From: Cyanobacteria bacterium RYN_339
Lineage (GTDB): Bacteria; Cyanobacteriota; Sericytochromatia; S15B-MN24; JAQBPE01
Assembly: GCA_028287685.1 (NCBI GenBank)
Contig: JAQBPE010000080.1
Span: 1 to 63,687, forward strand
Direction: 5' to 3'
DNA: 63,687 bases
A program made the translations under genes and the position numbers. Of the stretch, positions 1 through 63,687 are shown piece by piece (positions within the stretch are counted from its first letter, which is position 1; the number at the start of each line of letters is the position of its first letter). Under the pieces are notes generated by a model. That model made no database searches, was not told the origin of the DNA, and saw only the letters and a program-made list of their open reading frames with translations.

Positions 1-1348
1 GCTGCTCGCCGTCGAAAACCGGGATCTGAGGCTCCAGCCCCAACGCCTGCGCCTCGCAGACGCGGTCGCGGCCGGAGTTCTTCGCACGGTAAAGGGCCTG
101 GTCGGCCCGTTGCAACAGCTTGGCGGGGGACTCGAGCGGGTCTTCCAGGCAGGCCACGCCGAAGCTGGCCGTCACGGTGCCGATGGACTCGCCGTCCAGC
201 GTGTTGATCTGCAGCGCGCGGATGGCCTCGCGCAAGCGCTCCGCCGTTCGGACGGCGCCCTCGGCATCCGTCTCGGGCAGCAGCGCCACGAACTCCTCGC
301 CACCGTAGCGGGCGGCCAGGTCGCTTTGCCTCAGCGTTTCGCGCAGCGCGTCCGCCACCAGGCGAAGCACCTGGTCTCCCGTCTGGTGCCCGTGCTCATC
401 GTTGACGCGCTTGAAGCGGTCCACGTCCACCAGGATCACGGAGAAGGCGCCCTGGTACCGGCGCGCGCGGTCGGCTTCCTCGCGCAGGCGCTGTTGGAAG
501 AAGGCATGGTTGTAGAGCCCGGTCAGGCCGTCGCGCAGCGCCTGCTGCTTCACGTCCTCCAGGTAACGCAAGTTCACGGCCGCCATGGCCACCTGCCCGC
601 ACAGCGAGCTCAGCAGCGGCGCGGCGTCGATCAGGCGGTCGATGCCGTCCGGCGGCCCGTTGAGCCAGACCTCGCCGACGGGCCGGCCATGGGCGATCAG
701 GGGGATGGTGGCCACGTATTCGCGGCCTTCCAGCTTCCAATGGTAGGTGCCGTCCCGCTCGGCCAGTGCCCGCAGCTCGTCACGGCATTCCGCCGCGAAG
801 GCCGGCGGCTCGTCGGAGCCCCAGTCCAGCAGCGCCAGCTGGCCCCTCGGTGCGCCGGCGGCCTCGAGCAGGGGCGGCAACACCTGGCGGCCCAGGTCGT
901 CCAAGCCGTTGCAGCGGTTCAGCCCCTCCAGCAGCTCGTTCACGAACGACAGCGTGTAGCTGCGGTCGATCAGGTCATGCAGCAGGGCTTCCTCGCCGTG
1001 CGGCCGACGCTGGGAAGCGAAGTAGCGCCGCACCGCGTCCTGGATCGGGCGGTCACCGGATTCCTTGGAGAGCGCGGCCACCGCGCCCGCCTTCAAGGCG
1101 CTCAGCCCGGCCGGCTTGCAGCTCTCGCCTTCCCAAACGACGATCAGCCCGGGGGCCCCCTTGGCCCGCCGGAGGTCGGAGAGCAGGTGGACGACGTCGC
1201 AGGGGTACTGCGACAGGTTCCACACCACCAGGTCCTTGCCGGACAGACCGGTTCGCTTGGTGCAAATCGAGACTCCGTGAGGCTTGCAGCCCATCGCCAT
1301 GGCGCCGGCGAAGGTGGAGTCGCGGTCGAAGAGTGCTATCTTGCCCAT
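1..1348 (-). CDS. GGDEF-domain diguanylate cyclase, C-terminus truncated by window edge
   Basis: Minus-strand reading from ATG at 1348 gives MGKIALFDRDSTFAGAM...; GGEEFVALLPETDAEGA motif and DGLTGLYNHAFFQQRL; frame open to window start. Confidence 0.88.
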   Translation of the reverse strand, partial: MGKIALFDRDSTFAGAMAMGCKPHGVSICTKRTGLSGKDLVVWNLSQYPCDVVHLLSDLRRAKGAPGLIVVWEGESCKPAGLSALKAGAVAALSKESGDRPIQDAVRRYFASQRRPHGEEALLHDLIDRSYTLSFVNELLEGLNRCNGLDDLGRQVLPPLLEAAGAPRGQLALLDWGSDEPPAFAAECRDELRALAERDGTYHWKLEGREYVATIPLIAHGRPVGEVWLNGPPDGIDRLIDAAPLLSSLCGQVAMAAVNLRYLEDVKQQALRDGLTGLYNHAFFQQRLREEADRARRYQGAFSVILVDVDRFKRVNDEHGHQTGDQVLRLVADALRETLRQSDLAARYGGEEFVALLPETDAEGAVRTAERLREAIRALQINTLDGESIGTVTASFGVACLEDPLESPAKLLQRADQALYRAKNSGRDRVCEAQALGLEPQIPVFDGEQ

Positions 1349-1363
1349 CTGGCCCGCCCTTCC

Positions 1364-2026
1364 TTAGGCTACCTCGCCGGGATGGCCGAGGATCGCCTCC
1401 AAGGCGCGCACGAGGTTGACCGCTTCCGGCCGGCGGCCGGTGCTCCAGAGGTCGTCGAAGCGGGTCTCGCCGGCCAACGGCACCGGCGCCATGTCGCGGA
1501 TCTGCGTCATCAGCCGGCGCAGCTCGACCAGCGAGCCCGCTTCGCGGCAGAACCACTTGCGCAGCACCAACCGGTTGCCGCCTTGCGGGCAGGTCTGGTA
1601 GTCGACCTGGTCCATCAGGCGGTAGAGCAGCACCAGGCCGAAGCCGGCCGGCTCGCCGAGCACGTGGCTGGCACGCGTCTGGTCCACGCGCTCCGTGGGC
1701 TTGTAGCTAGCGCCGTGGGGCCCGCGGTCCACCAGGATCACGCTCAACAGCGACAGCAGGCCGCCGTTGAGGGTTTCCAGCACGATCTTCATCTGCACGG
1801 GGTGCCCCGGCTCGCGGGCGCAGGAGTGCTGCATGATGTTCGTGAGCGCCTCGTCGATGATCACCTCCATGTCCTCGACGTCGGCGGTGTCATGCAGGTA
1901 GGCGTCCAGGAACTTGCGGGCACGGTGGCGGCAAGGGCCGATCCGCCCCAGGTCGCTGGTGAGGAACAGCTCCAGGCTGTGGGTTTCGGCGGCAGCTGGC
2001 GGGGAAAGCGTCAGGGTCGCGGTCAT
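1364..2026 (-). CDS. RsbW-like anti-sigma factor / serine kinase (HATPase_c_2)
   Basis: IIDEALTNIMQHS N-box, ILVDRGPHG, GEPAGFGLVLLYRLMDQVDY motifs; next to STAS and PP2C genes. Confidence 0.85.
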   Translation of the reverse strand: MTATLTLSPPAAAETHSLELFLTSDLGRIGPCRHRARKFLDAYLHDTADVEDMEVIIDEALTNIMQHSCAREPGHPVQMKIVLETLNGGLLSLLSVILVDRGPHGASYKPTERVDQTRASHVLGEPAGFGLVLLYRLMDQVDYQTCPQGGNRLVLRKWFCREAGSLVELRRLMTQIRDMAPVPLAGETRFDDLWSTGRRPEAVNLVRALEAILGHPGEVA

Positions 2027-2028
2027 GA

Positions 2029-2379
2029 TCAGGCCCCTTTCACGGCGAGTTCGGTGCCGGCGCAGGCCACGTCCTCGTCAAGGAAGTTGAAGTACGATTC
2101 CAGCCCGCAGTACTGGAAGATCCGGCGCAGCCGGGCCGTGGCGTTCGTGAAGACGAAGCGCTTGCCTTCGGGCGCGAGAAGCTTCTCCAGGCGGATGAAC
2201 GAGCGGATGCCGGTGCTGTTCAGGTACGACAGCTGGCCGAGGTCCACCGTGAGCTCGCCCTTGCAGAGCGGGATGATTTGTTCGAGCTGGGTGTCCAGCT
2301 CCTGGGCGGCGCAAGAGTCCAGATCCCCGATCAGGGCCACGGTGAGGCGCTCCGGAGACTCGAAGATTTCGATTTTCAC
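2029..2379 (-). CDS. STAS-domain anti-sigma factor antagonist
   Basis: ELTVDLGQLSYLNSTGIRSFIRLEKLL phosphorylation-site motif. Confidence 0.9.
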   Translation of the reverse strand: MKIEIFESPERLTVALIGDLDSCAAQELDTQLEQIIPLCKGELTVDLGQLSYLNSTGIRSFIRLEKLLAPEGKRFVFTNATARLRRIFQYCGLESYFNFLDEDVACAGTELAVKGA

Positions 2380-2384
2380 GGGTC

Positions 2385-4154
2385 TTACTCCTTCCCAACG
2401 AGGGGGCCGACGGCGTCGACCTCCGCGAGCAACAGCGTCATGTCGTCCCAGGGTGAGGCCACGTCCACGTGCTCGCGGATCGCCCCCATCAGGCTCGCCA
2501 AGGCGTCCTCGATGGGCAGCGTGCCGGAGGCCAGGAGGCGCTCCTTGAACCGGTCTTCTCCGAATTCCTCGTCCGTGGGGCTGAGCGCCTCGATCACGCC
2601 ATCCGTGAAGAGGGCGATGCGGTCGCCCGCGCTCAGCTGGATCTGGTGGCTTTCGAGGGCGGTTTCGAAGTGCTTGGGGTCCAACCCCAACGGCAGGCCC
2701 CGACCCGCCAGGTCATGCATGCCGGTGCCGGTGACCCACACGCCCAGGTTTTGGCCCGCGGAGGCGTAGGTGAAGGTCCCGCTGGCCGCGTCGTAGACGC
2801 CCAGGAAGCAGGTGATGAAGCTACCGTCCTTGATGTCGTCGTGGATGCGCGAATTGACCTCGACCAGCACCTCGCGGGGTGTTTGGCCATAACGCAGTGC
2901 CATGCGCAGGGCGGTCCGGACCACGGCCATGTAAAGGGAGGCCGCGATGCCCTTGCCGGAGACATCCCCCAGCGTGATGGCAACTTGGCCATTGGCCAGC
3001 GGGATGATGTCGAAGTAGTCGCCGCCCACTTCCTGGGCGGCCTCGCAGGCGCCGACCACCTTGAGGCCGCCCACCTGGGGCACCTGCTTGGGGAAGAAGC
3101 TCTGCTGGATGGTGTGGGCGATGGCAAGCTCCGCCTCGATCAGGCGCTTCTGGTGCACCTGCACGAACTGGCGGGCGTTGTGGATGGCGAGCGCGGCATG
3201 GTTGCCCATGGCCTGCATCATCGCGAGATCGGAGTCGCGGAAGTTCCTCACGGACAGGCGCGAGCTGACGTAGAGCACGCCCAGCAGCTGGTTCTGGACG
3301 GCCAGGGGCACACACATGATGCTGGAGTCGCCGCTGCCCTCGCCGTCCGTAACGCAAAGGGCCTCGCCGGTTTCCACCACGGTGTCGACCACATGCCGTA
3401 AGTAGGTGGGCTCGACGGCCTCCGGGCCGCGGGCGGCCAAGATCACGAGGTCACGGTCTTGGGTGCCGAGCGCCAGCGCGACCTCGCCGCTGGTCAGGCG
3501 CAAGACCTGGTCCAACAAGTGTGCCAGGATGCGTTCCGCGTCCAGGCTGGACGACACGAGCAGGCTGGTGCGGTTCAGCGTCTGGAGCATCTCGTTGCGC
3601 TCGTTGGCTTGCTCGATCATGCGGGCGTTGCTCATGGCCACCCGGCCGAACTGTGCCAGCGATTGAAGCATCCAGACCTGCCCCAGCCCGAACGTCGCGC
3701 CCGCCGCGGCGGGGCGGTCGGCGTAGAAGACCAGGAAGTCCGGCTCCGTTTCCAGGGGCATGCAGATGATGGCGCGCGAACCTTCCGGCTCGCCGGTCTC
3801 CGCGCTGGCATGGACCTGGACGTAGGCCTGGCCGCTCTCCAGGGAGAAGCGCACGAGCGACTCGCTGACGAAGGGCCCGGCTCCCCAGGTGATCAGGCCG
3901 TCCTGCCGGCCCAGCAGGGCTTGCGCGCCGTTCGGGCCGTGGCGGAGGATCGCGCCACGGTTCGCACCCAGGGCGTCCATGCCGTGGATCAGCAGGGTGC
4001 CCAGGATCTCCTCCTGCATGGTGCTGTCGGCCACGGCATCGGAGAAGCGCCGCAGCGCCTCCAGCTTGGTGATTTCGTCGCGTCCGTCGCCGTCGTACGG
4101 CACGGTCGCGGTCAAGGGGTCGAGGGACCTCGACGTGGGAGAACGGGGGGGCAT
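2385..4154 (-). CDS. GAF-domain PP2C/SpoIIE-type serine phosphatase (RsbU-like)
   Basis: IQQSFFPKQVPQVGGLKVVGACEAAQEVGGDYFDIIPL and GDVSGKGIAASLYMA, LFTDGVIEA; GAF repeats upstream; start taken at MPPRSPTS. Confidence 0.92.
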   Translation of the reverse strand: MPPRSPTSRSLDPLTATVPYDGDGRDEITKLEALRRFSDAVADSTMQEEILGTLLIHGMDALGANRGAILRHGPNGAQALLGRQDGLITWGAGPFVSESLVRFSLESGQAYVQVHASAETGEPEGSRAIICMPLETEPDFLVFYADRPAAAGATFGLGQVWMLQSLAQFGRVAMSNARMIEQANERNEMLQTLNRTSLLVSSSLDAERILAHLLDQVLRLTSGEVALALGTQDRDLVILAARGPEAVEPTYLRHVVDTVVETGEALCVTDGEGSGDSSIMCVPLAVQNQLLGVLYVSSRLSVRNFRDSDLAMMQAMGNHAALAIHNARQFVQVHQKRLIEAELAIAHTIQQSFFPKQVPQVGGLKVVGACEAAQEVGGDYFDIIPLANGQVAITLGDVSGKGIAASLYMAVVRTALRMALRYGQTPREVLVEVNSRIHDDIKDGSFITCFLGVYDAASGTFTYASAGQNLGVWVTGTGMHDLAGRGLPLGLDPKHFETALESHQIQLSAGDRIALFTDGVIEALSPTDEEFGEDRFKERLLASGTLPIEDALASLMGAIREHVDVASPWDDMTLLLAEVDAVGPLVGKE

Positions 4155-4156
4155 GT

Positions 4157-4840
4157 TTACCTCCGGCCGGCGGGGAGCGTGAATGTGAAGGTGGTCCCGG
4201 TCCCGCATTCCGACACGACGGAGAGCGTGCCCCCATGGGCTTCGATGAGGTGCCGGGCGATCACCAGGCCCAGGCCGGTCTCGGGCTCGTCCGGGTCCAG
4301 CAGGCGCGGCAAACGGTCCGGGGCGATGCCGGGGCCCGTGTCGCTGATGGCGAATGCCACTTCGCCGGCTCCTGGTGAGGCGCCGAGCACGATGCTGCCG
4401 CCGGGTGGGGTGGCCTTCAACGCGTTGGTGATCAAGTTGTCGAAGATCTGGCCGAGCCGGCGCGGGTCGGCGATCACATCCGGCAGCTTGGGGGCCGCGC
4501 GGAAGGAGAGGTCGACGCCCCGCGCGGCGGCGATCGCCTCGAAGGCCTCGGACTGGCGGGAGAGCAAGAAGGCGGGGGTGAGTGCCTCGCGGGCCAGCGT
4601 CAGGTAGCCGTTCTGCAGGCGGGCGTAGTCCAGCGCGTTGCGGATCAGCAACTCGATGTCCTCGGACCGGCCGCGGATTTGCTCGAGGTAGAGTTTTTGT
4701 CGGGTGGTGAGCTCGCCGGCGGTGCCGTCTTCCAGGAGCTCCGAGAAGCCGGCGATGATCGTCAGCGGTGTGCGGATTTCATGGACGATGGCGCGGTACA
4801 TGAGGTCCCGCGACAGCGGGGGGAGCGGGGTGGTGGTCAT
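4157..4840 (-). CDS. Sensor histidine kinase (HisKA + HATPase_c), no TM segment evident
   Basis: VHEIRTPLTIIAGFSELL H-box; DTGPGIAPDRL; ETGLGLVIARHLIEAHGG. Confidence 0.9.
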   Translation of the reverse strand: MTTTPLPPLSRDLMYRAIVHEIRTPLTIIAGFSELLEDGTAGELTTRQKLYLEQIRGRSEDIELLIRNALDYARLQNGYLTLAREALTPAFLLSRQSEAFEAIAAARGVDLSFRAAPKLPDVIADPRRLGQIFDNLITNALKATPPGGSIVLGASPGAGEVAFAISDTGPGIAPDRLPRLLDPDEPETGLGLVIARHLIEAHGGTLSVVSECGTGTTFTFTLPAGRR

Positions 4841-4844
4841 CGGC

Positions 4845-5675
4845 TCACGCCAGCGTCTGCGTGGTCCAGGCCGAGACCTCGCGGGCCGGTTGCGGCGTGC
4901 CGAACGCCGAGTTGATGCCGTCCCACAACGCCACGCGCGCACGCAGGGCGGCCTGGATGGCCTGGTCGGCTTCGCGCAGCTTGGTCGGGTCGTCCTTGCA
5001 GAGGACCTCCAGCATGCTCATCGCCATGGGCGTGTGGTGCTCTTCGTCCAGCTGGATGTGGCGTTCGAGGTAGTCGATCAGGAGCGCGAGCTGGCCCGGG
5101 AACTTGGCGTTCAGATCCGCCACCAGGCTGCGGAACATGTCCGGGATCAGGTCTTCACGTCCCAGCGTGAAGGCGCCGGCGACGCCATGGGTCTTGCCGG
5201 CGTGGATCGTCTCGAAGGTGGTGGCGACGAACGCGCGGGCGGCGGCAGGGGCGCCGGCGCGCAGCAGGGCGTCCTGAACGGGCACGCCCTGGTCCAGCAG
5301 GCAGATGAAGGTGTCGATCGGCAGGGTGTTGGCCCCGCACTGCGCCATCGCGGCGCGGTAGAGCTCGAAGTGGCTCAGGTAGGACCCCTGCGTGTGGGGG
5401 CTCTCGATGTCGGTCTCCTCGCCCAACACGATCTCGTTGATCAGGCGCCGGCTGAGCGCATCGCCCACGGGCCGCCAGGGCAGCGTGACGCACGTGAGGT
5501 CGCGTTGCAGTGCCTTCAGGAGGCTCATGAAATCCCAGACCGCGAAGACGTGGTGCTCCATGAAGATCCTGAGGTGCTCGATGGATTTGATCGCTGCATA
5601 GACCGGGTGCCGGACGAGCCTGTCGCGGATCGGCTCGATCGAGGCCTTGAGGTCCATGCAGTTCGTGAGGGTCAT
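4845..5675 (-). CDS. DUF3050 / heme-oxygenase-like fold protein
   Basis: MEHHVFAVWDFMSLLKALQ and DEEHHTPMAMSML motifs typical of DUF3050/HO-like proteins; start 5675 or 5690. Confidence 0.75.
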   Translation of the reverse strand: MTLTNCMDLKASIEPIRDRLVRHPVYAAIKSIEHLRIFMEHHVFAVWDFMSLLKALQRDLTCVTLPWRPVGDALSRRLINEIVLGEETDIESPHTQGSYLSHFELYRAAMAQCGANTLPIDTFICLLDQGVPVQDALLRAGAPAAARAFVATTFETIHAGKTHGVAGAFTLGREDLIPDMFRSLVADLNAKFPGQLALLIDYLERHIQLDEEHHTPMAMSMLEVLCKDDPTKLREADQAIQAALRARVALWDGINSAFGTPQPAREVSAWTTQTLA

Positions 5676-5773
5676 CGTCGGTTCTCCCATTTCAACCTCC
5701 GTGTCTTGGCGTGCGCATGCCGCCCCCGGCCTGAGCCGCGGGGTCGGTGTCCTTGATGAATGCCCGGGGGGCG

Positions 5774-6193
5774 TTAGAGCCCGATCGGCTCGCGGGAGGA
5801 GACCTGGGTGTAAGCCAGGTACAGGATGTCTTCTTCCTTGCGGATGCGGGTCTTCAAGATCGTGTACAGCTTGCCGAAGTCGCGGGCCAGGTCGAGGCCC
5901 GTGCTTCCCTGCGAGTACTTGTCGAAGAACCCCATCGCCAGGCTGGAAACGATTTCCATGTCCTTGGCGAAGATGTCGATCGTACGCTTGAGGTTGACGT
6001 CCATCTCCCCGGCCCGCTTCAACATGGGGTACAGCTCGTCGTCTTCGCGGCGCAGGTGGGCAATCAGGTGGGCCTTCACGGAGAACAGCTTCTGCTTGCC
6101 GTCGACCGACGCGATGCCGGACTCCTTCACATGCTCCAAGGCGGAGACGATGCCGACGTGGTCCTCGGTCAGGCGTTCGATGAGGTGGGACAT
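5774..6193 (-). CDS. Hemerythrin-like (HHE) domain protein
   Basis: MSHLIERLTEDHVGIVSALEHV ... HLIAHLRREDDELYPML pattern. Confidence 0.85.
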   Translation of the reverse strand: MSHLIERLTEDHVGIVSALEHVKESGIASVDGKQKLFSVKAHLIAHLRREDDELYPMLKRAGEMDVNLKRTIDIFAKDMEIVSSLAMGFFDKYSQGSTGLDLARDFGKLYTILKTRIRKEEDILYLAYTQVSSREPIGL

Positions 6194-6254
6194 GGCAGCC
6201 TCCCCTTCGCACTTGGCGAATGTGAATAAACTTTATGAAGATATTTAGCGAACA

Positions 6255-6280
6255 CATCATCACGACTAATCGTGATTATG
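6255..6280. promoter_or_regulatory. Imperfect 26-bp palindrome, candidate operator upstream of the hemerythrin operon
   Basis: CATcATCACGActaaTCGTGATtATG; 10 of 11 arm positions pair. Confidence 0.45.
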
Positions 6281-6315
6281 TCAATGCGCTTTTTCTATTC
6301 TTCGCTTGAACGGCG

Positions 6316-8193
6316 CTAACTGCGCGTCAGAGCCCGTTCGCGGAGAGCCAGGTGGACCATCAGCAAGGACACGTCTGCCGGCGTGACCCCCCCGACGCGG
6401 CCAGCCTGGCCAACGGACCGCGGGCGCACCCGCGTCAGCTTGTCCTGGGCCTCGCGGCTCAGCCCCACCAGCGCCATGTAGTCCAGGTCTTCCGGGATGA
6501 CATGGTCTTCCTGCCGGAGGGTGCGCTCGATCTGCGCTTGCTGGCGCTTGATGTAGCCTTCGTACTTCGTTTCGATCGCGAGCTGCTCCGCCACCAGCGG
6601 ATCCACCTCGGCGGGATCGCGCCCGACGGCGCGCATCAGCTGGGCCATGGCCAGCTCCGGCCGGCGCAACAGCTCCTCCAGCGTCTGGCTGCGGTCAACG
6701 GCCTCGCCGGCTTCCGCCAGCAAGGCGGCAGCCTGGGCCGAGCCGGGGTTGATGCGGTGGGCCCGTAGCCAGGCCCGCTCGCGGGCGATCGCCTCGAGCT
6801 TGCGGCCGAACCGCTCGAACCGCTCGCTCGGCACGAGGCCCAGGGCAAAGCCCAGCGGCGTGAGGCGTTGATCGGCGTTGTCCTGGCGCAGGGTCAGGCG
6901 GTACTCCGAGCGCGAGGTCAGCATGCGGTAGGGATCCCGAATGTCCTTGGTGACAAGATCATCAACCAAGGTGCCGATGTAGCTTTCTTGCCGCGGGAAG
7001 ACCACCGGCGCCTGGCCCAGCGCATAGCGGGCGGCGTTGATGCCGGCAACGATGCCCTGGGCAGCGGCCTCTTCGTAGCCGGAGGTGCCGTTGATCTGTC
7101 CGGCGGTGAACAGGCCGGGCACGGCCTTGGCCATCAAGGTCGGGGTGAGTTGCGTGGCGGGCAGGCAGTCGTACTCCACGGCATAGCCGTAGCGGAGGAT
7201 CTTCGCGGCCTCCAGGCCGGGGATGGTCTTGAGGAAGGCCTCCTGGACGTCTTCCGGCATGCTGGTGGACAGGCCCTGGATGTACATCACGTCCTGGTCA
7301 AGGCCTTCCGGCTCGACGAAGATCGGGTGCGAGTCCTTGTCCTTGAACCGCACGACCTTGTCCTCGATCGACGGGCAGTAGCGCGGCCCGACGCCCTCGA
7401 TCTGCCCGCCGTAGATGGGCGAGCGGTCGAGGTTGGCCAGGATGATGGCGTGGGTCGCCGGGGTGGTGCGTGTCTGCCAGCAGCTCAGCTGGGGCAGGCG
7501 GGCGGCGGGCTCCAACAGGGAGAAGTGCGGCGCGTCCAGGTCGCCGCGTTCCTCTTCCATGCACGAGTAGTCGATCGAGGCGGCGTCGACGCGAGGCGGC
7601 GTGCCGGTCTTGAGCCGGTGCAGCTCGAAGCCCAGCGCGCGCAGGCTGTCGGAGAGCTTCTCGGCGGAGGGCTCGCCGGCGCGGCCGGCGGCGACCTGGG
7701 TCTGGCCGGTGTGGCACTTGCCCTTGAGGTAGGTCCCCGTGGTGATGACCACGGTCTTGGCTTCGTAGCGCTCGCCGGCGGCCGTGATCAGGACCAGGCC
7801 GCTCGGTCCGCGCTCCAGCACGTCGACCATGCCTTCGCGCAGCGTCAGGTTGGGTTGCTCCTCGCACACGCGTCGCATAAACGCGGCGTACTTCGCCTTG
7901 TCCGACTGCGCCCGCAGGGCTTGCACCGCAGGACCCTTGGAGCCGTTCAGCACGCGGATCTGCAAATAGGTGGCGTCGGTGGTGACGCCCATCTGGCCGC
8001 CCAGGGCGTCCACCTCGCGCACCAGGTGGCCCTTGGCCGGGCCGCCGATGGCCGGGTTGCACGGCATCGTGGCGATCTTGTCGAGCGCCAGCGTCAGCAT
8101 CAGCGTCCGCGCACCCAGGCGCGCCGCGGCAAGGCCGGCTTCCACGCCCGCATGTCCAGCGCCTATCACGATCACGTCCCAGGTCATGGTCAT
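6316..8193 (-). CDS. mnmG: tRNA uridine 5-carboxymethylaminomethyl modification enzyme MnmG/GidA
   Basis: [68 protein letters not shown]. Confidence 0.97.
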
Positions 8194-8387
8194 GATTCTA
8201 CCAGATCACCGGTCGATCCGCCGTTCAAGCGGGCTTCCAGGCCTCGAAGGTTAAATTTCAAAAAAAACCTGTCAAGGGGCTATCAATATTGCGAATGAAA
8301 CGTTAAGATGACTATAAGGTTGAATAAACTTCTCTTAAACTCTCTCACTTCCCTTGACTCCCCCGCCCCGAAAGGAGCTTCCCCTTC

Positions 8388-9716
8388 ATGAACCGCAAGC
8401 TTCAGTTGGCCCTGGCTGCCAGCGTTGTCGTATCCGCGCTCGCCGGCTGCTCGAAGACCGCCCTCGTGGCCGGCGTGAGCCAGCCCAGCGACTCCACCGC
8501 CGTCGTCGCCGGCAAGCCCATCGAAGGCAGCGCCGTCGTCCGCATGAAGCCGGGCCGCACCCGCCTGGGCGCCACCTTGGCCTCCGGCGCCAAGTCGAAG
8601 CTCGCTATCGACGCGTTGGACATCTACGAAGTCACGCTGCCGAAGGGCAAGACCGTTGCGGATCTGAAGAAGGAGCTGGGCGACAGCGCCATGTACGTGG
8701 AGGCGAACACGACCTTCACGATGGCCGACCCGGTCGACACCTTGACCGGCCAGGGCCTCGGCACCGACGCGCCTCCCGTGGTGCCCGTGCCCGGCTTCAA
8801 CGACCCCATGAGCGACAAGCAGTGGGGCATCGCCAACACCCACCAGGCCGAGGCCATCGCGGCCTCGAAGGGCGGCTCCGACAAGGTCACGATCGCGATC
8901 GTGGACACCGGCATCGACCTGGGTCACCCGGACCTGAAGGACAAGATCGTCAAGGGCTACAATGCCACCGGCGTCAGCGGCCTGTTCGGCTTCGGCAGCC
9001 CGGCCGACGACAACGGCCACGGCACCCACTGCGCCGGCATCGCCGCCGCCATCTCCAACAACGGCACCGGCATCGTCGGCATGGCCCCGAACTGCCGCAT
9101 CATGCCCGTCCGCGTGCTGGCCGGCATGGGCTCCGGCTCGCTGCTGTCCGTTGCCACCGGCATCACCTGGGCGGCCGATCACGGCGCCGACGTCATCAGC
9201 ATGAGCCTGGGCGGCGCCGGCACGATGGACGCCCTGGGCGACGCCGTGAAGTACGCGCTCTCCAAGAACTGCGTGATCGTTGCCGCGATGGGCAACTCCG
9301 GCCACGAGCAGAACCCGGTCTCGTTCCCCGCTTCCTACCCCGGCGTGATCGCCGTGGCGGCGAGCGACTGGGACGACAACCACGCGTTCTTCTCGAGCTA
9401 CAACAAGTACTGCTCCGTGGCCTCGCCGGGCTGCAAGATCTTCGCCTCGACCCCGACCTACCCGGTCTGGCTGACGAAGAACACCGGCGGCCACATCACC
9501 AACAACTACTCCTGGATGAGCGGCACCTCGATGGCGACCCCGCTGGTCGCCGGCCTCTGCGGCCTGATCCGTTCGCAGCACCCCGGCATGAAGCCGGCCG
9601 ACGTGAAGGCGCTGCTGGAGCGCACCGCGGACAAGGTGCCCGACATGGGCGGCGCCGACTGGACCGAGCGCCTCGGCCACGGTCGCATCAACGCCCTGAA
9701 GGCCGTCACGCTCTAA
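8388..9716 (+). CDS. Subtilisin-like S8 serine protease, lipoprotein signal
   Basis: Lipobox VSALAGC; catalytic motifs IVDTGID, GHGTHCAG, SGTSMATPLVAG. Confidence 0.95.
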   Translation: MNRKLQLALAASVVVSALAGCSKTALVAGVSQPSDSTAVVAGKPIEGSAVVRMKPGRTRLGATLASGAKSKLAIDALDIYEVTLPKGKTVADLKKELGDSAMYVEANTTFTMADPVDTLTGQGLGTDAPPVVPVPGFNDPMSDKQWGIANTHQAEAIAASKGGSDKVTIAIVDTGIDLGHPDLKDKIVKGYNATGVSGLFGFGSPADDNGHGTHCAGIAAAISNNGTGIVGMAPNCRIMPVRVLAGMGSGSLLSVATGITWAADHGADVISMSLGGAGTMDALGDAVKYALSKNCVIVAAMGNSGHEQNPVSFPASYPGVIAVAASDWDDNHAFFSSYNKYCSVASPGCKIFASTPTYPVWLTKNTGGHITNNYSWMSGTSMATPLVAGLCGLIRSQHPGMKPADVKALLERTADKVPDMGGADWTERLGHGRINALKAVTL

Positions 9717-9730
9717 GCTCCTCGAAATTG

Positions 9731-9763
9731 GCCCCGGACCGAACGGTCCGGGGCTTTCTTTCT
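9731..9763 (+). terminator. Rho-independent terminator after S8 protease
   Basis: GCCCCGGACC-GAAC-GGTCCGGGGC perfect 10-bp stem followed by TTTCTTTCT. Confidence 0.88.
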
Positions 9764-9789
9764 GGCGCAAGAACCGCTAGGATCGACGA

Positions 9790-10242
9790 GTGAACAGCTT
9801 CCCCCCGATCCCTCCGCTCGATGCCAAGCAGGTCAAGGCGCTGGTGCGCATGATCCGCGTGCTGCGCTACGATCACCCCGCTTGGGGCGATGACGCGGTG
9901 GCCGAGGAGTTCGAGACGGTACAGCGCTGGCTGGCCTCCCAGGAGCGGCCGGCCCCGTTCCTCGAATGGCTGGAGACGCCGCGCTGGCGGGCGGGCTTCG
10001 ACCGGGCCGCGGCCCTGGCCGGGCGGGTCACGGAGCAACGGCAACGCGAGAAGGCCTCCCGCCAACGTTGGAAGGACGTCGTGCGCGACAAGCAGCCGTC
10101 CACCGCCGCCCAGCAACGCTACGTCACGCGGCTGGCCCGCCAGGCCGGCGAGCCGCTGGAGTTGCCGCCCGCCGATATGTCCAAGCTCGCCGCCAGCCGC
10201 GCCATCCAGCGCCTCAAGGCCTCTGCCCCACCCACCTCCTGA
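9790..10242 (+). CDS. Hypothetical protein
   Basis: Complete ORF with GTG/ATG-proximal context, co-directional with the next gene; no recognised family. Confidence 0.65.
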   Translation: MNSFPPIPPLDAKQVKALVRMIRVLRYDHPAWGDDAVAEEFETVQRWLASQERPAPFLEWLETPRWRAGFDRAAALAGRVTEQRQREKASRQRWKDVVRDKQPSTAAQQRYVTRLARQAGEPLELPPADMSKLAASRAIQRLKASAPPTS

Positions 10243-10252
10243 ATTAGGCCCG

Positions 10253-12001
10253 ATGACCACCACCCTCCGCCGCCTCGTCACCGCCCTGACCCTGCTCGCC
10301 GCCTTCGCGCCGGCCCCGGCCTTCGCCGCCGGGCCGACCAAGGAGCAGAACGAGGCGACGCAACGCCTGCAACAAGATCGGCAGGCCTTGCGGAAGGCAG
10401 ACGCCCGGCTGCAGGAGGCGCGCGCCGCCCTGCTGGACGTGCCCACCTCGCGGGCCTCCGTCAGCCTGTCGCTGGCGAAGATGGCCTTCGACACGGCCAA
10501 CCTGAGCATCGTGATGAACGCGAAGCCGGAAGACGTGCTGTCCTGGCTGCGGAAGGGCGAGCGCTACGTCATGGAGGCGAGCATGAGCCTGATCCCGTCC
10601 CGCGGGGCGGAGGTCCGGGCCATGCTGATCGACGCGGGCAGCCTGCCCAAGACCGAGGTGGAGCTGATCAAGCTGCTCGACAAGCTCGCCGCCGCCCACT
10701 TCAACGTGCTGGTGCCGGAGGTCTACCGCCGCGGCTACACGATCTACCCCAGCGCGTTCACGGACCGCGATCCGGACTTCAAGGACGCCCCGGACATCTT
10801 GAAGATCCTCGTGCGCGAGGCCCACGTCCGCGGCATGGAAGTGCAGCCCTGGGTCTGGACCTTCCGGGCCCGCTCGCCCGGCTTCGGCAACCCGTTGCTG
10901 GGGCGCTTGCCCGGCCTGGGCGCGAGCACGGACGGCAAGGAGACGCGCTTCCTGAGCGCCGCCAACCCCCTGGCGCGCGAGTACGTCTTCGGGCTGCTGG
11001 ACGAGCTGGCCGAGCACTACGACATCGACGGCTTGTTGCTGGATTACATCCGCTACGACGAGGAAATCCCCGAAGACGACACCAGCAAGACCCGCTTCGC
11101 CCTGGAGTACCGCGCGCGCCACGGCGTGATGCCCACCTTCCCCGTGCCGCCGCACTCGCAGCTCGCCGTGGAGTGGCAGCTCTGGCGCGAGCAACAGGTG
11201 AACACGGCCGTGCAGGAGCTCTCGCGCATGCTGCGGGCGAAGCACCCGCGCTTCCCCATTGGGGCCGCGATCTTCCGCGGTGAAGGCTACGCTCGTTTGG
11301 CCAAGATGCAGCATTGGCGCCATTGGTCGAATAACCAGTGGGTCGATTGGGCGGCGCCGATGCTCTACACCCCCAAGAACGAGGACCTCGTGAAGTGGCT
11401 GGATTGGGAAACCGATCACCACACGCGCACGAACTTGATCTATCCGATCCTGGGCGTCCACCGCATGGACGAGCGCTCGGACCTGGTCGATGAAATCGTG
11501 GAACTGCACGCCAAGAACGTGCCCGGCTTCATGATCTTCGCGCTGGCCCACTTCGACATGACCCTGCTGGATGACCTCAAGGCGGGCCCGTTCCGGGAAG
11601 CGGCCGCCGTGCCCCACCGGAACCTGATTCGCGCCACGCGACGGGTGTTGGTGCAAGCCAACCACTACCTCACCCGCGTCTTCACGGAAGGCGACTTCGA
11701 GGCGGCCGCGACCGCGCGCATGCTGCACAAGGAGCTGGTGGCCATCAGCGTGCAGCTGCCCCTGCACGAGCTGCCGTATTGGCAGAACCAGCCCCTGATC
11801 GAGCGGATCCAGGGGGTCCAGGCTCTCGCGGACGCCGCGCCCTGGCCCGACGCCGTGCGCAAGGAGTTCAAGCACCGGCTGGATTACGCCATTACGCTGG
11901 TGCAGGCCAATGCCTTCCAACTGGACCACACGCGCTTCGTGCCGAGCAGCTTGCCGCCGATCCAGATCCAGGACGCACCGAAGAACGGGCAGGGGGACTG
12001 A
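10253..12001 (+). CDS. Glycosyl hydrolase-like 10 (GHL10/DUF187-type) secreted protein
   Basis: Signal peptide; DIDGLLLDYIRYDEE, FPIGAAIF, WVDWAAPMLYTP motifs. Confidence 0.85.
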   Translation: MTTTLRRLVTALTLLAAFAPAPAFAAGPTKEQNEATQRLQQDRQALRKADARLQEARAALLDVPTSRASVSLSLAKMAFDTANLSIVMNAKPEDVLSWLRKGERYVMEASMSLIPSRGAEVRAMLIDAGSLPKTEVELIKLLDKLAAAHFNVLVPEVYRRGYTIYPSAFTDRDPDFKDAPDILKILVREAHVRGMEVQPWVWTFRARSPGFGNPLLGRLPGLGASTDGKETRFLSAANPLAREYVFGLLDELAEHYDIDGLLLDYIRYDEEIPEDDTSKTRFALEYRARHGVMPTFPVPPHSQLAVEWQLWREQQVNTAVQELSRMLRAKHPRFPIGAAIFRGEGYARLAKMQHWRHWSNNQWVDWAAPMLYTPKNEDLVKWLDWETDHHTRTNLIYPILGVHRMDERSDLVDEIVELHAKNVPGFMIFALAHFDMTLLDDLKAGPFREAAAVPHRNLIRATRRVLVQANHYLTRVFTEGDFEAAATARMLHKELVAISVQLPLHELPYWQNQPLIERIQGVQALADAAPWPDAVRKEFKHRLDYAITLVQANAFQLDHTRFVPSSLPPIQIQDAPKNGQGD

Positions 12002-12003
12002 AC

Positions 12004-12714
12004 ATGGCCCGGGGGCTCGTGGTCTTCGACAAAGACGGCGTCCTGATGGACTTCCACCGGCGCTGGGCGGCTATCACCCACGCCCGCGCGGAGGCCCTGG
12101 CGGACTTCGTCGATCCCGAGGTGATGACGGCCTTGCTCGGGCTGACCGCGGACGACCGCGTCCTGCCGGGCGGCCTGCTCGCCGGCGCCTCGCGCCAGGA
12201 ATCGATGGTCGCCGCGGCCGTGGCGGTGCACCAGACTGGGTTGCCGTGGCATGAGGCGATCGGCCATGCCCGCATGGCCTTCGACCAGGCGGACTTCGAC
12301 GTGGACTTCGACCAGAGCTCGCAACCGTTGCCCGGCGTGGTCGAGACGGTGCGCACCCTCCACGCCGCGGGATGGGTGCTGGCGATCGCTACCACGGATC
12401 AAACGGATGATGCCTGGAAGTTCTTGCACCACGCGGGCCTGGCTGAGTGTTTCCGCACGGTGATCGGTGCGGACCGGGTGACGGTAGGGAAGCCCGACCC
12501 GGGCATGTTCATCCTGGCCTGCGAAAAGGCCGGCATCGCGCCGGCAGACGCCGTGATGGTCGGCGATCTCGACATCGACCTCATGATGGGCCGGGCCGCG
12601 GGCGCCCGCCTCATGGTCGGGGTGTTGTCCGGCGTGGGCGATACCGAGTTGCTGCGGCCCCACGCCGACCTCCTCATGGAGGACATCCAGGACCTGGTCG
12701 GGGCACTCGCTTGA
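12004..12714 (+). CDS. HAD-superfamily hydrolase (Gph-like)
   Basis: VVFDKDGVLMDFH, ATTDQT, GKPDPGMF, MVGDLDIDLMMGRAAGA. Confidence 0.92.
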   Translation: MARGLVVFDKDGVLMDFHRRWAAITHARAEALADFVDPEVMTALLGLTADDRVLPGGLLAGASRQESMVAAAVAVHQTGLPWHEAIGHARMAFDQADFDVDFDQSSQPLPGVVETVRTLHAAGWVLAIATTDQTDDAWKFLHHAGLAECFRTVIGADRVTVGKPDPGMFILACEKAGIAPADAVMVGDLDIDLMMGRAAGARLMVGVLSGVGDTELLRPHADLLMEDIQDLVGALA

Positions 12715-14042
12715 TCGCCTGGGCGTTGGCCGCGGCGCTGGCCACGCCGCCGAAGTTGGTGGTCCTCGAGTGGGAAGGCGGCGGCAGCCAGCTGGTGCGC
12801 CGCCTCCTGGCCGAAGGGGCCATGCCCCACCTGGCCGCGTTGGTGGCCCGCGGCGCCGTGGCCGAGGAGGCCCGGCCGCCTTTCGTGCGGGGTCGCCTGG
12901 CCGCCGGAGCCGCCTTATGGACTGGCGCCGCGCCGGACGTCAGCGGCGTAACGGGTGGGTACGTGCCGCTGGCCGGCCGCTCGATCCTGGAAGGCCACCC
13001 GGCCGACGTGCTGGCGGCGGCCTCCCTGCCCGAGGCGGCGGCCACGGCCGGCCGGCAAGTCGTGGCGGTCGACCTGCCCTGGCGCCCCGCGGGCGCCGCT
13101 GCCCTGACCATCGAGGAAGCGGTGCCGCTGGATGAGCGCTTGCCGGATGACCAGTACGGCGCGGAAATCATGACGCGGCTGGCGCGCCACCGCCATGCGG
13201 TGGTGGCGGCCATGAAGGCCCGGTCATGGGACGTTTTCACCGTGAGTCTGGCCCTGCCGGCGCGCGCGGAGGCCCGCTGGTGGGGGATCGTCGTGCCCGG
13301 CACGCCTGCGGCGGATGGGGCCGCGGCCGTGCGCGTCTGGCCGCGCTTGCGTCAGGTTTGCCAGGGCGTGGATTTGACCATCGGGGCGCTGGCGGACGCG
13401 TTGCCGCCTGGGGCCGTGTTTGCCGTGGTGGGCGAGCGCGGGCTGACGCCGACGCGCTGGACCTTCCACCCCAACGTGGCCTTGCGCCGGGCCGGGCTCC
13501 TGGCGTTGGACCGCACGGGACAGGTCGACCTGGCCCACACGGAGGTCATGTACGGTCCGACCAACGGGGGGTTCCTGCTGATCAACACGCTGGATCGCCC
13601 CGGCGGCATCGTGGACCCGGTGCGCGGTCCCGCCGTGGTCAATGCGGCACGGCGGGCGTTGCTGGAGGTCAGCGTCAAGACGCTTGAAGGCGTCCGCCCC
13701 GTGGTGCGGGCGGCCTTGCCGCCCGGTCCGGGCACGGGCACTGCCGGCGTCTTGTACCTGGGGCTCCAGCCCGGTTACGACATGGATGCCCAGCCCACCG
13801 GCGAGGCGTTGTTCAGCCCACGTCCGCCGGCTACCAGCGCCGGCGATGGCAGCCCGGAGGAGCCCGGCTTCCTGGCGGTCATAGGCCCCGGCCTGGCACC
13901 GCGGGGGCGCATGGCCGCCATCTCTACCCTGGACGTTGCGCCAACGCTCGCCCGCTTGATCGGCCTGCCGCCCCTCAAGGATGCGCGTGGCCGGGTGCTG
14001 ACGGAGCTGCTTAGATCCGCAGGCGCAGGCCAACCCAACTGA
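12711..14042 (+). CDS. Alkaline-phosphatase-superfamily/phosphodiesterase-like protein
   Basis: TTG start overlapping previous stop (TTGA); VVLEWEGGGSQLVRRLLAEGAMPHLAALVARGA and TLDVAPTLARLIGLP. Confidence 0.7.
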   Translation: MIAWALAAALATPPKLVVLEWEGGGSQLVRRLLAEGAMPHLAALVARGAVAEEARPPFVRGRLAAGAALWTGAAPDVSGVTGGYVPLAGRSILEGHPADVLAAASLPEAAATAGRQVVAVDLPWRPAGAAALTIEEAVPLDERLPDDQYGAEIMTRLARHRHAVVAAMKARSWDVFTVSLALPARAEARWWGIVVPGTPAADGAAAVRVWPRLRQVCQGVDLTIGALADALPPGAVFAVVGERGLTPTRWTFHPNVALRRAGLLALDRTGQVDLAHTEVMYGPTNGGFLLINTLDRPGGIVDPVRGPAVVNAARRALLEVSVKTLEGVRPVVRAALPPGPGTGTAGVLYLGLQPGYDMDAQPTGEALFSPRPPATSAGDGSPEEPGFLAVIGPGLAPRGRMAAISTLDVAPTLARLIGLPPLKDARGRVLTELLRSAGAGQPN

Positions 14043-14583
14043 AGTCCGGCGGCCAGGAGAGGCTCGGGATCACGCTGACCTCGACCAGGCCCATGCGGTA
14101 GGCGATTTCCGGCGAGATCAAGACGCCCTGCCCGTCGGGGGTGCCCCAGTTGGTGTCGTAGAGCTGGAAGCCACAGCGGAAGGTCAGGCCCGCCTCGCTT
14201 TGGAGCGATACCAGGAAACCGCCCTGCCAGCCCCAGACAGGCGGCTGGAAGACGTCGCCCGCGAGCCGCTCGCGCGTTTGCAGCACGCCGCCGTTGAGCG
14301 CAATTTGCATGCCGGCGGCTTCGCTGTTGAACAGGCGCCATGTGCCGCGGTAACCCCAGTTCTGGGGCGCGAAGACCTGGTCCATCGACACGCCCAGGCT
14401 GATGGCATCGGTGAACGCGAAATCCAGCGTGCCCGGGCCGAAGCCGTAGAAGAGCGCGAGCTCCTTGTCGTGGTAGTCCGCCTTGCCCTCGCGCAGCGTG
14501 GCGCGCGGGGGATCCGCGGCGAAGACGGGCGCTGCCAGGCCCAGGATGCATGTGGCGGCTGCCAGCGCGGGTACCAACTTCAT
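14011..14583 (-). CDS. Secreted/outer-membrane hypothetical protein
   Basis: MKLVPALAAATCILGLAAPVFA signal peptide; C-terminal WVGLRLRI beta-strand-like end. Confidence 0.7.
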   Translation of the reverse strand: MKLVPALAAATCILGLAAPVFAADPPRATLREGKADYHDKELALFYGFGPGTLDFAFTDAISLGVSMDQVFAPQNWGYRGTWRLFNSEAAGMQIALNGGVLQTRERLAGDVFQPPVWGWQGGFLVSLQSEAGLTFRCGFQLYDTNWGTPDGQGVLISPEIAYRMGLVEVSVIPSLSWPPDFSWVGLRLRI

Positions 14584-14689
14584 CGTTCGATGCCTCCTGT
14601 GATGCCTATCTTAGACGACGAGCGCGACCGCCGTCACGTTCCCCGGCTCGGTTGGCGGGGTATAACCATAACAAGAGGGTTCGCCTGCC

Positions 14690-15232
14690 ATGCCATTTCG
14701 CTACCAGATGCAAAAGGTCCTTGACCTCATGCTCAACCGCGAGAAAGCGATCGACGCGGAGGTCATGGCCGCCACCGCCGCGCGCAACATCGAGCAAGCC
14801 AAGCTCGACGAGATCGATATGCGCAAGAACGCCGCCCAGAAGGGCCTGAGCGCCCAGATGGGTGCCGGCGCCACGGCCGACGTCGCCGCCAGCAACGACT
14901 ACATCCAGGCGCTCAACCTCCGGGCCGAAGCCCAGATGAAGTATGTGAAGGCCGCCCAGACGGTCGTCAACGCCGCCTCGGAGAAGCAAACCGCCGCGCG
15001 CCGCGAGCGCAAGAAGATCGAGCAACACAAAGAGATGAAGCTCAAGATCTGGCAGGCGGAAGAGAAGAAGAAGGACGCCAAGAAGATGGACGAAATGGCC
15101 GGCACCATCTTCATGAAGAAGCGCGCCCTCAACGAAGAAAACGCCCGCGACGAAGCGGAGCGCGACGTGAAGATGGAACAGCTGCGGCTGCTGCGGGAAC
15201 TGCGCGAGAAGCGGGAAAAGAAGGGCTACTAA
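14690..15232 (+). CDS. fliJ: FliJ-like flagellar export chaperone
   Basis: MPFRYQMQKVLDLMLNREKAIDAEV start typical of FliJ; charged coiled coil; adjacent FliK-like gene. Confidence 0.7.
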   Translation: MPFRYQMQKVLDLMLNREKAIDAEVMAATAARNIEQAKLDEIDMRKNAAQKGLSAQMGAGATADVAASNDYIQALNLRAEAQMKYVKAAQTVVNAASEKQTAARRERKKIEQHKEMKLKIWQAEEKKKDAKKMDEMAGTIFMKKRALNEENARDEAERDVKMEQLRLLRELREKREKKGY

Positions 15233-15234
15233 GC

Positions 15235-16116
15235 ATGAACATCCAACTTGCCGTCACCCCGCCCCCCGCCGCCCCGGAGCCGCCGAAGCCCAACACCGGG
15301 CGCGAAGACGCCATCGCGGCCAACAAGAAGCAGGCTGACTTCCAGAAGCTGATCCACGACGAAGTGGAGAAGAAGAAGGCGCTGGAAGGCAAGAACCTGC
15401 CCACGCCGCTGCTGCCCTGGCTGGCGACGCAAGCCCCCGTGGCCAGCGACAATACCGAAGAGGAACTGGCCGGCATCAGCGCCGCGAACGCCCTGTCCGC
15501 CGGTGAGCGTGCCGCCGCCCGTGCCTTCGCCGCTTCCTTGGCGGGCCAGCGGCCCGTCGACGGCGCCAACGCCCGCGGTCGCAAGCCGGAGGAGCCGGTC
15601 GATTTCGAGGCCGTGAAGCCGACCGCACCCAAGGAAGCCGACGTCACCCCGGTCCACGTGGTTGTGGAAGCCGGGCTTCCCCCGGTGCAGCCGACCGAGT
15701 CCATCAAGCCGGGCCAGGACGTGCCGCTGGCACAGCTGCCCCAGGCCGTGGCCGGCACCGCGCGCCAACTGGTCAAGGACAACCAGGCCATCACCCAGCT
15801 TGATTTTCAGATCACCCCGCCGCACGTCGGCCCGGTGAACTTGGAGGTTAGCCTGCAAGACCGTGTCGTGAGCATCCAGATTGTGGTGCCCAACATCCAG
15901 GCCAAGCACGCGCTGGAAGGACAGATGGGCAACATCGCCTCGATCCTGCAGGCCCAGAACCTCACGGCCGGTCCCGTACGCATCGTCACGGCCGCCGCCG
16001 GGAAATCGGGCGCAGGCGCCATGGGCGCGCAGGGCGAACAGGCCGGCTTTGGCCTCCTAAACGGCGGCCGCAAGCGGGCTGCCGGGCCAGATGACATGAC
16101 GGCTGGTTCGGTTTAG
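15235..16116 (+). CDS. FliK-like flagellar hook-length control protein
   Basis: Low-complexity N-terminus and C-terminal LDFQITPPHVGPVNLEVSLQDRVVSIQIVVPN Flg_hook-type motif. Confidence 0.75.
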   Translation: MNIQLAVTPPPAAPEPPKPNTGREDAIAANKKQADFQKLIHDEVEKKKALEGKNLPTPLLPWLATQAPVASDNTEEELAGISAANALSAGERAAARAFAASLAGQRPVDGANARGRKPEEPVDFEAVKPTAPKEADVTPVHVVVEAGLPPVQPTESIKPGQDVPLAQLPQAVAGTARQLVKDNQAITQLDFQITPPHVGPVNLEVSLQDRVVSIQIVVPNIQAKHALEGQMGNIASILQAQNLTAGPVRIVTAAAGKSGAGAMGAQGEQAGFGLLNGGRKRAAGPDDMTAGSV

Positions 16117-16157
16117 CATAGGGGCGTCACCCCAAGCTTCCTTAAGGAGGAGGTCTC

Positions 16158-16646
16158 ATGCTAAACGTTGGCGACAAGTTCCCAAGCGTCTCGCTTGAAG
16201 GCACCCAAGGCGGCGAAGCCAAGCGCTATAACCTGGGCGATCCGTCCGGCAAAATCCGCGTGTTGGTCTTCTACCCCTTCGCCTTCACCCCCGTTTGAAC
16301 GCGGGAACTGCCGGACGCGAATTCCAAGTTATCGGAATTCAGCGCCCGCAACGCCGAGGTCTTCGGCGTTTCCATGGACAGCGTTCACACGAACCGGGCC
16401 TATGCCACTGAAATTGGCGGCCTCGGTTACCCCCTGCTCTCGGATTGGAACCCCCACGGCCACCTGGTGGATCAGCTCGGCATCCGCGTCGCGGAGAAGG
16501 GCTGTCCCAGCCGGACCACCGTGATCGTGGACAAGGATGGCGTCATTCGCGACATCCAGACGAACGCGCTCGGCGACGACCGCGACTTCGACGTCACGTT
16601 GGCGAAGGTCGCCGAGATCAACCAGGGGGAGGCGGCGGGAAGCTAG
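16158..16646 (+). CDS. AhpE-type peroxiredoxin, predicted selenoprotein (in-frame TGA = Sec47)
   Basis: ATG16158 preceded by AAGGAGG; translation MLNVGDKFPSVSLEGTQGGEAKRYNLGDPSGKIRVLVFYPFAFTPVUTRELPDANSKLSEFSARNAEVFGVSMDSVHTNRAYATEIGGLGYPLLSDWNPHGHLVDQLGIRVAEKGCPSRTTVIVDKDGVIRDIQTNALGDDRDFDVTLAKVAEINQGEAAGS; TGA at 16296-16298 sits at the peroxidatic Cys of FxPxxFTxxC. Confidence 0.87.
16301..16349 (+). other. Candidate bacterial SECIS element
   Basis: GAATTCC(16319-16325)-AAGTTATC-GGAATTC(16334-16340) perfect 7-bp stem; CGC/GCG continuation with one bulged A; optional outer GCGGG/CCCGC pairing; apical loop 27 nt after the TGA. Confidence 0.7.
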
Positions 16647-18574
16647 CTTAGCTCCAAGTAGCCCCGGCGACGCACGATCCCTCGTGCGGTTTCGCCGGGG
16701 CTCGCGCATTTCGCGCACTCCGCCACCGGCGCCGCCGTGTGGCCGCAGCCTTGGCAGATGGATAGCGGGAAGTCCAGGGCGTAAGCCCGCACGCCCGCGG
16801 CCGCGGCCGCCTGCACCCGGGCAATCGCCTGCTCGGCGGGCAACGTGGTGGGCTGCACGTCCCGGAAGACGCAGCCACCCGCGAACAGCGGCGCGTAGGC
16901 GCCCTCGATCGTCAGGCGCTCGTGCCAGGCCAGCCCGGCATCCGCCGGCAGCGACACGCCCGCACTGTAACCGGGCATCTCCGTCACGCCCTTGATCAGG
17001 CCGAACTCGCGTCGGTCCAGGCGCGCGAAGCGCTCGCTCACGCCGTCAGCATCGGCCGACTGCAGCACCAACCGCACGCCCAGCTGATCGCCCAGTTCCG
17101 CGCAGAGCGCGGCGGCCCGGCGGATGATGGTAAGGCCCTCGGCCTGGACGGACGGCGAGCCACCATGGTGTTCGCCCGCCAACACGACCAGGGCCTGCGC
17201 CAGGCCTACCAGCCCGATGGCCAGCGTTCCCTCGCGCAGCACATCGCGGATCGGGGCTTCCGGCGTCAGGGCGGCAGAGCCGTTCCAGAGGCGCTGGCCC
17301 ATCAGGAAGGGGAAGTCGGCCGCGGGCCGGGCGCCCAGGGCATCCAACCGGTGGACGAGGTGTTGGGCGGCCACCCGGATGGCGGCGTCCAGCGCCTGGT
17401 GGAAGTCGGTGGCTTCGCGGCGCGCCGTGAGGGCCAATCGGGGCAAGTTCACGCTCAGGCGGGCCACCTGTCCGACGCCGGTGCCGGCACCCACGCGGGC
17501 TTCATGCCCCGCATAAGCCACGCCTTCGCCGTCATGCACGAAGGTCACCAGCCGGCGGTCGCAGGCCAGCTCGACCGCCTGGCGCGTCAGGTCGAAGTTG
17601 GGGTCGCCCGGGTTCAGGTTCACGCCGGCACGAAGCAGGAAGACGACGTGGGGCCGCAAGGCCGCCTCGCCGCGACCCAGGCCCCGGCCGGCAGCCGTCA
17701 GCAGGGCCCGCGTGACCTCACGCCCCAGCGGGCTAACGTCGAGGCCGACCTGCAAGCTCGCGTAGGGCAAGTGGTCGCCGCCCTGAACGGACATTGTATT
17801 GAGGTTGTACACCAGGGATTCCATGGCCTGGTCCAGCTCGGCGGGCGTGGTCTGGGCCGGCAGCACCGTGGCCAGGTCGCTGTCGAAGGTGGCCAAGGTC
17901 TGGCCGCCATGGCAATCGGCCTGGGCGGCCTGGAGGATCACGGAGGTCAAGGCGGCGGCGGAGGCGGCGCGCTTCGGCGCCCGCATGAAGCCGTGGCCGC
18001 TGGCGAAACCATCTTGCAAGAGCCGCAAGTAAGGCACGACGAAGCCGTGGGGCGCCTGAGCGTAGTCCGCGAGTCCGTGCAGATGGATGGCGCCAGCCTC
18101 ATGGGCCTCCGCCATGGCCTCGGGCAGCACGCGGTTCATGTAGAACTCGCGGCTAGCGGCCACCCCGATGGCGGCGCGGCGCCAGCGGCTGCCGGCGGCG
18201 CGCGCCGGGGCCTCGTCGTTGGAGAGGATCTCCGCCACGGTGTCCATCAACTCGCTCTTGCCTTCGCGGATGCGGCTGCGGCGGGCACGGTAAAGGATGA
18301 AGGCCTTGGCCGTGCGGGCGTGCCCGTGCTCGATCAGGACCTTCTCGATCGTGTCCTGGATGGTCTCCACGGTGGGGATCTTGCCGGAGGCGTCGGTGCC
18401 TACCCGGCGCAGCACGTCCTGGGCCAACTCGTCGGCGAGGTTGTAGTCGGAACCCTGGACGGCTTGGGCGGACCGCATGATGGCGGCCACGATCTTGCTG
18501 CGGTCGAAGGCGACGATCCGTCCGTCCCGTTTTTGGATTTCCGAAATTTCCCGCGCCATGACCATGAGTGACAT
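16643..18574 (-). CDS. nrdD: Anaerobic (class III) ribonucleoside-triphosphate reductase
   Basis: N-terminal ATP-cone IQKRDGRIVAFDRSKIVAAI; C-terminal CQGCG...CAKC zinc site and RRRGYL glycyl-radical-type motif. Confidence 0.92.
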   Translation of the reverse strand: MSLMVMAREISEIQKRDGRIVAFDRSKIVAAIMRSAQAVQGSDYNLADELAQDVLRRVGTDASGKIPTVETIQDTIEKVLIEHGHARTAKAFILYRARRSRIREGKSELMDTVAEILSNDEAPARAAGSRWRRAAIGVAASREFYMNRVLPEAMAEAHEAGAIHLHGLADYAQAPHGFVVPYLRLLQDGFASGHGFMRAPKRAASAAALTSVILQAAQADCHGGQTLATFDSDLATVLPAQTTPAELDQAMESLVYNLNTMSVQGGDHLPYASLQVGLDVSPLGREVTRALLTAAGRGLGRGEAALRPHVVFLLRAGVNLNPGDPNFDLTRQAVELACDRRLVTFVHDGEGVAYAGHEARVGAGTGVGQVARLSVNLPRLALTARREATDFHQALDAAIRVAAQHLVHRLDALGARPAADFPFLMGQRLWNGSAALTPEAPIRDVLREGTLAIGLVGLAQALVVLAGEHHGGSPSVQAEGLTIIRRAAALCAELGDQLGVRLVLQSADADGVSERFARLDRREFGLIKGVTEMPGYSAGVSLPADAGLAWHERLTIEGAYAPLFAGGCVFRDVQPTTLPAEQAIARVQAAAAAGVRAYALDFPLSICQGCGHTAAPVAECAKCASPGETARGIVRRRGYLELS

Positions 18575-18693
18575 AACCTCTCTATGATGACCTGTAAGCC
18601 AATGCACCACGCGCGTCATGAGCGTGTTCGGCTGCTGAAAACCCGCGCCGCGCCCGTGATTTAAGTCATGACAAGCTGGGGTACATGTGGGAA

Positions 18694-18709
18694 AATGATG
18701 CCAATCATT
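18694..18709. promoter_or_regulatory. FNR/Crp-like palindrome (AATGAT-N4-ATCATT)
   Basis: AATGATgccaATCATT between divergent nrdD and AMIN-repeat gene. Confidence 0.4.
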
Positions 18710-18787
18710 CTACACAAAGGCGCCTGATTTCCGCAGTTTCCGCGATCTGGAAATCGACCTGGCCTGTGCAACGGAGGACGACAACGA

Positions 18788-21064
18788 ATGCGTAACCGCC
18801 TGGCTTACCGCCAATTGCTGGTTTCTTGCTTCGGATTGGGAATGGCCATGGGCGTTGTCCCTGGCTCCGCTTCGGCGGCACAGCCCAGTAAGGTCGGCTC
18901 TGTGAGCTACGATCAGGCCCATCAGGCCCTGGCGATCCCCGTCACGGGGCAAGAGCCGAAGGTGCAAGTGCGCCGGCTGGCCCCGCACCAGTACGTGGCG
19001 GATCTGGGCAACTGTGTGTTGGCCCGGTCGGAGGTTCAGGGGCAGCGGATGCATGGCCCGCTGCTGGCCGGCTGGTCGCTGGATGAGACACCCACCGGTC
19101 AGACCGTCCGGCTGCGCCTGACGCTGAACCAGGACGTCGATCCCCAAATCCGGTTCGTCCGGCAGGGCGGCGTGATGCTGATGACCTTCGGCGGCCGCCC
19201 GGTCGCCACGGTGGCCGCAGCGACGACGGCGGCCAAGCGCCCTGTTGCCACGGTGGCCGCCGCTGTGAAGCGCACAACCCCCGTGCTTCCCAAGGTAACG
19301 ACCAAGTCCCAGCTGGCTTTCCCTACCGCCGCGCCGGTTCCGGTGCACCTGGCGGAAGGCCATCTTCGCTCCGACGTGCCGCGCTATGTCGGCCTGCAGC
19401 TTAACACCGCGACGCACGCCGCCCCCAAACCGGCCCGTACCCTCGTGGCGACGCACCACGCCGCGGCCCATCAGGCCGTGAAGCCCGCCACCAAGCCCCC
19501 CTTCCCGTTGATGTTGGCCGGTCGCAACCTGCCGTTCGCCGTTCCGGCCCAGGCCGCGGCGCCGGTGCTGCCGGCGCCGCGCATCCCGGCCGGTCTCGCG
19601 ATGCCCGGCGTCGTGGCACCCCTGGCCTCCGCCCCGCAGTTCGCCTCGCTGGGATCCGCCCGCTACGACGCCAAACGCGGCGTGCTGGTCATCCCGGTCA
19701 GCGGTGAGTTGGATCCCAAGCGGCTCGAAATCGTGCAGCTGAACAAGCGTTGGGCCTACCTGGACGTCCCGGCGAGCATCCCCAACTTCTCCGGCGTGAA
19801 GTTCGAGGAACGGGCGGACAAGACTTTCCAGCGCTGGGTGATGGCCAAGCGCCCCAATCGCAACACCACCCGCCTGTCGTTCGCCCTGGGCGCCGCGGCG
19901 AACTTCGACGTCAAGCTCGAAGGCAAGGAGTTGCTGGTGACCGTGCGGCCGCAGGGTGACCTGATTGCCAAGCAGCCGAAGGCTTCGGCCCCGGTGGTCG
20001 CGGCCAAGCCCGCAGCGCTGGTCGCCGTTGCGCCGGTCGTTACCGCGCCGATCGTTTCCGTGCCCGTGGCCGCTCCGGTGGCGCCTATCGCCGCCAAGCC
20101 GGTGGTCGCGCCTGTCGCGGCCAAGCCGGTGGTCGCGCCGGTTGCGGCCAAGCCGGTCGTTGCCGTCAAGCCGGCCCCGATCGCCCAGCTGCCCGTCGCC
20201 AAGCCCGCTGCCAAGCCGACCGTGGTGCTGGCCAAGGCCCCGGTGCCGGTGAAGGCGCAAGCCCCGGCCAAGCCCACCACCATTCTGGACCGCCCGTTCT
20301 TCGACCAGGAGCGCCACGGCCTCGTGGTCCCCTACACCGGCGAGATCCCGCTTTACCGTTGGAGCAACCAGGAAGACGCTTCCGTCGCCCTGGAAGTGAA
20401 GGGCGCCGCCTCCGTGGCCGGCGAGCTGGAGCAGTCGTTCAAGCAACATCCCGTGATGAAGACCTGGCGCGTCGGCCCCGACGCGGCCGCCGGCACCGTA
20501 CAGTTGGCGATGACCTTCCGCCGGCCCTCCGAAGTGGTGGTCGCGGTCGACACCGCCCGCCGGCAGCTCCTGTTGATCCCCCAGCCCCGCCTCACCGGCG
20601 AGCAGGTGCCGACCGCCGCCGCCCCGACCACCACCTTGTCGGCGGTGAAGCTGCCGGCCGACGGCCAGCGCCTCTACATCTCCTTCACCGGCAAGGTGCC
20701 CGCCTACACCATCGAGACGGTCAGCTCCCAGTTCGCCTACATCAACTTCGAGGCCGCCAAGCTGGAGACCAAGTCGGTTCAGTTCTTCGCCCCGGACTTC
20801 CACCCCAGCCTGAACTACTGGCTGCTGTCGGAGCGCCCGCTGCAAGGCGGCGTGCGCCTGGCCCTCGCCCTGACCCAGGCCGGTGGCCCCTCCGTCTTCG
20901 AAGACCGCTCCAACCAGCGCCTGGTGATCGAGCTCGGCGGCGACGACACCCAAGTGGGCGCCCGCAGCAAGCCCTCGTTCCCGGCGCCTTGGCCCGGTGA
21001 GCACGCCCCGACGGGCTACCAGCCGGCGGACCCGCTGGTGAAAGTCAGCCGGAAGGCGAGCTAA
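18788..21064 (+). CDS. Secreted AMIN-like repeat protein with Ala/Pro/Lys-rich linker
   Basis: Signal peptide; about four repeats of the type GVLVIPVSGE..RWAYLDV..LLVTVRPQ. Confidence 0.7.
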   Translation: MRNRLAYRQLLVSCFGLGMAMGVVPGSASAAQPSKVGSVSYDQAHQALAIPVTGQEPKVQVRRLAPHQYVADLGNCVLARSEVQGQRMHGPLLAGWSLDETPTGQTVRLRLTLNQDVDPQIRFVRQGGVMLMTFGGRPVATVAAATTAAKRPVATVAAAVKRTTPVLPKVTTKSQLAFPTAAPVPVHLAEGHLRSDVPRYVGLQLNTATHAAPKPARTLVATHHAAAHQAVKPATKPPFPLMLAGRNLPFAVPAQAAAPVLPAPRIPAGLAMPGVVAPLASAPQFASLGSARYDAKRGVLVIPVSGELDPKRLEIVQLNKRWAYLDVPASIPNFSGVKFEERADKTFQRWVMAKRPNRNTTRLSFALGAAANFDVKLEGKELLVTVRPQGDLIAKQPKASAPVVAAKPAALVAVAPVVTAPIVSVPVAAPVAPIAAKPVVAPVAAKPVVAPVAAKPVVAVKPAPIAQLPVAKPAAKPTVVLAKAPVPVKAQAPAKPTTILDRPFFDQERHGLVVPYTGEIPLYRWSNQEDASVALEVKGAASVAGELEQSFKQHPVMKTWRVGPDAAAGTVQLAMTFRRPSEVVVAVDTARRQLLLIPQPRLTGEQVPTAAAPTTTLSAVKLPADGQRLYISFTGKVPAYTIETVSSQFAYINFEAAKLETKSVQFFAPDFHPSLNYWLLSERPLQGGVRLALALTQAGGPSVFEDRSNQRLVIELGGDDTQVGARSKPSFPAPWPGEHAPTGYQPADPLVKVSRKAS
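20086..20172 (+). repeat. Tandem ~27-bp repeat encoding AAKPVVAPV
   Basis: APIAAKPVVAPVAAKPVVAPVAAKPVVAVKPAP. Confidence 0.8.
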
Positions 21065-21927
21065 GCTCCCGTCCGAACTCCCGATGAAAGCGCGGCCTCG
21101 AGCCGCGCTTTTGCTTTAGGCAGGAACCCGCGCGGCAGCTCGCCGGCCCCGTGCGCCGGGAAGGCATGGTTCCAGGGCTCCGCCAGCAGCGCCCGCGCCT
21201 GGGCCTGTTGGAGGTCCCAGTCGTAGGTCCAGTCGAAGCGTTCGGGCACGAGGGCGTCGCCCTGGGGCAACAGGTGGTCCCCCACGAACAGGCAGCCGCC
21301 ATGGCGGCGCCAGAGGAGGCAGCTCGAGCCGCGCGTGTGGCCCGGGGTGTGGATCACCTGGAGGTCGTCGGCAAAGGCGTGGGTGCCCGTGAAGGCATGC
21401 GCCACGGCCAGCTGGACCTGGTCCGCCTCCGACTCATGCATGATCACCTCCGCCCCGAAGTGGAGCTGGAAGTCCTCGACCTCGCCCAGCGTGTCCTCGT
21501 GCGTGACGAAGATGTAGCGGAGGTCTCCCAGGGCCTGCAGCTGCGGCAGCAGATCCTGGTGGAAGGCCGGCAGGTCGACCAAGACGTTGCCATCGGGGCG
21601 CACGATCAAGTAAGCGTCGGCGTCGTCCGTCAGCGGGCTGGGGTGGCCCAAGGCGAAGAGGCCCGGCAGGAGCTGGCGGATAGGCGGGGGACCCTCCAGG
21701 TGGCCGTCCGCGCCGATGGCGCCGACGGGGCAGGTCTCTTTCGCTCGCTCGCAGGCGGCGATCGCCTCCGGGGTCTCCGGCTGGCTGAACACCCACGAGT
21801 GCCCGGCCTCGTCCCAGCCGAAGTGCTCCGGCGCGATCCGGCGGCAGCGCTCGCAGTCGATGCACTTGCGGTCGACATAGAAGACGCCATCGACGTTCTG
21901 GGGATATCGGAGGTCTTTGCGGGCCAT
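21061..21927 (-). CDS. Ferredoxin-domain / MBL-fold metallohydrolase fusion
   Basis: N-terminal VDRKCIDCERCRRIAPEHF...CERAKETCPVGAI; then HEDTLGEV..., HTPGHTRGSSCLLWRRHGGCLFVGDHLLP. Confidence 0.85.
   Translation of the reverse strand: MARKDLRYPQNVDGVFYVDRKCIDCERCRRIAPEHFGWDEAGHSWVFSQPETPEAIAACERAKETCPVGAIGADGHLEGPPPIRQLLPGLFALGHPSPLTDDADAYLIVRPDGNVLVDLPAFHQDLLPQLQALGDLRYIFVTHEDTLGEVEDFQLHFGAEVIMHESEADQVQLAVAHAFTGTHAFADDLQVIHTPGHTRGSSCLLWRRHGGCLFVGDHLLPQGDALVPERFDWTYDWDLQQAQARALLAEPWNHAFPAHGAGELPRGFLPKAKARLEAALSSGVRTGA
21088..21118 (+). terminator. Rho-independent terminator after AMIN-repeat gene, inside 3' end of opposite gene
   Basis: AAGCGCGGC-ctcga-GCCGCGCTT + TTGCTTT. Confidence 0.75.
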
Positions 21928-22026
21928 TACACCTAGCTTACCCAAATGTCCAAACAATACTGGGCGGGGCGGACCGGGGCAAGCGCCTTGGCTTCGTATA
22001 ACTTTACAATTAGAAACCTGGAGGCC

Positions 22027-23112
22027 ATGATGTTGCGTCCCATCAGCTGTATCGCCCTCGCCGCCCTCTTGGCCGGCTGTGCCACCGGCCCCGCCGCGCC
22101 CATCGAGGCGCCTGCCCTACGCATGCCGATCCAGGCCCATGTGACGACGGACCCCCGGGCGCTGCTCGCCGACGGCGAGCCCACCCGCTACGACTGGAAC
22201 CTACGCCAGATCCAGATCGGCGGCTACCGGGTCCAGAGCGAGCCGGGCGTCCGCACCGTCGTCGCGATCATGGACACCGGCGTGGACAACAACCAGCCCA
22301 AGTTGGCCGGCCGGGCCTACGGCATGCTCGACGTGGTCGGCCACGACGTTTACCAGCAGAACGGGCACGACGTCGATTTCACCGGCAAGGACGGCAACGG
22401 CCATGGCACCCACGTGGCCGGCCTGGTCGCCGAAGTCGCCGCGGGCTTCAACGTCGAGGTGTTGCCGATCAAGGTCATCCCCAACTCCGGCGTGGGTGAC
22501 GACAAGCTGTTGGCCGACGGCATCGAGAAGGCCATGGCCTGGCGGGACCCCGCGGACCCCAGCGTGCGGGTGCGGGTCATGAACCTGAGCGTGTCCAGCC
22601 CGCGCAAGTCCGATCGCCTGGAGGCCATCATCAAGCGCGCCACCGATGCGGGGATCTTGGTGGTCGCCGCGTCGGGCAACGAAGGCAAGGGGGTGGATTT
22701 CCCGGCCACGATGCCCGAGGTCCTGGCGGTCGGCGCGACCACCGTGGTGGACGAGATCGCCGGTTACTCCTGCTACGGCAGCGCCGTCGACATGGCGGCG
22801 CCGGGCGGCAGCGACGACATGCCGATTTATTCGACCTGGCCGACGTACTTGACCAGCTCCGACTACGACGCCGGGCTGGAGCGCGTGCACACCCGCGCGG
22901 GGCTGGTGGGCACCTCGATGGCGGCACCCCACGTGGCCGGCATGGCCGCGGTGGCCTGGGCCTTGCACCCCTCGATGACCCAGCGCCAAATCCGGTCCCT
23001 GCTGCTGGCCATGGCCGACGACCATGGCACGCCGGGGCCGGACACCTTCTACGGCTTCGGCCGCCTGAACTTCGCCCGCGTATTGGGAGGCACCACCCAT
23101 GATGCGCACTAG
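22027..23112 (+). CDS. Subtilisin-like S8 serine protease, lipoprotein
   Basis: Lipobox LLAGC; IMDTGVD, GHGTHVAGL, VGTSMAAPHVAGMAA. Confidence 0.93.
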   Translation: MMLRPISCIALAALLAGCATGPAAPIEAPALRMPIQAHVTTDPRALLADGEPTRYDWNLRQIQIGGYRVQSEPGVRTVVAIMDTGVDNNQPKLAGRAYGMLDVVGHDVYQQNGHDVDFTGKDGNGHGTHVAGLVAEVAAGFNVEVLPIKVIPNSGVGDDKLLADGIEKAMAWRDPADPSVRVRVMNLSVSSPRKSDRLEAIIKRATDAGILVVAASGNEGKGVDFPATMPEVLAVGATTVVDEIAGYSCYGSAVDMAAPGGSDDMPIYSTWPTYLTSSDYDAGLERVHTRAGLVGTSMAAPHVAGMAAVAWALHPSMTQRQIRSLLLAMADDHGTPGPDTFYGFGRLNFARVLGGTTHDAH

Positions 23113-24052
23113 CTGGCTGCTGACCCTGACGCTGTTGTCTGGCTGTGGGTGGGGGGGACCGCCGCAGCCCCTGTTCACCGTGAGCGGGCGCGTGCTGGAC
23201 GGTAACGACGTCCCCGTCCCCGGCGCCGTGGTCACGGACGGGAACGGCAGCGTCCTCACGGAGGAGAACGGACGCTACAGCCTGGCGGTCTTCTCGACCC
23301 ACCTCACGGTGACCAAGCCGGGCCTGAGCACGGTGCGCTTCGAGGTGGAGAAGGGCGACAGCCCGACCTCGCACCTGGCGGCCCGTCCGGGCGCGCCCAA
23401 GGTGGGCCTGGACACCCGCTGGGGCGCGGCCGACCTCAAGGGCCTGCGCACTGCGCTGGGCGCGGCGTTGAAGAGCTACCCCGCCACGCCGCTGGCGGAG
23501 CTCGACGCCCTGGTGATGGTCACGCCCGGCTACCTCGACCCGGCCGAACAAGCCGCGCTGGACCGTTGGATCCGCGCGGGCGGGCGGCTGGTGTTGGCCG
23601 GCGAATGGGGCGGCTACCCGTCCCAGAGCCTGGACACGCTCAACACCTTGGCCCAGCCGGCCGGCATCACCTTCACGGGGGCCACGGTGAAGATCGCGAT
23701 TGGGCCGGATGACACGGAAGGCTGGGACAGCAGCGCGGCGATCGCCCCCGCCTCCCTCGCCACGCTCGCCGGCGGGACCGACCCCGTCTACATGTTCACC
23801 AGCACCTCGTTGGCCCTGGGCAGCCCGGCGCGCGCGATCTTGCAGTCCGACAAGCGCGCCTACAGCGTGCTGGCGACCTCCAGCCGGCTGTCATCGCAGG
23901 TGTTGGCTGCGGTCGGCGCCACGGGCTCCGGCAAGGTCTTCGCCCTGGGCGACAGCTCGCTGTGGCTGGACGAGGCTAGCGACGGCGGCGGCACGCCCAA
24001 CGTGGCCCGGGGCGCGAACGCGCGCCTGGCGAGCGCGCTGGTCGCCTGGTAA
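23099..24052 (+). CDS. Lipoprotein with carboxypeptidase-regulatory-like domain
   Basis: MMRTSWLLTLTLLSGC; FTVSGRVLDGNDVPVPGAVVTDGNGSVLTEENGRYSLAV. Confidence 0.8.
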   Translation: MMRTSWLLTLTLLSGCGWGGPPQPLFTVSGRVLDGNDVPVPGAVVTDGNGSVLTEENGRYSLAVFSTHLTVTKPGLSTVRFEVEKGDSPTSHLAARPGAPKVGLDTRWGAADLKGLRTALGAALKSYPATPLAELDALVMVTPGYLDPAEQAALDRWIRAGGRLVLAGEWGGYPSQSLDTLNTLAQPAGITFTGATVKIAIGPDDTEGWDSSAAIAPASLATLAGGTDPVYMFTSTSLALGSPARAILQSDKRAYSVLATSSRLSSQVLAAVGATGSGKVFALGDSSLWLDEASDGGGTPNVARGANARLASALVAW

Positions 24053-24092
24053 GATGGTCCCTTCGTAGCTTAAATCTACTTAAGGGGCCCGA

Positions 24093-26384
24093 TTGAACGT
24101 CACCTTCGTCGATCGCCAAATCCTGATCGATGGTCGCCCCGACGTCCTGATCGGAGGCGAGTTCCAGTACTTCCGCATCGACCGGGCGCTCTGGCGCCCC
24201 AGCCTGGAGGCCTTCAAGGCCGCGGGCATGAACGCCATCTCCGCTTACGTGCCCTGGGTCTGGCACGAGGTCACGGAAGGCGACTTCGACTTCACCGGGC
24301 GCACGGATCCCGCCCGGGACCTGGAGGGCTTCCTGGCCCTGGCCGACGAGCTCGACCTGCCGCTGATCATCAAGCCGGGCCCGTACATCTTCGCGGAGTA
24401 CCAGGGCTTCGGGCTGCCGCTCTGGCTGCAGACCAACCACCCGGAGATCCTGATGCAGGTGAGCAGCCCGCAAGACTACCCGCAGCCCAGCATCAACCAC
24501 CCCGGCTACCTGGCCCTCGTGAAGGTCTGGTTCGAGACCGTCGCCGCCGTGATCCGGCCGTACGTGGAGCGCGGCCGGGTCTGCGCCATCCAGGTCGACA
24601 ACGAGACCGGCTACCCCCAGTACGGGCAGGGCCCCCACATGACCGACCGCAACCCCGCCACGCTGGCGTTGCTGCGCGAGGCGCTCCAGCGCCAGTTCAG
24701 CTCCGTGCATGAGCTCAACAAGGTCTGGGGGACGGACTTCGCGGCCTTCGACGAGGTGGTGCCCCCGGTGGAGCGCCTCTACAACGCGGCCCAGCTCGAC
24801 ACCATGGCGCGCTTCGTCGAAGACGAGATCGTGCGCTACCTCGCCGCCTTGAAGGCCATCTGGGAGGCGATCGGCCTGCCCACCTTCTACTTCATCAACG
24901 ACATTTGGCTGGACGCCTGGCCGAGCCATATGGGCAAGAAGAACGCCGTGGCGCCCCTGGCCTTCGACATCTACCCGCGCTACTCCGACCTGCCCGTCAC
25001 CTTCGATCAGCCCTTCTCGATTTCCTACGTCCCCAAGCTCTTCCACGCCTTCCTGCGCAGCGGCCCCTTGATTTGCGCGGAGATGGGCGCCGGCTGGCTG
25101 GACCCCGCCTGCACGGTCTCGAACGCGGCGACCTGGCAATCCACCATGGCCGCCTTCGCCCACGGCACCCAGGCCTGCCTGTATTACATCCTCCAGGACG
25201 GACGGGATAGCGACGGCGATTACGTGTTCCGGTCGTTCATCGGGATCGACGGCGAGGAGCTGCCTCGCATGGACATCGCGCGGCGTGCTGCGCGGTTCTG
25301 CAAGGCTTGGGGCAACCGGCTCGCCGAGACCGCGGAGCGCACCTCGCCGGTCGCCGTGTTGCACTACCCGGCCATCACGCGCGAGATGATGTCCGCCGCC
25401 CTGGACCCGGTGGGCATGCTGGTCCAGGGGTCCCATCGCGCCGTCGACGAGGCGCTGACCATCGTCTCCGTGAACGCCGGGCTGTATGGGGCGTTGGCCG
25501 AGGCCGGCTACAACCCCCGCGTGCTCAACCTCGAGAAGGCTTCGCCCGCGGAACTGGCGGCCCACGAGGTGATCTTCTTCAACTCGATCGGCACGGTCGA
25601 CCCGGCCAGCCAACAGAAGCTGCTGGCCTACGTGCAGGGGGGCGGCCGCCTGGTCACGCTGGGCACGCCGTTCTCGGAAGACAGCCGGCTCTTCCCGGCC
25701 AAGGTGAAGGGTGTGCTGAACCCGCGTGCCTGGCGTGTGCTTGCCCAGGTCGCTTGGGACTATGTGAAGCTCTACTGGCGCCTGGGCCGCCAGTTCCCCC
25801 ATAAGTTCTGCGCCTATACCATCGAGGGCATGTACCCCGCGATGCTGATGACGCGCCACGCTACCCGTGCCGGCGTCTGGTTGGACGGCGAGGATCCGCT
25901 GTGGGCCTCGCGGCTGGTCACGCTTTCGCGCCTGGGGGCGGACGCCAAGCTGTTGTTGAGCTGCCGCGGCAAGGCCGCCGGCTACGAGGCCAGCGTGGGC
26001 GAGGGCAAGAGCGTCTTCGTCGGCACCCTGCTGGGTGCCAGCTTCGACTCGCCGGGCTTCTACCTCGACGATCCGGCCCGCAAGCGCTCCGTTTCCGGCT
26101 TCCTGGCGCGCCTGTTGATGGGCTACGGCCTGCACCCGGAGGTGACGCCGTTGGCCGACGTCGAGACCGTGGTGCGCGAGGGCGTCGGGCAGCGCCTGGC
26201 GTTCATGATCAACCGCGGCCCCGCCAAGGACTTCACGCTGCGCCTGGACCGCCCCTGGGACGGGCTCGCGCTCACGGACGTCTTCGCGGGCGAGGGGTCC
26301 ACCGCCACCTGGGACGGCGAACAGGTCCGCGGCCGCCTGGAGGCGGACGACGTGCTGTGCCTGTGCTGGGAGACCACCCCGTGA
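24093..26384 (+). CDS. Glycoside hydrolase family 35-like (beta-galactosidase-type)
   Basis: TTG start; GGEFQYFRIDRALWRPSLEAFKAAGMNAISAYVPWVWHEVTEGDFDFTG, IIKPGPYIFAEYQGFGLPLWL, IQVDNE. Confidence 0.88.
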   Translation: MNVTFVDRQILIDGRPDVLIGGEFQYFRIDRALWRPSLEAFKAAGMNAISAYVPWVWHEVTEGDFDFTGRTDPARDLEGFLALADELDLPLIIKPGPYIFAEYQGFGLPLWLQTNHPEILMQVSSPQDYPQPSINHPGYLALVKVWFETVAAVIRPYVERGRVCAIQVDNETGYPQYGQGPHMTDRNPATLALLREALQRQFSSVHELNKVWGTDFAAFDEVVPPVERLYNAAQLDTMARFVEDEIVRYLAALKAIWEAIGLPTFYFINDIWLDAWPSHMGKKNAVAPLAFDIYPRYSDLPVTFDQPFSISYVPKLFHAFLRSGPLICAEMGAGWLDPACTVSNAATWQSTMAAFAHGTQACLYYILQDGRDSDGDYVFRSFIGIDGEELPRMDIARRAARFCKAWGNRLAETAERTSPVAVLHYPAITREMMSAALDPVGMLVQGSHRAVDEALTIVSVNAGLYGALAEAGYNPRVLNLEKASPAELAAHEVIFFNSIGTVDPASQQKLLAYVQGGGRLVTLGTPFSEDSRLFPAKVKGVLNPRAWRVLAQVAWDYVKLYWRLGRQFPHKFCAYTIEGMYPAMLMTRHATRAGVWLDGEDPLWASRLVTLSRLGADAKLLLSCRGKAAGYEASVGEGKSVFVGTLLGASFDSPGFYLDDPARKRSVSGFLARLLMGYGLHPEVTPLADVETVVREGVGQRLAFMINRGPAKDFTLRLDRPWDGLALTDVFAGEGSTATWDGEQVRGRLEADDVLCLCWETTP

Positions 26385-27514
26385 CGGACGTGTCCAAGCG
26401 CTGGAAGGTGCTGCGCGACGCCGCCGCCCCGGTGCTGTCCGCCCCGGCCCTGGTGGTGGCGATCGCCCTGGCCTTCTCGCTGGCGATGGCCCTGGCGCTG
26501 CAGTTCGGCACCAACCTCTACGACCAACGGGCGGAGCTGGCCTACGTGCATGCCGGCCTGAACGCACTCTTGGCGCTGGGGTTGGGCGTGATGATGCTCC
26601 TGCGCCCGACCTGGCAACGCGCGCACATGATCATGCTGGGCGTGGCGCTCGCCGTGATCCTGGGATCGTTGTGGGCGGCCGGGGCCAAGCTCCAGTTCCG
26701 CCGCAGCCAGGTCTCGGGCAACGCCTTCTACTCGCTGCCCCACCAACCTTTCCGTTACGAGGAGCCGGCCGTGACGGTCTGGATCCGGACGGCGGACAAC
26801 GTGCAGCTGGCCTGCACCTTGATTTCCCACAAGCGCACGCGGGCCGTCGTGTTCTACCCTGGCTGGCGCACCAACCGCGATGCCTTCGCCGTCGCGACCC
26901 TGGCCCAGTGGCTGGCCAACACCGTCGACGTCCTGGTGGTGGACCCGCGCGGCCAGGGCGAGAGCGAGGGCGCCAAGACGCCGGACGGCCAGGAAAAGCA
27001 GGACGTGCTGGCGGCGGTCGGCTACATGCGCAGCACCGGCCACCCCCACGTGGGTGTGCTGGCGGAAGAGGACGCGGCCTTGCCCGCGGTCCAGGCCGCC
27101 ACCTTGCATGAAGGCATCGAGAGCCTGGCGTTGGTCTCGCCGGCGGCGGTGTGGGGCGAGTCGCTCGGCCAGGACGGGCGGTTCTTCGACCCGCACGGGC
27201 TGTTCGGCCGGCTCTATTGGCGCGTGGCGGCCGGCTTGCGGCTGGCGTCCGGCCAGAACGCGCCGCCGCTGACGGACGCGATTCGCTTCGTGGCGCCCAC
27301 CCCGATCCTGATCACCGGCACGAAGCCCCAGGCCGGCAGCACGATCGACCAGTTGCACCTGGCGGCGGGCGAGCCCAAGAGCCTGATCGTGCTGGGTGGC
27401 GAGGGCAAGCCCGTCACCTGGACCCACTTCGCGGAGTACTACAAGACCCTGGAAGGCTGGTACGACATCACGCTGCGCGCGGTCGTGCCGGTGGAGCCTA
27501 CTGCCGGCCCGTGA
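26381..27514 (+). CDS. Membrane-anchored alpha/beta hydrolase
   Basis: GTG start; N-terminal TM segments; VVFYPGWRTNRDAF, VLVVDPRGQGESEG. Confidence 0.75.
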   Translation: MTDVSKRWKVLRDAAAPVLSAPALVVAIALAFSLAMALALQFGTNLYDQRAELAYVHAGLNALLALGLGVMMLLRPTWQRAHMIMLGVALAVILGSLWAAGAKLQFRRSQVSGNAFYSLPHQPFRYEEPAVTVWIRTADNVQLACTLISHKRTRAVVFYPGWRTNRDAFAVATLAQWLANTVDVLVVDPRGQGESEGAKTPDGQEKQDVLAAVGYMRSTGHPHVGVLAEEDAALPAVQAATLHEGIESLALVSPAAVWGESLGQDGRFFDPHGLFGRLYWRVAAGLRLASGQNAPPLTDAIRFVAPTPILITGTKPQAGSTIDQLHLAAGEPKSLIVLGGEGKPVTWTHFAEYYKTLEGWYDITLRAVVPVEPTAGP

Positions 27515-28469
27515 TCAGGGTGAGCAGGGTCTCCTGGCGCGAGTTGGCGGCGCTGAAAAGGGCCGTGGTGGAGTTCTTGAGGATTTCGGCGCGGGTCTTC
27601 GCCACCATCTCGTCGGCCATGTCGGCATCGCGGATCTTCGACTCCGAGCTCGAGACCTGCGTGTCGTAGTTCGTGACGTTGTTCAGCTGGTGGCCCAGCT
27701 TGTTGATGCAGGCGCCGAAGTAGCCGGCCTGCTGGGAGAGGCCGCCGGTGGCGGTGTCGACCGTGTTGAACGCTTGCTGCATGTTCAAGGGGGTGTTCGG
27801 GTTGACCAGGAGCTTCTTGGGGAAGGCCTGGTCGAGGGTCACGCCCGGCGGGAAGGGTGCGGGCGCCTGGGACGTGGGCAGCGGCAACGGCTTGCCGAAC
27901 AGGCTCTCCAGCTGGGGGTTGAACTTCGAGCCGTAGAGCTCGCTGTAGCCGAAGGAGTCCAGGGTAAAGGTCAACAACGTGTCGTGCAGGGGGTTGTAGT
28001 CCACGGACTCCACCTGGCCCCGGTCGGCACCCACCTGGAAGTCGAGGATGCGGTCCGACGGGTTGCCGTCCAGCTTCAAGCGGAACTGGTGGGCGGCGTC
28101 GAAGGCTTCCGGGATCAGGTTCTTGATCTGGTCGATTTCGTCCTGGATGTCTTGGAGGTCGGCGCTGGAGTTCGTGGAGTTGCCGGCGCGCACCACCAGC
28201 TCGCGCATGCGCTGCATGATCGGGAACATGCCCTGGACCGCGCCCTCACCGATTTGCACGGTGTTGATCGCGTCCTGGATGTTGCGGGCCGCTTGCTGGG
28301 TGCCCTTCACCTGGGCGCGCATGCCTTCGGCGATCGTCAGGCCGGAGGCGTCGTCGGAGGCGCGGTTGATGCGCAGGCCGGACGACAGGCGCTCGATCGC
28401 CGCCGACTCCTTGGTGTCGTTGGTGGCGATGCGCGCGGCGATGGGCAGGCTGGTGTTCAGCGATAGCAT
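27498..28469 (-). CDS. fliC: Flagellin
   Basis: LSSGLRINRASDDASGLTIAEGMRAQVKGTQQAARNIQDAINTVQIGEGA; C-terminal D0-like helix. Confidence 0.92.
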   Translation of the reverse strand: MLSLNTSLPIAARIATNDTKESAAIERLSSGLRINRASDDASGLTIAEGMRAQVKGTQQAARNIQDAINTVQIGEGAVQGMFPIMQRMRELVVRAGNSTNSSADLQDIQDEIDQIKNLIPEAFDAAHQFRLKLDGNPSDRILDFQVGADRGQVESVDYNPLHDTLLTFTLDSFGYSELYGSKFNPQLESLFGKPLPLPTSQAPAPFPPGVTLDQAFPKKLLVNPNTPLNMQQAFNTVDTATGGLSQQAGYFGACINKLGHQLNNVTNYDTQVSSSESKIRDADMADEMVAKTRAEILKNSTTALFSAANSRQETLLTLITGRQ

Positions 28470-28475
28470 CAGACG

Positions 28476-29462
28476 TTACCTCGAGGAACGGAGCAGGTCG
28501 ATAACTTGCTGCGGGCGGGCGTTGGCCTGGGACAGCATCGCCTGGGCGGATTGCTGGATCACCTGGCTCTTGGACAGTTGGGTGACTTCGTGGGCCATGT
28601 CGACGTCGCGGATCTTCGACAGCGAGTCGGTGATGTCGATTTCGAAGGAGCTTAGCCGGTCAGCCGTGTGCTCCAGGCGGTTGGCGATCGCCCCCAGGTA
28701 GGTGACCTGGCCGAGCAGCGCGGTCTTGTTCTGGTCCAGGAACTTCATGGTGTTGTCGGTGTCGGTGCTGGTGCCGTTCATCGACACCTGCTTCGGGAAG
28801 TACTGGGCCCAGGTCGTGCCCGGCGGGGTGACGGGGCCGAGCGGCGGCGGGGGCACCGGGTCATTGGGCTTGGGGATCGGCTGCGGCATATAGCCGGCCA
28901 GCAGCTCCTGGTACGGCGAGTTGTAGAGGTCATCGTAGCCGTACATGTTGATGACCATCGGGCCGAGGATGTTGCGAAGCGGGTTGTAGTCCACCTGGAC
29001 CAGGTCGCCGGCGTTCGGGCCCACCTGGAAGTTCAGCACGCGGTCGGCGTTGTCCTTGCCGTCCAGGGCGATGCGGAAGTCCTTGGCGGTGAAGTAGGCC
29101 TGCGCGAACAGGCCGCGCAACTCGTCCGCTTCGTTCTGGATCGCGTCTTTGTCGGCCTGGGTGTTGGTGCTGTTGGCCGCCTTGACCGCCAGCTCCTTCA
29201 TCCGGTCGATGATGGGCATCAGGCCCGTGACGCCGTCCTCGCCGATCTTGACGATGTTGAGGGCGTCCTGGATGTTGCGACCCGCCTGTTGGGCGCCTTC
29301 CACCTGGGAGCGCATGGTCTCCGCAATGGTGGCGCCGGCGGCATCATCGCTGGAGCGGTTGATGCGCAGGCCGGTCGACAGGCGCTCCATGATGGAGTCG
29401 GTCTTGTCGGACTGCGCGCTCAAACGCTGGGAGAAGAACGAGCTGACGTTCAGAGACAGCAT
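28476..29462 (-). CDS. Flagellin (second paralogue)
   Basis: LSTGLRINRSSDDAAGATIAETMRSQVEGAQQAGRNIQDALNIVKIGEDG. Confidence 0.92.
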   Translation of the reverse strand: MLSLNVSSFFSQRLSAQSDKTDSIMERLSTGLRINRSSDDAAGATIAETMRSQVEGAQQAGRNIQDALNIVKIGEDGVTGLMPIIDRMKELAVKAANSTNTQADKDAIQNEADELRGLFAQAYFTAKDFRIALDGKDNADRVLNFQVGPNAGDLVQVDYNPLRNILGPMVINMYGYDDLYNSPYQELLAGYMPQPIPKPNDPVPPPPLGPVTPPGTTWAQYFPKQVSMNGTSTDTDNTMKFLDQNKTALLGQVTYLGAIANRLEHTADRLSSFEIDITDSLSKIRDVDMAHEVTQLSKSQVIQQSAQAMLSQANARPQQVIDLLRSSR

Positions 29463-29513
29463 CGGTGACGCTCCTTGTCTTGGGATCCACGGGGCTTTCG
29501 GCCCCTGGTATCC

Positions 29514-29540
29514 GTATCGACATAAGCGGCACCGACTTTA
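29514..29540 (-). promoter_or_regulatory. Sigma-28 (FliA)-type promoter upstream of flagellin genes
   Basis: Minus strand TAAAGTCG-N11-GTCGATAC versus consensus TAAAGTTT-N11-GCCGATAA. Confidence 0.75.
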
Positions 29541-29551
29541 GTCCATCCCGA

Positions 29552-31669
29552 CTAGGAGGCGGCCGTCACCGACATGCTGACGTTGCCCACGGATTGCACG
29601 CGGAACTTGGGGTGGACTTCGCTGTAAGAGAGGACGCGCAGCGTGGGCAGGTTGCGCTCCAGCATCGGGAAGATGAAGGGGCGCACGGCCGGATCGCACA
29701 GCACGGCGGGCGTATAGCCCTGTGCCGAGGCGTTCTGGTAGGCGTTGCTGATGCGCTCGATGATCATGTTCTTGATCTGGACGTTCATGGCCAGCTGCTG
29801 GCCGGCCACGCCGGGCACGATGCCGTTCTTGATGGCCTGATCGACGCCCGGATCCAGGGTGATTGCGTACACGATGCCGTTCTCGTCCGCCAGGCTCGCG
29901 CAGATCTGGCGGCTCATGGTGGTGCGCACCAGCTCCGTGAGGATGAAGGGATCCTTCACCATCTTCGAGAAGTCGGAGAGCTTTTCCAAGATCGTCGCCA
30001 TGTCGCGGATCGAGACACGTTCCTTGAGGAGGGATTGGAGCACGCGCTGGACCTCGCCCAGCTCCATCTTGTCCGGCACCAGCTCCTTGACGGTGGTGGG
30101 CGCCTTTTCCCGCACCTTGTTCAGCATGATCTGGACCTCTTCGCGGCTCAGGATCTCGCTGGAGTGCGAGCGGACCACCTCATCGAGGTGGGCGATCAAG
30201 ACGTTGGTGGGGTCCTGGACCAGGTAACCCAGCTGCGAGGCGCGCTGCGCCTCGGCGCCGGCAACCCAGACGGCAGGCTTGCCGAAGGCGGGCTCCGTGG
30301 TAGGGAAGCCCACCAGTTCTTCGGAGGTGTCCGTGATGTTCTGCTGGATCGCCAGCATGTAGCCGACGAGCAGCTCGCCCGTGGCGACCTGGTTTTGCTT
30401 CACGAGGATGGAATAGGTGTTGGGGCGGAGGTTCAGGTTGTCCTTGAACTGGATGCCCGGCATGATGAAGCCCATGTCCATGGCGATGTTCACGCGCATC
30501 GGCACGACGCGGTCCATCAGCTCGCCGCCCAGGGCCGGATCGACCAGGGGGACCAGGTCCAAGCCCAACTCCAGCGTCAGCGGCGGCACGCCGATCATCT
30601 TCATGACCGTCTCGGGGTTCTTGAGGTCTTCTTCCGGGTCCGGATCGCCGCCCCAGTCGCCGTCGCCGCCCATGTCGTTCATATCACCGCCCATGGTGGG
30701 CGCGATCAGGGAGCTGCGGTAGGTCATGAAGGCCACGCCCCCGACCACCGCGGAGATCAGCCAGAACGGCCAGTGCGGCGGCAGGACCACGCCGAAGAGC
30801 ATCAGGATGAAGCTCGCGATGCCCATGACCTTGGGGCTGGTGAACAACTGCGTCTTCAAGTCCATGGCGAGGTTGAAGTCCGAGGTGGCGCGGGTGGCGA
30901 CGAAGCCGGCCGACAGCGAGATCAGCAGCGACGGGACCATCGTGACCAGGCCGTCACCGACGGTCAGGATCGTGTAGGTGGAAGCCGCCTCGGGCGCCTC
31001 CATGCCGCGCCAGATCATGCCGACCAGGAAGCCGCCGATGATGTTCACGACCATGATGACGATGCCCATGATGGCGTCGCCCTTTACGAACTTGTTGGCA
31101 CCGTCCATGGAACCGAAGAAGTTGGCTTCGCGTTCCACGTCTTTGCGGCGCTTCTTGGCTTCTTCCAGCGTGCACATGCCCTGGGCCAGCTCGCCGTCGA
31201 TCGCCATCTGCTTGGCAGGCATGGCGTCCAGGGTGAAGCGCGCGGCGACTTCGGCGACGCGCTTGGCGCCTTCCGTGACCACGATGAACTGCATGAGGAT
31301 CAGGATCAAGAAGATCAGGATGCCGACCAGGTAGTTGCCTTGCATGACGAAATCCGCGAAGGCGTGGATGACGCCGCCGGCCTCGGCGTACAAGAGGATG
31401 CACTTGGCCGTGGCGACGTTGATCGATAGTCGGAAGAGCGTGAGGATCAGCAGGAGGGATGGGAAGCTGGCGAAGTCCAGCGGCCGGATGATGTACAACG
31501 ACACGACCACCGTCACCAGGGCCATGGCCAGGTTGATGATGATCAGGATGTCCAACAGCCAGACCGGGATCGGGAAGATCAGGATGGCCAACACGCAAAC
31601 AACGACCGCCGCTAGCGCGAGGTCGTAGATGATGTTGGAAGTTGCGGGAGCCGGTCCGCCCATGGCCAT
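29552..31669 (-). CDS. flhA: Flagellar biosynthesis protein FlhA
   Basis: Multi-TM N-terminus, FPSLLLILTLFRLSINVATAKCILL, ARFTLDAMPAKQMAIDGEL. Confidence 0.96.
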   Translation of the reverse strand: MAMGGPAPATSNIIYDLALAAVVVCVLAILIFPIPVWLLDILIIINLAMALVTVVVSLYIIRPLDFASFPSLLLILTLFRLSINVATAKCILLYAEAGGVIHAFADFVMQGNYLVGILIFLILILMQFIVVTEGAKRVAEVAARFTLDAMPAKQMAIDGELAQGMCTLEEAKKRRKDVEREANFFGSMDGANKFVKGDAIMGIVIMVVNIIGGFLVGMIWRGMEAPEAASTYTILTVGDGLVTMVPSLLISLSAGFVATRATSDFNLAMDLKTQLFTSPKVMGIASFILMLFGVVLPPHWPFWLISAVVGGVAFMTYRSSLIAPTMGGDMNDMGGDGDWGGDPDPEEDLKNPETVMKMIGVPPLTLELGLDLVPLVDPALGGELMDRVVPMRVNIAMDMGFIMPGIQFKDNLNLRPNTYSILVKQNQVATGELLVGYMLAIQQNITDTSEELVGFPTTEPAFGKPAVWVAGAEAQRASQLGYLVQDPTNVLIAHLDEVVRSHSSEILSREEVQIMLNKVREKAPTTVKELVPDKMELGEVQRVLQSLLKERVSIRDMATILEKLSDFSKMVKDPFILTELVRTTMSRQICASLADENGIVYAITLDPGVDQAIKNGIVPGVAGQQLAMNVQIKNMIIERISNAYQNASAQGYTPAVLCDPAVRPFIFPMLERNLPTLRVLSYSEVHPKFRVQSVGNVSMSVTAAS

Positions 31670-31957
31670 CAGGTAGGTCTCCTACTCTGCGTTACATAAC
31701 CTGGTCGAGTGTAGCCCACTTGGTTCCCGGGTTCTGTGTGACATGCACACATGAGATATACCCGTCAAAACGGCTTCTCAAAAGGCCCCGTGCGGGTTTC
31801 CAGGCATCCGGGCGAGGGTTTTATTTTGTGAAATGGGTTGCAAAACCGCGCAGTGCAAACCTAAAGGGACAATTATAGGTTTTCGCACGTGCATGTTATC
31901 TGGAGTTATCACCCGTGCAGGATGTCTATATTTATTGTCGTGCAGCGCGTACGGCAA

Positions 31958-31985
31958 TAAAAAAGCCCCCTTGCGGGGGGCCGGT
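31958..31985 (-). terminator. Rho-independent terminator after fliF
   Basis: Minus strand CCCCC-GCAA-GGGGGC followed by TTTTTTATT. Confidence 0.8.
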
Positions 31986-31988
31986 GGG

Positions 31989-33827
31989 CTAAGCGGGGAC
32001 GCCGAGCCGTCGCTTGAGCTGTTGGGCAACGGTCTTCTGCTGGAAGGCCGGCAGCTGGGGTTGGGTCTGCAGTCGGTTGATGAGGTCTTCCTGCATCTCC
32101 GGCGGCATGATCTGGAGGACCATGTCCGCGTAACCGGGGTTGAGCAGCCCCAGGATGCCGGCGGCCGTGCCCGGGCGCTCCTGCGAGAGCAGGTCGGCCA
32201 CCATCTCCGGGTCCATCTGCTCGAGGAAGCCGAACGGTCCCTCGTCGCCGCCCGCCATCGGGACGGTGCCCTGCATCTCCATGCCGGGGTAGCCACCCAG
32301 GGCGTTGGGGTCGAAGCCCTGCGGCAGGCCGGGATCGCCCAGGGAGTTGACGAGCACCTCCGTGGTGTCCTCCTTGCGGCTCGCCAGGCGAATCAGGGCG
32401 ACGATGATGATCAGGGCCAGGATCGCGCCACCCACCATCAGGATGAAGTTGAGCGAGAGGCCGCCCTCCTTCTTGCCCTTGGCCGCGGCCGTCTTCTGCT
32501 GTTCCTGCTGCTCCAGCAGCTGCTTCAGCATGTCGGTTTGGCTGGTGTCGAATGCTACCGGCTGGACCACCACCACGTCGCCTCGGCCGGCCTGGTCGGC
32601 ACCCGCGGTGGCGGATACGATCTGGGTCATGGCCGGGATGCGCTCGTTGGGCAGGCCTTGAATCAGGGCGGTGACCGATAGGCGCTTGAGCATGCCCACT
32701 TCGTCTTCCGTCAGTGTCTGGTTCATCGAGAGCTGGCCGTTGTTGATGGTTTCCTGGCGGCGTTCGGACACCTGGTTGCCGTTGGCGGGGTTGGTGATGA
32801 TGCCGTAGGTGGGCTTGCCCGGGATGTTGGCCGTGGAGCCGATCACGCCACCGCCACCGGCGCCGTTGGTGCTCTTCTCCGTGATGGTCTGCTTCGAGGT
32901 CGGGATGTTGTTCCGGTTGGCGTCCACCGGGGGCGCGTACAGCGTGGTCTTGGTCTTCTTCTGGGTGAAGTCCAGCTCCGCGGCGACGCGCACCACGGAC
33001 TTGCCGGCGCCGAAGATCTTGTCGAGCAGGCTCTGGACCTTGGTTTCGATGGCTTGCTCGCGCTCGTGCGTGAGCATCATCTGGCGGTCCAGCTCGCGGG
33101 CCGCGCGGCGGTCTTCCTGGTCACCGGCGTTGTCGGCGAAGCCATCGGACAGCAGCTTGCCGGTTTCGGCCACCACTTCGACGTTGTTCGACTTCAGACC
33201 GGGCACCGCACTCGCCACCAGGTGCTGGACACCTTCGATTTGCTGCTTCGTGAGGCTCTTGTTGGCTGCCACCTTGACCATGACGGAGGCGGTGGTGGGC
33301 TTGCGCTCTTCGGTGAAGAGCTGCTCCTCGGGCGTGTTGATCAACACGGAGGCGGCTTCGATGCCTTCCACCTTCTTGATCAGCTTGCTGAGCTCGCCGT
33401 TCAACGCGCGGTTGAAGGCCACCTTCTTCTCGAAGTCGGTGGACAGGAAGCTGTTCGGCTTGTCACCGAAGAGCTGCGAGTAGCCGACCGCTCCGTCCTT
33501 CGGTAGCGGGTTGCCCGGGTTCTGCGAAAGCTTGACGCGGGCTTCATCGGCATCGCTGGCCGAAACCGCGATGGCGGTGCCGTCCTGGATGATGTGGAAG
33601 CCGATCTTGTTCCGCTCGAGCACGGTGGCGACTTCGCCGGTGTCCTTTGGTTCCATGTTCTTGAACAGGATCACCTGGCCCGGACCTGCCACGTCGGAGA
33701 CGGAGCCGCCCCCTGACGAGGAACTGCCGCCACTCTTCATGAAGAAGAGGACGGTCATCAAGATCGCAAAGCCCAAGATGGCACCAAAGGCCGCCTTCAT
33801 GGGCGTGGACAATTCCGCGAAGTTCAA
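31989..33827 (-). CDS. fliF: Flagellar MS-ring protein FliF
   Basis: YscJ/FliF ring motifs (ASVLINTPEEQLFTEERKPTTASVMVKV), C-terminal TM and FliG-binding tail. Confidence 0.93.
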   Translation of the reverse strand: MNFAELSTPMKAAFGAILGFAILMTVLFFMKSGGSSSSGGGSVSDVAGPGQVILFKNMEPKDTGEVATVLERNKIGFHIIQDGTAIAVSASDADEARVKLSQNPGNPLPKDGAVGYSQLFGDKPNSFLSTDFEKKVAFNRALNGELSKLIKKVEGIEAASVLINTPEEQLFTEERKPTTASVMVKVAANKSLTKQQIEGVQHLVASAVPGLKSNNVEVVAETGKLLSDGFADNAGDQEDRRAARELDRQMMLTHEREQAIETKVQSLLDKIFGAGKSVVRVAAELDFTQKKTKTTLYAPPVDANRNNIPTSKQTITEKSTNGAGGGGVIGSTANIPGKPTYGIITNPANGNQVSERRQETINNGQLSMNQTLTEDEVGMLKRLSVTALIQGLPNERIPAMTQIVSATAGADQAGRGDVVVVQPVAFDTSQTDMLKQLLEQQEQQKTAAAKGKKEGGLSLNFILMVGGAILALIIIVALIRLASRKEDTTEVLVNSLGDPGLPQGFDPNALGGYPGMEMQGTVPMAGGDEGPFGFLEQMDPEMVADLLSQERPGTAAGILGLLNPGYADMVLQIMPPEMQEDLINRLQTQPQLPAFQQKTVAQQLKRRLGVPA

Positions 33828-33879
33828 CTGGGATCTCCCCCCGTGCCGCCGCGCTACAACCCCGGTGTCTGGATACTAC

Positions 33880-34242
33880 CTAGATCTGGGTCTGCAGGAG
33901 CTGGTTTACGCTGGTAGCCGTCTTGGAGACGACGGCCGAGGTCAGCTGCATGGCGATATCGGCCTTGGCGACCGCGATCATCATGGTGTGCACGTCGATG
34001 GGCTTGCCCGTGGCGTAGTCGAAGCTGATTTGCTCCGCCTCGTTCTTGGTGTGCTGGACTTCGTTGATGGCACCATGCAGCACTTCCATGAAGGACGGGC
34101 CCTCGACATTCGACATGTCGGTGGGCGCGATCTTCGGAAGCTTCCCAAAGGTGTCGAATTCGCGATCGAAGCCAGACATGGGGTCGAGCTTCGGCGCTCC
34201 CCCATGCAAAATGCTGTTGACGCCGATTCCGTTGATCTGCAT
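33880..34242 (-). CDS. fliE: Flagellar hook-basal body protein FliE
   Basis: SFMEVLHGAINEVQHTKNEAEQISFDYATGKPIDVHTMMIAVAKADIAMQLT. Confidence 0.9.
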   Translation of the reverse strand: MQINGIGVNSILHGGAPKLDPMSGFDREFDTFGKLPKIAPTDMSNVEGPSFMEVLHGAINEVQHTKNEAEQISFDYATGKPIDVHTMMIAVAKADIAMQLTSAVVSKTATSVNQLLQTQI

Positions 34243-34322
34243 GTTGTCGTCTCCCTGGCGATCTTATCCCCGGGAACCAAGTGGACATAAGGAAACAAGC
34301 GGCGGTAAAAGCCGCTTGGGTC

Positions 34323-34730
34323 TTACTTGGCGATGTCCATCGCCTTGTTCATCATGTTCTTGGCGGCGCTGGAGACGGTGATGTTGGCTTCGTAGGTGCG
34401 GGACGCCGCGATCATGTCCACCATCTCGTTGACGATGTTCACGTTCGGCATGCGGACGAAGCCGCGCGCGTCCGCATCCGGGTGCCCGGGGTTGTAGACC
34501 ACGGGGAAAGGCGTCGGATCCTTCATGACGCTGGTGGCTTCAACGCCACCACCGCCGCCGGTCTCGTTGGCCAGCACCTCGGCGAACACCGGAACTTCCC
34601 GTTGGTACGGGCCACCCGCCACGCTGTGCGTGGAGTTGGCGTTCGCCATGTTGTTCGAGATGCGTTCCAGCCAGAACCGATTCGCCGACATGGCGGAGGC
34701 GGAAACGTCGAGTACGTTGTCGAGACTCAT
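34323..34730 (-). CDS. flgC: Flagellar basal-body rod protein FlgC
   Basis: ASAMSANRFWLERISNNMANANST; VNIVNEMVDMIAASRTYEANI. Confidence 0.92.
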   Translation of the reverse strand: MSLDNVLDVSASAMSANRFWLERISNNMANANSTHSVAGGPYQREVPVFAEVLANETGGGGGVEATSVMKDPTPFPVVYNPGHPDADARGFVRMPNVNIVNEMVDMIAASRTYEANITVSSAAKNMMNKAMDIAK

Positions 34731-34742
34731 ACTTTCCCTTCC

Positions 34743-35228
34743 TTACTTCGCCTGGGCGATGTTCTTGAGGATGCCGAATTCTTTTTGGATGACCGCCACG
34801 ACCGCGTTGTACTTGACCGCGTTGGACACCATGCCGCTGACCTCCGTCTCCACGGGGGTTCGGTTGCCGTCTAGTCTCTGAGCAGGCTCGCTCGATTTGA
34901 CCATGTGCGGTTGCCAGGTTAGCAGCGGGTTGTTATGTCCATCTGTGACGGATGCACCGGCCATCGGCCGCATGTTGCCCAACTTGAATTCCACGGAGCC
35001 GGGAATCGAGGCCAGGTCAGTGTTTGGATCCAGTGGGTCACTGGAGGCTCCACGAGGCGCCGTTTGGTCGGCCAGGGCGTCTACCAACGATTGCTCGAAG
35101 GAAACGTTCTGGTTTACATAATTCGGCGTATTAACGTTCGCGATGTTGTGTGCAATTGCTTGGTGCCGCAGCGAGAAGCCGTCAAGCGAGCGCTCGAGGG
35201 CATGCACCATCGGAGATGAGAATTCCAC
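34743..35228 (-). CDS. flgB: Flagellar basal-body rod protein FlgB
   Basis: LDGFSLRHQAIAHNIANVNTPNYVNQNVSFEQSL. Confidence 0.9.
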   Translation of the reverse strand: MEFSSPMVHALERSLDGFSLRHQAIAHNIANVNTPNYVNQNVSFEQSLVDALADQTAPRGASSDPLDPNTDLASIPGSVEFKLGNMRPMAGASVTDGHNNPLLTWQPHMVKSSEPAQRLDGNRTPVETEVSGMVSNAVKYNAVVAVIQKEFGILKNIAQAK

Positions 35229-35287
35229 GTTAGTTACCTCCTACCGGCCGCTACGAAGTCGCGAAAGACGAATATAGCCGCGGGCGC

Positions 35288-36079
35288 TTACCACGAGATG
35301 AAGTCGTCGATCGACTTCTTCTTGCCCAGCTTGTGCCGCAATTGTTCGAGCGCGCGGCGGTGGATGCGGCTGACCCAGGACTCCGAGAGCCCCAGCTTCT
35401 GCCCGATCTCGCTGAAGGACATGTGGTGGAAGTAGTAGTAGCGTAAGGTGGTGCGTTCTTGGATCGGGAGCTGCTCGATCGCGAGGCGCAGGATTTGCTG
35501 CAGCTCCTCGAGTTCGAGCTCGTGTTGGACGGTGTCGCTCTTGCCGAGCTGCTTGAGGAGATTGAAGTCTTCGCCGTCGTCGCCGGAACCGGCGGGGGCG
35601 TCGAGCGACAGGACGTAGCTGTAGGTGATCTGCGTGACCTTGGAGGTCAAGGCCACCGCGTCGGAGCTGGCTTCTTCGCCTTCGTCGAGCGCGTACTCGT
35701 CGGGCTCGGGCTTCTGTTGCTGCTTGTTGGGGATCGTCGGCAGCTTGGGCAGGTTGTCGAGGATCGCGCCCTTGATGTAGTAGGTGGCGAAGGTCTCGAA
35801 CTTGACGCCGCGCTCGGGGTCGAAGCGATCCTTCGCGGCCATCAGGCCCATCACGCCATCGGACACCAGGTCTTCGATGTCGTAGTGGCGGGGCAGCTTG
35901 GTGCTGATGCGGCGGGCGATCGCCCGCACCATCGGCAGGTACTTCTTGATTTGCTCATCGCCCATGGTGCCGGCGCCGGCGGGCCGGGGGGCCTTGGTGC
36001 GCGAAGGCGGGTTGATGGCGCTGGCCGCGGCGTCCAGGGCATCCCCTTCGGCTGCGGTGACGGGTTTCTTCAGGGTCAC
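35288..36079 (-). CDS. fliA: RNA polymerase sigma factor FliA/WhiG family
   Basis: YLPMVRAIARRISTKLPRHYDIEDLVSDGVMGLMAAKDRFDPERGVKFETFATYYIKGAILD; region 4 SFSEIGQKLGLSESWVSRIHRRALEQLR. Confidence 0.93.
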   Translation of the reverse strand: MTLKKPVTAAEGDALDAAASAINPPSRTKAPRPAGAGTMGDEQIKKYLPMVRAIARRISTKLPRHYDIEDLVSDGVMGLMAAKDRFDPERGVKFETFATYYIKGAILDNLPKLPTIPNKQQQKPEPDEYALDEGEEASSDAVALTSKVTQITYSYVLSLDAPAGSGDDGEDFNLLKQLGKSDTVQHELELEELQQILRLAIEQLPIQERTTLRYYYFHHMSFSEIGQKLGLSESWVSRIHRRALEQLRHKLGKKKSIDDFISW

Positions 36080-36432
36080 TGGCCGCCGCCCTCCTGCTGC
36101 TTCTGGTTGGCCTGGGTTTCCAGGCGACCAGCCAGCTGCTTGAAGAGGGCATCCGTGAGGGCGTTGCCGCCTTGCTTCACGAAGGTACGACCGACTTCCT
36201 CGTCCATAAAGTGCATGAACATATTGGTGTCGCCGCCGCCGAACACGCTGTTCTCCTCGTCCTCTTCGCTCTTCCCGGACTCACGCATCTCCGCGAACAT
36301 CTGAGCATACAGGACGGTGGCGAATTCCTCCACCTTGCCCTTCAGCTGCACCTTCTGCGTTTCGACAGTCGGTTGCTGGAGGCCGTCTTTGGGGATCTGG
36401 AGAAACGCCTGGGTCGGGTTGATCGGCTGCAT
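36076..36432 (-). CDS. Rod-binding protein, FlgJ N-terminal-like
   Basis: KGKVEEFATVLYAQMFAEMRESGKS...MHFMDEEVGRTFVKQG; position next to flgI/flgH. Confidence 0.75.
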   Translation of the reverse strand: MQPINPTQAFLQIPKDGLQQPTVETQKVQLKGKVEEFATVLYAQMFAEMRESGKSEEDEENSVFGGGDTNMFMHFMDEEVGRTFVKQGGNALTDALFKQLAGRLETQANQKQQEGGGQ

Positions 36433-36457
36433 GTACGCTCCTATAACCTCTTTTACC

Positions 36458-37627
36458 CTAAATGATTTCCAATTGAGCGTTGAGAGCGCCCGCAGCCTTG
36501 ATATCTTGCACGATCGAGATCATCTCCCGGGGCGTGACCCCCAGGTCGTTCAGGGCCCGGATCAAGGAGCCCAAGGTGGTGCCGGAGCGGAAAACGACCG
36601 TCTTGGCGGGGTCTTCCTTGGCGGAAACGTTGCTGTCCTGCGTCACCACGGTCTGGCCGTTCGAGAACGGGGCCGGCTGGGACACGTTGGTCTTGGTTTC
36701 CACCTTCACGATCAGCGAGCCATGGCTGATCGCCACGGGGTCGATGCGCGTGTTGGCGCCCAGCACCACCGTGCCGGTGCGCTCCTCGATCACCACCTTG
36801 GCGATGTGGTCCGGGCGCAGCGTTAGCTGCTCCAGGCGCGCGATCAGCTCGGGGATGCGGTCTCGGTACACGCTGGTGACGTAACAGCGGATGGTGCCGG
36901 CGTCCAGGGCGGTCGCCACGGCCAGGCCGCTCTTGTTGATGGAGTCCGTGGCGCGCGCGGCGGTGGCGAAGTCCGGGTTGATGAGGTTGATGTACATGTA
37001 GCCCGTGTTATCCACGACCGTGACCGGCACTTCCTTCTCGACGATGCCGCCGTTGGGGATGCGACCGACCAGCACGTTGTTCTTGGTGGTGGAGGAGCCG
37101 TTGGCGGAGGCGCTGAAGCCACCGGTGCTGATAGGACCTTGGGCCGCCACGTAGGTGCGGCCGTCGGCGCCCTTCATGGGGGTCTGCAGCAAGATGCCGT
37201 TGGTGATGCTCTTGGCGTCGCCCACGCTGGCGACCGTCACGTCCACGCCCTGACCGGGCTTCATGAAGGCGGGCAACTGGCACGTGACCATCACGAGGGC
37301 CACGTTGCGCGAGTTGATTTGGTTCAGCAGCTCCGAGGGCGGGATGTTGTTCAGGCGCTGTATCACGTTTTCGAGCGCGCGGTTGGTCACGCGCATCTGC
37401 TGGCTGTCGCCGGTGCCCGGCAAGCCGATCACCAGGCCCATGCCCGTGATCTGGTTGTTGCGGGCGCCCTGGACGTTGGTAATGTCCTTGATGCGCACGT
37501 TCTCGCCCGCGCTGTAGATGCCGCTGGCATCCTGGGCGAGGGCTGCCATGGGCGCGAGGCCGGCGGCGAGGGCCACGGCTACGGCCGCAAGGCAACGGGT
37601 GAGCAACATGAAGGAACCTCCTACCAA
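36458..37627 (-). CDS. flgI: Flagellar P-ring protein FlgI
   Basis: RIKDITNVQGARNNQITGMGLVIGLPGTGDS. Confidence 0.96.
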   Translation of the reverse strand: MVGGSFMLLTRCLAAVAVALAAGLAPMAALAQDASGIYSAGENVRIKDITNVQGARNNQITGMGLVIGLPGTGDSQQMRVTNRALENVIQRLNNIPPSELLNQINSRNVALVMVTCQLPAFMKPGQGVDVTVASVGDAKSITNGILLQTPMKGADGRTYVAAQGPISTGGFSASANGSSTTKNNVLVGRIPNGGIVEKEVPVTVVDNTGYMYINLINPDFATAARATDSINKSGLAVATALDAGTIRCYVTSVYRDRIPELIARLEQLTLRPDHIAKVVIEERTGTVVLGANTRIDPVAISHGSLIVKVETKTNVSQPAPFSNGQTVVTQDSNVSAKEDPAKTVVFRSGTTLGSLIRALNDLGVTPREMISIVQDIKAAGALNAQLEII

Positions 37628-38217
37628 ACCCAGTTGAAGACGCGGGTGAGCAGGCCAGGGGTTGCCTTGGCGCTGGCCGGGCCCGTGCCCTTGAAGTCGA
37701 CGGACATGTCCGCCACGCGGCTGGACTCGATCCGGTTGTCCGGGGTGATGTCCATCGGGCGGATGATGCCCTTCACGGTGATCTCCGTCTCCTCGTCGTT
37801 GACGCGGATGTTCTTGTGGCCGACCACGCGCAGGGTGCCGTTGGGCAAGACCTCTTCGATGCGGCAGCTGACGTCCATGGTCAGCTTGCCGTTCCGGCTG
37901 GTGGTGCCCTTGCCGGAGAAGTCGTCGCGGCCGCGCACCTCGAAGGCGCTCTTGGCGACGGTCGGCACCAGCGATCCGAAGTCCCAGTCGCCGCGGGTGC
38001 GGGCGTCCTTGGAGGTGTCGGTGTTCGCCCCGCTCGAGGCGGTGTTGTTCTCCGTCACGCGGACGGTGATGATGTTGCCGATGCCCAGGTAAGGCCGCAC
38101 GAACCCCGTGGGGTTGGCGTTCGGGCCGTCGTCGATGTAGATGGAGTCTGCCAGGGCGGGGCCCGCCGTGAGGCAGACGAAGGCGGCAGCGAGCATGAGG
38201 ACGTTGCGCTTGGCCAT
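37621..38217 (-). CDS. flgH: Flagellar L-ring protein FlgH
   Basis: LGIGNIITVRVTENNTASSGANTDTSKD...NGTLRVVGHKNIRVNDEETEITVKGIIRPMDI. Confidence 0.93.
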   Translation of the reverse strand: MAKRNVLMLAAAFVCLTAGPALADSIYIDDGPNANPTGFVRPYLGIGNIITVRVTENNTASSGANTDTSKDARTRGDWDFGSLVPTVAKSAFEVRGRDDFSGKGTTSRNGKLTMDVSCRIEEVLPNGTLRVVGHKNIRVNDEETEITVKGIIRPMDITPDNRIESSRVADMSVDFKGTGPASAKATPGLLTRVFNWVW

Positions 38218-38220
38218 GGG

Positions 38221-38940
38221 TTAATCCTCCAACTTGACTTCGACCCGGTTGGGTCCGACGACGCGCGCGGTGAACTCGCGCTTTGACTGTAGGTTGATGA
38301 CCTTGATCAGCTGGCCCATTGCGCCGGCCGTGCGGGCCTGCCCGTTGGAAACGATCGTGAGGTCGCCGCTGGTGAGGACGATGCTGACCATCTCGCCCGC
38401 CTTGATGACGTTGGGGAGCCGGAACATCTGCGCCGTCAGGATGGTGCCGGGCGGGATGTCCCGCGTGGCCTCCGCCCCCAGGACGGTGACGATGCTGGTG
38501 AGCGGGGCCTGGTTCATGCCGGACACGGCGGTGCGTTGCATGGTGACGTCACCCCCGTTGGCGACGCTGCCCCTGGTGATGCGGTTCTTCGCAACCGCGA
38601 CCTGTTGGAAGACCTTGATCTCCATCCGCGGGAAGATCGTACGGAACTTGCGGCCGTTGACGGACACCTGGACCGGGACGCTGCCCTTGCCACCCAGGTG
38701 GGCGGTGGGCGAGACCTCGAGCGTGACCGCGCCGTCCGGGAGGGCTGGAACGAGGCTGCTGGCGGACATGTCTTGCCACTCCACCACCACGTCCCTGCGG
38801 GGGACCTGGAGGCGCTTCACGACCTCGTTGGTGACGAGATCCATGATTTCCTGCTCGCGCAGGGCAGCGGCATAGGAAGGAAGGGCGGCGATGGCCACTA
38901 ATACTATACCCAGGACTACTTGGAATGCGTGCTTTAGCAA
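38221..38940 (-). CDS. flgA: Flagellar P-ring assembly protein FlgA (SAF domain)
   Basis: ATRDIPPGTILTAQMFRLPNVIKAGEMVSIVLTSGDLTI; start uncertain (TTG 38940 proposed). Confidence 0.82.
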   Translation of the reverse strand: MLKHAFQVVLGIVLVAIAALPSYAAALREQEIMDLVTNEVVKRLQVPRRDVVVEWQDMSASSLVPALPDGAVTLEVSPTAHLGGKGSVPVQVSVNGRKFRTIFPRMEIKVFQQVAVAKNRITRGSVANGGDVTMQRTAVSGMNQAPLTSIVTVLGAEATRDIPPGTILTAQMFRLPNVIKAGEMVSIVLTSGDLTIVSNGQARTAGAMGQLIKVINLQSKREFTARVVGPNRVEVKLED

Positions 38941-39054
38941 GCGTACACCTCGCTTTGCGGCTTGTCGGTGAGGGGAGCACTTGAGCAACCCTTCCCCGAA
39001 ACGACGAAGGAGACGGGCGGGTCGCCCCGCCGCGTCTCCAGCCGCATGCGTCAA

Positions 39055-39846
39055 TTACCTCGAGAGACCGTTGGCGGTTTCCATCATCTTGTCCGACACC
39101 TGGATGGCCTTGGAGGCCGTGTCGTAAGACTTCTGGGTGGCGATCATGGTGACCATCTCGGTCACGATGTCGACGTTGGAGGTTTCGAGCATGCCCTGCT
39201 TGATCAGGCCGCGGCCTTCCAGTGCCGGCCGGCCGATGACCGGGTCACCACTGGCCGGCGAGGCCTTCAGCAAGTTGTTGCCTTCGGCAGACAGGCCGGC
39301 GGGGTTGGGGAAGCGCGCGATGTTGATGACGCCCACTTCCTCTTGTTCCGCCGACAACGGCCGGCGGATCAGCACCAGGCCGTCCTCGCGGATGTGGATG
39401 TCGGTGGCGTCGGCCGGGATCTGGATCTGAGGGCTGAGCAGCAGACCCGTGGAGGTCACGATGTTGCGGTCCTTGTCCAGCTTGAAGGAGCCGTCGCGCG
39501 TGAAGGCTTGGGTGCCGTCGCGTTCCGTCACGATGAAGAAGTCGTTGACCAGGCCGATGGCGTTGTTGGAGTTGTCGATGGCGAGGTGCAGGGGGTTGTT
39601 GGTGACCTGCAAGGAGCCGTGCGAGTAGAGCTTGGTGCTGGCGATCGGGCGGACGCCGCGACCCACCTGGTAGCCGGCATTTTCCAGGCCGGGCTGGTTC
39701 AGGGTCTGGTAGACCAAGTCCTGGAAGTCGACCATCGACTTCTTGAAGCCCGTCGTGTTGACGTTGGCCAGGTTGTTGGCGATGGTGTCGATGCGCATCT
39801 GCTGCGCCTGCATGCCGGTGGCAGCAGTCCAAATACCGTGGATCAT
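39055..39846 (-). CDS. flgG: Flagellar distal rod protein FlgG
   Basis: MIHGIWTAATGMQAQQMRIDTIANNLANVNTTGFKKSMVDFQDLVYQTL. Confidence 0.92.
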   Translation of the reverse strand: MIHGIWTAATGMQAQQMRIDTIANNLANVNTTGFKKSMVDFQDLVYQTLNQPGLENAGYQVGRGVRPIASTKLYSHGSLQVTNNPLHLAIDNSNNAIGLVNDFFIVTERDGTQAFTRDGSFKLDKDRNIVTSTGLLLSPQIQIPADATDIHIREDGLVLIRRPLSAEQEEVGVINIARFPNPAGLSAEGNNLLKASPASGDPVIGRPALEGRGLIKQGMLETSNVDIVTEMVTMIATQKSYDTASKAIQVSDKMMETANGLSR

Positions 39847-39862
39847 GAGCTGACTCCTTCTT

Positions 39863-40597
39863 CTACTGCAGGCGACCGAGGTCGTTGACGGTCTTGTTGA
39901 GCAAGTTGTCCTGGGTGGTGATGGCCTTCTGTCCGAACGAGAACGCCTTGTTGATGGTGATCATGTTGACCATCTCGGAGATGACGCTCACGTTGGAGTT
40001 CTCGAGGAAGCCCTGCTCCACGGAGAAGCCCTTGGCTTGTTGCGGGGCGCCGATGTCGCTGGCGGGGAAGGACGGGCCGTTGGCCTGGTCCGGACCCACC
40101 ACCTTGAGCTGGCCCACCGGCCGGTTGCCGGCGAGGATCGTGCCGTCCTGGCGGATCTTCATGTCCTGCGTGGCGATCACGCCCAGCTGGATCTGCTGGT
40201 TGTTGGTGCCAAGCACCCGTTCGCCGCTCTGGGCCACCAGGAAGCCCTGGGTATCCAGCCGGAAGTCACCGTTGCGGGTGACGGCCACGCGGCCGTCGGC
40301 CGCCTGGGTTTGGAAGTAACCATCACCGGAAATGGCCATGTGTAGCGGGTTGTCCGTACGGATCAGCGCGCCCTGGCTCTCGATGCGGGCGGTGCCGATC
40401 TCGCGCACGCCCAGACCCACCTTGTCGTTGGCGGTAGGATGGGCGAACTGCGTGACGAGGTTGTCGAAGCTCTCGCCCACCAGCTGGGTCCGCTTGTAAC
40501 CCGTGGTCGAGACATTGGCAAGATTTCCAGCGACGTCGTTCAACGCATCAATTTGGTATGACATTCCGGATGCGGCTGTGTAGATGCCTTTGAGCAC
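39863..40597 (-). CDS. Flagellar rod protein FlgF/FlgG-like
   Basis: MLKGIYTAASGMSYQIDALNDVAGNLANVSTTGYKRTQLVGESF. Confidence 0.88.
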   Translation of the reverse strand: MLKGIYTAASGMSYQIDALNDVAGNLANVSTTGYKRTQLVGESFDNLVTQFAHPTANDKVGLGVREIGTARIESQGALIRTDNPLHMAISGDGYFQTQAADGRVAVTRNGDFRLDTQGFLVAQSGERVLGTNNQQIQLGVIATQDMKIRQDGTILAGNRPVGQLKVVGPDQANGPSFPASDIGAPQQAKGFSVEQGFLENSNVSVISEMVNMITINKAFSFGQKAITTQDNLLNKTVNDLGRLQ

Positions 40598-40642
40598 GGG
40601 TTACCTCCTTTCGGTTTGATGGGGGTCGTAGCGCCTACGGCG

Positions 40643-41008
40643 CTACTTCTTTGGCCTGCGGCCGGGATTTTCAAATTGTTGGTCGAGGGCGTAGATAAAG
40701 CCCAAGATCTCGTCGACTGCTTTGTACAAGACCGGTGGGATGGCACCGGAGGCTTCCGCCTCCATAACGTCTGCCTGCGGGATGCGGGACACCATGTGCG
40801 GTGCCTCGATGACGAAGTTGAACTCACCAGGCTTCCCATTCGGATCCAATCGGACGGAAAAGGGATCGGCTTGAGGGGCGCTCGTTTCCGGGAGGGGCGT
40901 CGAGGGGAGGGGAGGCAACTTGCCTGTTCGGTTGAAGGGCGTGATGGCGTTGCCAGGCTGGTTGGGCTTGAGTTTGCGCGGGGGGCGCGGGGGGCGGTTG
41001 TCAGACAT
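40643..41008 (-). CDS. FlhB C-terminal-domain-like (FlhX-type) protein
   Basis: Proline-rich N-terminus then EASGAIPPVLYKAVDEILGFIYALDQQ, resembling FlhB cytoplasmic C-terminus. Confidence 0.7.
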   Translation of the reverse strand: MSDNRPPRPPRKLKPNQPGNAITPFNRTGKLPPLPSTPLPETSAPQADPFSVRLDPNGKPGEFNFVIEAPHMVSRIPQADVMEAEASGAIPPVLYKAVDEILGFIYALDQQFENPGRRPKK

Positions 41009-42126
41009 TAGAGGATCCCCTGAGCGCGGCTCAACTTCTTGAGGTCGCGCCGCTTGGGCAAGAGGGCGCTGATGGCGCGGGCGTTGCCCACGGCCTGGCA
41101 ACCCAGGATGTCCACGTGGTACGGGCTGGCCACCAGGCGCTGCCGCAGCAGGACCAGGCGGGTGTCCACCAGCTTCTTGATCTTGTCCTCGGCCACCTCG
41201 AAGCGGGCGTTGAGGTGCTCGCGCACGTAGGTGATGTCCACCGTGATGCGGCCCAGGTTCTTGGTCTCCACGGCCAGCGTGACGCGCATGAAGCCGCCCG
41301 CACCGACCTCGCCGCCACCGCCCTCGTTCTGGACGATCAGCTCGGCGGGCATGGGCTGCTGGTCTCGCCAGACGAAGAAAGGCAGGTACTGGGCCGGGTT
41401 GGGGCCCTGCTCCGCCAGCAGCTTGTGGGCGGCGAAGAGGTCGCTCAGGCGGCCCAGCTCGTCCATGGTGCCGTCGGAGAGGCCGCGCGGGTCGACCTTG
41501 GCGAGCTCCTCGGCCAGGCCGCCCAGCGTCTTCTGGAACTCGCCCAGCTGCTTGATCACGTCCTTGTCGAGGTGGCCCTGCTGCCAGAAGGCGTTCAGGT
41601 GCTTGCCCAGGCCGGCCAGCTTCTGGTTCTGCTCGCCCTTGACGGCCATGGTCAGGCGCGCCAGCAGGTGGCTGAGCGGGCCGCCCGTCAGGAGCTGCAT
41701 CACGGCTTGCATGTTCGCGTTGTTGACGGCCAGGCCGTTGGCGTGGAGGACCACCAGCGCCTCGAGCTTGCTGACGTCGCCGTCGCCGACCTGGCTCCAA
41801 AGATTGGATAGGTTTAGGATCTGCTCCTGTTCCAGGCCCTGGCCGTAGCGCAGGAGCTGTTGGGCGATCCGGAGGTTGGCCATGGTCGGCGAGATGCCCA
41901 TGCCGGCCAGGCGGGCCATGATCGAGGCCTCGTTGTGGAAGCCGAAGAAGCGCGCGGCCTTCTGGGCCGCCTTTTGGGCCGCATCGTTGCCGACGCCGAT
42001 CGCCAAAGGCCCGGTGGCGCCACCGGCCCCTGCACTGCTTTCCAGCCCAGGGGAGCGTGGCGGAATCGAGCCGCGCCCGGGCACCTTGTTGCCAGGCACA
42101 GAATTGTTGCCTGGGATCTCCGGCAT
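41008..42126 (-). CDS. FliK-like flagellar hook-length control protein (second)
   Basis: C-terminal LGRITVDITYVREHLNARFEVAEDKIKKLVDTRLVLLRQRL; stop overlaps next start (TAATG). Confidence 0.7.
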   Translation of the reverse strand: MPEIPGNNSVPGNKVPGRGSIPPRSPGLESSAGAGGATGPLAIGVGNDAAQKAAQKAARFFGFHNEASIMARLAGMGISPTMANLRIAQQLLRYGQGLEQEQILNLSNLWSQVGDGDVSKLEALVVLHANGLAVNNANMQAVMQLLTGGPLSHLLARLTMAVKGEQNQKLAGLGKHLNAFWQQGHLDKDVIKQLGEFQKTLGGLAEELAKVDPRGLSDGTMDELGRLSDLFAAHKLLAEQGPNPAQYLPFFVWRDQQPMPAELIVQNEGGGGEVGAGGFMRVTLAVETKNLGRITVDITYVREHLNARFEVAEDKIKKLVDTRLVLLRQRLVASPYHVDILGCQAVGNARAISALLPKRRDLKKLSRAQGIL

Positions 42127-42269
42127 GACGTTCCCCCGCAGGACCTAAATCCTTGTATATCGCCCCGCTTTATGTACCCGCGGGCCGCGGGACGCAAACG
42201 GGACGGGGCCCCCAGCGAGGTTATGTCACCTTCCAGGGGGTCCGCTATGACGGGGGTCACCGGGTCGCC

Positions 42270-42319
42270 AAAAAAAGCTTACTCCCGGTCGCGCAACCGG
42301 CGCGACCGGGACCAAGCTT
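42270..42319 (-). terminator. Strong rho-independent terminator (minus strand)
   Basis: TCCCGGTCGCGC / GCGCGACCGGGA perfect 12-bp inverted repeat flanked by AAGCTT repeats and a 7-nt A-run (T-run on minus strand). Confidence 0.88.
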
Positions 42320-42347
42320 CCTCCTCCACCGTTACCTCGAGATGTGA

Positions 42348-42641
42348 TTAGGTCGAAATCGGCGGCGGCGGAGGCGGCGGCGAGGGCCGTCCTCCACGCG
42401 TGCCGGTGTTCGTGGTCCCCTGGCCGGTGTTGTCGACCAGGATCAACTTGGGCACTTCCACCGAATTCAGGTCCAACGCGGCCGGCGCGGCGTCCAGGCC
42501 GCTTGCCTTGGTGAAGAGCGCATCCTGCGGGGCACCCGGCGCTGCCGGCTCGGCGGGAGCAGCCAATTCCGCTCCGACGGCGGCCGCCGTTCCCGTTGAC
42601 GGCAAGGCCGTGAACGACGAGCTTGCGGGGTTGATTTGCAT
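42348..42641 (-). CDS. Small hypothetical protein
   Basis: ORF between two minus-strand genes with terminator downstream; Ala/Pro-rich, no family recognised. Confidence 0.5.
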   Translation of the reverse strand: MQINPASSSFTALPSTGTAAAVGAELAAPAEPAAPGAPQDALFTKASGLDAAPAALDLNSVEVPKLILVDNTGQGTTNTGTRGGRPSPPPPPPPIST

Positions 42642-42744
42642 TGGGTGGTTTCCTCCAGCGGGACAAGGTCCATATGGACGAAGCCCGTTGGCACCTGACG
42701 GTATTTAACAGAGATTTGACAGTTCGTGCGGAACTTTTAAAACA

Positions 42745-43110
42745 TCACGCCCAGAACTTCCACCAGGGCCGCCGCACAGGGCGCGCGTGGAGGTCCAGCA
42801 GCTCGGCCTTGAGCGACTCGAACTGCGCCAGATCACCCAACGGTTCCTCGAAATGCTCGCTTGGCGCGGGATCATCCGAGATCAGGCGCACGATCGACTC
42901 GCAAGTGCGGTCGACGTCCTTGAGGCTCTTGATCAGCTTGAGGAACGCGAAGTCCCGCTCCTCCAGGAGCAGATGGCCAAAGCCGTCGTAGCGCCGCTCC
43001 CAGCGGAAGCTGGTGAGCCACTCATGCACGCAGGCCTCCGGAACGGCCAGCCTGCGGGCGGCCTCTTCCATGGTGAGCGGCATCGGGATGGGGGCGCTTG
43101 CGATCGTCAT
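42745..43110 (-). CDS. MerR-like HTH protein
   Basis: MEEAARRLAVPEACVHEWLTSFRWERRYDGFGHLLLEERDFAFLKLIKSL. Confidence 0.65.
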   Translation of the reverse strand: MTIASAPIPMPLTMEEAARRLAVPEACVHEWLTSFRWERRYDGFGHLLLEERDFAFLKLIKSLKDVDRTCESIVRLISDDPAPSEHFEEPLGDLAQFESLKAELLDLHARPVRRPWWKFWA

Positions 43111-43174
43111 CTCCCTATTCAGATCGGCCTTCTACCTGGCGACCTGTAGGTCCCCGCGCGTAAATAAAATTGTA

Positions 43175-43948
43175 TTATGTAGCGAAGGTCACCGCGCGCG
43201 TCTTGCCAGCCCAGAAGGGCCGGTCTTCCACGGTTACAACTTGGCCGGACGCTGTCGTGAGGCGGGTTCCCGCTGCCGCATGGGCCGCCTTCGCGAAGCC
43301 CAGGCCGATCTCGCCGTGCACGCTGCTAACGTAACCGACTTCGCGATCGGCATCGAAGAGCTTCTCGCCCTCGGCGATCGCCCCGCGCAGGCCCACCAGG
43401 TACCGCTGGACCTTGTCGTAGGCGTTCAAGCGAGCCACGATCTCCTGGCCCAGGTAGCACCCCTTCGCCAGGGATACGGAGCCGTCCAGGCGCCCTTCCC
43501 AGGGGTTGCGGGCGTCCGTCAGATCCTTGCCCACGCACGGCAGGCCCTCCGCCAACCGCCAGGCTTCGAACTCGTCCGCCGTCACCTCCCGGGCGCCTTC
43601 CGGCTTGGCTCCCAGCGCGAACCGCCCATCGGAAAGCGTCCACACCGGCATCTCGCCCGTGTGGTCCTCCAGCTGGACGTCTTCCGTGATCAGGTACCGA
43701 TCAAGCCACGCCATCAGCTCCGCGGCCTTGCCCGGGCTCCCGGTCACCCAGTGCTCGTCGGCGCCCGCCTCCACCGTGACCCAGTCCAGGATCCCGGCGC
43801 GCTGGTTCACCACCACGGCCTGGCAGGCGGCCCCGGGGGCCAGGCCCTTGATGTCGTTGGTGGTCATGTTGTGGAGGAAGGCGGCGCGGTCGGCGCCCGT
43901 GAGGCGGATCCGGGCGCGGTCGGGCTGGAGGTAGGCGAATGGTTCCAT
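43175..43948 (-). CDS. ygfZ: YgfZ/GcvT-like folate-binding Fe-S maintenance protein
   Basis: LTGADRAAFLHNMTTNDIKGL; KGCYLGQEIVARLNAYDKVQRYLVGL. Confidence 0.9.
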   Translation of the reverse strand: MEPFAYLQPDRARIRLTGADRAAFLHNMTTNDIKGLAPGAACQAVVVNQRAGILDWVTVEAGADEHWVTGSPGKAAELMAWLDRYLITEDVQLEDHTGEMPVWTLSDGRFALGAKPEGAREVTADEFEAWRLAEGLPCVGKDLTDARNPWEGRLDGSVSLAKGCYLGQEIVARLNAYDKVQRYLVGLRGAIAEGEKLFDADREVGYVSSVHGEIGLGFAKAAHAAAGTRLTTASGQVVTVEDRPFWAGKTRAVTFAT

Positions 43949-43974
43949 GGGCTAGGTAGTATCATGGATGTGCC

Positions 43975-45135
43975 ATGCCGCGCACCTACCTGGACTACCA
44001 AGCCACCACCCCGCTGGACCCCCGTGTGCTGGAGGCCATGATGCCTTACCTCACGGAGCGCTTCGGCAACGCCGCGAGCGCCTCCCACCCTTACGGCTGG
44101 GAGGCGGAGGCGGCCGTGAAGGTGGCGCGCCGCCAGGTGGCCGACGCGCTGGGGGCCCATCCGGACGAGATCGTCTGGACCTCCGGCGCTACGGAATCGA
44201 TCAACCTGGCCCTCAAGGGAGCCGCGGAGGCGGAGCAAGGTGGGGGCCGGCACCTCGTCACGCTGGCGACCGAGCACCCGGCCACGCTCGATACGTGCCG
44301 CAACTTGGAGGCGCGCGGGTGGTCGGTGACTTACATGCCGGTGGACGCGACCGGCGTGGTGGAGCCCTCGGCGGTCGCGGCCGCACTGCGCCCTGACACG
44401 GTGCTTGTCTCCATAGCCCACGCCAACAACGAGATCGGCACGGTGCAAGCCATCGCGGAGATCGGTGCGCTGGTCCGCGCCGCGGGCGCGCTCTTCCATG
44501 TCGACGCGGCCCAATCGTTCGGCAAGCTCCCGCTGGCCAACATCCCCGTCGACTTGCTGTCGCTCTCCAGCCACAAGCTCTACGGCCCCAAGGGCGTCGG
44601 CGCCTTGTACGTCCGGCGTCGCGATCCCCGTGTCAGGCTGGTTTCCCAGATCCATGGCGGAGGCCACCAGCGCGGCCTGCGGTCCGGCACCCTCAACGTC
44701 CCCGCCATCGTCGGCCTGGGCGTCGCGACCACCCTGGCCCTCGCGGAGATGGACACGGAGCACCTCCGTCTGACCCAGCTCCGCGACCAGCTATACCGGC
44801 GGTTGGCCACGCTGGAAGGCGTGACGCTCAACGGCCATCCTACGCGCCGGCTGGCCGGCAACCTCAACGTGAGCTTCGCGCAGGCTCCCGCGGACGCCGT
44901 GATTGCCAGGCTAACGGGCCTTGCGCTGTCCAGCGGGGCGGCCTGCTCGTCCGCGTCCCTGGAGCCTTCCCATGTGTTGCGGGCGATCGGGGTGCCCGAT
45001 GGCCTGGCCAAGTGTACGCTGCGCTTTGGATTGGGGCGTCCTACCACCCGCGATGAGGTCGAGGCGGCGGCTGACCAGGTGATCGAGGCCGTGCAGGCGG
45101 TGAGGGCGGCCAATCCCATGTATGGGGTAGAATAG
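43975..45135 (+). CDS. Cysteine desulfurase (NifS/IscS-like, class V aminotransferase)
   Basis: YLDYQATTPLDPRVLEAM, FHVDAAQSFGKLPL, LSSHKLYGPKGVGALYV, LSSGAACSSASLEPSHVL. Confidence 0.94.
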   Translation: MPRTYLDYQATTPLDPRVLEAMMPYLTERFGNAASASHPYGWEAEAAVKVARRQVADALGAHPDEIVWTSGATESINLALKGAAEAEQGGGRHLVTLATEHPATLDTCRNLEARGWSVTYMPVDATGVVEPSAVAAALRPDTVLVSIAHANNEIGTVQAIAEIGALVRAAGALFHVDAAQSFGKLPLANIPVDLLSLSSHKLYGPKGVGALYVRRRDPRVRLVSQIHGGGHQRGLRSGTLNVPAIVGLGVATTLALAEMDTEHLRLTQLRDQLYRRLATLEGVTLNGHPTRRLAGNLNVSFAQAPADAVIARLTGLALSSGAACSSASLEPSHVLRAIGVPDGLAKCTLRFGLGRPTTRDEVEAAADQVIEAVQAVRAANPMYGVE

Positions 45136-45230
45136 GGTCATGCAGTCCGCCTTTTCCAATGGAAAGCACCCGCACTACGGGTTGTGAGCCACCGTTTCTT
45201 TTGAATCCCCCCCTGAGATTTGAAAGGAGC

Positions 45231-46631
45231 ATGTCGATGCTGACCTCCGACCCCTCTTCCATCAACCCCACCGACGACAAGATCGTCCACAAGCGCCCGC
45301 CCGCGGGCCCCGCCGAGCTCGTCCACAAGCACCTGCGCACCGGCGAGTTCTGGCGCACCATCCCGGCCTACAAGGACGTGGACGAGGCGACCTTCCTCGA
45401 CCACATCTGGCAGGGCAAGAACTCGATCGTGACGATCGACCGCCTGATCGAGACGATCCAGGGCTTGGCGTCGCCCGAGTTCATCGAAGACGCCCGGCAG
45501 GGCTTCCTGAGGGCGCCCATGTCCGTGCGCGTGTCGCCCTACATGATCGCGACGATCGACTGGAACGATCCCTACAACGACCCCATCCGCACGCAGTTCC
45601 TGCCGCTGGCGTCGCGCCTGCGCCCCGACCACCCGATGCTCAGCCTCGACTCGTTGCACGAGCAGGATGACGCGCCCGTGCCCGGTCTGACGCACCGTTA
45701 CCCGGACAAGGCGTTGTTCCTGGCGCTCGACGTCTGCCCGGTCTACTGCCGCTTCTGCACCCGCTCGTACGCGGTGGGCACGGACACCCAGGAGGTCGAG
45801 AAGGTCGCCCTGAACGCCAGCCCCAAGCGCTGGGAGCGGATCTTCCAGTACATCTCCGAGCGCCCGGAGCTCGAAGACATCGTGATCTCCGGCGGCGACA
45901 TGTACCAGCTGGCGCCGGCGCACATCAAGACCATCGGCGAGCGGCTGCTAAACATGCCGAACATCCGGCGCATGCGCTTCGCCACCAAGGGCCCGGCCGT
46001 CATGCCCATGAAGATCCTGACGGACAACAACTGGTTCGACGCCCTGATCCACGTGGTGGAGATGGGCCGGAAGATGGGCAAGGAGGTCGTCCTCCACACC
46101 CACTTCAACCACCCCAACGAGATCACCTGGATCACGGAGCGCGCGATGCAGCGCCTCTTCGAGAAGGGCGTGTTCGTGCGCAACCAGTGCGTGCTTCAGC
46201 GCGGCGTGAACGACGACCCGGAAACCATGCGCCTGTTGGTCAAGCGCCTCGGCCACCTGAACGTTCACCCTTACTACGTCTACCTGCACGACCTCGTGAA
46301 GGGCGTGGAGGACCTGCGCACCACGCTGCAGACCGCCATCAACATCGAGAAGTACGTGCGCGGCTCCACGGCCGGCTTCAACACGCCTACCTTCGTGTGC
46401 GACGCTCCCGGTGGCGGCGGCAAGCGCGACGTCCACAGCGCGGAGTACTACGACCGCGAGAACGGCATCTCCGTCTACACGGCGCCGAGCGTCAAGGAAG
46501 GCCAGTACTTCCTGTACTTCGATCCCGTCGACCAACTGGGCCCGGTGGCCCAGGCGCGCTGGAAGGACCCGGTGATCTACAACGCCATGATCGCCGACGC
46601 GATCGAGAAAGCCCGCGCCTACCAGCCTTGA
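45231..46631 (+). CDS. Lysine 2,3-aminomutase-like radical SAM protein (KamA family)
   Basis: LALDVCPVYCRFCTRSYAVG radical-SAM motif; IVISGGDMYQL; AGGAGC-like RBS before ATG 45231. Confidence 0.88.
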   Translation: MSMLTSDPSSINPTDDKIVHKRPPAGPAELVHKHLRTGEFWRTIPAYKDVDEATFLDHIWQGKNSIVTIDRLIETIQGLASPEFIEDARQGFLRAPMSVRVSPYMIATIDWNDPYNDPIRTQFLPLASRLRPDHPMLSLDSLHEQDDAPVPGLTHRYPDKALFLALDVCPVYCRFCTRSYAVGTDTQEVEKVALNASPKRWERIFQYISERPELEDIVISGGDMYQLAPAHIKTIGERLLNMPNIRRMRFATKGPAVMPMKILTDNNWFDALIHVVEMGRKMGKEVVLHTHFNHPNEITWITERAMQRLFEKGVFVRNQCVLQRGVNDDPETMRLLVKRLGHLNVHPYYVYLHDLVKGVEDLRTTLQTAINIEKYVRGSTAGFNTPTFVCDAPGGGGKRDVHSAEYYDRENGISVYTAPSVKEGQYFLYFDPVDQLGPVAQARWKDPVIYNAMIADAIEKARAYQP

Positions 46632-47446
46632 TCGCCTTCCCGAACATCGATCCGGTGCTCCACCTGGGGCCGTTGAATATTCGCTGGTACGCGATGATGT
46701 ACATTCTCGGCTTCGCCGTGACGTACTTCGTGATCGAGAAGCGCGCGAAGGAGACCAAGCTCCCCTTCGCGCCAACGGACTCGGGCGACCTCATCGCCGG
46801 GCTGATCTTCGGCCTGTTGATCGGGGCTCGCCTGGGCTTCGTGCTGTTCTACAAGCCGGGCTACTACCTGATGGACCCGTTCAAGATCTTCGCGCTGTGG
46901 GAGGGCGGCATGTCCTTCCACGGCGGCTTCATCGGTGTCTTGCTGGTGGCGCTGTGGTTCTGCCGCAAGCGCGCCATCGGCTTCCTGGACCTGTGCGACA
47001 TGGTGTCGCCGGCGGCGCCGTTGGGCCTGGCGCTCGGGCGGCTGGGCAACTTCATCAACGGCGAGCTGTGGGGCAAGCCCAGCACCGTGCCCTGGGCCAT
47101 GGTCTTCCCCAACGACCCCACCCACCTGCCGCGCCACCCGTCCCAGCTCTACGAGCTGCTGACGGAGGGCCTGCTGCTGGCCGCGGTGCTGTGGGGCATT
47201 CGCAACAAGCGTTTGCCGTCCGGCACGATGCTGGGTGTCTTCATCGCGGGCTATGGGTGCGCCCGCATCTTCTGCGAGTTCTTCCGCGAGCCAGACGCCG
47301 AGCTGGTGTTCGGCCTGATCCCGCGCGGGATGTTCCTGTCGCTGCCGATGGTTCTCGGCGGCGCGGCCCTTATCTGGTGGGCAAAAATGCGCCAGCCCTC
47401 CTCCCCCATTTCGGGGGAGGTTCCCGCCATAGCGGAAGGGGCCTAG
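46628..47446 (+). CDS. lgt: Prolipoprotein diacylglyceryl transferase
   Basis: [56 protein letters not shown] start. Confidence 0.96.
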
Positions 47447-48039
47447 ACCTCTCGGCGTCCCTCCAGGGCCTTCACCAGCGTGAGCTCGTCCGCGTACTCG
47501 AGGTCGCCGCCGATCGGCAGGCCGAAGGCAATGCGGGTGACCTTCACCCCCGCCGGCTTGATCAGGCGGCTCAGGTAGAGCGAGGTGGCCTCGCCCTCCA
47601 CGCTCGGGTTGATGGCGAGGATCACCTCGTTCACCTCCGAGCCCTGCAACCGGACCAGCAGCTCCTTGATCTTGAGCTGTTCCGGGCCGACGCCGTCCAA
47701 GGGGGAGATCATGCCGCCCAGCACGTGGTAGGTGCCTTTGAACTCGCGCGTTCGTTCCAGCGCCACCAGGTCTCGCGGCTCGGCCACCACGCAGATGGTG
47801 TGGCGATCGCGCGCGGGGCTTTTGCAGATGTCGCAGGGGTCGTCGGCGCTGAGGTTCGAGCAAACGGAGCAGAACTTGATCTGCTCCTTGGCATCCACCA
47901 TCGCTTTCGCTAGATTTTGCACCGCTTGGGCCGGCAGCTTGATCAAGTGGAAGGCAAGGCGCTGGGAAGACTTGGGGCCGATGCCCGGCAGCTTCTCCAG
48001 TTCCTCGATCAGGCGTGCGAGGGGCTTGGTGTAGAGCAC
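47443..48039 (-). CDS. recR: Recombination protein RecR
   Basis: [56 protein letters not shown]. Confidence 0.97.
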
Positions 48040-48045
48040 TGGGTT

Positions 48046-48408
48046 TTAAAACCCCATGCCGGGCAACTTCATCCCACCCGTGATGCCGTTCATCTGGCTG
48101 GACGCCAGGGCATTGGCCTTGGTCTGGGCGTCCTTGATGGCCGCCATCACCAGGTCTTCCAGGGTCTCGACGTCGTCAGGGTCCACCGCTTCGGGCTTGA
48201 TCTTGACCGCCGTGCACTCCATGGAGCCGCTCATGGAGATCGTCACGGCGCCGCCGCCGGCGGTGCCTTCCACGACCTGGCCGCCCAGGTCCTCCTGCAT
48301 CTTCATCATGGCTTCTTGCATCTTCTGGGCCTGCTTCATGAGCTTGCCCATGTCCATGCCGCCGCCGCCACCGAAACCGCCGGGTCCACGCATGCGTATT
48401 TCCTCCAT
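48046..48408 (-). CDS. YbaB/EbfC-family nucleoid-associated protein
   Basis: MDMGKLMKQAQKMQEAMMKMQEDLGGQVVEGTAGGGAVTISMSGSM. Confidence 0.92.
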   Translation of the reverse strand: MEEIRMRGPGGFGGGGGMDMGKLMKQAQKMQEAMMKMQEDLGGQVVEGTAGGGAVTISMSGSMECTAVKIKPEAVDPDDVETLEDLVMAAIKDAQTKANALASSQMNGITGGMKLPGMGF

Positions 48409-48517
48409 CTAAAGCACCCCATTATAGCATCCGGTGCCGATTTCCGCCCCGTGGTACACTGGACGGAACTGTCAGCGATTGGGCGTCGTCCATCCCTCGA
48501 GCGGAGAACCCACCACC

Positions 48518-49126
48518 GTGTCACCAGACGAGCAAGCGGAGCGTCAATTCTTATTGCGGTCTGCCCAGAAGGGCAACAAGGCCGCCTTCGAGAAGCTGAT
48601 CACCCCGCACCTTTCGAAGCTGTACAACCTGGCGTACCACTTGGTACAGCACCGGGATGACGCGGCGGATGCCGTCCAAGACACGGTGATCAAGGCTTTC
48701 CGCTCGATCCACGGGTTTCGCGAGGAGGCGGACCTCGGCACGTGGCTGAGTCGCATCCTCCGTAACACCATCCTGGACGAGGTGAAGCGCGCCGTGCGCC
48801 GCCACGAGGAAGCGACCGAGGTCCTTCCCGAGCGGGGCGAGCACATCACGGAGCCCGGGATGGAGAAGCGGGAGCTTCGGGACCTCATGCTCGGCTTCAT
48901 CAACGAGCTGTCCGACAAGCTCCGGGAACCGGTGGTGTTGTATGACCTGGAAGGGTTCTCTTACGAGGAGATCGCGGAGATCCTGGACATCAACATCGGC
49001 ACCGTGAAAAGCCGGCTGAGCCGGGGCCGCATGGCCCTCAGGGAGAAAATCCTGGCCCAACCGGAGAAGCTGAGCGGCTACCTGCCGCCTCAGCTCGCGG
49101 AGAGCCTGACCCGCGAGGCGAATTGA
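48518..49126 (+). CDS. ECF-family RNA polymerase sigma factor
   Basis: HLSKLYNLAYHLVQHRDDAADAVQDTVIKAFRSI; YEEIAEILDINIGTVKSRLSRGRMALRE; GTG start. Confidence 0.93.
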   Translation: MSPDEQAERQFLLRSAQKGNKAAFEKLITPHLSKLYNLAYHLVQHRDDAADAVQDTVIKAFRSIHGFREEADLGTWLSRILRNTILDEVKRAVRRHEEATEVLPERGEHITEPGMEKRELRDLMLGFINELSDKLREPVVLYDLEGFSYEEIAEILDINIGTVKSRLSRGRMALREKILAQPEKLSGYLPPQLAESLTREAN

Positions 49127-49130
49127 GGTC

Positions 49131-50291
49131 GTGATGCGCTGCGAAGAGGCCCAAGGGCTGCTTTCTGACCACCTGAACGGTGCCCTGGCGCCGGCCGAGG
49201 CCGACGCGCTTGAAGCGCACCTCGCCGGCTGCCCGGACTGCCGGGCGGTGCTGGCGGAGCTGCGCTGGGTGGCGGGCCTCTTGCAGGGCGTGCCGCCGCT
49301 GGCGCCCCCCGCGGACCTCGGCAGCCGCATCCACTCCGCCCTGGCGGCACTTGGCGACGAAACCGAGCAAACCAGCGCGCCGCGCATCCCGTGCGACGAA
49401 GCCCAAGACTACTTTTCTGGTCATCTCGAAGCCGATCTCGACGCCTGGGAGGCCCGCGCCCTGAGCGGCCACCTGGAGGCCTGCGCGGACTGCCGCCTGG
49501 CGCTCCAGCAGCTCGAGGCCGTGAAGGCCCTGCTGCGCGCCGTGCCGCCGGAAGCGCTACCCAAGGGCTTCGAGACGCGCATCCATGCCGCCTTGATGGC
49601 GCTGGACGGCGATCTCCCGGCGACGTTGGGTTGCGACGACGTGCGCGAACGGCTGTCCGACCGCCTGGAAGGTGAGCTGGCCGGTCCGGAGCTGGCCGCC
49701 GTGGACACCCACCTGGAGGCCTGTGCCGAGTGCCGCCTGCAGGCCCAGCAGTTGGAGGCCGTCAAGGTCTTGCTGCGCGCGGTGCCCCGCGAGATCCTGC
49801 CCGCCGGCCTCGCGCCGCGCCTGCATGGCGCCCTGGAGGCGTTGCCGGCGGAGGGCGCCCTCACCTCGCCCTTGATCGCGCCCGTGCCGCTGAAGCGTAG
49901 GCTTAACTGGCCGTCCGCGGCCGTTGGCGCCGTAGCGGCCGCGGCCATGGTCTTCTTCTGGCACATACAGCCCACCAACTTGCCGCGCATCGAGACGGCG
50001 GCCGTCAGCACCAACACCAACGTGGCCGTGAACATCGGCTTTGACGTGGCATCCCGTGTCGAAGGCGTGACCTACCAGATCGACCTGCCGGAAGGCCTTC
50101 AGTTCGTGGACGACCACGGCAAGCCCATGCTCGCCCAGTCGGTGGCCTGGAAGGGCTCGTTGGAAGAGGGCAAGACGGTGGTGCCCATCATCGTGCGCGG
50201 CATGCGGCCGGGCAAGTACGAGATCCAGGCCTACGTCCGCAAGGGCGCAATGCGGCAGAAGACGACGATCGTCTTGCCGGTGACGGGGTAA
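49131..50291 (+). CDS. Anti-sigma factor with three tandem zinc-finger (ZAS-like) domains
   Basis: MRCEEAQGLLSDHLNG..HLAGCPDC; IPCDEAQDYFSGHLEA..HLEACADC; LGCDDVRERLSDRLEG..HLEACAEC; TM helix then extracytoplasmic domain. Confidence 0.88.
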   Translation: MMRCEEAQGLLSDHLNGALAPAEADALEAHLAGCPDCRAVLAELRWVAGLLQGVPPLAPPADLGSRIHSALAALGDETEQTSAPRIPCDEAQDYFSGHLEADLDAWEARALSGHLEACADCRLALQQLEAVKALLRAVPPEALPKGFETRIHAALMALDGDLPATLGCDDVRERLSDRLEGELAGPELAAVDTHLEACAECRLQAQQLEAVKVLLRAVPREILPAGLAPRLHGALEALPAEGALTSPLIAPVPLKRRLNWPSAAVGAVAAAAMVFFWHIQPTNLPRIETAAVSTNTNVAVNIGFDVASRVEGVTYQIDLPEGLQFVDDHGKPMLAQSVAWKGSLEEGKTVVPIIVRGMRPGKYEIQAYVRKGAMRQKTTIVLPVTG

Positions 50292-50539
50292 TGACCATGC
50301 GCCTTCCCTTGGCAATTTGCCTGGTCCTGGCCTGTGCCGCACCCGGCTATGCCGCGCAGCCCACACCCACGCCGCGCCCCTTGCCGATCAACGGTGTCAC
50401 GGTGGACGTGCAGAACCGGGAAATTAATGGCCGGGCCCACATCGAGCGGCCGCCGTTCGCGATGCACCGCAGCCTCCACGCAGGCCCCCGCCCGCAGCGT
50501 CCGCACAAGCCCAAGCCCACCCCCACGCCCAAGCCGTGA
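50291..50539 (+). CDS. Small secreted proline-rich protein
   Basis: Signal peptide, PTPTPRPLPINGVTVDV, KPTPTPKP tail; overlaps previous stop (TAATG). Confidence 0.55.
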   Translation: MTMRLPLAICLVLACAAPGYAAQPTPTPRPLPINGVTVDVQNREINGRAHIERPPFAMHRSLHAGPRPQRPHKPKPTPTPKP

Positions 50540-51084
50540 CGGTGCTGCATCTCGGGGGGCGCACGGCGATCGATTTCGCGCTGCCGTACCCGCCGGAGGT
50601 GGCGTTCCGCTACTTCGCCCGCAACGAGGGCCTGCTGAAGCAGTTCTTGGGCGAGGACCGCGTCGACAACCTGGGTGACGGCGTCTACCGGGTGCGGTTG
50701 AACCCGCATGGGGCCCTGGGGCTGACGTTGCAACCCAGCTTCGACGTGGCCTTCATCGAGCACCCGCCCGACCGGGTAGAGATGAAGAGCCTGAGGGCCA
50801 GCCTGGTGGAGGCCTCGCACGATGATACCGGCTTCGAGGCCCGCTTCGAGGGCGAGGCGAACTTCAAGCAGGTGCCCGAAGGCACCTTGTTGCGTTGTTC
50901 CTCCCGCATGGACGTGGCCTTGACTCTGCCGGGCTTCCTCGCCTGGATGCCCGCCGCCCCGCTGGAAGCGTTGGGCAACGGGCTGATCCAGACCGCGATG
51001 GGGGCGCTGAGCCACCGGCTGGTGCCGTTGATGCAGCGCGACATCGCGAAGTGGGTGGTGGCTATGCCTCCGGCTGGCCGCTAA
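50536..51084 (+). CDS. DUF1997-family-like protein
   Basis: GTG start; FRYFARNEGLLKQFLGEDRVDNLGDGVYRVRLNPHGALGLTLQPSFDVAF. Confidence 0.65.
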   Translation: MTVLHLGGRTAIDFALPYPPEVAFRYFARNEGLLKQFLGEDRVDNLGDGVYRVRLNPHGALGLTLQPSFDVAFIEHPPDRVEMKSLRASLVEASHDDTGFEARFEGEANFKQVPEGTLLRCSSRMDVALTLPGFLAWMPAAPLEALGNGLIQTAMGALSHRLVPLMQRDIAKWVVAMPPAGR

Positions 51085-51205
51085 CGGCCTTGCGGAACTC
51101 CTGGATGGCGCGGCCGGACTCCCTGGCGAGCTGAGGCAGCTTCTGGGGCCCGAAGACAATGATGGCCACGACGGCAGCGACGCCGATGGTCACGGGGCTC
51201 AACAT
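51062..51205 (-). CDS. Short TatA/TatE-like twin-arginine translocase subunit (47 aa)
   Basis: MLSPVTIGVAAVVAIIVFGPQKLPQLARESGRAIQEFRKAVSG: FGP-KLP...G motif. Confidence 0.88.
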   Translation of the reverse strand: MLSPVTIGVAAVVAIIVFGPQKLPQLARESGRAIQEFRKAVSGQPEA

Positions 51206-51207
51206 GC

Positions 51208-51621
51208 TTACCTCCTGGTTGCGCCCGTCAGGGCGATGAACGTGGCTTCGGTCTCGGGGAGCACCAGCAGGGACTGGGGCACCAGCTTGCCGGTGCGCGG
51301 GTCGAACTGGCCATAGAACTCGACGGGCTCGCCCGCCACCTTGGTCATCAGGTCGAACTGCAGGAGCTTGGGATCGTTCTCGTTCTCGTGGGGCGCCTCG
51401 ATCCACGGCTTGGCCGGGTCGAGGGCGATCTTGGCGCCCGGCTTGGCCTTGGCGACCAGCGCCTGGACCTGGGCGACCACGCCGTCCTTCGCAGCTTGCC
51501 CCTTCGCCGTCACCTGGGCGGCATACATCTTCTGGGCGACGACGCGCACGCCGGCAACGCCGACGGTGCCGCAGCCGGCCAGGAGCGAGAGCCCCAGGGC
51601 GGCGACAATGATCTTGTTCAT
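51208..51621 (-). CDS. Lipoprotein, hypothetical
   Basis: MNKIIVAALGLSLLAGC lipobox. Confidence 0.75.
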   Translation of the reverse strand: MNKIIVAALGLSLLAGCGTVGVAGVRVVAQKMYAAQVTAKGQAAKDGVVAQVQALVAKAKPGAKIALDPAKPWIEAPHENENDPKLLQFDLMTKVAGEPVEFYGQFDPRTGKLVPQSLLVLPETEATFIALTGATRR

Positions 51622-51632
51622 GGCTCGTCTCC

Positions 51633-52238
51633 TTAGTTGGCCGGCTTGGCCAGCACGATGTCGAACACGCCCGCCAGGCCGGCCCCGGCTTTCTGGAGCT
51701 TGATCACCAGCGAAGGCCGCGCGAAGGGGTCCTGGGCGATCCACGGATCGCCTTCGAAGTAGAGCTGGGTGGTGACGGGCACGAAGCCGGGGCAGCTCAC
51801 GATGTAGTGGATGTGGCGGGGGCGCATCACGCCAGGGCTCATCTCGTAGAGGCCGGGCAGGATCGAGTCGAAGGCATAATTGCCGTTGGCGTCCGTGCGC
51901 ATCTGGCCGCGCAGGTGGAAGTGGTCCGGGTCGGGCGGGTGGTTGTCGTCGTCGTTGTCGTAGTGGCCGTGGTCATCGGCCTGCCAGACGTCGACCACGG
52001 CGCCCTTCAGGGGCTTGCCGTTCGTGTCCAAAACGCGGCCCCGGATCTGGAGGGCCTGGCCGGGCTCGCCGGCCTCGACGAGGCGGGTCTTCCAGGGGGC
52101 GCCCTTGCGGTGGTAGGGGCCAAGCACCTGGGGAACGGTGGGCTTGGTCCAGGCCAGCGCCTGGGTGGCGCCCAGGGCCCAGAGTGCGGCGGTGCCCAAC
52201 CCGGTCGTGATGAACTGGCGGCGCGAGTTGGTTTCCAT
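51633..52238 (-). CDS. Intradiol ring-cleavage dioxygenase-like protein with Tat signal
   Basis: METNSRRQFITTG twin-arginine signal; LQIRGRVLDTNGKPLKGAVVDVWQADDHGHYDNDD; RPRHIHYIVSCPG. Confidence 0.9.
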   Translation of the reverse strand: METNSRRQFITTGLGTAALWALGATQALAWTKPTVPQVLGPYHRKGAPWKTRLVEAGEPGQALQIRGRVLDTNGKPLKGAVVDVWQADDHGHYDNDDDNHPPDPDHFHLRGQMRTDANGNYAFDSILPGLYEMSPGVMRPRHIHYIVSCPGFVPVTTQLYFEGDPWIAQDPFARPSLVIKLQKAGAGLAGVFDIVLAKPAN

Positions 52239-52337
52239 CGTAGCTCCGTCCCTTCTTAACGTAGGGTTTTAATTTCCTTAACCTAGAACAGGATAAGCGA
52301 TGGAGTTCGTTTTGGAAAACAGCCTTTCATTGATCGC

Positions 52338-52358
52338 ATATCAACCAGTGGTTGATAT
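52338..52358. promoter_or_regulatory. Perfect 21-bp palindrome, candidate operator
   Basis: ATATCAACCA-G-TGGTTGATAT upstream of dioxygenase operon; no T-run. Confidence 0.5.
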
Positions 52359-52675
52359 TAGTTCGCGATGAAGATGGAGTGCTCGGCCTTGAGCAACACG
52401 CCGTTGTCCGCGCCCCGGGCGATGATGCCCAGCGTTTGCAGGCCGTTGGCAAGCTTGGTGGAGTCGATCTGGAAGACGAAGCCGTCCGAGCCGTCCGTAT
52501 CCTTGCCCACGGTCTTGCCGCCCACCTGGAACTCCACGGTCTTGGCCCCTTCGACGGTCGGCGTCCACTTCAAGTCGATTGCCCCGGTGACCACGGCGTA
52601 AGGGGCGGCCGTGTTGGTGACCTGGCCGTCGCAGCCGGCGAGGGCGAAGATGGCCGTTAGCAGCATAGCGCGCAT
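52358..52675 (-). CDS. Lipoprotein, Ig-like, hypothetical
   Basis: MLLTAIFALAGC lipobox; TVEFQVGGKTVGKDTDGSDGF. Confidence 0.65.
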   Translation of the reverse strand: MRAMLLTAIFALAGCDGQVTNTAAPYAVVTGAIDLKWTPTVEGAKTVEFQVGGKTVGKDTDGSDGFVFQIDSTKLANGLQTLGIIARGADNGVLLKAEHSIFIAN

Positions 52676-54073
52676 CTAGAACCTCCAGTCCACGGAGAGC
52701 TCGGGCCCATGAGCCGTATGGGAGAAGTCGTTGCGGTAGCCCGTCATGTAGTCGTATCGGTACGCGGCGCGCACCACGACAGGCTTGGCCGGGCGCCAGC
52801 TGATCCCGATGGAGGCACCATACCCGAACATCGGCGCCAGCGGTGTGACGGTGTCATCGCCCACCACGAAGATGCCGGGCTTGGCCTCCAAGTCCAAGTC
52901 CGCACGCAGGGCCGGCGCCACCACGTAGCCGGCCGTCGCGCTCATGGTGGGTCCATGGTAGCCTCGCGACGGGGCCGAAAGGCGAGGGGAGGACAAAGAA
53001 GGCGGGCGGTTGCTGGCCACGGACACTTGTTGATAGGCGTAGCCCAGGCCCACGGCGACACGTGCAAATTCGAACGGCAGGGTGTAGCCGCCGCCCAACT
53101 TCAAGTCGAACTCGTCGCGGTGGTGGCGGCTATCCGGCGCCTGCTTGTCGGTAATCGTGTACGCGTCATAAGCGAAGCGCCCAGAGGCGTACCAGGTATC
53201 GTCCAGGTCGTACCAGCTGGTCAGCCCCAAGCGCGTGACCAGGGCCGGCGCGAAGTCCAGCCCGCCGGAAGGATCGCTCTCGCCGATGAAGGTGGGCCCG
53301 GCGAAGATCGCGGCGTAGCGGCTGGGGCCCGGCCGGCGAGGCGGCTCCACCAGCTGTGAGGGGTCGGGCACCTGGTCGAAGGGGATCGGGCCGTTCGGGA
53401 ACAGCACCGGCGCGTTGGGGTAGCCCGTGGCCCGGCCGGGCGTGGGCATGGGTTGAGGGTAGGGTCCCCCCGGACCTCCCTGTTGGCCTGGCGCGGGGTA
53501 GCCTTGCTGCCCCTGGTAGGGCGCGCTCCCGTAGGGCGTGCTCCCCTGGTACGGGGCGCCCCGGCCGGGCGTGATCTCCATGGAGTTCACGCCGCCGTTG
53601 TTCTCTACCCGCACCTGGTACTCCTGGCCGCCTCCCGGGAACATCAGGTTGTAGATCACCATCCCGCTTGGCGCACCGGGCACGGCAGGTGCCGTCAGGC
53701 GTTGCGTCTGGCCTGTGGTTTGTGTGGGTGCTGGGATGAAGGTTGGCGGCGGGCCGACGTACGTGCCCGGCCGCTGGACGGGGCCCGTATAGGTCGAAGG
53801 CCGCTGCGGCGGGCCCGTCACCCCGGGCGGCAGCGGCGAGACCGGTGAGGGCGCCGGCGCCGGCACATACAGGGGCTGGGGCGTGCGCAGCCCGGCCACC
53901 GTGGGCGCGGACGCCGGCGCCGGGGTGGCGGTCGGGACGCTGGATGGGGCGGCCTGCAACGGCACGGGCCGCTGGATCTCGTAGGCTTCCACGCGAAGGG
54001 CCCCCACGCCAGGGGCGAGGGAGGCCAGTAGGATCAAGAGGCGCGGACGCCAGTTGGGCCAAGGGGGGGGCAT
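52676..54073 (-). CDS. Outer-membrane beta-barrel protein with Pro/Gly-rich N-terminal region
   Basis: Signal sequence, low-complexity PAPAPSPVSPLPPG, C-terminal alternating barrel strands ending in VDWRF. Confidence 0.75.
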   Translation of the reverse strand: MPPPWPNWRPRLLILLASLAPGVGALRVEAYEIQRPVPLQAAPSSVPTATPAPASAPTVAGLRTPQPLYVPAPAPSPVSPLPPGVTGPPQRPSTYTGPVQRPGTYVGPPPTFIPAPTQTTGQTQRLTAPAVPGAPSGMVIYNLMFPGGGQEYQVRVENNGGVNSMEITPGRGAPYQGSTPYGSAPYQGQQGYPAPGQQGGPGGPYPQPMPTPGRATGYPNAPVLFPNGPIPFDQVPDPSQLVEPPRRPGPSRYAAIFAGPTFIGESDPSGGLDFAPALVTRLGLTSWYDLDDTWYASGRFAYDAYTITDKQAPDSRHHRDEFDLKLGGGYTLPFEFARVAVGLGYAYQQVSVASNRPPSLSSPRLSAPSRGYHGPTMSATAGYVVAPALRADLDLEAKPGIFVVGDDTVTPLAPMFGYGASIGISWRPAKPVVVRAAYRYDYMTGYRNDFSHTAHGPELSVDWRF

Positions 54074-54129
54074 GCCCCCCGATCCTACCGTTATGTCAAG
54101 CGTGGGGCAGTGATTGGTGGCACCACAGC

Positions 54130-55986
54130 TTAGAACCAGCCTCGCACCGGGACGGTCGGCGTGGGCTGCGGCGTAGGCAACGCCGTTGGGGCGGCGGCGG
54201 GCCCCAGCTGCGGCACCAAGAACAGGCGCTTGTTGGCCTGGTCGTCCAGCACGTCCACGTGACCGCCGAAGGGCAAGGTCATCGAGACCCGCACGATGTT
54301 CTGCTCCGGGCGCTTGGCCATCAGCCAGAACGTGAGGAGGGGGAAGTTGGGTACCGCCTGCGTCTGCACGCCGACCGGCGTGATCGCGGCGTTCAGGAAA
54401 TCGATGTAGGCCGTGCCGGGCGCGACGTTCTCCACCACGAACATCGGGGTGGTGCCGTAATAGGGGATGGCGACCGCGTTGGTCTTGGCATCGTAGGCGC
54501 CGCGCATGAACACCGTGGTGACCTCCGTGCCGGGCGGAGGCGGCGCCTTCTCCAGCGCGCTGAGCAGCTGCGGGATCAGCAGCAACTCCCGGCGGATGCC
54601 GTCCACGGCCACCAACACCTCGCCGCGCTGCTGGAGGTTGAGCGTGACGCGGAAGACCTCTTCCTTGAGGTTGTCGGCCGCCAGCCAGTTCGTGAGCAAC
54701 GTGGGCTTATCGAAGGTCTGCATCACGGCCTCCTTTTCCCCGGAGCGGGCGGTTGGGAAGTCGACGTACAGCACGGTGCCACCCGCCTGGGCCAACGAGT
54801 AGGCCGGGACGTCACCCGTGAAGGGCAGCACCAAGGCCTGGCGGCTGGGGTCGAAGTACATGCCCTTGAAGGCCGTCTTGACGACGCGAGGCGCGCGCGG
54901 GGTCGGCTTGGGCGTGGGCCGTGGCGTCGGCGTGGGCGAAGGTTCCGGCGGCGCGACCCACGGCTGAGGGCGCTGCAAGGGCGGGGTGCCGCGCGGCGCC
55001 GGCGTTACCTTGAACGGCGCGGGGGTCGGCAGGCCGATCTGGGGTGTCTGCACCGGGTAGGGCGTCATCGCCGGTTCGGGCGTGGGCAAGTAAGCCGGGG
55101 TCGGCCTGGGCGTCGGCGGCGGGGTCACACGGGGCGTGGGCCTGGCCGTTGGGCGTGGCGTGGGTTTGGCCGTGGGCTTCGCGGTGGGCCGTGGCGTGGC
55201 CTGGTTGGCGGTGGCCCGTTCCCGGATCCACAGCATGTGCTGGTCCGGCTTGAGCTGCCCGGCGAGGTCGATCATCCGCTTGCGGCGCAAGCGCAACCGG
55301 GTGATGTCCTGGCCCGCTACCTTCAGGAGCTCCCAGCGGTCGAAATCCGGCCCTGTCAGCGTGCCGGTGCGCGGCTTGCCCTGGATCGGTTCGGCCGGCT
55401 CGAAATCGAGCTCCACCCAGCTGGGGTCTTGCGCGTTGATGCGGCTGTGGAAGTGAGTGAAGGCGCCCTGGTAGGGCAGTACCAGGATGTCACGCGTTGG
55501 GCCCATGTAGGGTGTACCGACCACCATGCGGGAGCCGGCCGGCGGCGGCGTGGGGGCGGCGGCGGCCGCGCCACGGCCAAAGGGCCAGATCGTCAGCCGG
55601 TGCCCGGCGTTGTCCACCAAGAACTCCGGATGCCCCGCGCGCTTCAGTTCCCACGAGATCCGCACGGCGTCGTGGTCCGGCCGGTTGGCCATGGTGAACT
55701 TGAGCACGTCCGTGCCCGGCTTGACCAGTTGCAGCCCCTTGCCCGTCAGGTGGGCGTTGTCCATCTCGTAGTACTGGTGATCCGGCGCCAGCTCGAAGAG
55801 GGCCGGCTGGGGAGCGGGACCGTGGAAGGGGATGGTGATGGCGTTATGGCGTGGATCGAACTTGGCTTCGTCGAAGAGCGTCTGGCGAGCGGCCGGGCCC
55901 CCGCCGTTGCCGGCCGCTTCCGGGGCGAAGGCCATGACCAATCCCACCGCCAGCACCGCGACCAGGGCCGGGGAGGTTGCGCGCAT
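54130..55986 (-). CDS. Secreted AMIN-like repeat protein with PT-rich linker
   Basis: Repeats such as NAITIPFHG..., QALVLPFTGDVPAYSLAQAGGTVLYVDF, NAVAIPYYGTTPMFVVENVAPGTAYIDF; TPRPTAKPTAKPTPRPTARPTP linker. Confidence 0.7.
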   Translation of the reverse strand: MRATSPALVAVLAVGLVMAFAPEAAGNGGGPAARQTLFDEAKFDPRHNAITIPFHGPAPQPALFELAPDHQYYEMDNAHLTGKGLQLVKPGTDVLKFTMANRPDHDAVRISWELKRAGHPEFLVDNAGHRLTIWPFGRGAAAAAPTPPPAGSRMVVGTPYMGPTRDILVLPYQGAFTHFHSRINAQDPSWVELDFEPAEPIQGKPRTGTLTGPDFDRWELLKVAGQDITRLRLRRKRMIDLAGQLKPDQHMLWIRERATANQATPRPTAKPTAKPTPRPTARPTPRVTPPPTPRPTPAYLPTPEPAMTPYPVQTPQIGLPTPAPFKVTPAPRGTPPLQRPQPWVAPPEPSPTPTPRPTPKPTPRAPRVVKTAFKGMYFDPSRQALVLPFTGDVPAYSLAQAGGTVLYVDFPTARSGEKEAVMQTFDKPTLLTNWLAADNLKEEVFRVTLNLQQRGEVLVAVDGIRRELLLIPQLLSALEKAPPPPGTEVTTVFMRGAYDAKTNAVAIPYYGTTPMFVVENVAPGTAYIDFLNAAITPVGVQTQAVPNFPLLTFWLMAKRPEQNIVRVSMTLPFGGHVDVLDDQANKRLFLVPQLGPAAAPTALPTPQPTPTVPVRGWF

Positions 55987-56063
55987 ACGTTTCCTTGGGG
56001 TCAGGGTTCGCTATTTTAGTTCAAGCAAGCGAAAAATGCGACGCCGGCGGCGCGCCGGGCGCG

Positions 56064-57032
56064 TTATGGAGCCGGCGTCGAGGTTGGCGTGGGGGTAGGC
56101 GTGGCCACGGGAGCGGCGCTGCCGGAAGCATCCACGCCCACGTCCACGGATGCCGTGCCGATCACGCTCAGCTTCAACAGGCCGGTCCCGACCAGGTGGT
56201 CGAACGGATCGTAGGCCCGCGACGTCAGCATGAAGCCTGCCTTGGTATTCCCTGCCACCAACTTGGTCGGCACGAATTCGCCGGAAGGGTTGACCGGCCG
56301 CCATTGGAACTGGTCGAGAGCCGGTGCCGTCAAGGAAGCTACCTGGGCCACTTCCTTGCCATCGCCGTAGGCCTCCCCCGTGATCTGGACTTCGACGCGC
56401 GCCACGCCTGGTGCGGCCTTGGTGACCCCCGTAGAGACGGCCAGGGTCGCGCCCTTGACGATCACGTTGTCGGAAACGTTGATGCTGTCGCTGGCACCGA
56501 TCAGGAACGGCGCCTGGGCGTCGGCGATCATGGGGATATCCAGGTTGTTGGACCCTGGCCGAATGGCGGTGTGGTCCACTTCGCCGCTGGCCACGATGCG
56601 GCCATCCTTGTCGGTCAAGTAAATCCGCACCGTAAAGTCCGATGACGGTGGTAGGCGGCTCAGGATAGGCAGGGCCGAGCGGCCCCGCGCGTCGATCTGA
56701 TCGGCTGCCAGGGAATTGGTGATGACCGCGTCTGCCACGGATGAGCTGGCTGCCGTCACATACACCTGCGCGAAGGCGGGCAGGGGTGCGGGCAAGCTGT
56801 TGGCATCATTGGGATCTGCCGGCTGGATCAAATGGACGGCCAGCGTGCCGAAATTGGCCACGAGCGAGAGGCCGCTTGTGGACTGGAGCTGCAGGAAGCC
56901 AGACGGCGTGTGCAGCGTGTCCACGCTAATCGGGGTGCCGCCACCCAACCTACAACCAGCAAGGAGACAAGCAGCAAAGACAAGGCCGCCGGCAAATCTA
57001 AACCGGCGGCTTCCGAATGCATGGGCCGTCAT
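56064..57032 (-). CDS. Lipoprotein, hypothetical
   Basis: GLVFAACLLAGC lipobox; related C-terminal domain to neighbouring lipoprotein. Confidence 0.7.
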   Translation of the reverse strand: MTAHAFGSRRFRFAGGLVFAACLLAGCRLGGGTPISVDTLHTPSGFLQLQSTSGLSLVANFGTLAVHLIQPADPNDANSLPAPLPAFAQVYVTAASSSVADAVITNSLAADQIDARGRSALPILSRLPPSSDFTVRIYLTDKDGRIVASGEVDHTAIRPGSNNLDIPMIADAQAPFLIGASDSINVSDNVIVKGATLAVSTGVTKAAPGVARVEVQITGEAYGDGKEVAQVASLTAPALDQFQWRPVNPSGEFVPTKLVAGNTKAGFMLTSRAYDPFDHLVGTGLLKLSVIGTASVDVGVDASGSAAPVATPTPTPTSTPAP

Positions 57033-57064
57033 GGCTAGTTTTGATCTCCAGCCACGCTTCCCAT

Positions 57065-58054
57065 TTATTGGACCGAGACGCTGACGGTAGGTTTGGTGTA
57101 AATGTTGATCGGGATGACTGCCTTACCAACGTCGTTGACGCCGTCCAGGATGTGGTAGGCACGGAACTCGATGTTCCCCGTCTTCGGGAGGGCCAGGTTG
57201 CCACCCACCAGCGTGGCGGACAAGTAGGTGCCGGGTGCGACCGCATTCACGTTGCTATTCCACGTAAAGCTGGCGAAGTTCGCCGGGTTGGTGATGCGGC
57301 CCAGGATGGCCGAGCCGCCGCCATAGGCCGCGCCGTTGATCACGGCATCGACGTGGTCGACACCGGGGGCGTTGGCCTGGATGCCCGTGTTGAAGTCGAT
57401 CTGATCGCTCTTCACGATGTAGCCATCGGAGACGACGTTCTTGAACGACGAGGACGCCGCAACGATGCTGTAGCTGGACTCGTTGGCATTCAGCGACAAG
57501 GTGAAATTGATGGTGTTGGCACCGGCATCCAGCGTGACCGCCGTCTGCTGCTGCGAAGCCGCCAGGCGCAGCGGGATGGTGGCGCCGACGTCGTTGCGCA
57601 AGAAACAACGGGCCACGTAGTCATTAGCAGGGCGCAGCGGTGGGAAGTTGGCCGCACCCGTCAGGGGCAACCCGAAGAAGAAGCCCTGGGGGATCACCTG
57701 GCTGTGCGTCGCGCTCACGTAGCCGGTATTGGCCGTGGCGGAGAACAGCGTGACTAGCGCATCCGTCCAGGCGCCGGGCAGAGCCTCCAGGTGGAACTTG
57801 GGGATTGCCGGCGGTTGCGCGATCGTCAGGCGCACTTGCACATGCGACATTCCGTCGCCGGGATCGCCACTGTTTACCCCTGTGATTTTGGGAGTGCCGA
57901 AAGCGGTCGCGTTGGCCGCCCTGGCTTGCGCGGGCGTCACCGCTAGGCCCGTCTGAGCGACTGCCTCACCTGGCACCACGCCGAGCTTGCATCCGACGCT
58001 GAGGCCCGCGGCAAGCAAGACGGCGGTACGGAGGACCAATCGGGAATTTTGCAA
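57065..58054 (-). CDS. Lipoprotein, hypothetical
   Basis: TTG start with GGAGGAGG RBS; LAAGLSVGC lipobox. Confidence 0.7.
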   Translation of the reverse strand: MQNSRLVLRTAVLLAAGLSVGCKLGVVPGEAVAQTGLAVTPAQARAANATAFGTPKITGVNSGDPGDGMSHVQVRLTIAQPPAIPKFHLEALPGAWTDALVTLFSATANTGYVSATHSQVIPQGFFFGLPLTGAANFPPLRPANDYVARCFLRNDVGATIPLRLAASQQQTAVTLDAGANTINFTLSLNANESSYSIVAASSSFKNVVSDGYIVKSDQIDFNTGIQANAPGVDHVDAVINGAAYGGGSAILGRITNPANFASFTWNSNVNAVAPGTYLSATLVGGNLALPKTGNIEFRAYHILDGVNDVGKAVIPINIYTKPTVSVSVQ

Positions 58055-58168
58055 AATGCACCTCCTCCAGAGCCCGGTAGCACCTTGACTACCTCTCAGC
58101 CTCATACCACCAAGCAGCGAATTTCTCACTTGCCCGATCTTGGGGTACATGGAGCCTCGGAGGGCAGC

Positions 58169-58801
58169 ATGGCCGAAAAGGGTACCTGTCAGTGTTGCGG
58201 TGAAGAAAAGGTCCTGAACGAGCGGTTGTTGTGTGCCAACTGCCGCACGGCCCAACTCTGTGCCGTCCATGACGACCTCCTGACCATGCAACGCTGTGCC
58301 TTCTGCCGCAAACCTGCGTGCGCCTATTGCGTGGCCGACAGGCTCTGCCAGGCCTGTCGGGACGAGGGGCACGAGGCACCCGAGCGAGTGGTCAAGGTCA
58401 AGAAAGAAGCGGCCAACGCCGATGATCTTGCCCAGCGGAAGAAGCTGATCAAGTTGGGAGCCGTGCTGGTGGTGGCGATGGCCGCTAACTATTGGTTCTT
58501 TATCGGTGGGCCGCCATCACCGGCGGACGTCTGCAAGGCTCGCCTCGAGACGGCTCAGGGCATCACCATGTCCTACATGATTCACCACCGCAACCCGCCC
58601 AAGACCTTGTCGGAAATTCGCATGGTGGCCAAGGCCGAGAAAATGGTCCTGCCGCTGATGATCCCGGCAGGCTGCCGGCCGATCCCGGGCGCCGTGGTCT
58701 ACAGCTTCGACGGGAAGCAGTACAGCTTTACGACCTACACCGACGAAGGAAAGGTCTTCACGGCGATCAATGGCAAGCCGATGGTGATGACGGTTCCTTG
58801 A
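58169..58801 (+). CDS. Zinc-finger-like membrane protein
   Basis: CQCCGEEKVLNERLLCANC...CAFCRKPACAYCVADRLCQAC, then TM helix LIKLGAVLVVAMAANYWFF. Confidence 0.65.
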   Translation: MAEKGTCQCCGEEKVLNERLLCANCRTAQLCAVHDDLLTMQRCAFCRKPACAYCVADRLCQACRDEGHEAPERVVKVKKEAANADDLAQRKKLIKLGAVLVVAMAANYWFFIGGPPSPADVCKARLETAQGITMSYMIHHRNPPKTLSEIRMVAKAEKMVLPLMIPAGCRPIPGAVVYSFDGKQYSFTTYTDEGKVFTAINGKPMVMTVP

Positions 58802-58802
58802 G

Positions 58803-59435
58803 CTAGTTGCCCTGGTTCGAGGCCTTGGCCACCAAGACGCTTGCGCGCCGGGCCTTTCCGCCACCGTAGATCACATAGGTCTGGCTGCCCGAATCGTAGT
58901 CGTAGAGCAAGGCGCCGTACCGGTCCATGTTGGCGGAGTTGGGCGGCGAGTCCGGGACGATGCCGGAGCCGGCAAGCTGCGTACCCAACTCGGTCATCGC
59001 AATCCCGCTTGAAACGTCCGCCGCGGTGGGCAGCCCAGTGTTCGCGCCTATGCCCACCCGGTACATGGCGCCGAAGATGGCCTGTGAGAGGCCTGGCTGG
59101 GCCCAGGGGGAGACGGGGATCTTGCCGCCCGGCAAGTAAGGATCGAACTTGTCCGTAGCGGTGACTGCGAACGCCCCGTTATAGGTGGTTGTTGGCTGTA
59201 AGAAGCCGCCCGGGTAAGAGCCCCGGTAGTCGGAGGCGTACTGTTCAACCGCGGTCTGCAGCAACTTGACGTTTCCCTGGACTTTGGCGTTGCGCGCCTT
59301 GTCCATGGCCATCGAAAAACTGGGCATCGCGACCGACGCCAGGATGCCGATGATGACAACGACCACCAGCAACTCGATTAGCGTGAAGCCTGCCCGCTTG
59401 GTGCAGGGCTTGCCTGTGGTTTGCCTCACAAACAT
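58803..59435 (-). CDS. Type IV pilin / pseudopilin-like protein
   Basis: KRAGFTLIELLVVVVIIGILASVAMPSF prepilin motif. Confidence 0.94.
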   Translation of the reverse strand: MFVRQTTGKPCTKRAGFTLIELLVVVVIIGILASVAMPSFSMAMDKARNAKVQGNVKLLQTAVEQYASDYRGSYPGGFLQPTTTYNGAFAVTATDKFDPYLPGGKIPVSPWAQPGLSQAIFGAMYRVGIGANTGLPTAADVSSGIAMTELGTQLAGSGIVPDSPPNSANMDRYGALLYDYDSGSQTYVIYGGGKARRASVLVAKASNQGN

Positions 59436-59575
59436 TTCAGTCTACCCCCCTGGTAAAGTTGATCGTTACATGCCCGCGATCTGGCGAAGGCAAACGTGGG
59501 TCGATCCGCCATCTGGCCTACCGGGTATAACATGGACAGTGTCCGGAGCCTTGGGCCGGGTGGCGCGGGAGCGCA

Positions 59576-61219
59576 ATGAAGTTCCATAAACCAACCCTAG
59601 CCAAGTTGACCATCATCGCCGGCCTGGCGCTGCTTTCGGCCGGCGGCTGTGCCGTGCAGGCGCCGCCCCTCGGGACATTGGAGGTCTCCAGCCGCGCGTC
59701 CGTCCCGGCCACGGTGACTCCCCTCCCGTTGCCGGCCGGTCAACCGCAACGGCTGCGGATCCAGCTGGATACCCCCGCCCGCGCCCGGCACGTGATGGAC
59801 CTGCCCGCCAGCTGGGACGTTGCGAACGTAACGTTCAATTCGCCCACGAAGCTGACGGCGCCTAGCGTCATTCAGATCCCGTTTGCCTCCTTCGTGCAGT
59901 CGGCCCCCCCTGCCCCCTTCATCTTTACCTTCACTGGCGATGATCTGTCCGACCCAGTACTGCCGCCGTTGCGCCCGGGGACGGACTATAACCTGATGGC
60001 GGATCTCGAGACGTCGTCACCGTTGGCATTGGAGGCTTACGGAATCGTGCCTGGCGCCCAAACCATCGATGCCGGGCCGAATTCCTTCATCATCACGCTC
60101 AAGCCCACGGGCAACCAGGGCAGCGAGATCCCGATCAGCACGGCCGCCGGCAACCAGACGAGCCCGGCACTTGCTTATGACACCAACAACGATCAGCAAT
60201 TGGTCGTCTGGGCTGACGCGGGAAGTATCCTCGCCGCCATGGTGGACAACCTCGGCAACACGGTTCCGGGCATCACCGTGTGCGCCTCCGGCACTGCCAG
60301 CGCCCCCACGGTGGCCTACAACCGGACGGCGGACGCGTTCATGGTGGCCTGGGCCGATACCCGCAATGGCCACAGCGACATTTACTACAACACCGTTTCC
60401 ACCGGCGGCGCGCCGGGCACGGAGGCGCCGCTCGACCACACGGGCGGCCATACGATCGCGGAGACCCAGCCCAACCTGGTGTCGGCGGCCGGGGCGGACC
60501 GTTTCCTGCTCTCTTGGGTGGACAACCGCAACAACGCCACCAGCGGCCGGGACATCTTCGCCTACCGCATCGCCTCCAGCGGCGCCCTGTCCGCGTTGAT
60601 CTCCGTGGCTGTCTCGGCTGGCGTCACGGATCAACTCCGGCCGATCGGCTGCTACGCGGCCACGCTGGACCGCTTCGTGGTCGGCTTCGAGGACAGTGGG
60701 GACCTGCGCTTCCAGCGCATCAACGCCGTCGACGGCGCCATCCTCGATGGCGCCATGGGGTCTTCGCTGACGGCTGCCACTGGCACCCAGGACCAACTCT
60801 CGCTTGCCTTCAATAACAAGGACGCGCTGGTGCTAGCCGCCTGGCGCGACGGCCGCGCCGCCCCCACCCAGGTTTATTACGCCGTGGTGGATCCCGCTGC
60901 GGGCACGTTGGCCCTTCCGGACACCGCCCTCACCAGCGGTACCGCTACGGCGGGCTACCCCCAGGCGGGTTTCGGCGTCGGGCACGGGGACTATGCCATC
61001 CTCTTCCAGGATAACCGCACCGCTGGCCAACATGACCTGTTCCTTCGTCGCTTCAAGCTTGACGGTGTAACGACCTATGGCGAGAAGACGATTTCCATCG
61101 TGGCGGGGAATCAGCGGCCCACTGGCCTGGTCTTCGCTGCAACGGCCGATCAGTTCATGGCCACCTGGGAAGATGACCGAGGCCCGGACACCGACGTCTA
61201 CGGGCAGTTCCTGCGCTGA
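59576..61219 (+). CDS. Lipoprotein with probable beta-propeller-like repeats
   Basis: LALLSAGGC lipobox; repeats such as TVAYNRTADAFMVAWADTRNGHSDIYYN, FLLSWVDNRNNATSGRDIFAYRI. Confidence 0.75.
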   Translation: MKFHKPTLAKLTIIAGLALLSAGGCAVQAPPLGTLEVSSRASVPATVTPLPLPAGQPQRLRIQLDTPARARHVMDLPASWDVANVTFNSPTKLTAPSVIQIPFASFVQSAPPAPFIFTFTGDDLSDPVLPPLRPGTDYNLMADLETSSPLALEAYGIVPGAQTIDAGPNSFIITLKPTGNQGSEIPISTAAGNQTSPALAYDTNNDQQLVVWADAGSILAAMVDNLGNTVPGITVCASGTASAPTVAYNRTADAFMVAWADTRNGHSDIYYNTVSTGGAPGTEAPLDHTGGHTIAETQPNLVSAAGADRFLLSWVDNRNNATSGRDIFAYRIASSGALSALISVAVSAGVTDQLRPIGCYAATLDRFVVGFEDSGDLRFQRINAVDGAILDGAMGSSLTAATGTQDQLSLAFNNKDALVLAAWRDGRAAPTQVYYAVVDPAAGTLALPDTALTSGTATAGYPQAGFGVGHGDYAILFQDNRTAGQHDLFLRRFKLDGVTTYGEKTISIVAGNQRPTGLVFAATADQFMATWEDDRGPDTDVYGQFLR

Positions 61220-61253
61220 AAAGGGCCCCCACCTGACGGCGGGAGCCCTTTAA
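61220..61253. terminator. Likely bidirectional terminator between convergent genes
   Basis: AAAGGGC...GCCCTTT stem with CCC/GGG continuation. Confidence 0.65.
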
Positions 61254-61264
61254 GTGTAGACGAC

Positions 61265-61516
61265 CTAGCGGGCCGGCGGCTCGTCGGGAGCAACCAGATC
61301 CAGGCTGACCTGGTGCTGGTGCTTGAGCGCCGCTGCCTTGACCAGGGTGCGTACGGCGTTGATCGTACGGCCCTTGTGGCCAATCACGCGACCCACGTCC
61401 AACTGGTTCACATGGACGGTGATCAGCGTGCGATCGCCCTCCGTCTGGGAGTCGATCACCACGTCCTCGGGGGCGGAGGCGATCGCCTTCAGGATGATTT
61501 CGGCGACTTGCTTCAT
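61265..61516 (-). CDS. KH-domain RNA-binding protein (KhpA-like)
   Basis: VNQLDVGRVIGHKGRTINAVRTLVKAAALKH; downstream of rpsP. Confidence 0.92.
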   Translation of the reverse strand: MKQVAEIILKAIASAPEDVVIDSQTEGDRTLITVHVNQLDVGRVIGHKGRTINAVRTLVKAAALKHQHQVSLDLVAPDEPPAR

Positions 61517-61523
61517 CTAGCCG

Positions 61524-61832
61524 CTACTCCGCGGCCTTCTTGGTCTTCTCGGGGGGCTTGGTGGTCTTAGGGTTCTGCTTGGCCGAAGCGGGCACTTCGA
61601 CGCCGGCGCGCGTCAACAACGTGATCATGGTCTCCGTCGGCTTGGCACCGTTGGAGATCCACTTCTTCGCCAGCTCCACATCAATGCGCAGCTCGGGCGG
61701 GTTGGACTGCGGATCGAAGAAGCCGATCTCCTCGATCACCGAGCCATCGCGACGGGTCTTGCTGTCCTGGACCACCAGGCGGTACTTGGGGCGCTTGATC
61801 GCGCCGATCCGCTTCATGCGAATCTTGACCAT
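61524..61832 (-). CDS. rpsP: 30S ribosomal protein S16
   Basis: MVKIRMKRIGAIKRPKYRLVVQDSKTRRDGSVIEEIGFFDP. Confidence 0.97.
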   Translation of the reverse strand: MVKIRMKRIGAIKRPKYRLVVQDSKTRRDGSVIEEIGFFDPQSNPPELRIDVELAKKWISNGAKPTETMITLLTRAGVEVPASAKQNPKTTKPPEKTKKAAE

Positions 61833-61891
61833 GGGTTCTTCTCCTTGAGGGTGTAGGGGGCGTTGAGGACGCTGTTGGGGGTTATCGCGAG

Positions 61892-63322
61892 TTACTTCTT
61901 GCCAAACGGATTGAAGCCCTTGGGCATGGGCGGCATCCCAAATGGTGGCATACCACCGGGCATTCCGCCACCCTGCTTCATCTGTTTCTCCATCTGCTTC
62001 TTCATGTGCTTGGGCATCGACTTCTGCATGTTGGAGAACTGCTTCATCATCTTGTTCATGTTGTCGAAGTCCTTGAGGAGCTTGTTGACCTCTTCGACCT
62101 TCGTGCCGGAGCCCTTGGAAATGCGGATCTTCCGGCTCATGTCCAGGATCTTGGGGTTGCGCCGTTCCTTGACGGTCATCGACGCGATGATGGTCTCGAA
62201 CTTCTTGAGGTGGCCCTCGCCCTGGGCCAAGACATCGTCCGTCAGGGCGGCCTTCAAGCCGGGGATGGGCAACATCTCGAGGATTTGCCCCATCGACCCG
62301 ATCTTCTTCATCTGGTTCAGCTGGTTCGCGAAGTCCTCCAGCGTGAACTCCGCCTTGCGCATCTTGGCTTCGAGCTCCTTGGCGTCTTCCAAGGAGATGG
62401 CGGCTTGCGCCTTCTCGATCAGCGTCAGGACGTCGCCCATGCCCAGGATGCGGGTAGCGATGCGCTCCGGGTGGAACGGCTCGAGGCCGTCCATCTTCTC
62501 GGAGGTGCCCATGAACTTGATGGGCTTGCCCGTGACCTGCCGGACGGACAGGGCCGCGCCGCCGCGGGTGTCGCCATCGAGCTTGGTCAGCACCACGCCC
62601 GTGAGCCCGAGCGCTTCATTGAAGGCTTGCGCGATGTTCACGGCGTCCTGGCCGGTCATGGCGTCCACCACCAGCAGGATCTCCTGCGGCTGCAGCGTGG
62701 TCTGGAGATCCTTGATCTCCTGCATCATCATCTCGTCCACGTGCAACCGGCCCGCGGTGTCGAAGATGATGTAGTTGTGGCTGTCCGCCTTGGCCTTGGC
62801 GAGCGCCTCCGTGGCGATCTTGACCGGGTTCTCCTGGCCCATCGCAAACACGGGGATGTCGATCTGCTTGCCGAGCGCCTGCAACTGGGCGATCGCGGCA
62901 GGGCGGTAGATGTCGCCGGCGACCAGCAGCGGGCGGTGGCCCTGCTTCTTCAACATGAGGCCCAGCTTGGCCGTCGTGGTGGTCTTGCCGGAGCCCTGCA
63001 GGCCGGCCATCAGGATGACGGTGGGGCCGGTGGGGTTCTTCTCCAGCGGGGCCCGCTCGCCGCCCATCAAGACGCAGAGCTCGTCATGCACGATCTTGAT
63101 GAAGCTCTGGCCCGGGTTCAGGCCCTTCTGGACGTCTTCGCCCAGCGCCTGTTCCTTGACCCTGGCCATGAAGGCCTTGACCACCCCGAGGTTCACGTCG
63201 GCTTCAAGCAGCGCACGGCGTACTTCGCGCAGGGCCTCGGAGATATTATCTTCCGTGAGCATTCCCTGGCCGCGAAGCTTGGCGAAAACGCCCTGGATCT
63301 TCTCGGAGAGTGATTCAAACAT
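61892..63322 (-). CDS. ffh: Signal recognition particle protein Ffh
   Basis: GLQGSGKTTTTAKLGLML, DTAGRLHVDEMMM, TKLDGDTRGGAALS; methionine-rich M domain. Confidence 0.98.
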   Translation of the reverse strand: MFESLSEKIQGVFAKLRGQGMLTEDNISEALREVRRALLEADVNLGVVKAFMARVKEQALGEDVQKGLNPGQSFIKIVHDELCVLMGGERAPLEKNPTGPTVILMAGLQGSGKTTTTAKLGLMLKKQGHRPLLVAGDIYRPAAIAQLQALGKQIDIPVFAMGQENPVKIATEALAKAKADSHNYIIFDTAGRLHVDEMMMQEIKDLQTTLQPQEILLVVDAMTGQDAVNIAQAFNEALGLTGVVLTKLDGDTRGGAALSVRQVTGKPIKFMGTSEKMDGLEPFHPERIATRILGMGDVLTLIEKAQAAISLEDAKELEAKMRKAEFTLEDFANQLNQMKKIGSMGQILEMLPIPGLKAALTDDVLAQGEGHLKKFETIIASMTVKERRNPKILDMSRKIRISKGSGTKVEEVNKLLKDFDNMNKMMKQFSNMQKSMPKHMKKQMEKQMKQGGGMPGGMPPFGMPPMPKGFNPFGKK

Positions 63323-63553
63323 TTGTTAACCTGACGGGCAAGCGCTTTACCCGAACTTTGGGCCATCATAACCGCCAGACCTTACGCTGTCAAACGTTTG
63401 GGGGGGACTTGACACGCCCGGATCGCTACAGGTCAAGCGGCCTTGACGCTCTATAAGCACCGGCGTAAGATGGTTGGTCTGCGATTTTTTCGCGCGATAT
63501 GTCCGTCTAAGCGGACCTACCGATGTCCCCAACATCGAACAAGGGTGGTGTGA

Positions 63554-63687
63554 ATGCCTCAACAGAATAAGCTCCGAGTGACCCCATATAGCGGTGTGAC
63601 CTCACTGGCCGAGAACCTTCCCGACCTGATCGAGATCCAGCGCAACTCCTTCCAGTGGTTCCTGGAAGAGGGGCTCAAAGAGGAGCT
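63554..63687 (+). CDS. rpoB: RNA polymerase beta subunit, 5' end only
   Basis: MPQQNKLRVTPYSGVTSLAENLPDLIEIQRNSFQWFLEEGLKEE, typical RpoB N-terminus. Confidence 0.93.
   Translation, partial: MPQQNKLRVTPYSGVTSLAENLPDLIEIQRNSFQWFLEEGLKEE

Follow-up and report, generated by a model that had tools for sequence, protein, structure and literature searches.

A predicted selenocysteine peroxiredoxin of the AhpE-like branch in the cyanobacterial phylum

The window considered here (the whole stretch of DNA that was analysed, 63.7 kb) very probably carries the gene of an AhpE-like selenoprotein peroxiredoxin, in which a peroxidatic selenocysteine (Sec) would be inserted at the UGA at 16296–16298 by the organism's own SelA, SelB, tRNA-Sec and SelD, probably directed by a downstream hairpin. 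Comparative evidence gives high confidence in the predicted decoding of codon 47 as Sec; the selenium content, catalysis and reductant of the protein are what we infer. Sec peroxiredoxins are already known, and the additions made here are the lineage and the broad alternation of Sec and cysteine in the AhpE-like branch, where members from different phyla have one residue or the other at the same codon. The gene also illustrates cleanly how standard annotation can cut down a catalytic protein.

The gene forms a single frame whose sole interruption is the TGA at codon 47, in the context FYPFAFTPV-TGA-TRELPD. The features of the locus are as follows.

16158..16646, + strand: predicted gene of a Sec-containing AhpE-like peroxiredoxin (162 residues, Sec at 47, start ATG 16158, stop TAG 16644–16646), from the read-through translation, Pfam, an AlphaFold model and PDB fold matches
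16144..16153, + strand: ribosome binding site AAGGAGGAGG, seen directly upstream of ATG 16158
16296..16298, + strand: codon 47 (TGA), the peroxidatic position, predicted to encode Sec (TGA in 39 of 91 family members, TGC or TGT in the other 52; TGA of PrxU in the same column)
16316..16344, + strand: candidate SECIS hairpin from RNA folds, CGCGAAUUCC, loop AAGUUAUC (16326–16333), then GGAAUUC-A-GCG
16503..16505, + strand: codon of Cys116, the only cysteine besides Sec, from translation and alignment

An earlier note on this DNA had described a continuous frame from ATG 16158 to TAG 16646 with a lone TGA, preceded by a ribosome binding site and truncated by standard gene calling. All of this can be read directly in the sequence, and the standard list of open reading frames gives just 16374..16646 in the peroxiredoxin frame. 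Among the 177 in-frame TGA codons of the window that have at least 40 open codons on either side, the one at 16296–16298 ranks first by codon usage both before and after the TGA (scores of 0.29 and 0.30; runner-up, 0.15 and 0.23), and homologues align over it without a frameshift. TGA can be read as tryptophan under other genetic codes, and a basal level of UGA read-through occurs in bacteria, which together are the grounds for supposing that the codon is read as another amino acid through a changed code or is passed by unspecific read-through of a stop. The probability of this is close to nil: every non-TGA homologue read has Cys at the position and not Trp, a tRNA-Sec is present in the genome, and reassignment would yield many in-frame TGA codons where the 63.7 kb holds one that is convincing. 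A global change of code was rejected on the last of these points; the earlier note had argued against it from the use of TGA as an ordinary stop elsewhere in the window.

The reading of codon 47 as Sec is supported by homologues, which were sought among 84,980 species genomes. Of the two closest relatives found, one comes from an Eremiobacteria MAG and the other from a Chloroflexi MAG; each has TGA at the equivalent of codon 47, and selA is present in both genomes. A further search, of 400 genomes from the phylum of the Chloroflexi hit, yielded many homologues that contain either a single TGA or no TGA at all. When codon 47 was read in 91 family members (the window included), the earlier question of whether orthologues carry TGA or TGC/TGT there received a mixed answer, 39 having the former and 52 the latter. 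In each of the 39 this TGA is the single stop of the aligned stretch, and further stops in relatives, which would have pointed to a pseudogene, are absent from that stretch in all 91. Most of these rows were chosen for having one TGA or none irrespective of its position, so that the position is informative and the ratio of 39 to 52 is not an estimate of frequency. As the non-TGA homologues carry Cys, the in-frame TGA stands where homologues have a redox Cys, that is, exactly at the peroxidatic cysteine, as had been claimed.

It is conceivable that the TGA is a true stop, either because a Cys codon was misread in sequencing or assembly or because the gene is a decaying pseudogene; the assembly is a draft, and support for a SECIS element is moderate. 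This is nonetheless very unlikely, since the frame is intact, with a ribosome binding site and coding signal on both sides of the TGA, and the genome has a complete Sec machinery. Homologues in other phyla have TGA at the same codon and 39 of 39 have no other stop, which practically excludes both a pseudogene and a sequencing error. In the 39 TGA homologues a purine invariably follows the TGA, and with few exceptions it is A; where the next residue is serine its codon is AGC, whereas in many Cys homologues a serine at that place is encoded by TCN. This preference may reflect selection on the context of the UGA.

If the UGA is decoded as Sec, the hairpin just 3′ of it would probably direct the insertion. 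Its apical loop begins 27 nt past the UGA, and the nearest Sec homologues likewise have a hairpin with an apical loop 25–28 nt past the UGA, their stems differing in sequence. Against synonymous shuffles the hairpin has p values of 0.07–0.10 in the window alone and 0.03–0.13 over three genes. At the window's spacing, hairpins are stronger in Sec genes than in Cys genes (p 0.002, an optimistic value because the rows are related), but a difference is also seen at some other spacings, and several Sec homologues have no hairpin by the measure used. A strict SECIS rule, which asks for a G among the two bases that open the apical loop, finds no hairpin in the window, where neither of these is G. The hairpin is thus a SECIS candidate with moderate support. 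A search of the peroxiredoxin locus against Rfam produced no credible RNA.

The source assembly is a draft of 6.99 Mb in 506 contigs (95% complete, contamination estimate 6.7%). The earlier note had proposed a search for selA, selB, selC and selD, and the full set was found in this one genome, as decoding of Sec would demand, on contigs other than that of the window. The tRNA-Sec (selC) scores 70.7 bits against an Rfam cut-off of 47 and has the anticodon UCA according to ARAGORN; selA and selB adjoin on contig C200 (3817–5157 and 5187–7004), and selD lies on contig C288. The separation of these contigs from the window, together with the 6.7% estimate for a draft, leaves some room for the idea that either the Sec-machinery contigs or the window is contamination and that the host of the gene does not decode Sec. 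The nearest matches speak against it and make it extremely improbable. A genome of the same family, G001, is the closest for the window-encoded Ffh (76%), for SelA (66%), SelD (65%) and tRNA-Sec (87 of 97 bases), and by bit score for SelB, so that contamination of either the window or the Sec genes is judged unlikely. Moreover, in six order or class mates (G001, G004, G005, G007, G008 and G010) selA passes its cut-off and ARAGORN recognizes a tRNA-Sec. The many other Rfam tRNA-Sec matches in relatives score far lower, below 50 bits even where they narrowly pass the cut-off; ARAGORN calls the one examined, in G009, a tRNA-Ser.

Decoding of Sec by the organism's own machinery is also consistent with further predicted selenoproteins in these relatives. 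In seven order or class mates the SelD frame contains a TGA; direct reading places it at the active-site position in L059, L061 and L065, and for L060, L062, L063 and L064 the evidence is the stop count. The SelD of the window's genome (L058) has Cys at its active site, and the Sec/Cys difference at this site is found inside one family. PrxQ-like peroxiredoxins of two order mates, G007 (L072, 1686–2081) and G001 (L073), have TGA at the peroxidatic codon, and the PrxQ-like paralogues of the window's genome (L008 and L009) have Cys.

The read-through protein matches the Pfam families AhpC-TSA (104.4 bits, cut-off 26) and Redoxin (72 bits), both above their cut-offs; it has the P-x-x-x-T-x-x-C/U motif and the distal Arg of the peroxiredoxin superfamily, and its AlphaFold model, which is confident with a mean pLDDT of 93.7, matches peroxiredoxins in a fold search of the PDB. 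In an alignment of 20 homologues Pro40, position 47 and Arg119 are invariant, and residue 44 is Thr, as here, or Ser. The best PDB match by sequence is AhpE of Mycobacterium tuberculosis (Rv2238c, PDB 1xxu and 4x0x), a one-Cys peroxiredoxin that aligns over residues 1–144, including the FxPxAFT..C and PHG motifs, and has Cys where the window has TGA. The protein also groups with actinobacterial AhpE in the tree (support 95/87); it is thus closest to the AhpE type both by sequence and by tree, although its branch is long (1.53 changes per column). The description of the remainder of the frame as an intact AhpE/Bcp-like peroxiredoxin agrees with this, AhpE being favoured by the PDB hits.

A Sec selenolate in such a protein would be held by Pro40, Thr44 and Arg119, as in the usual peroxiredoxin chemistry, and would reduce hydroperoxides and itself become a selenenic acid, which would in turn be reduced by some thiol or by Cys116. 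The role of Cys116 as resolving residue is a conjecture: it is Ile in AhpE, Cys too in most of the actinobacterial homologues aligned, and not Cys in the other Sec homologues aligned.

The positive control was PrxU of Peptoclostridium (Eubacterium) acidaminophilum, a selenoprotein known from experiment, whose TGA-encoded Sec aligns with the TGA of the window. The likeness to PrxU-type selenoproteins asserted in the earlier note holds for this Sec at the peroxidatic Cys but not for the family, which is AhpE-like (T-x-x-U): PrxU is longer, of AhpC type and 32% identical to the window protein. Membership of PrxU was rejected because the protein scores 53.7 bits with the PrxU model (NF040737), below its curated cut-off of 270. 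The PrxQ-like L072 and L073 come from the same lineage as the window and share the TGA at the peroxidatic codon, but belong to another peroxiredoxin subfamily with a branch of its own (100/99). The family described in surveys by Zhang, Gladyshev and co-workers as 'Peroxiredoxin (Prx), COG1225, TxxU' (PMC9312934, PMC1794560) has the TxxU motif in common with the window (TPVU), and the Sec/Cys interchange reported there is seen in the window's family too; that survey family is assigned to COG1225 (Bcp), and the PDB hits of the window protein favour AhpE. No relative of the peroxiredoxin was found encoded on viral contigs, and a viral origin of the gene was set aside.

The same surveys describe no Sec decoding in Cyanobacteria, whereas the window comes from the cyanobacterial phylum. 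The trait is given as absent in PMC1794560, which leaves open whether later loss or lack of sampling is responsible, and its absence is repeated in PMC9312934. A relationship to Cyanobacteriota had been supposed for this DNA, and phylum mates do include genomes bearing psbA: of 59 relatives examined, 19 have a match above the cut-off, every one outside the window's class. The phylum therefore contains photosynthetic cyanobacteria, to which the window's class, perhaps Sericytochromatia, appears to be a non-photosynthetic sister. Among 386 genomes sampled in the phylum, selA is over the cut-off in seven, all from the window's class. One Sec residue is reported in a record from Melainabacteria (PMC9529120), so Sec may have been annotated in the phylum before; a literature search for selenocysteine together with Sericytochromatia found no paper. 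The earlier note had suggested that a selenoprotein in a Cyanobacteriota-related lineage would be notable; the protein is not unique, given the many genomes with TGA-containing homologues in the phylum of the Chloroflexi hit.

With full Sec machinery and several predicted selenoproteins in the window's class, while cyanobacteria are reported without the trait, the question of its origin is now open to phylogeny. The SelA tree, with seven sequences, is too weak to separate inheritance from transfer. One possible, though rather doubtful, history is that the Sec trait was ancestral to Cyanobacteriota, was kept in part of a basal non-photosynthetic class and was lost in photosynthetic cyanobacteria and the other sampled lineages, the AhpE-like branch being a multi-phylum mosaic of Sec and Cys with repeated one-codon conversion.

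Directly upstream of the peroxiredoxin gene, on the same strand, are fliJ and fliK. The gene for NrdD (anaerobic ribonucleotide reductase; 16643–18619, − strand) is convergent with the peroxiredoxin gene and overlaps its stop by 4 bases. Elsewhere in the window, 31989–33827 (− strand) encodes a FliF-like protein with an additional match to the FliG middle domain at its C-terminus (33 bits), which suggests a FliF-FliG fusion.
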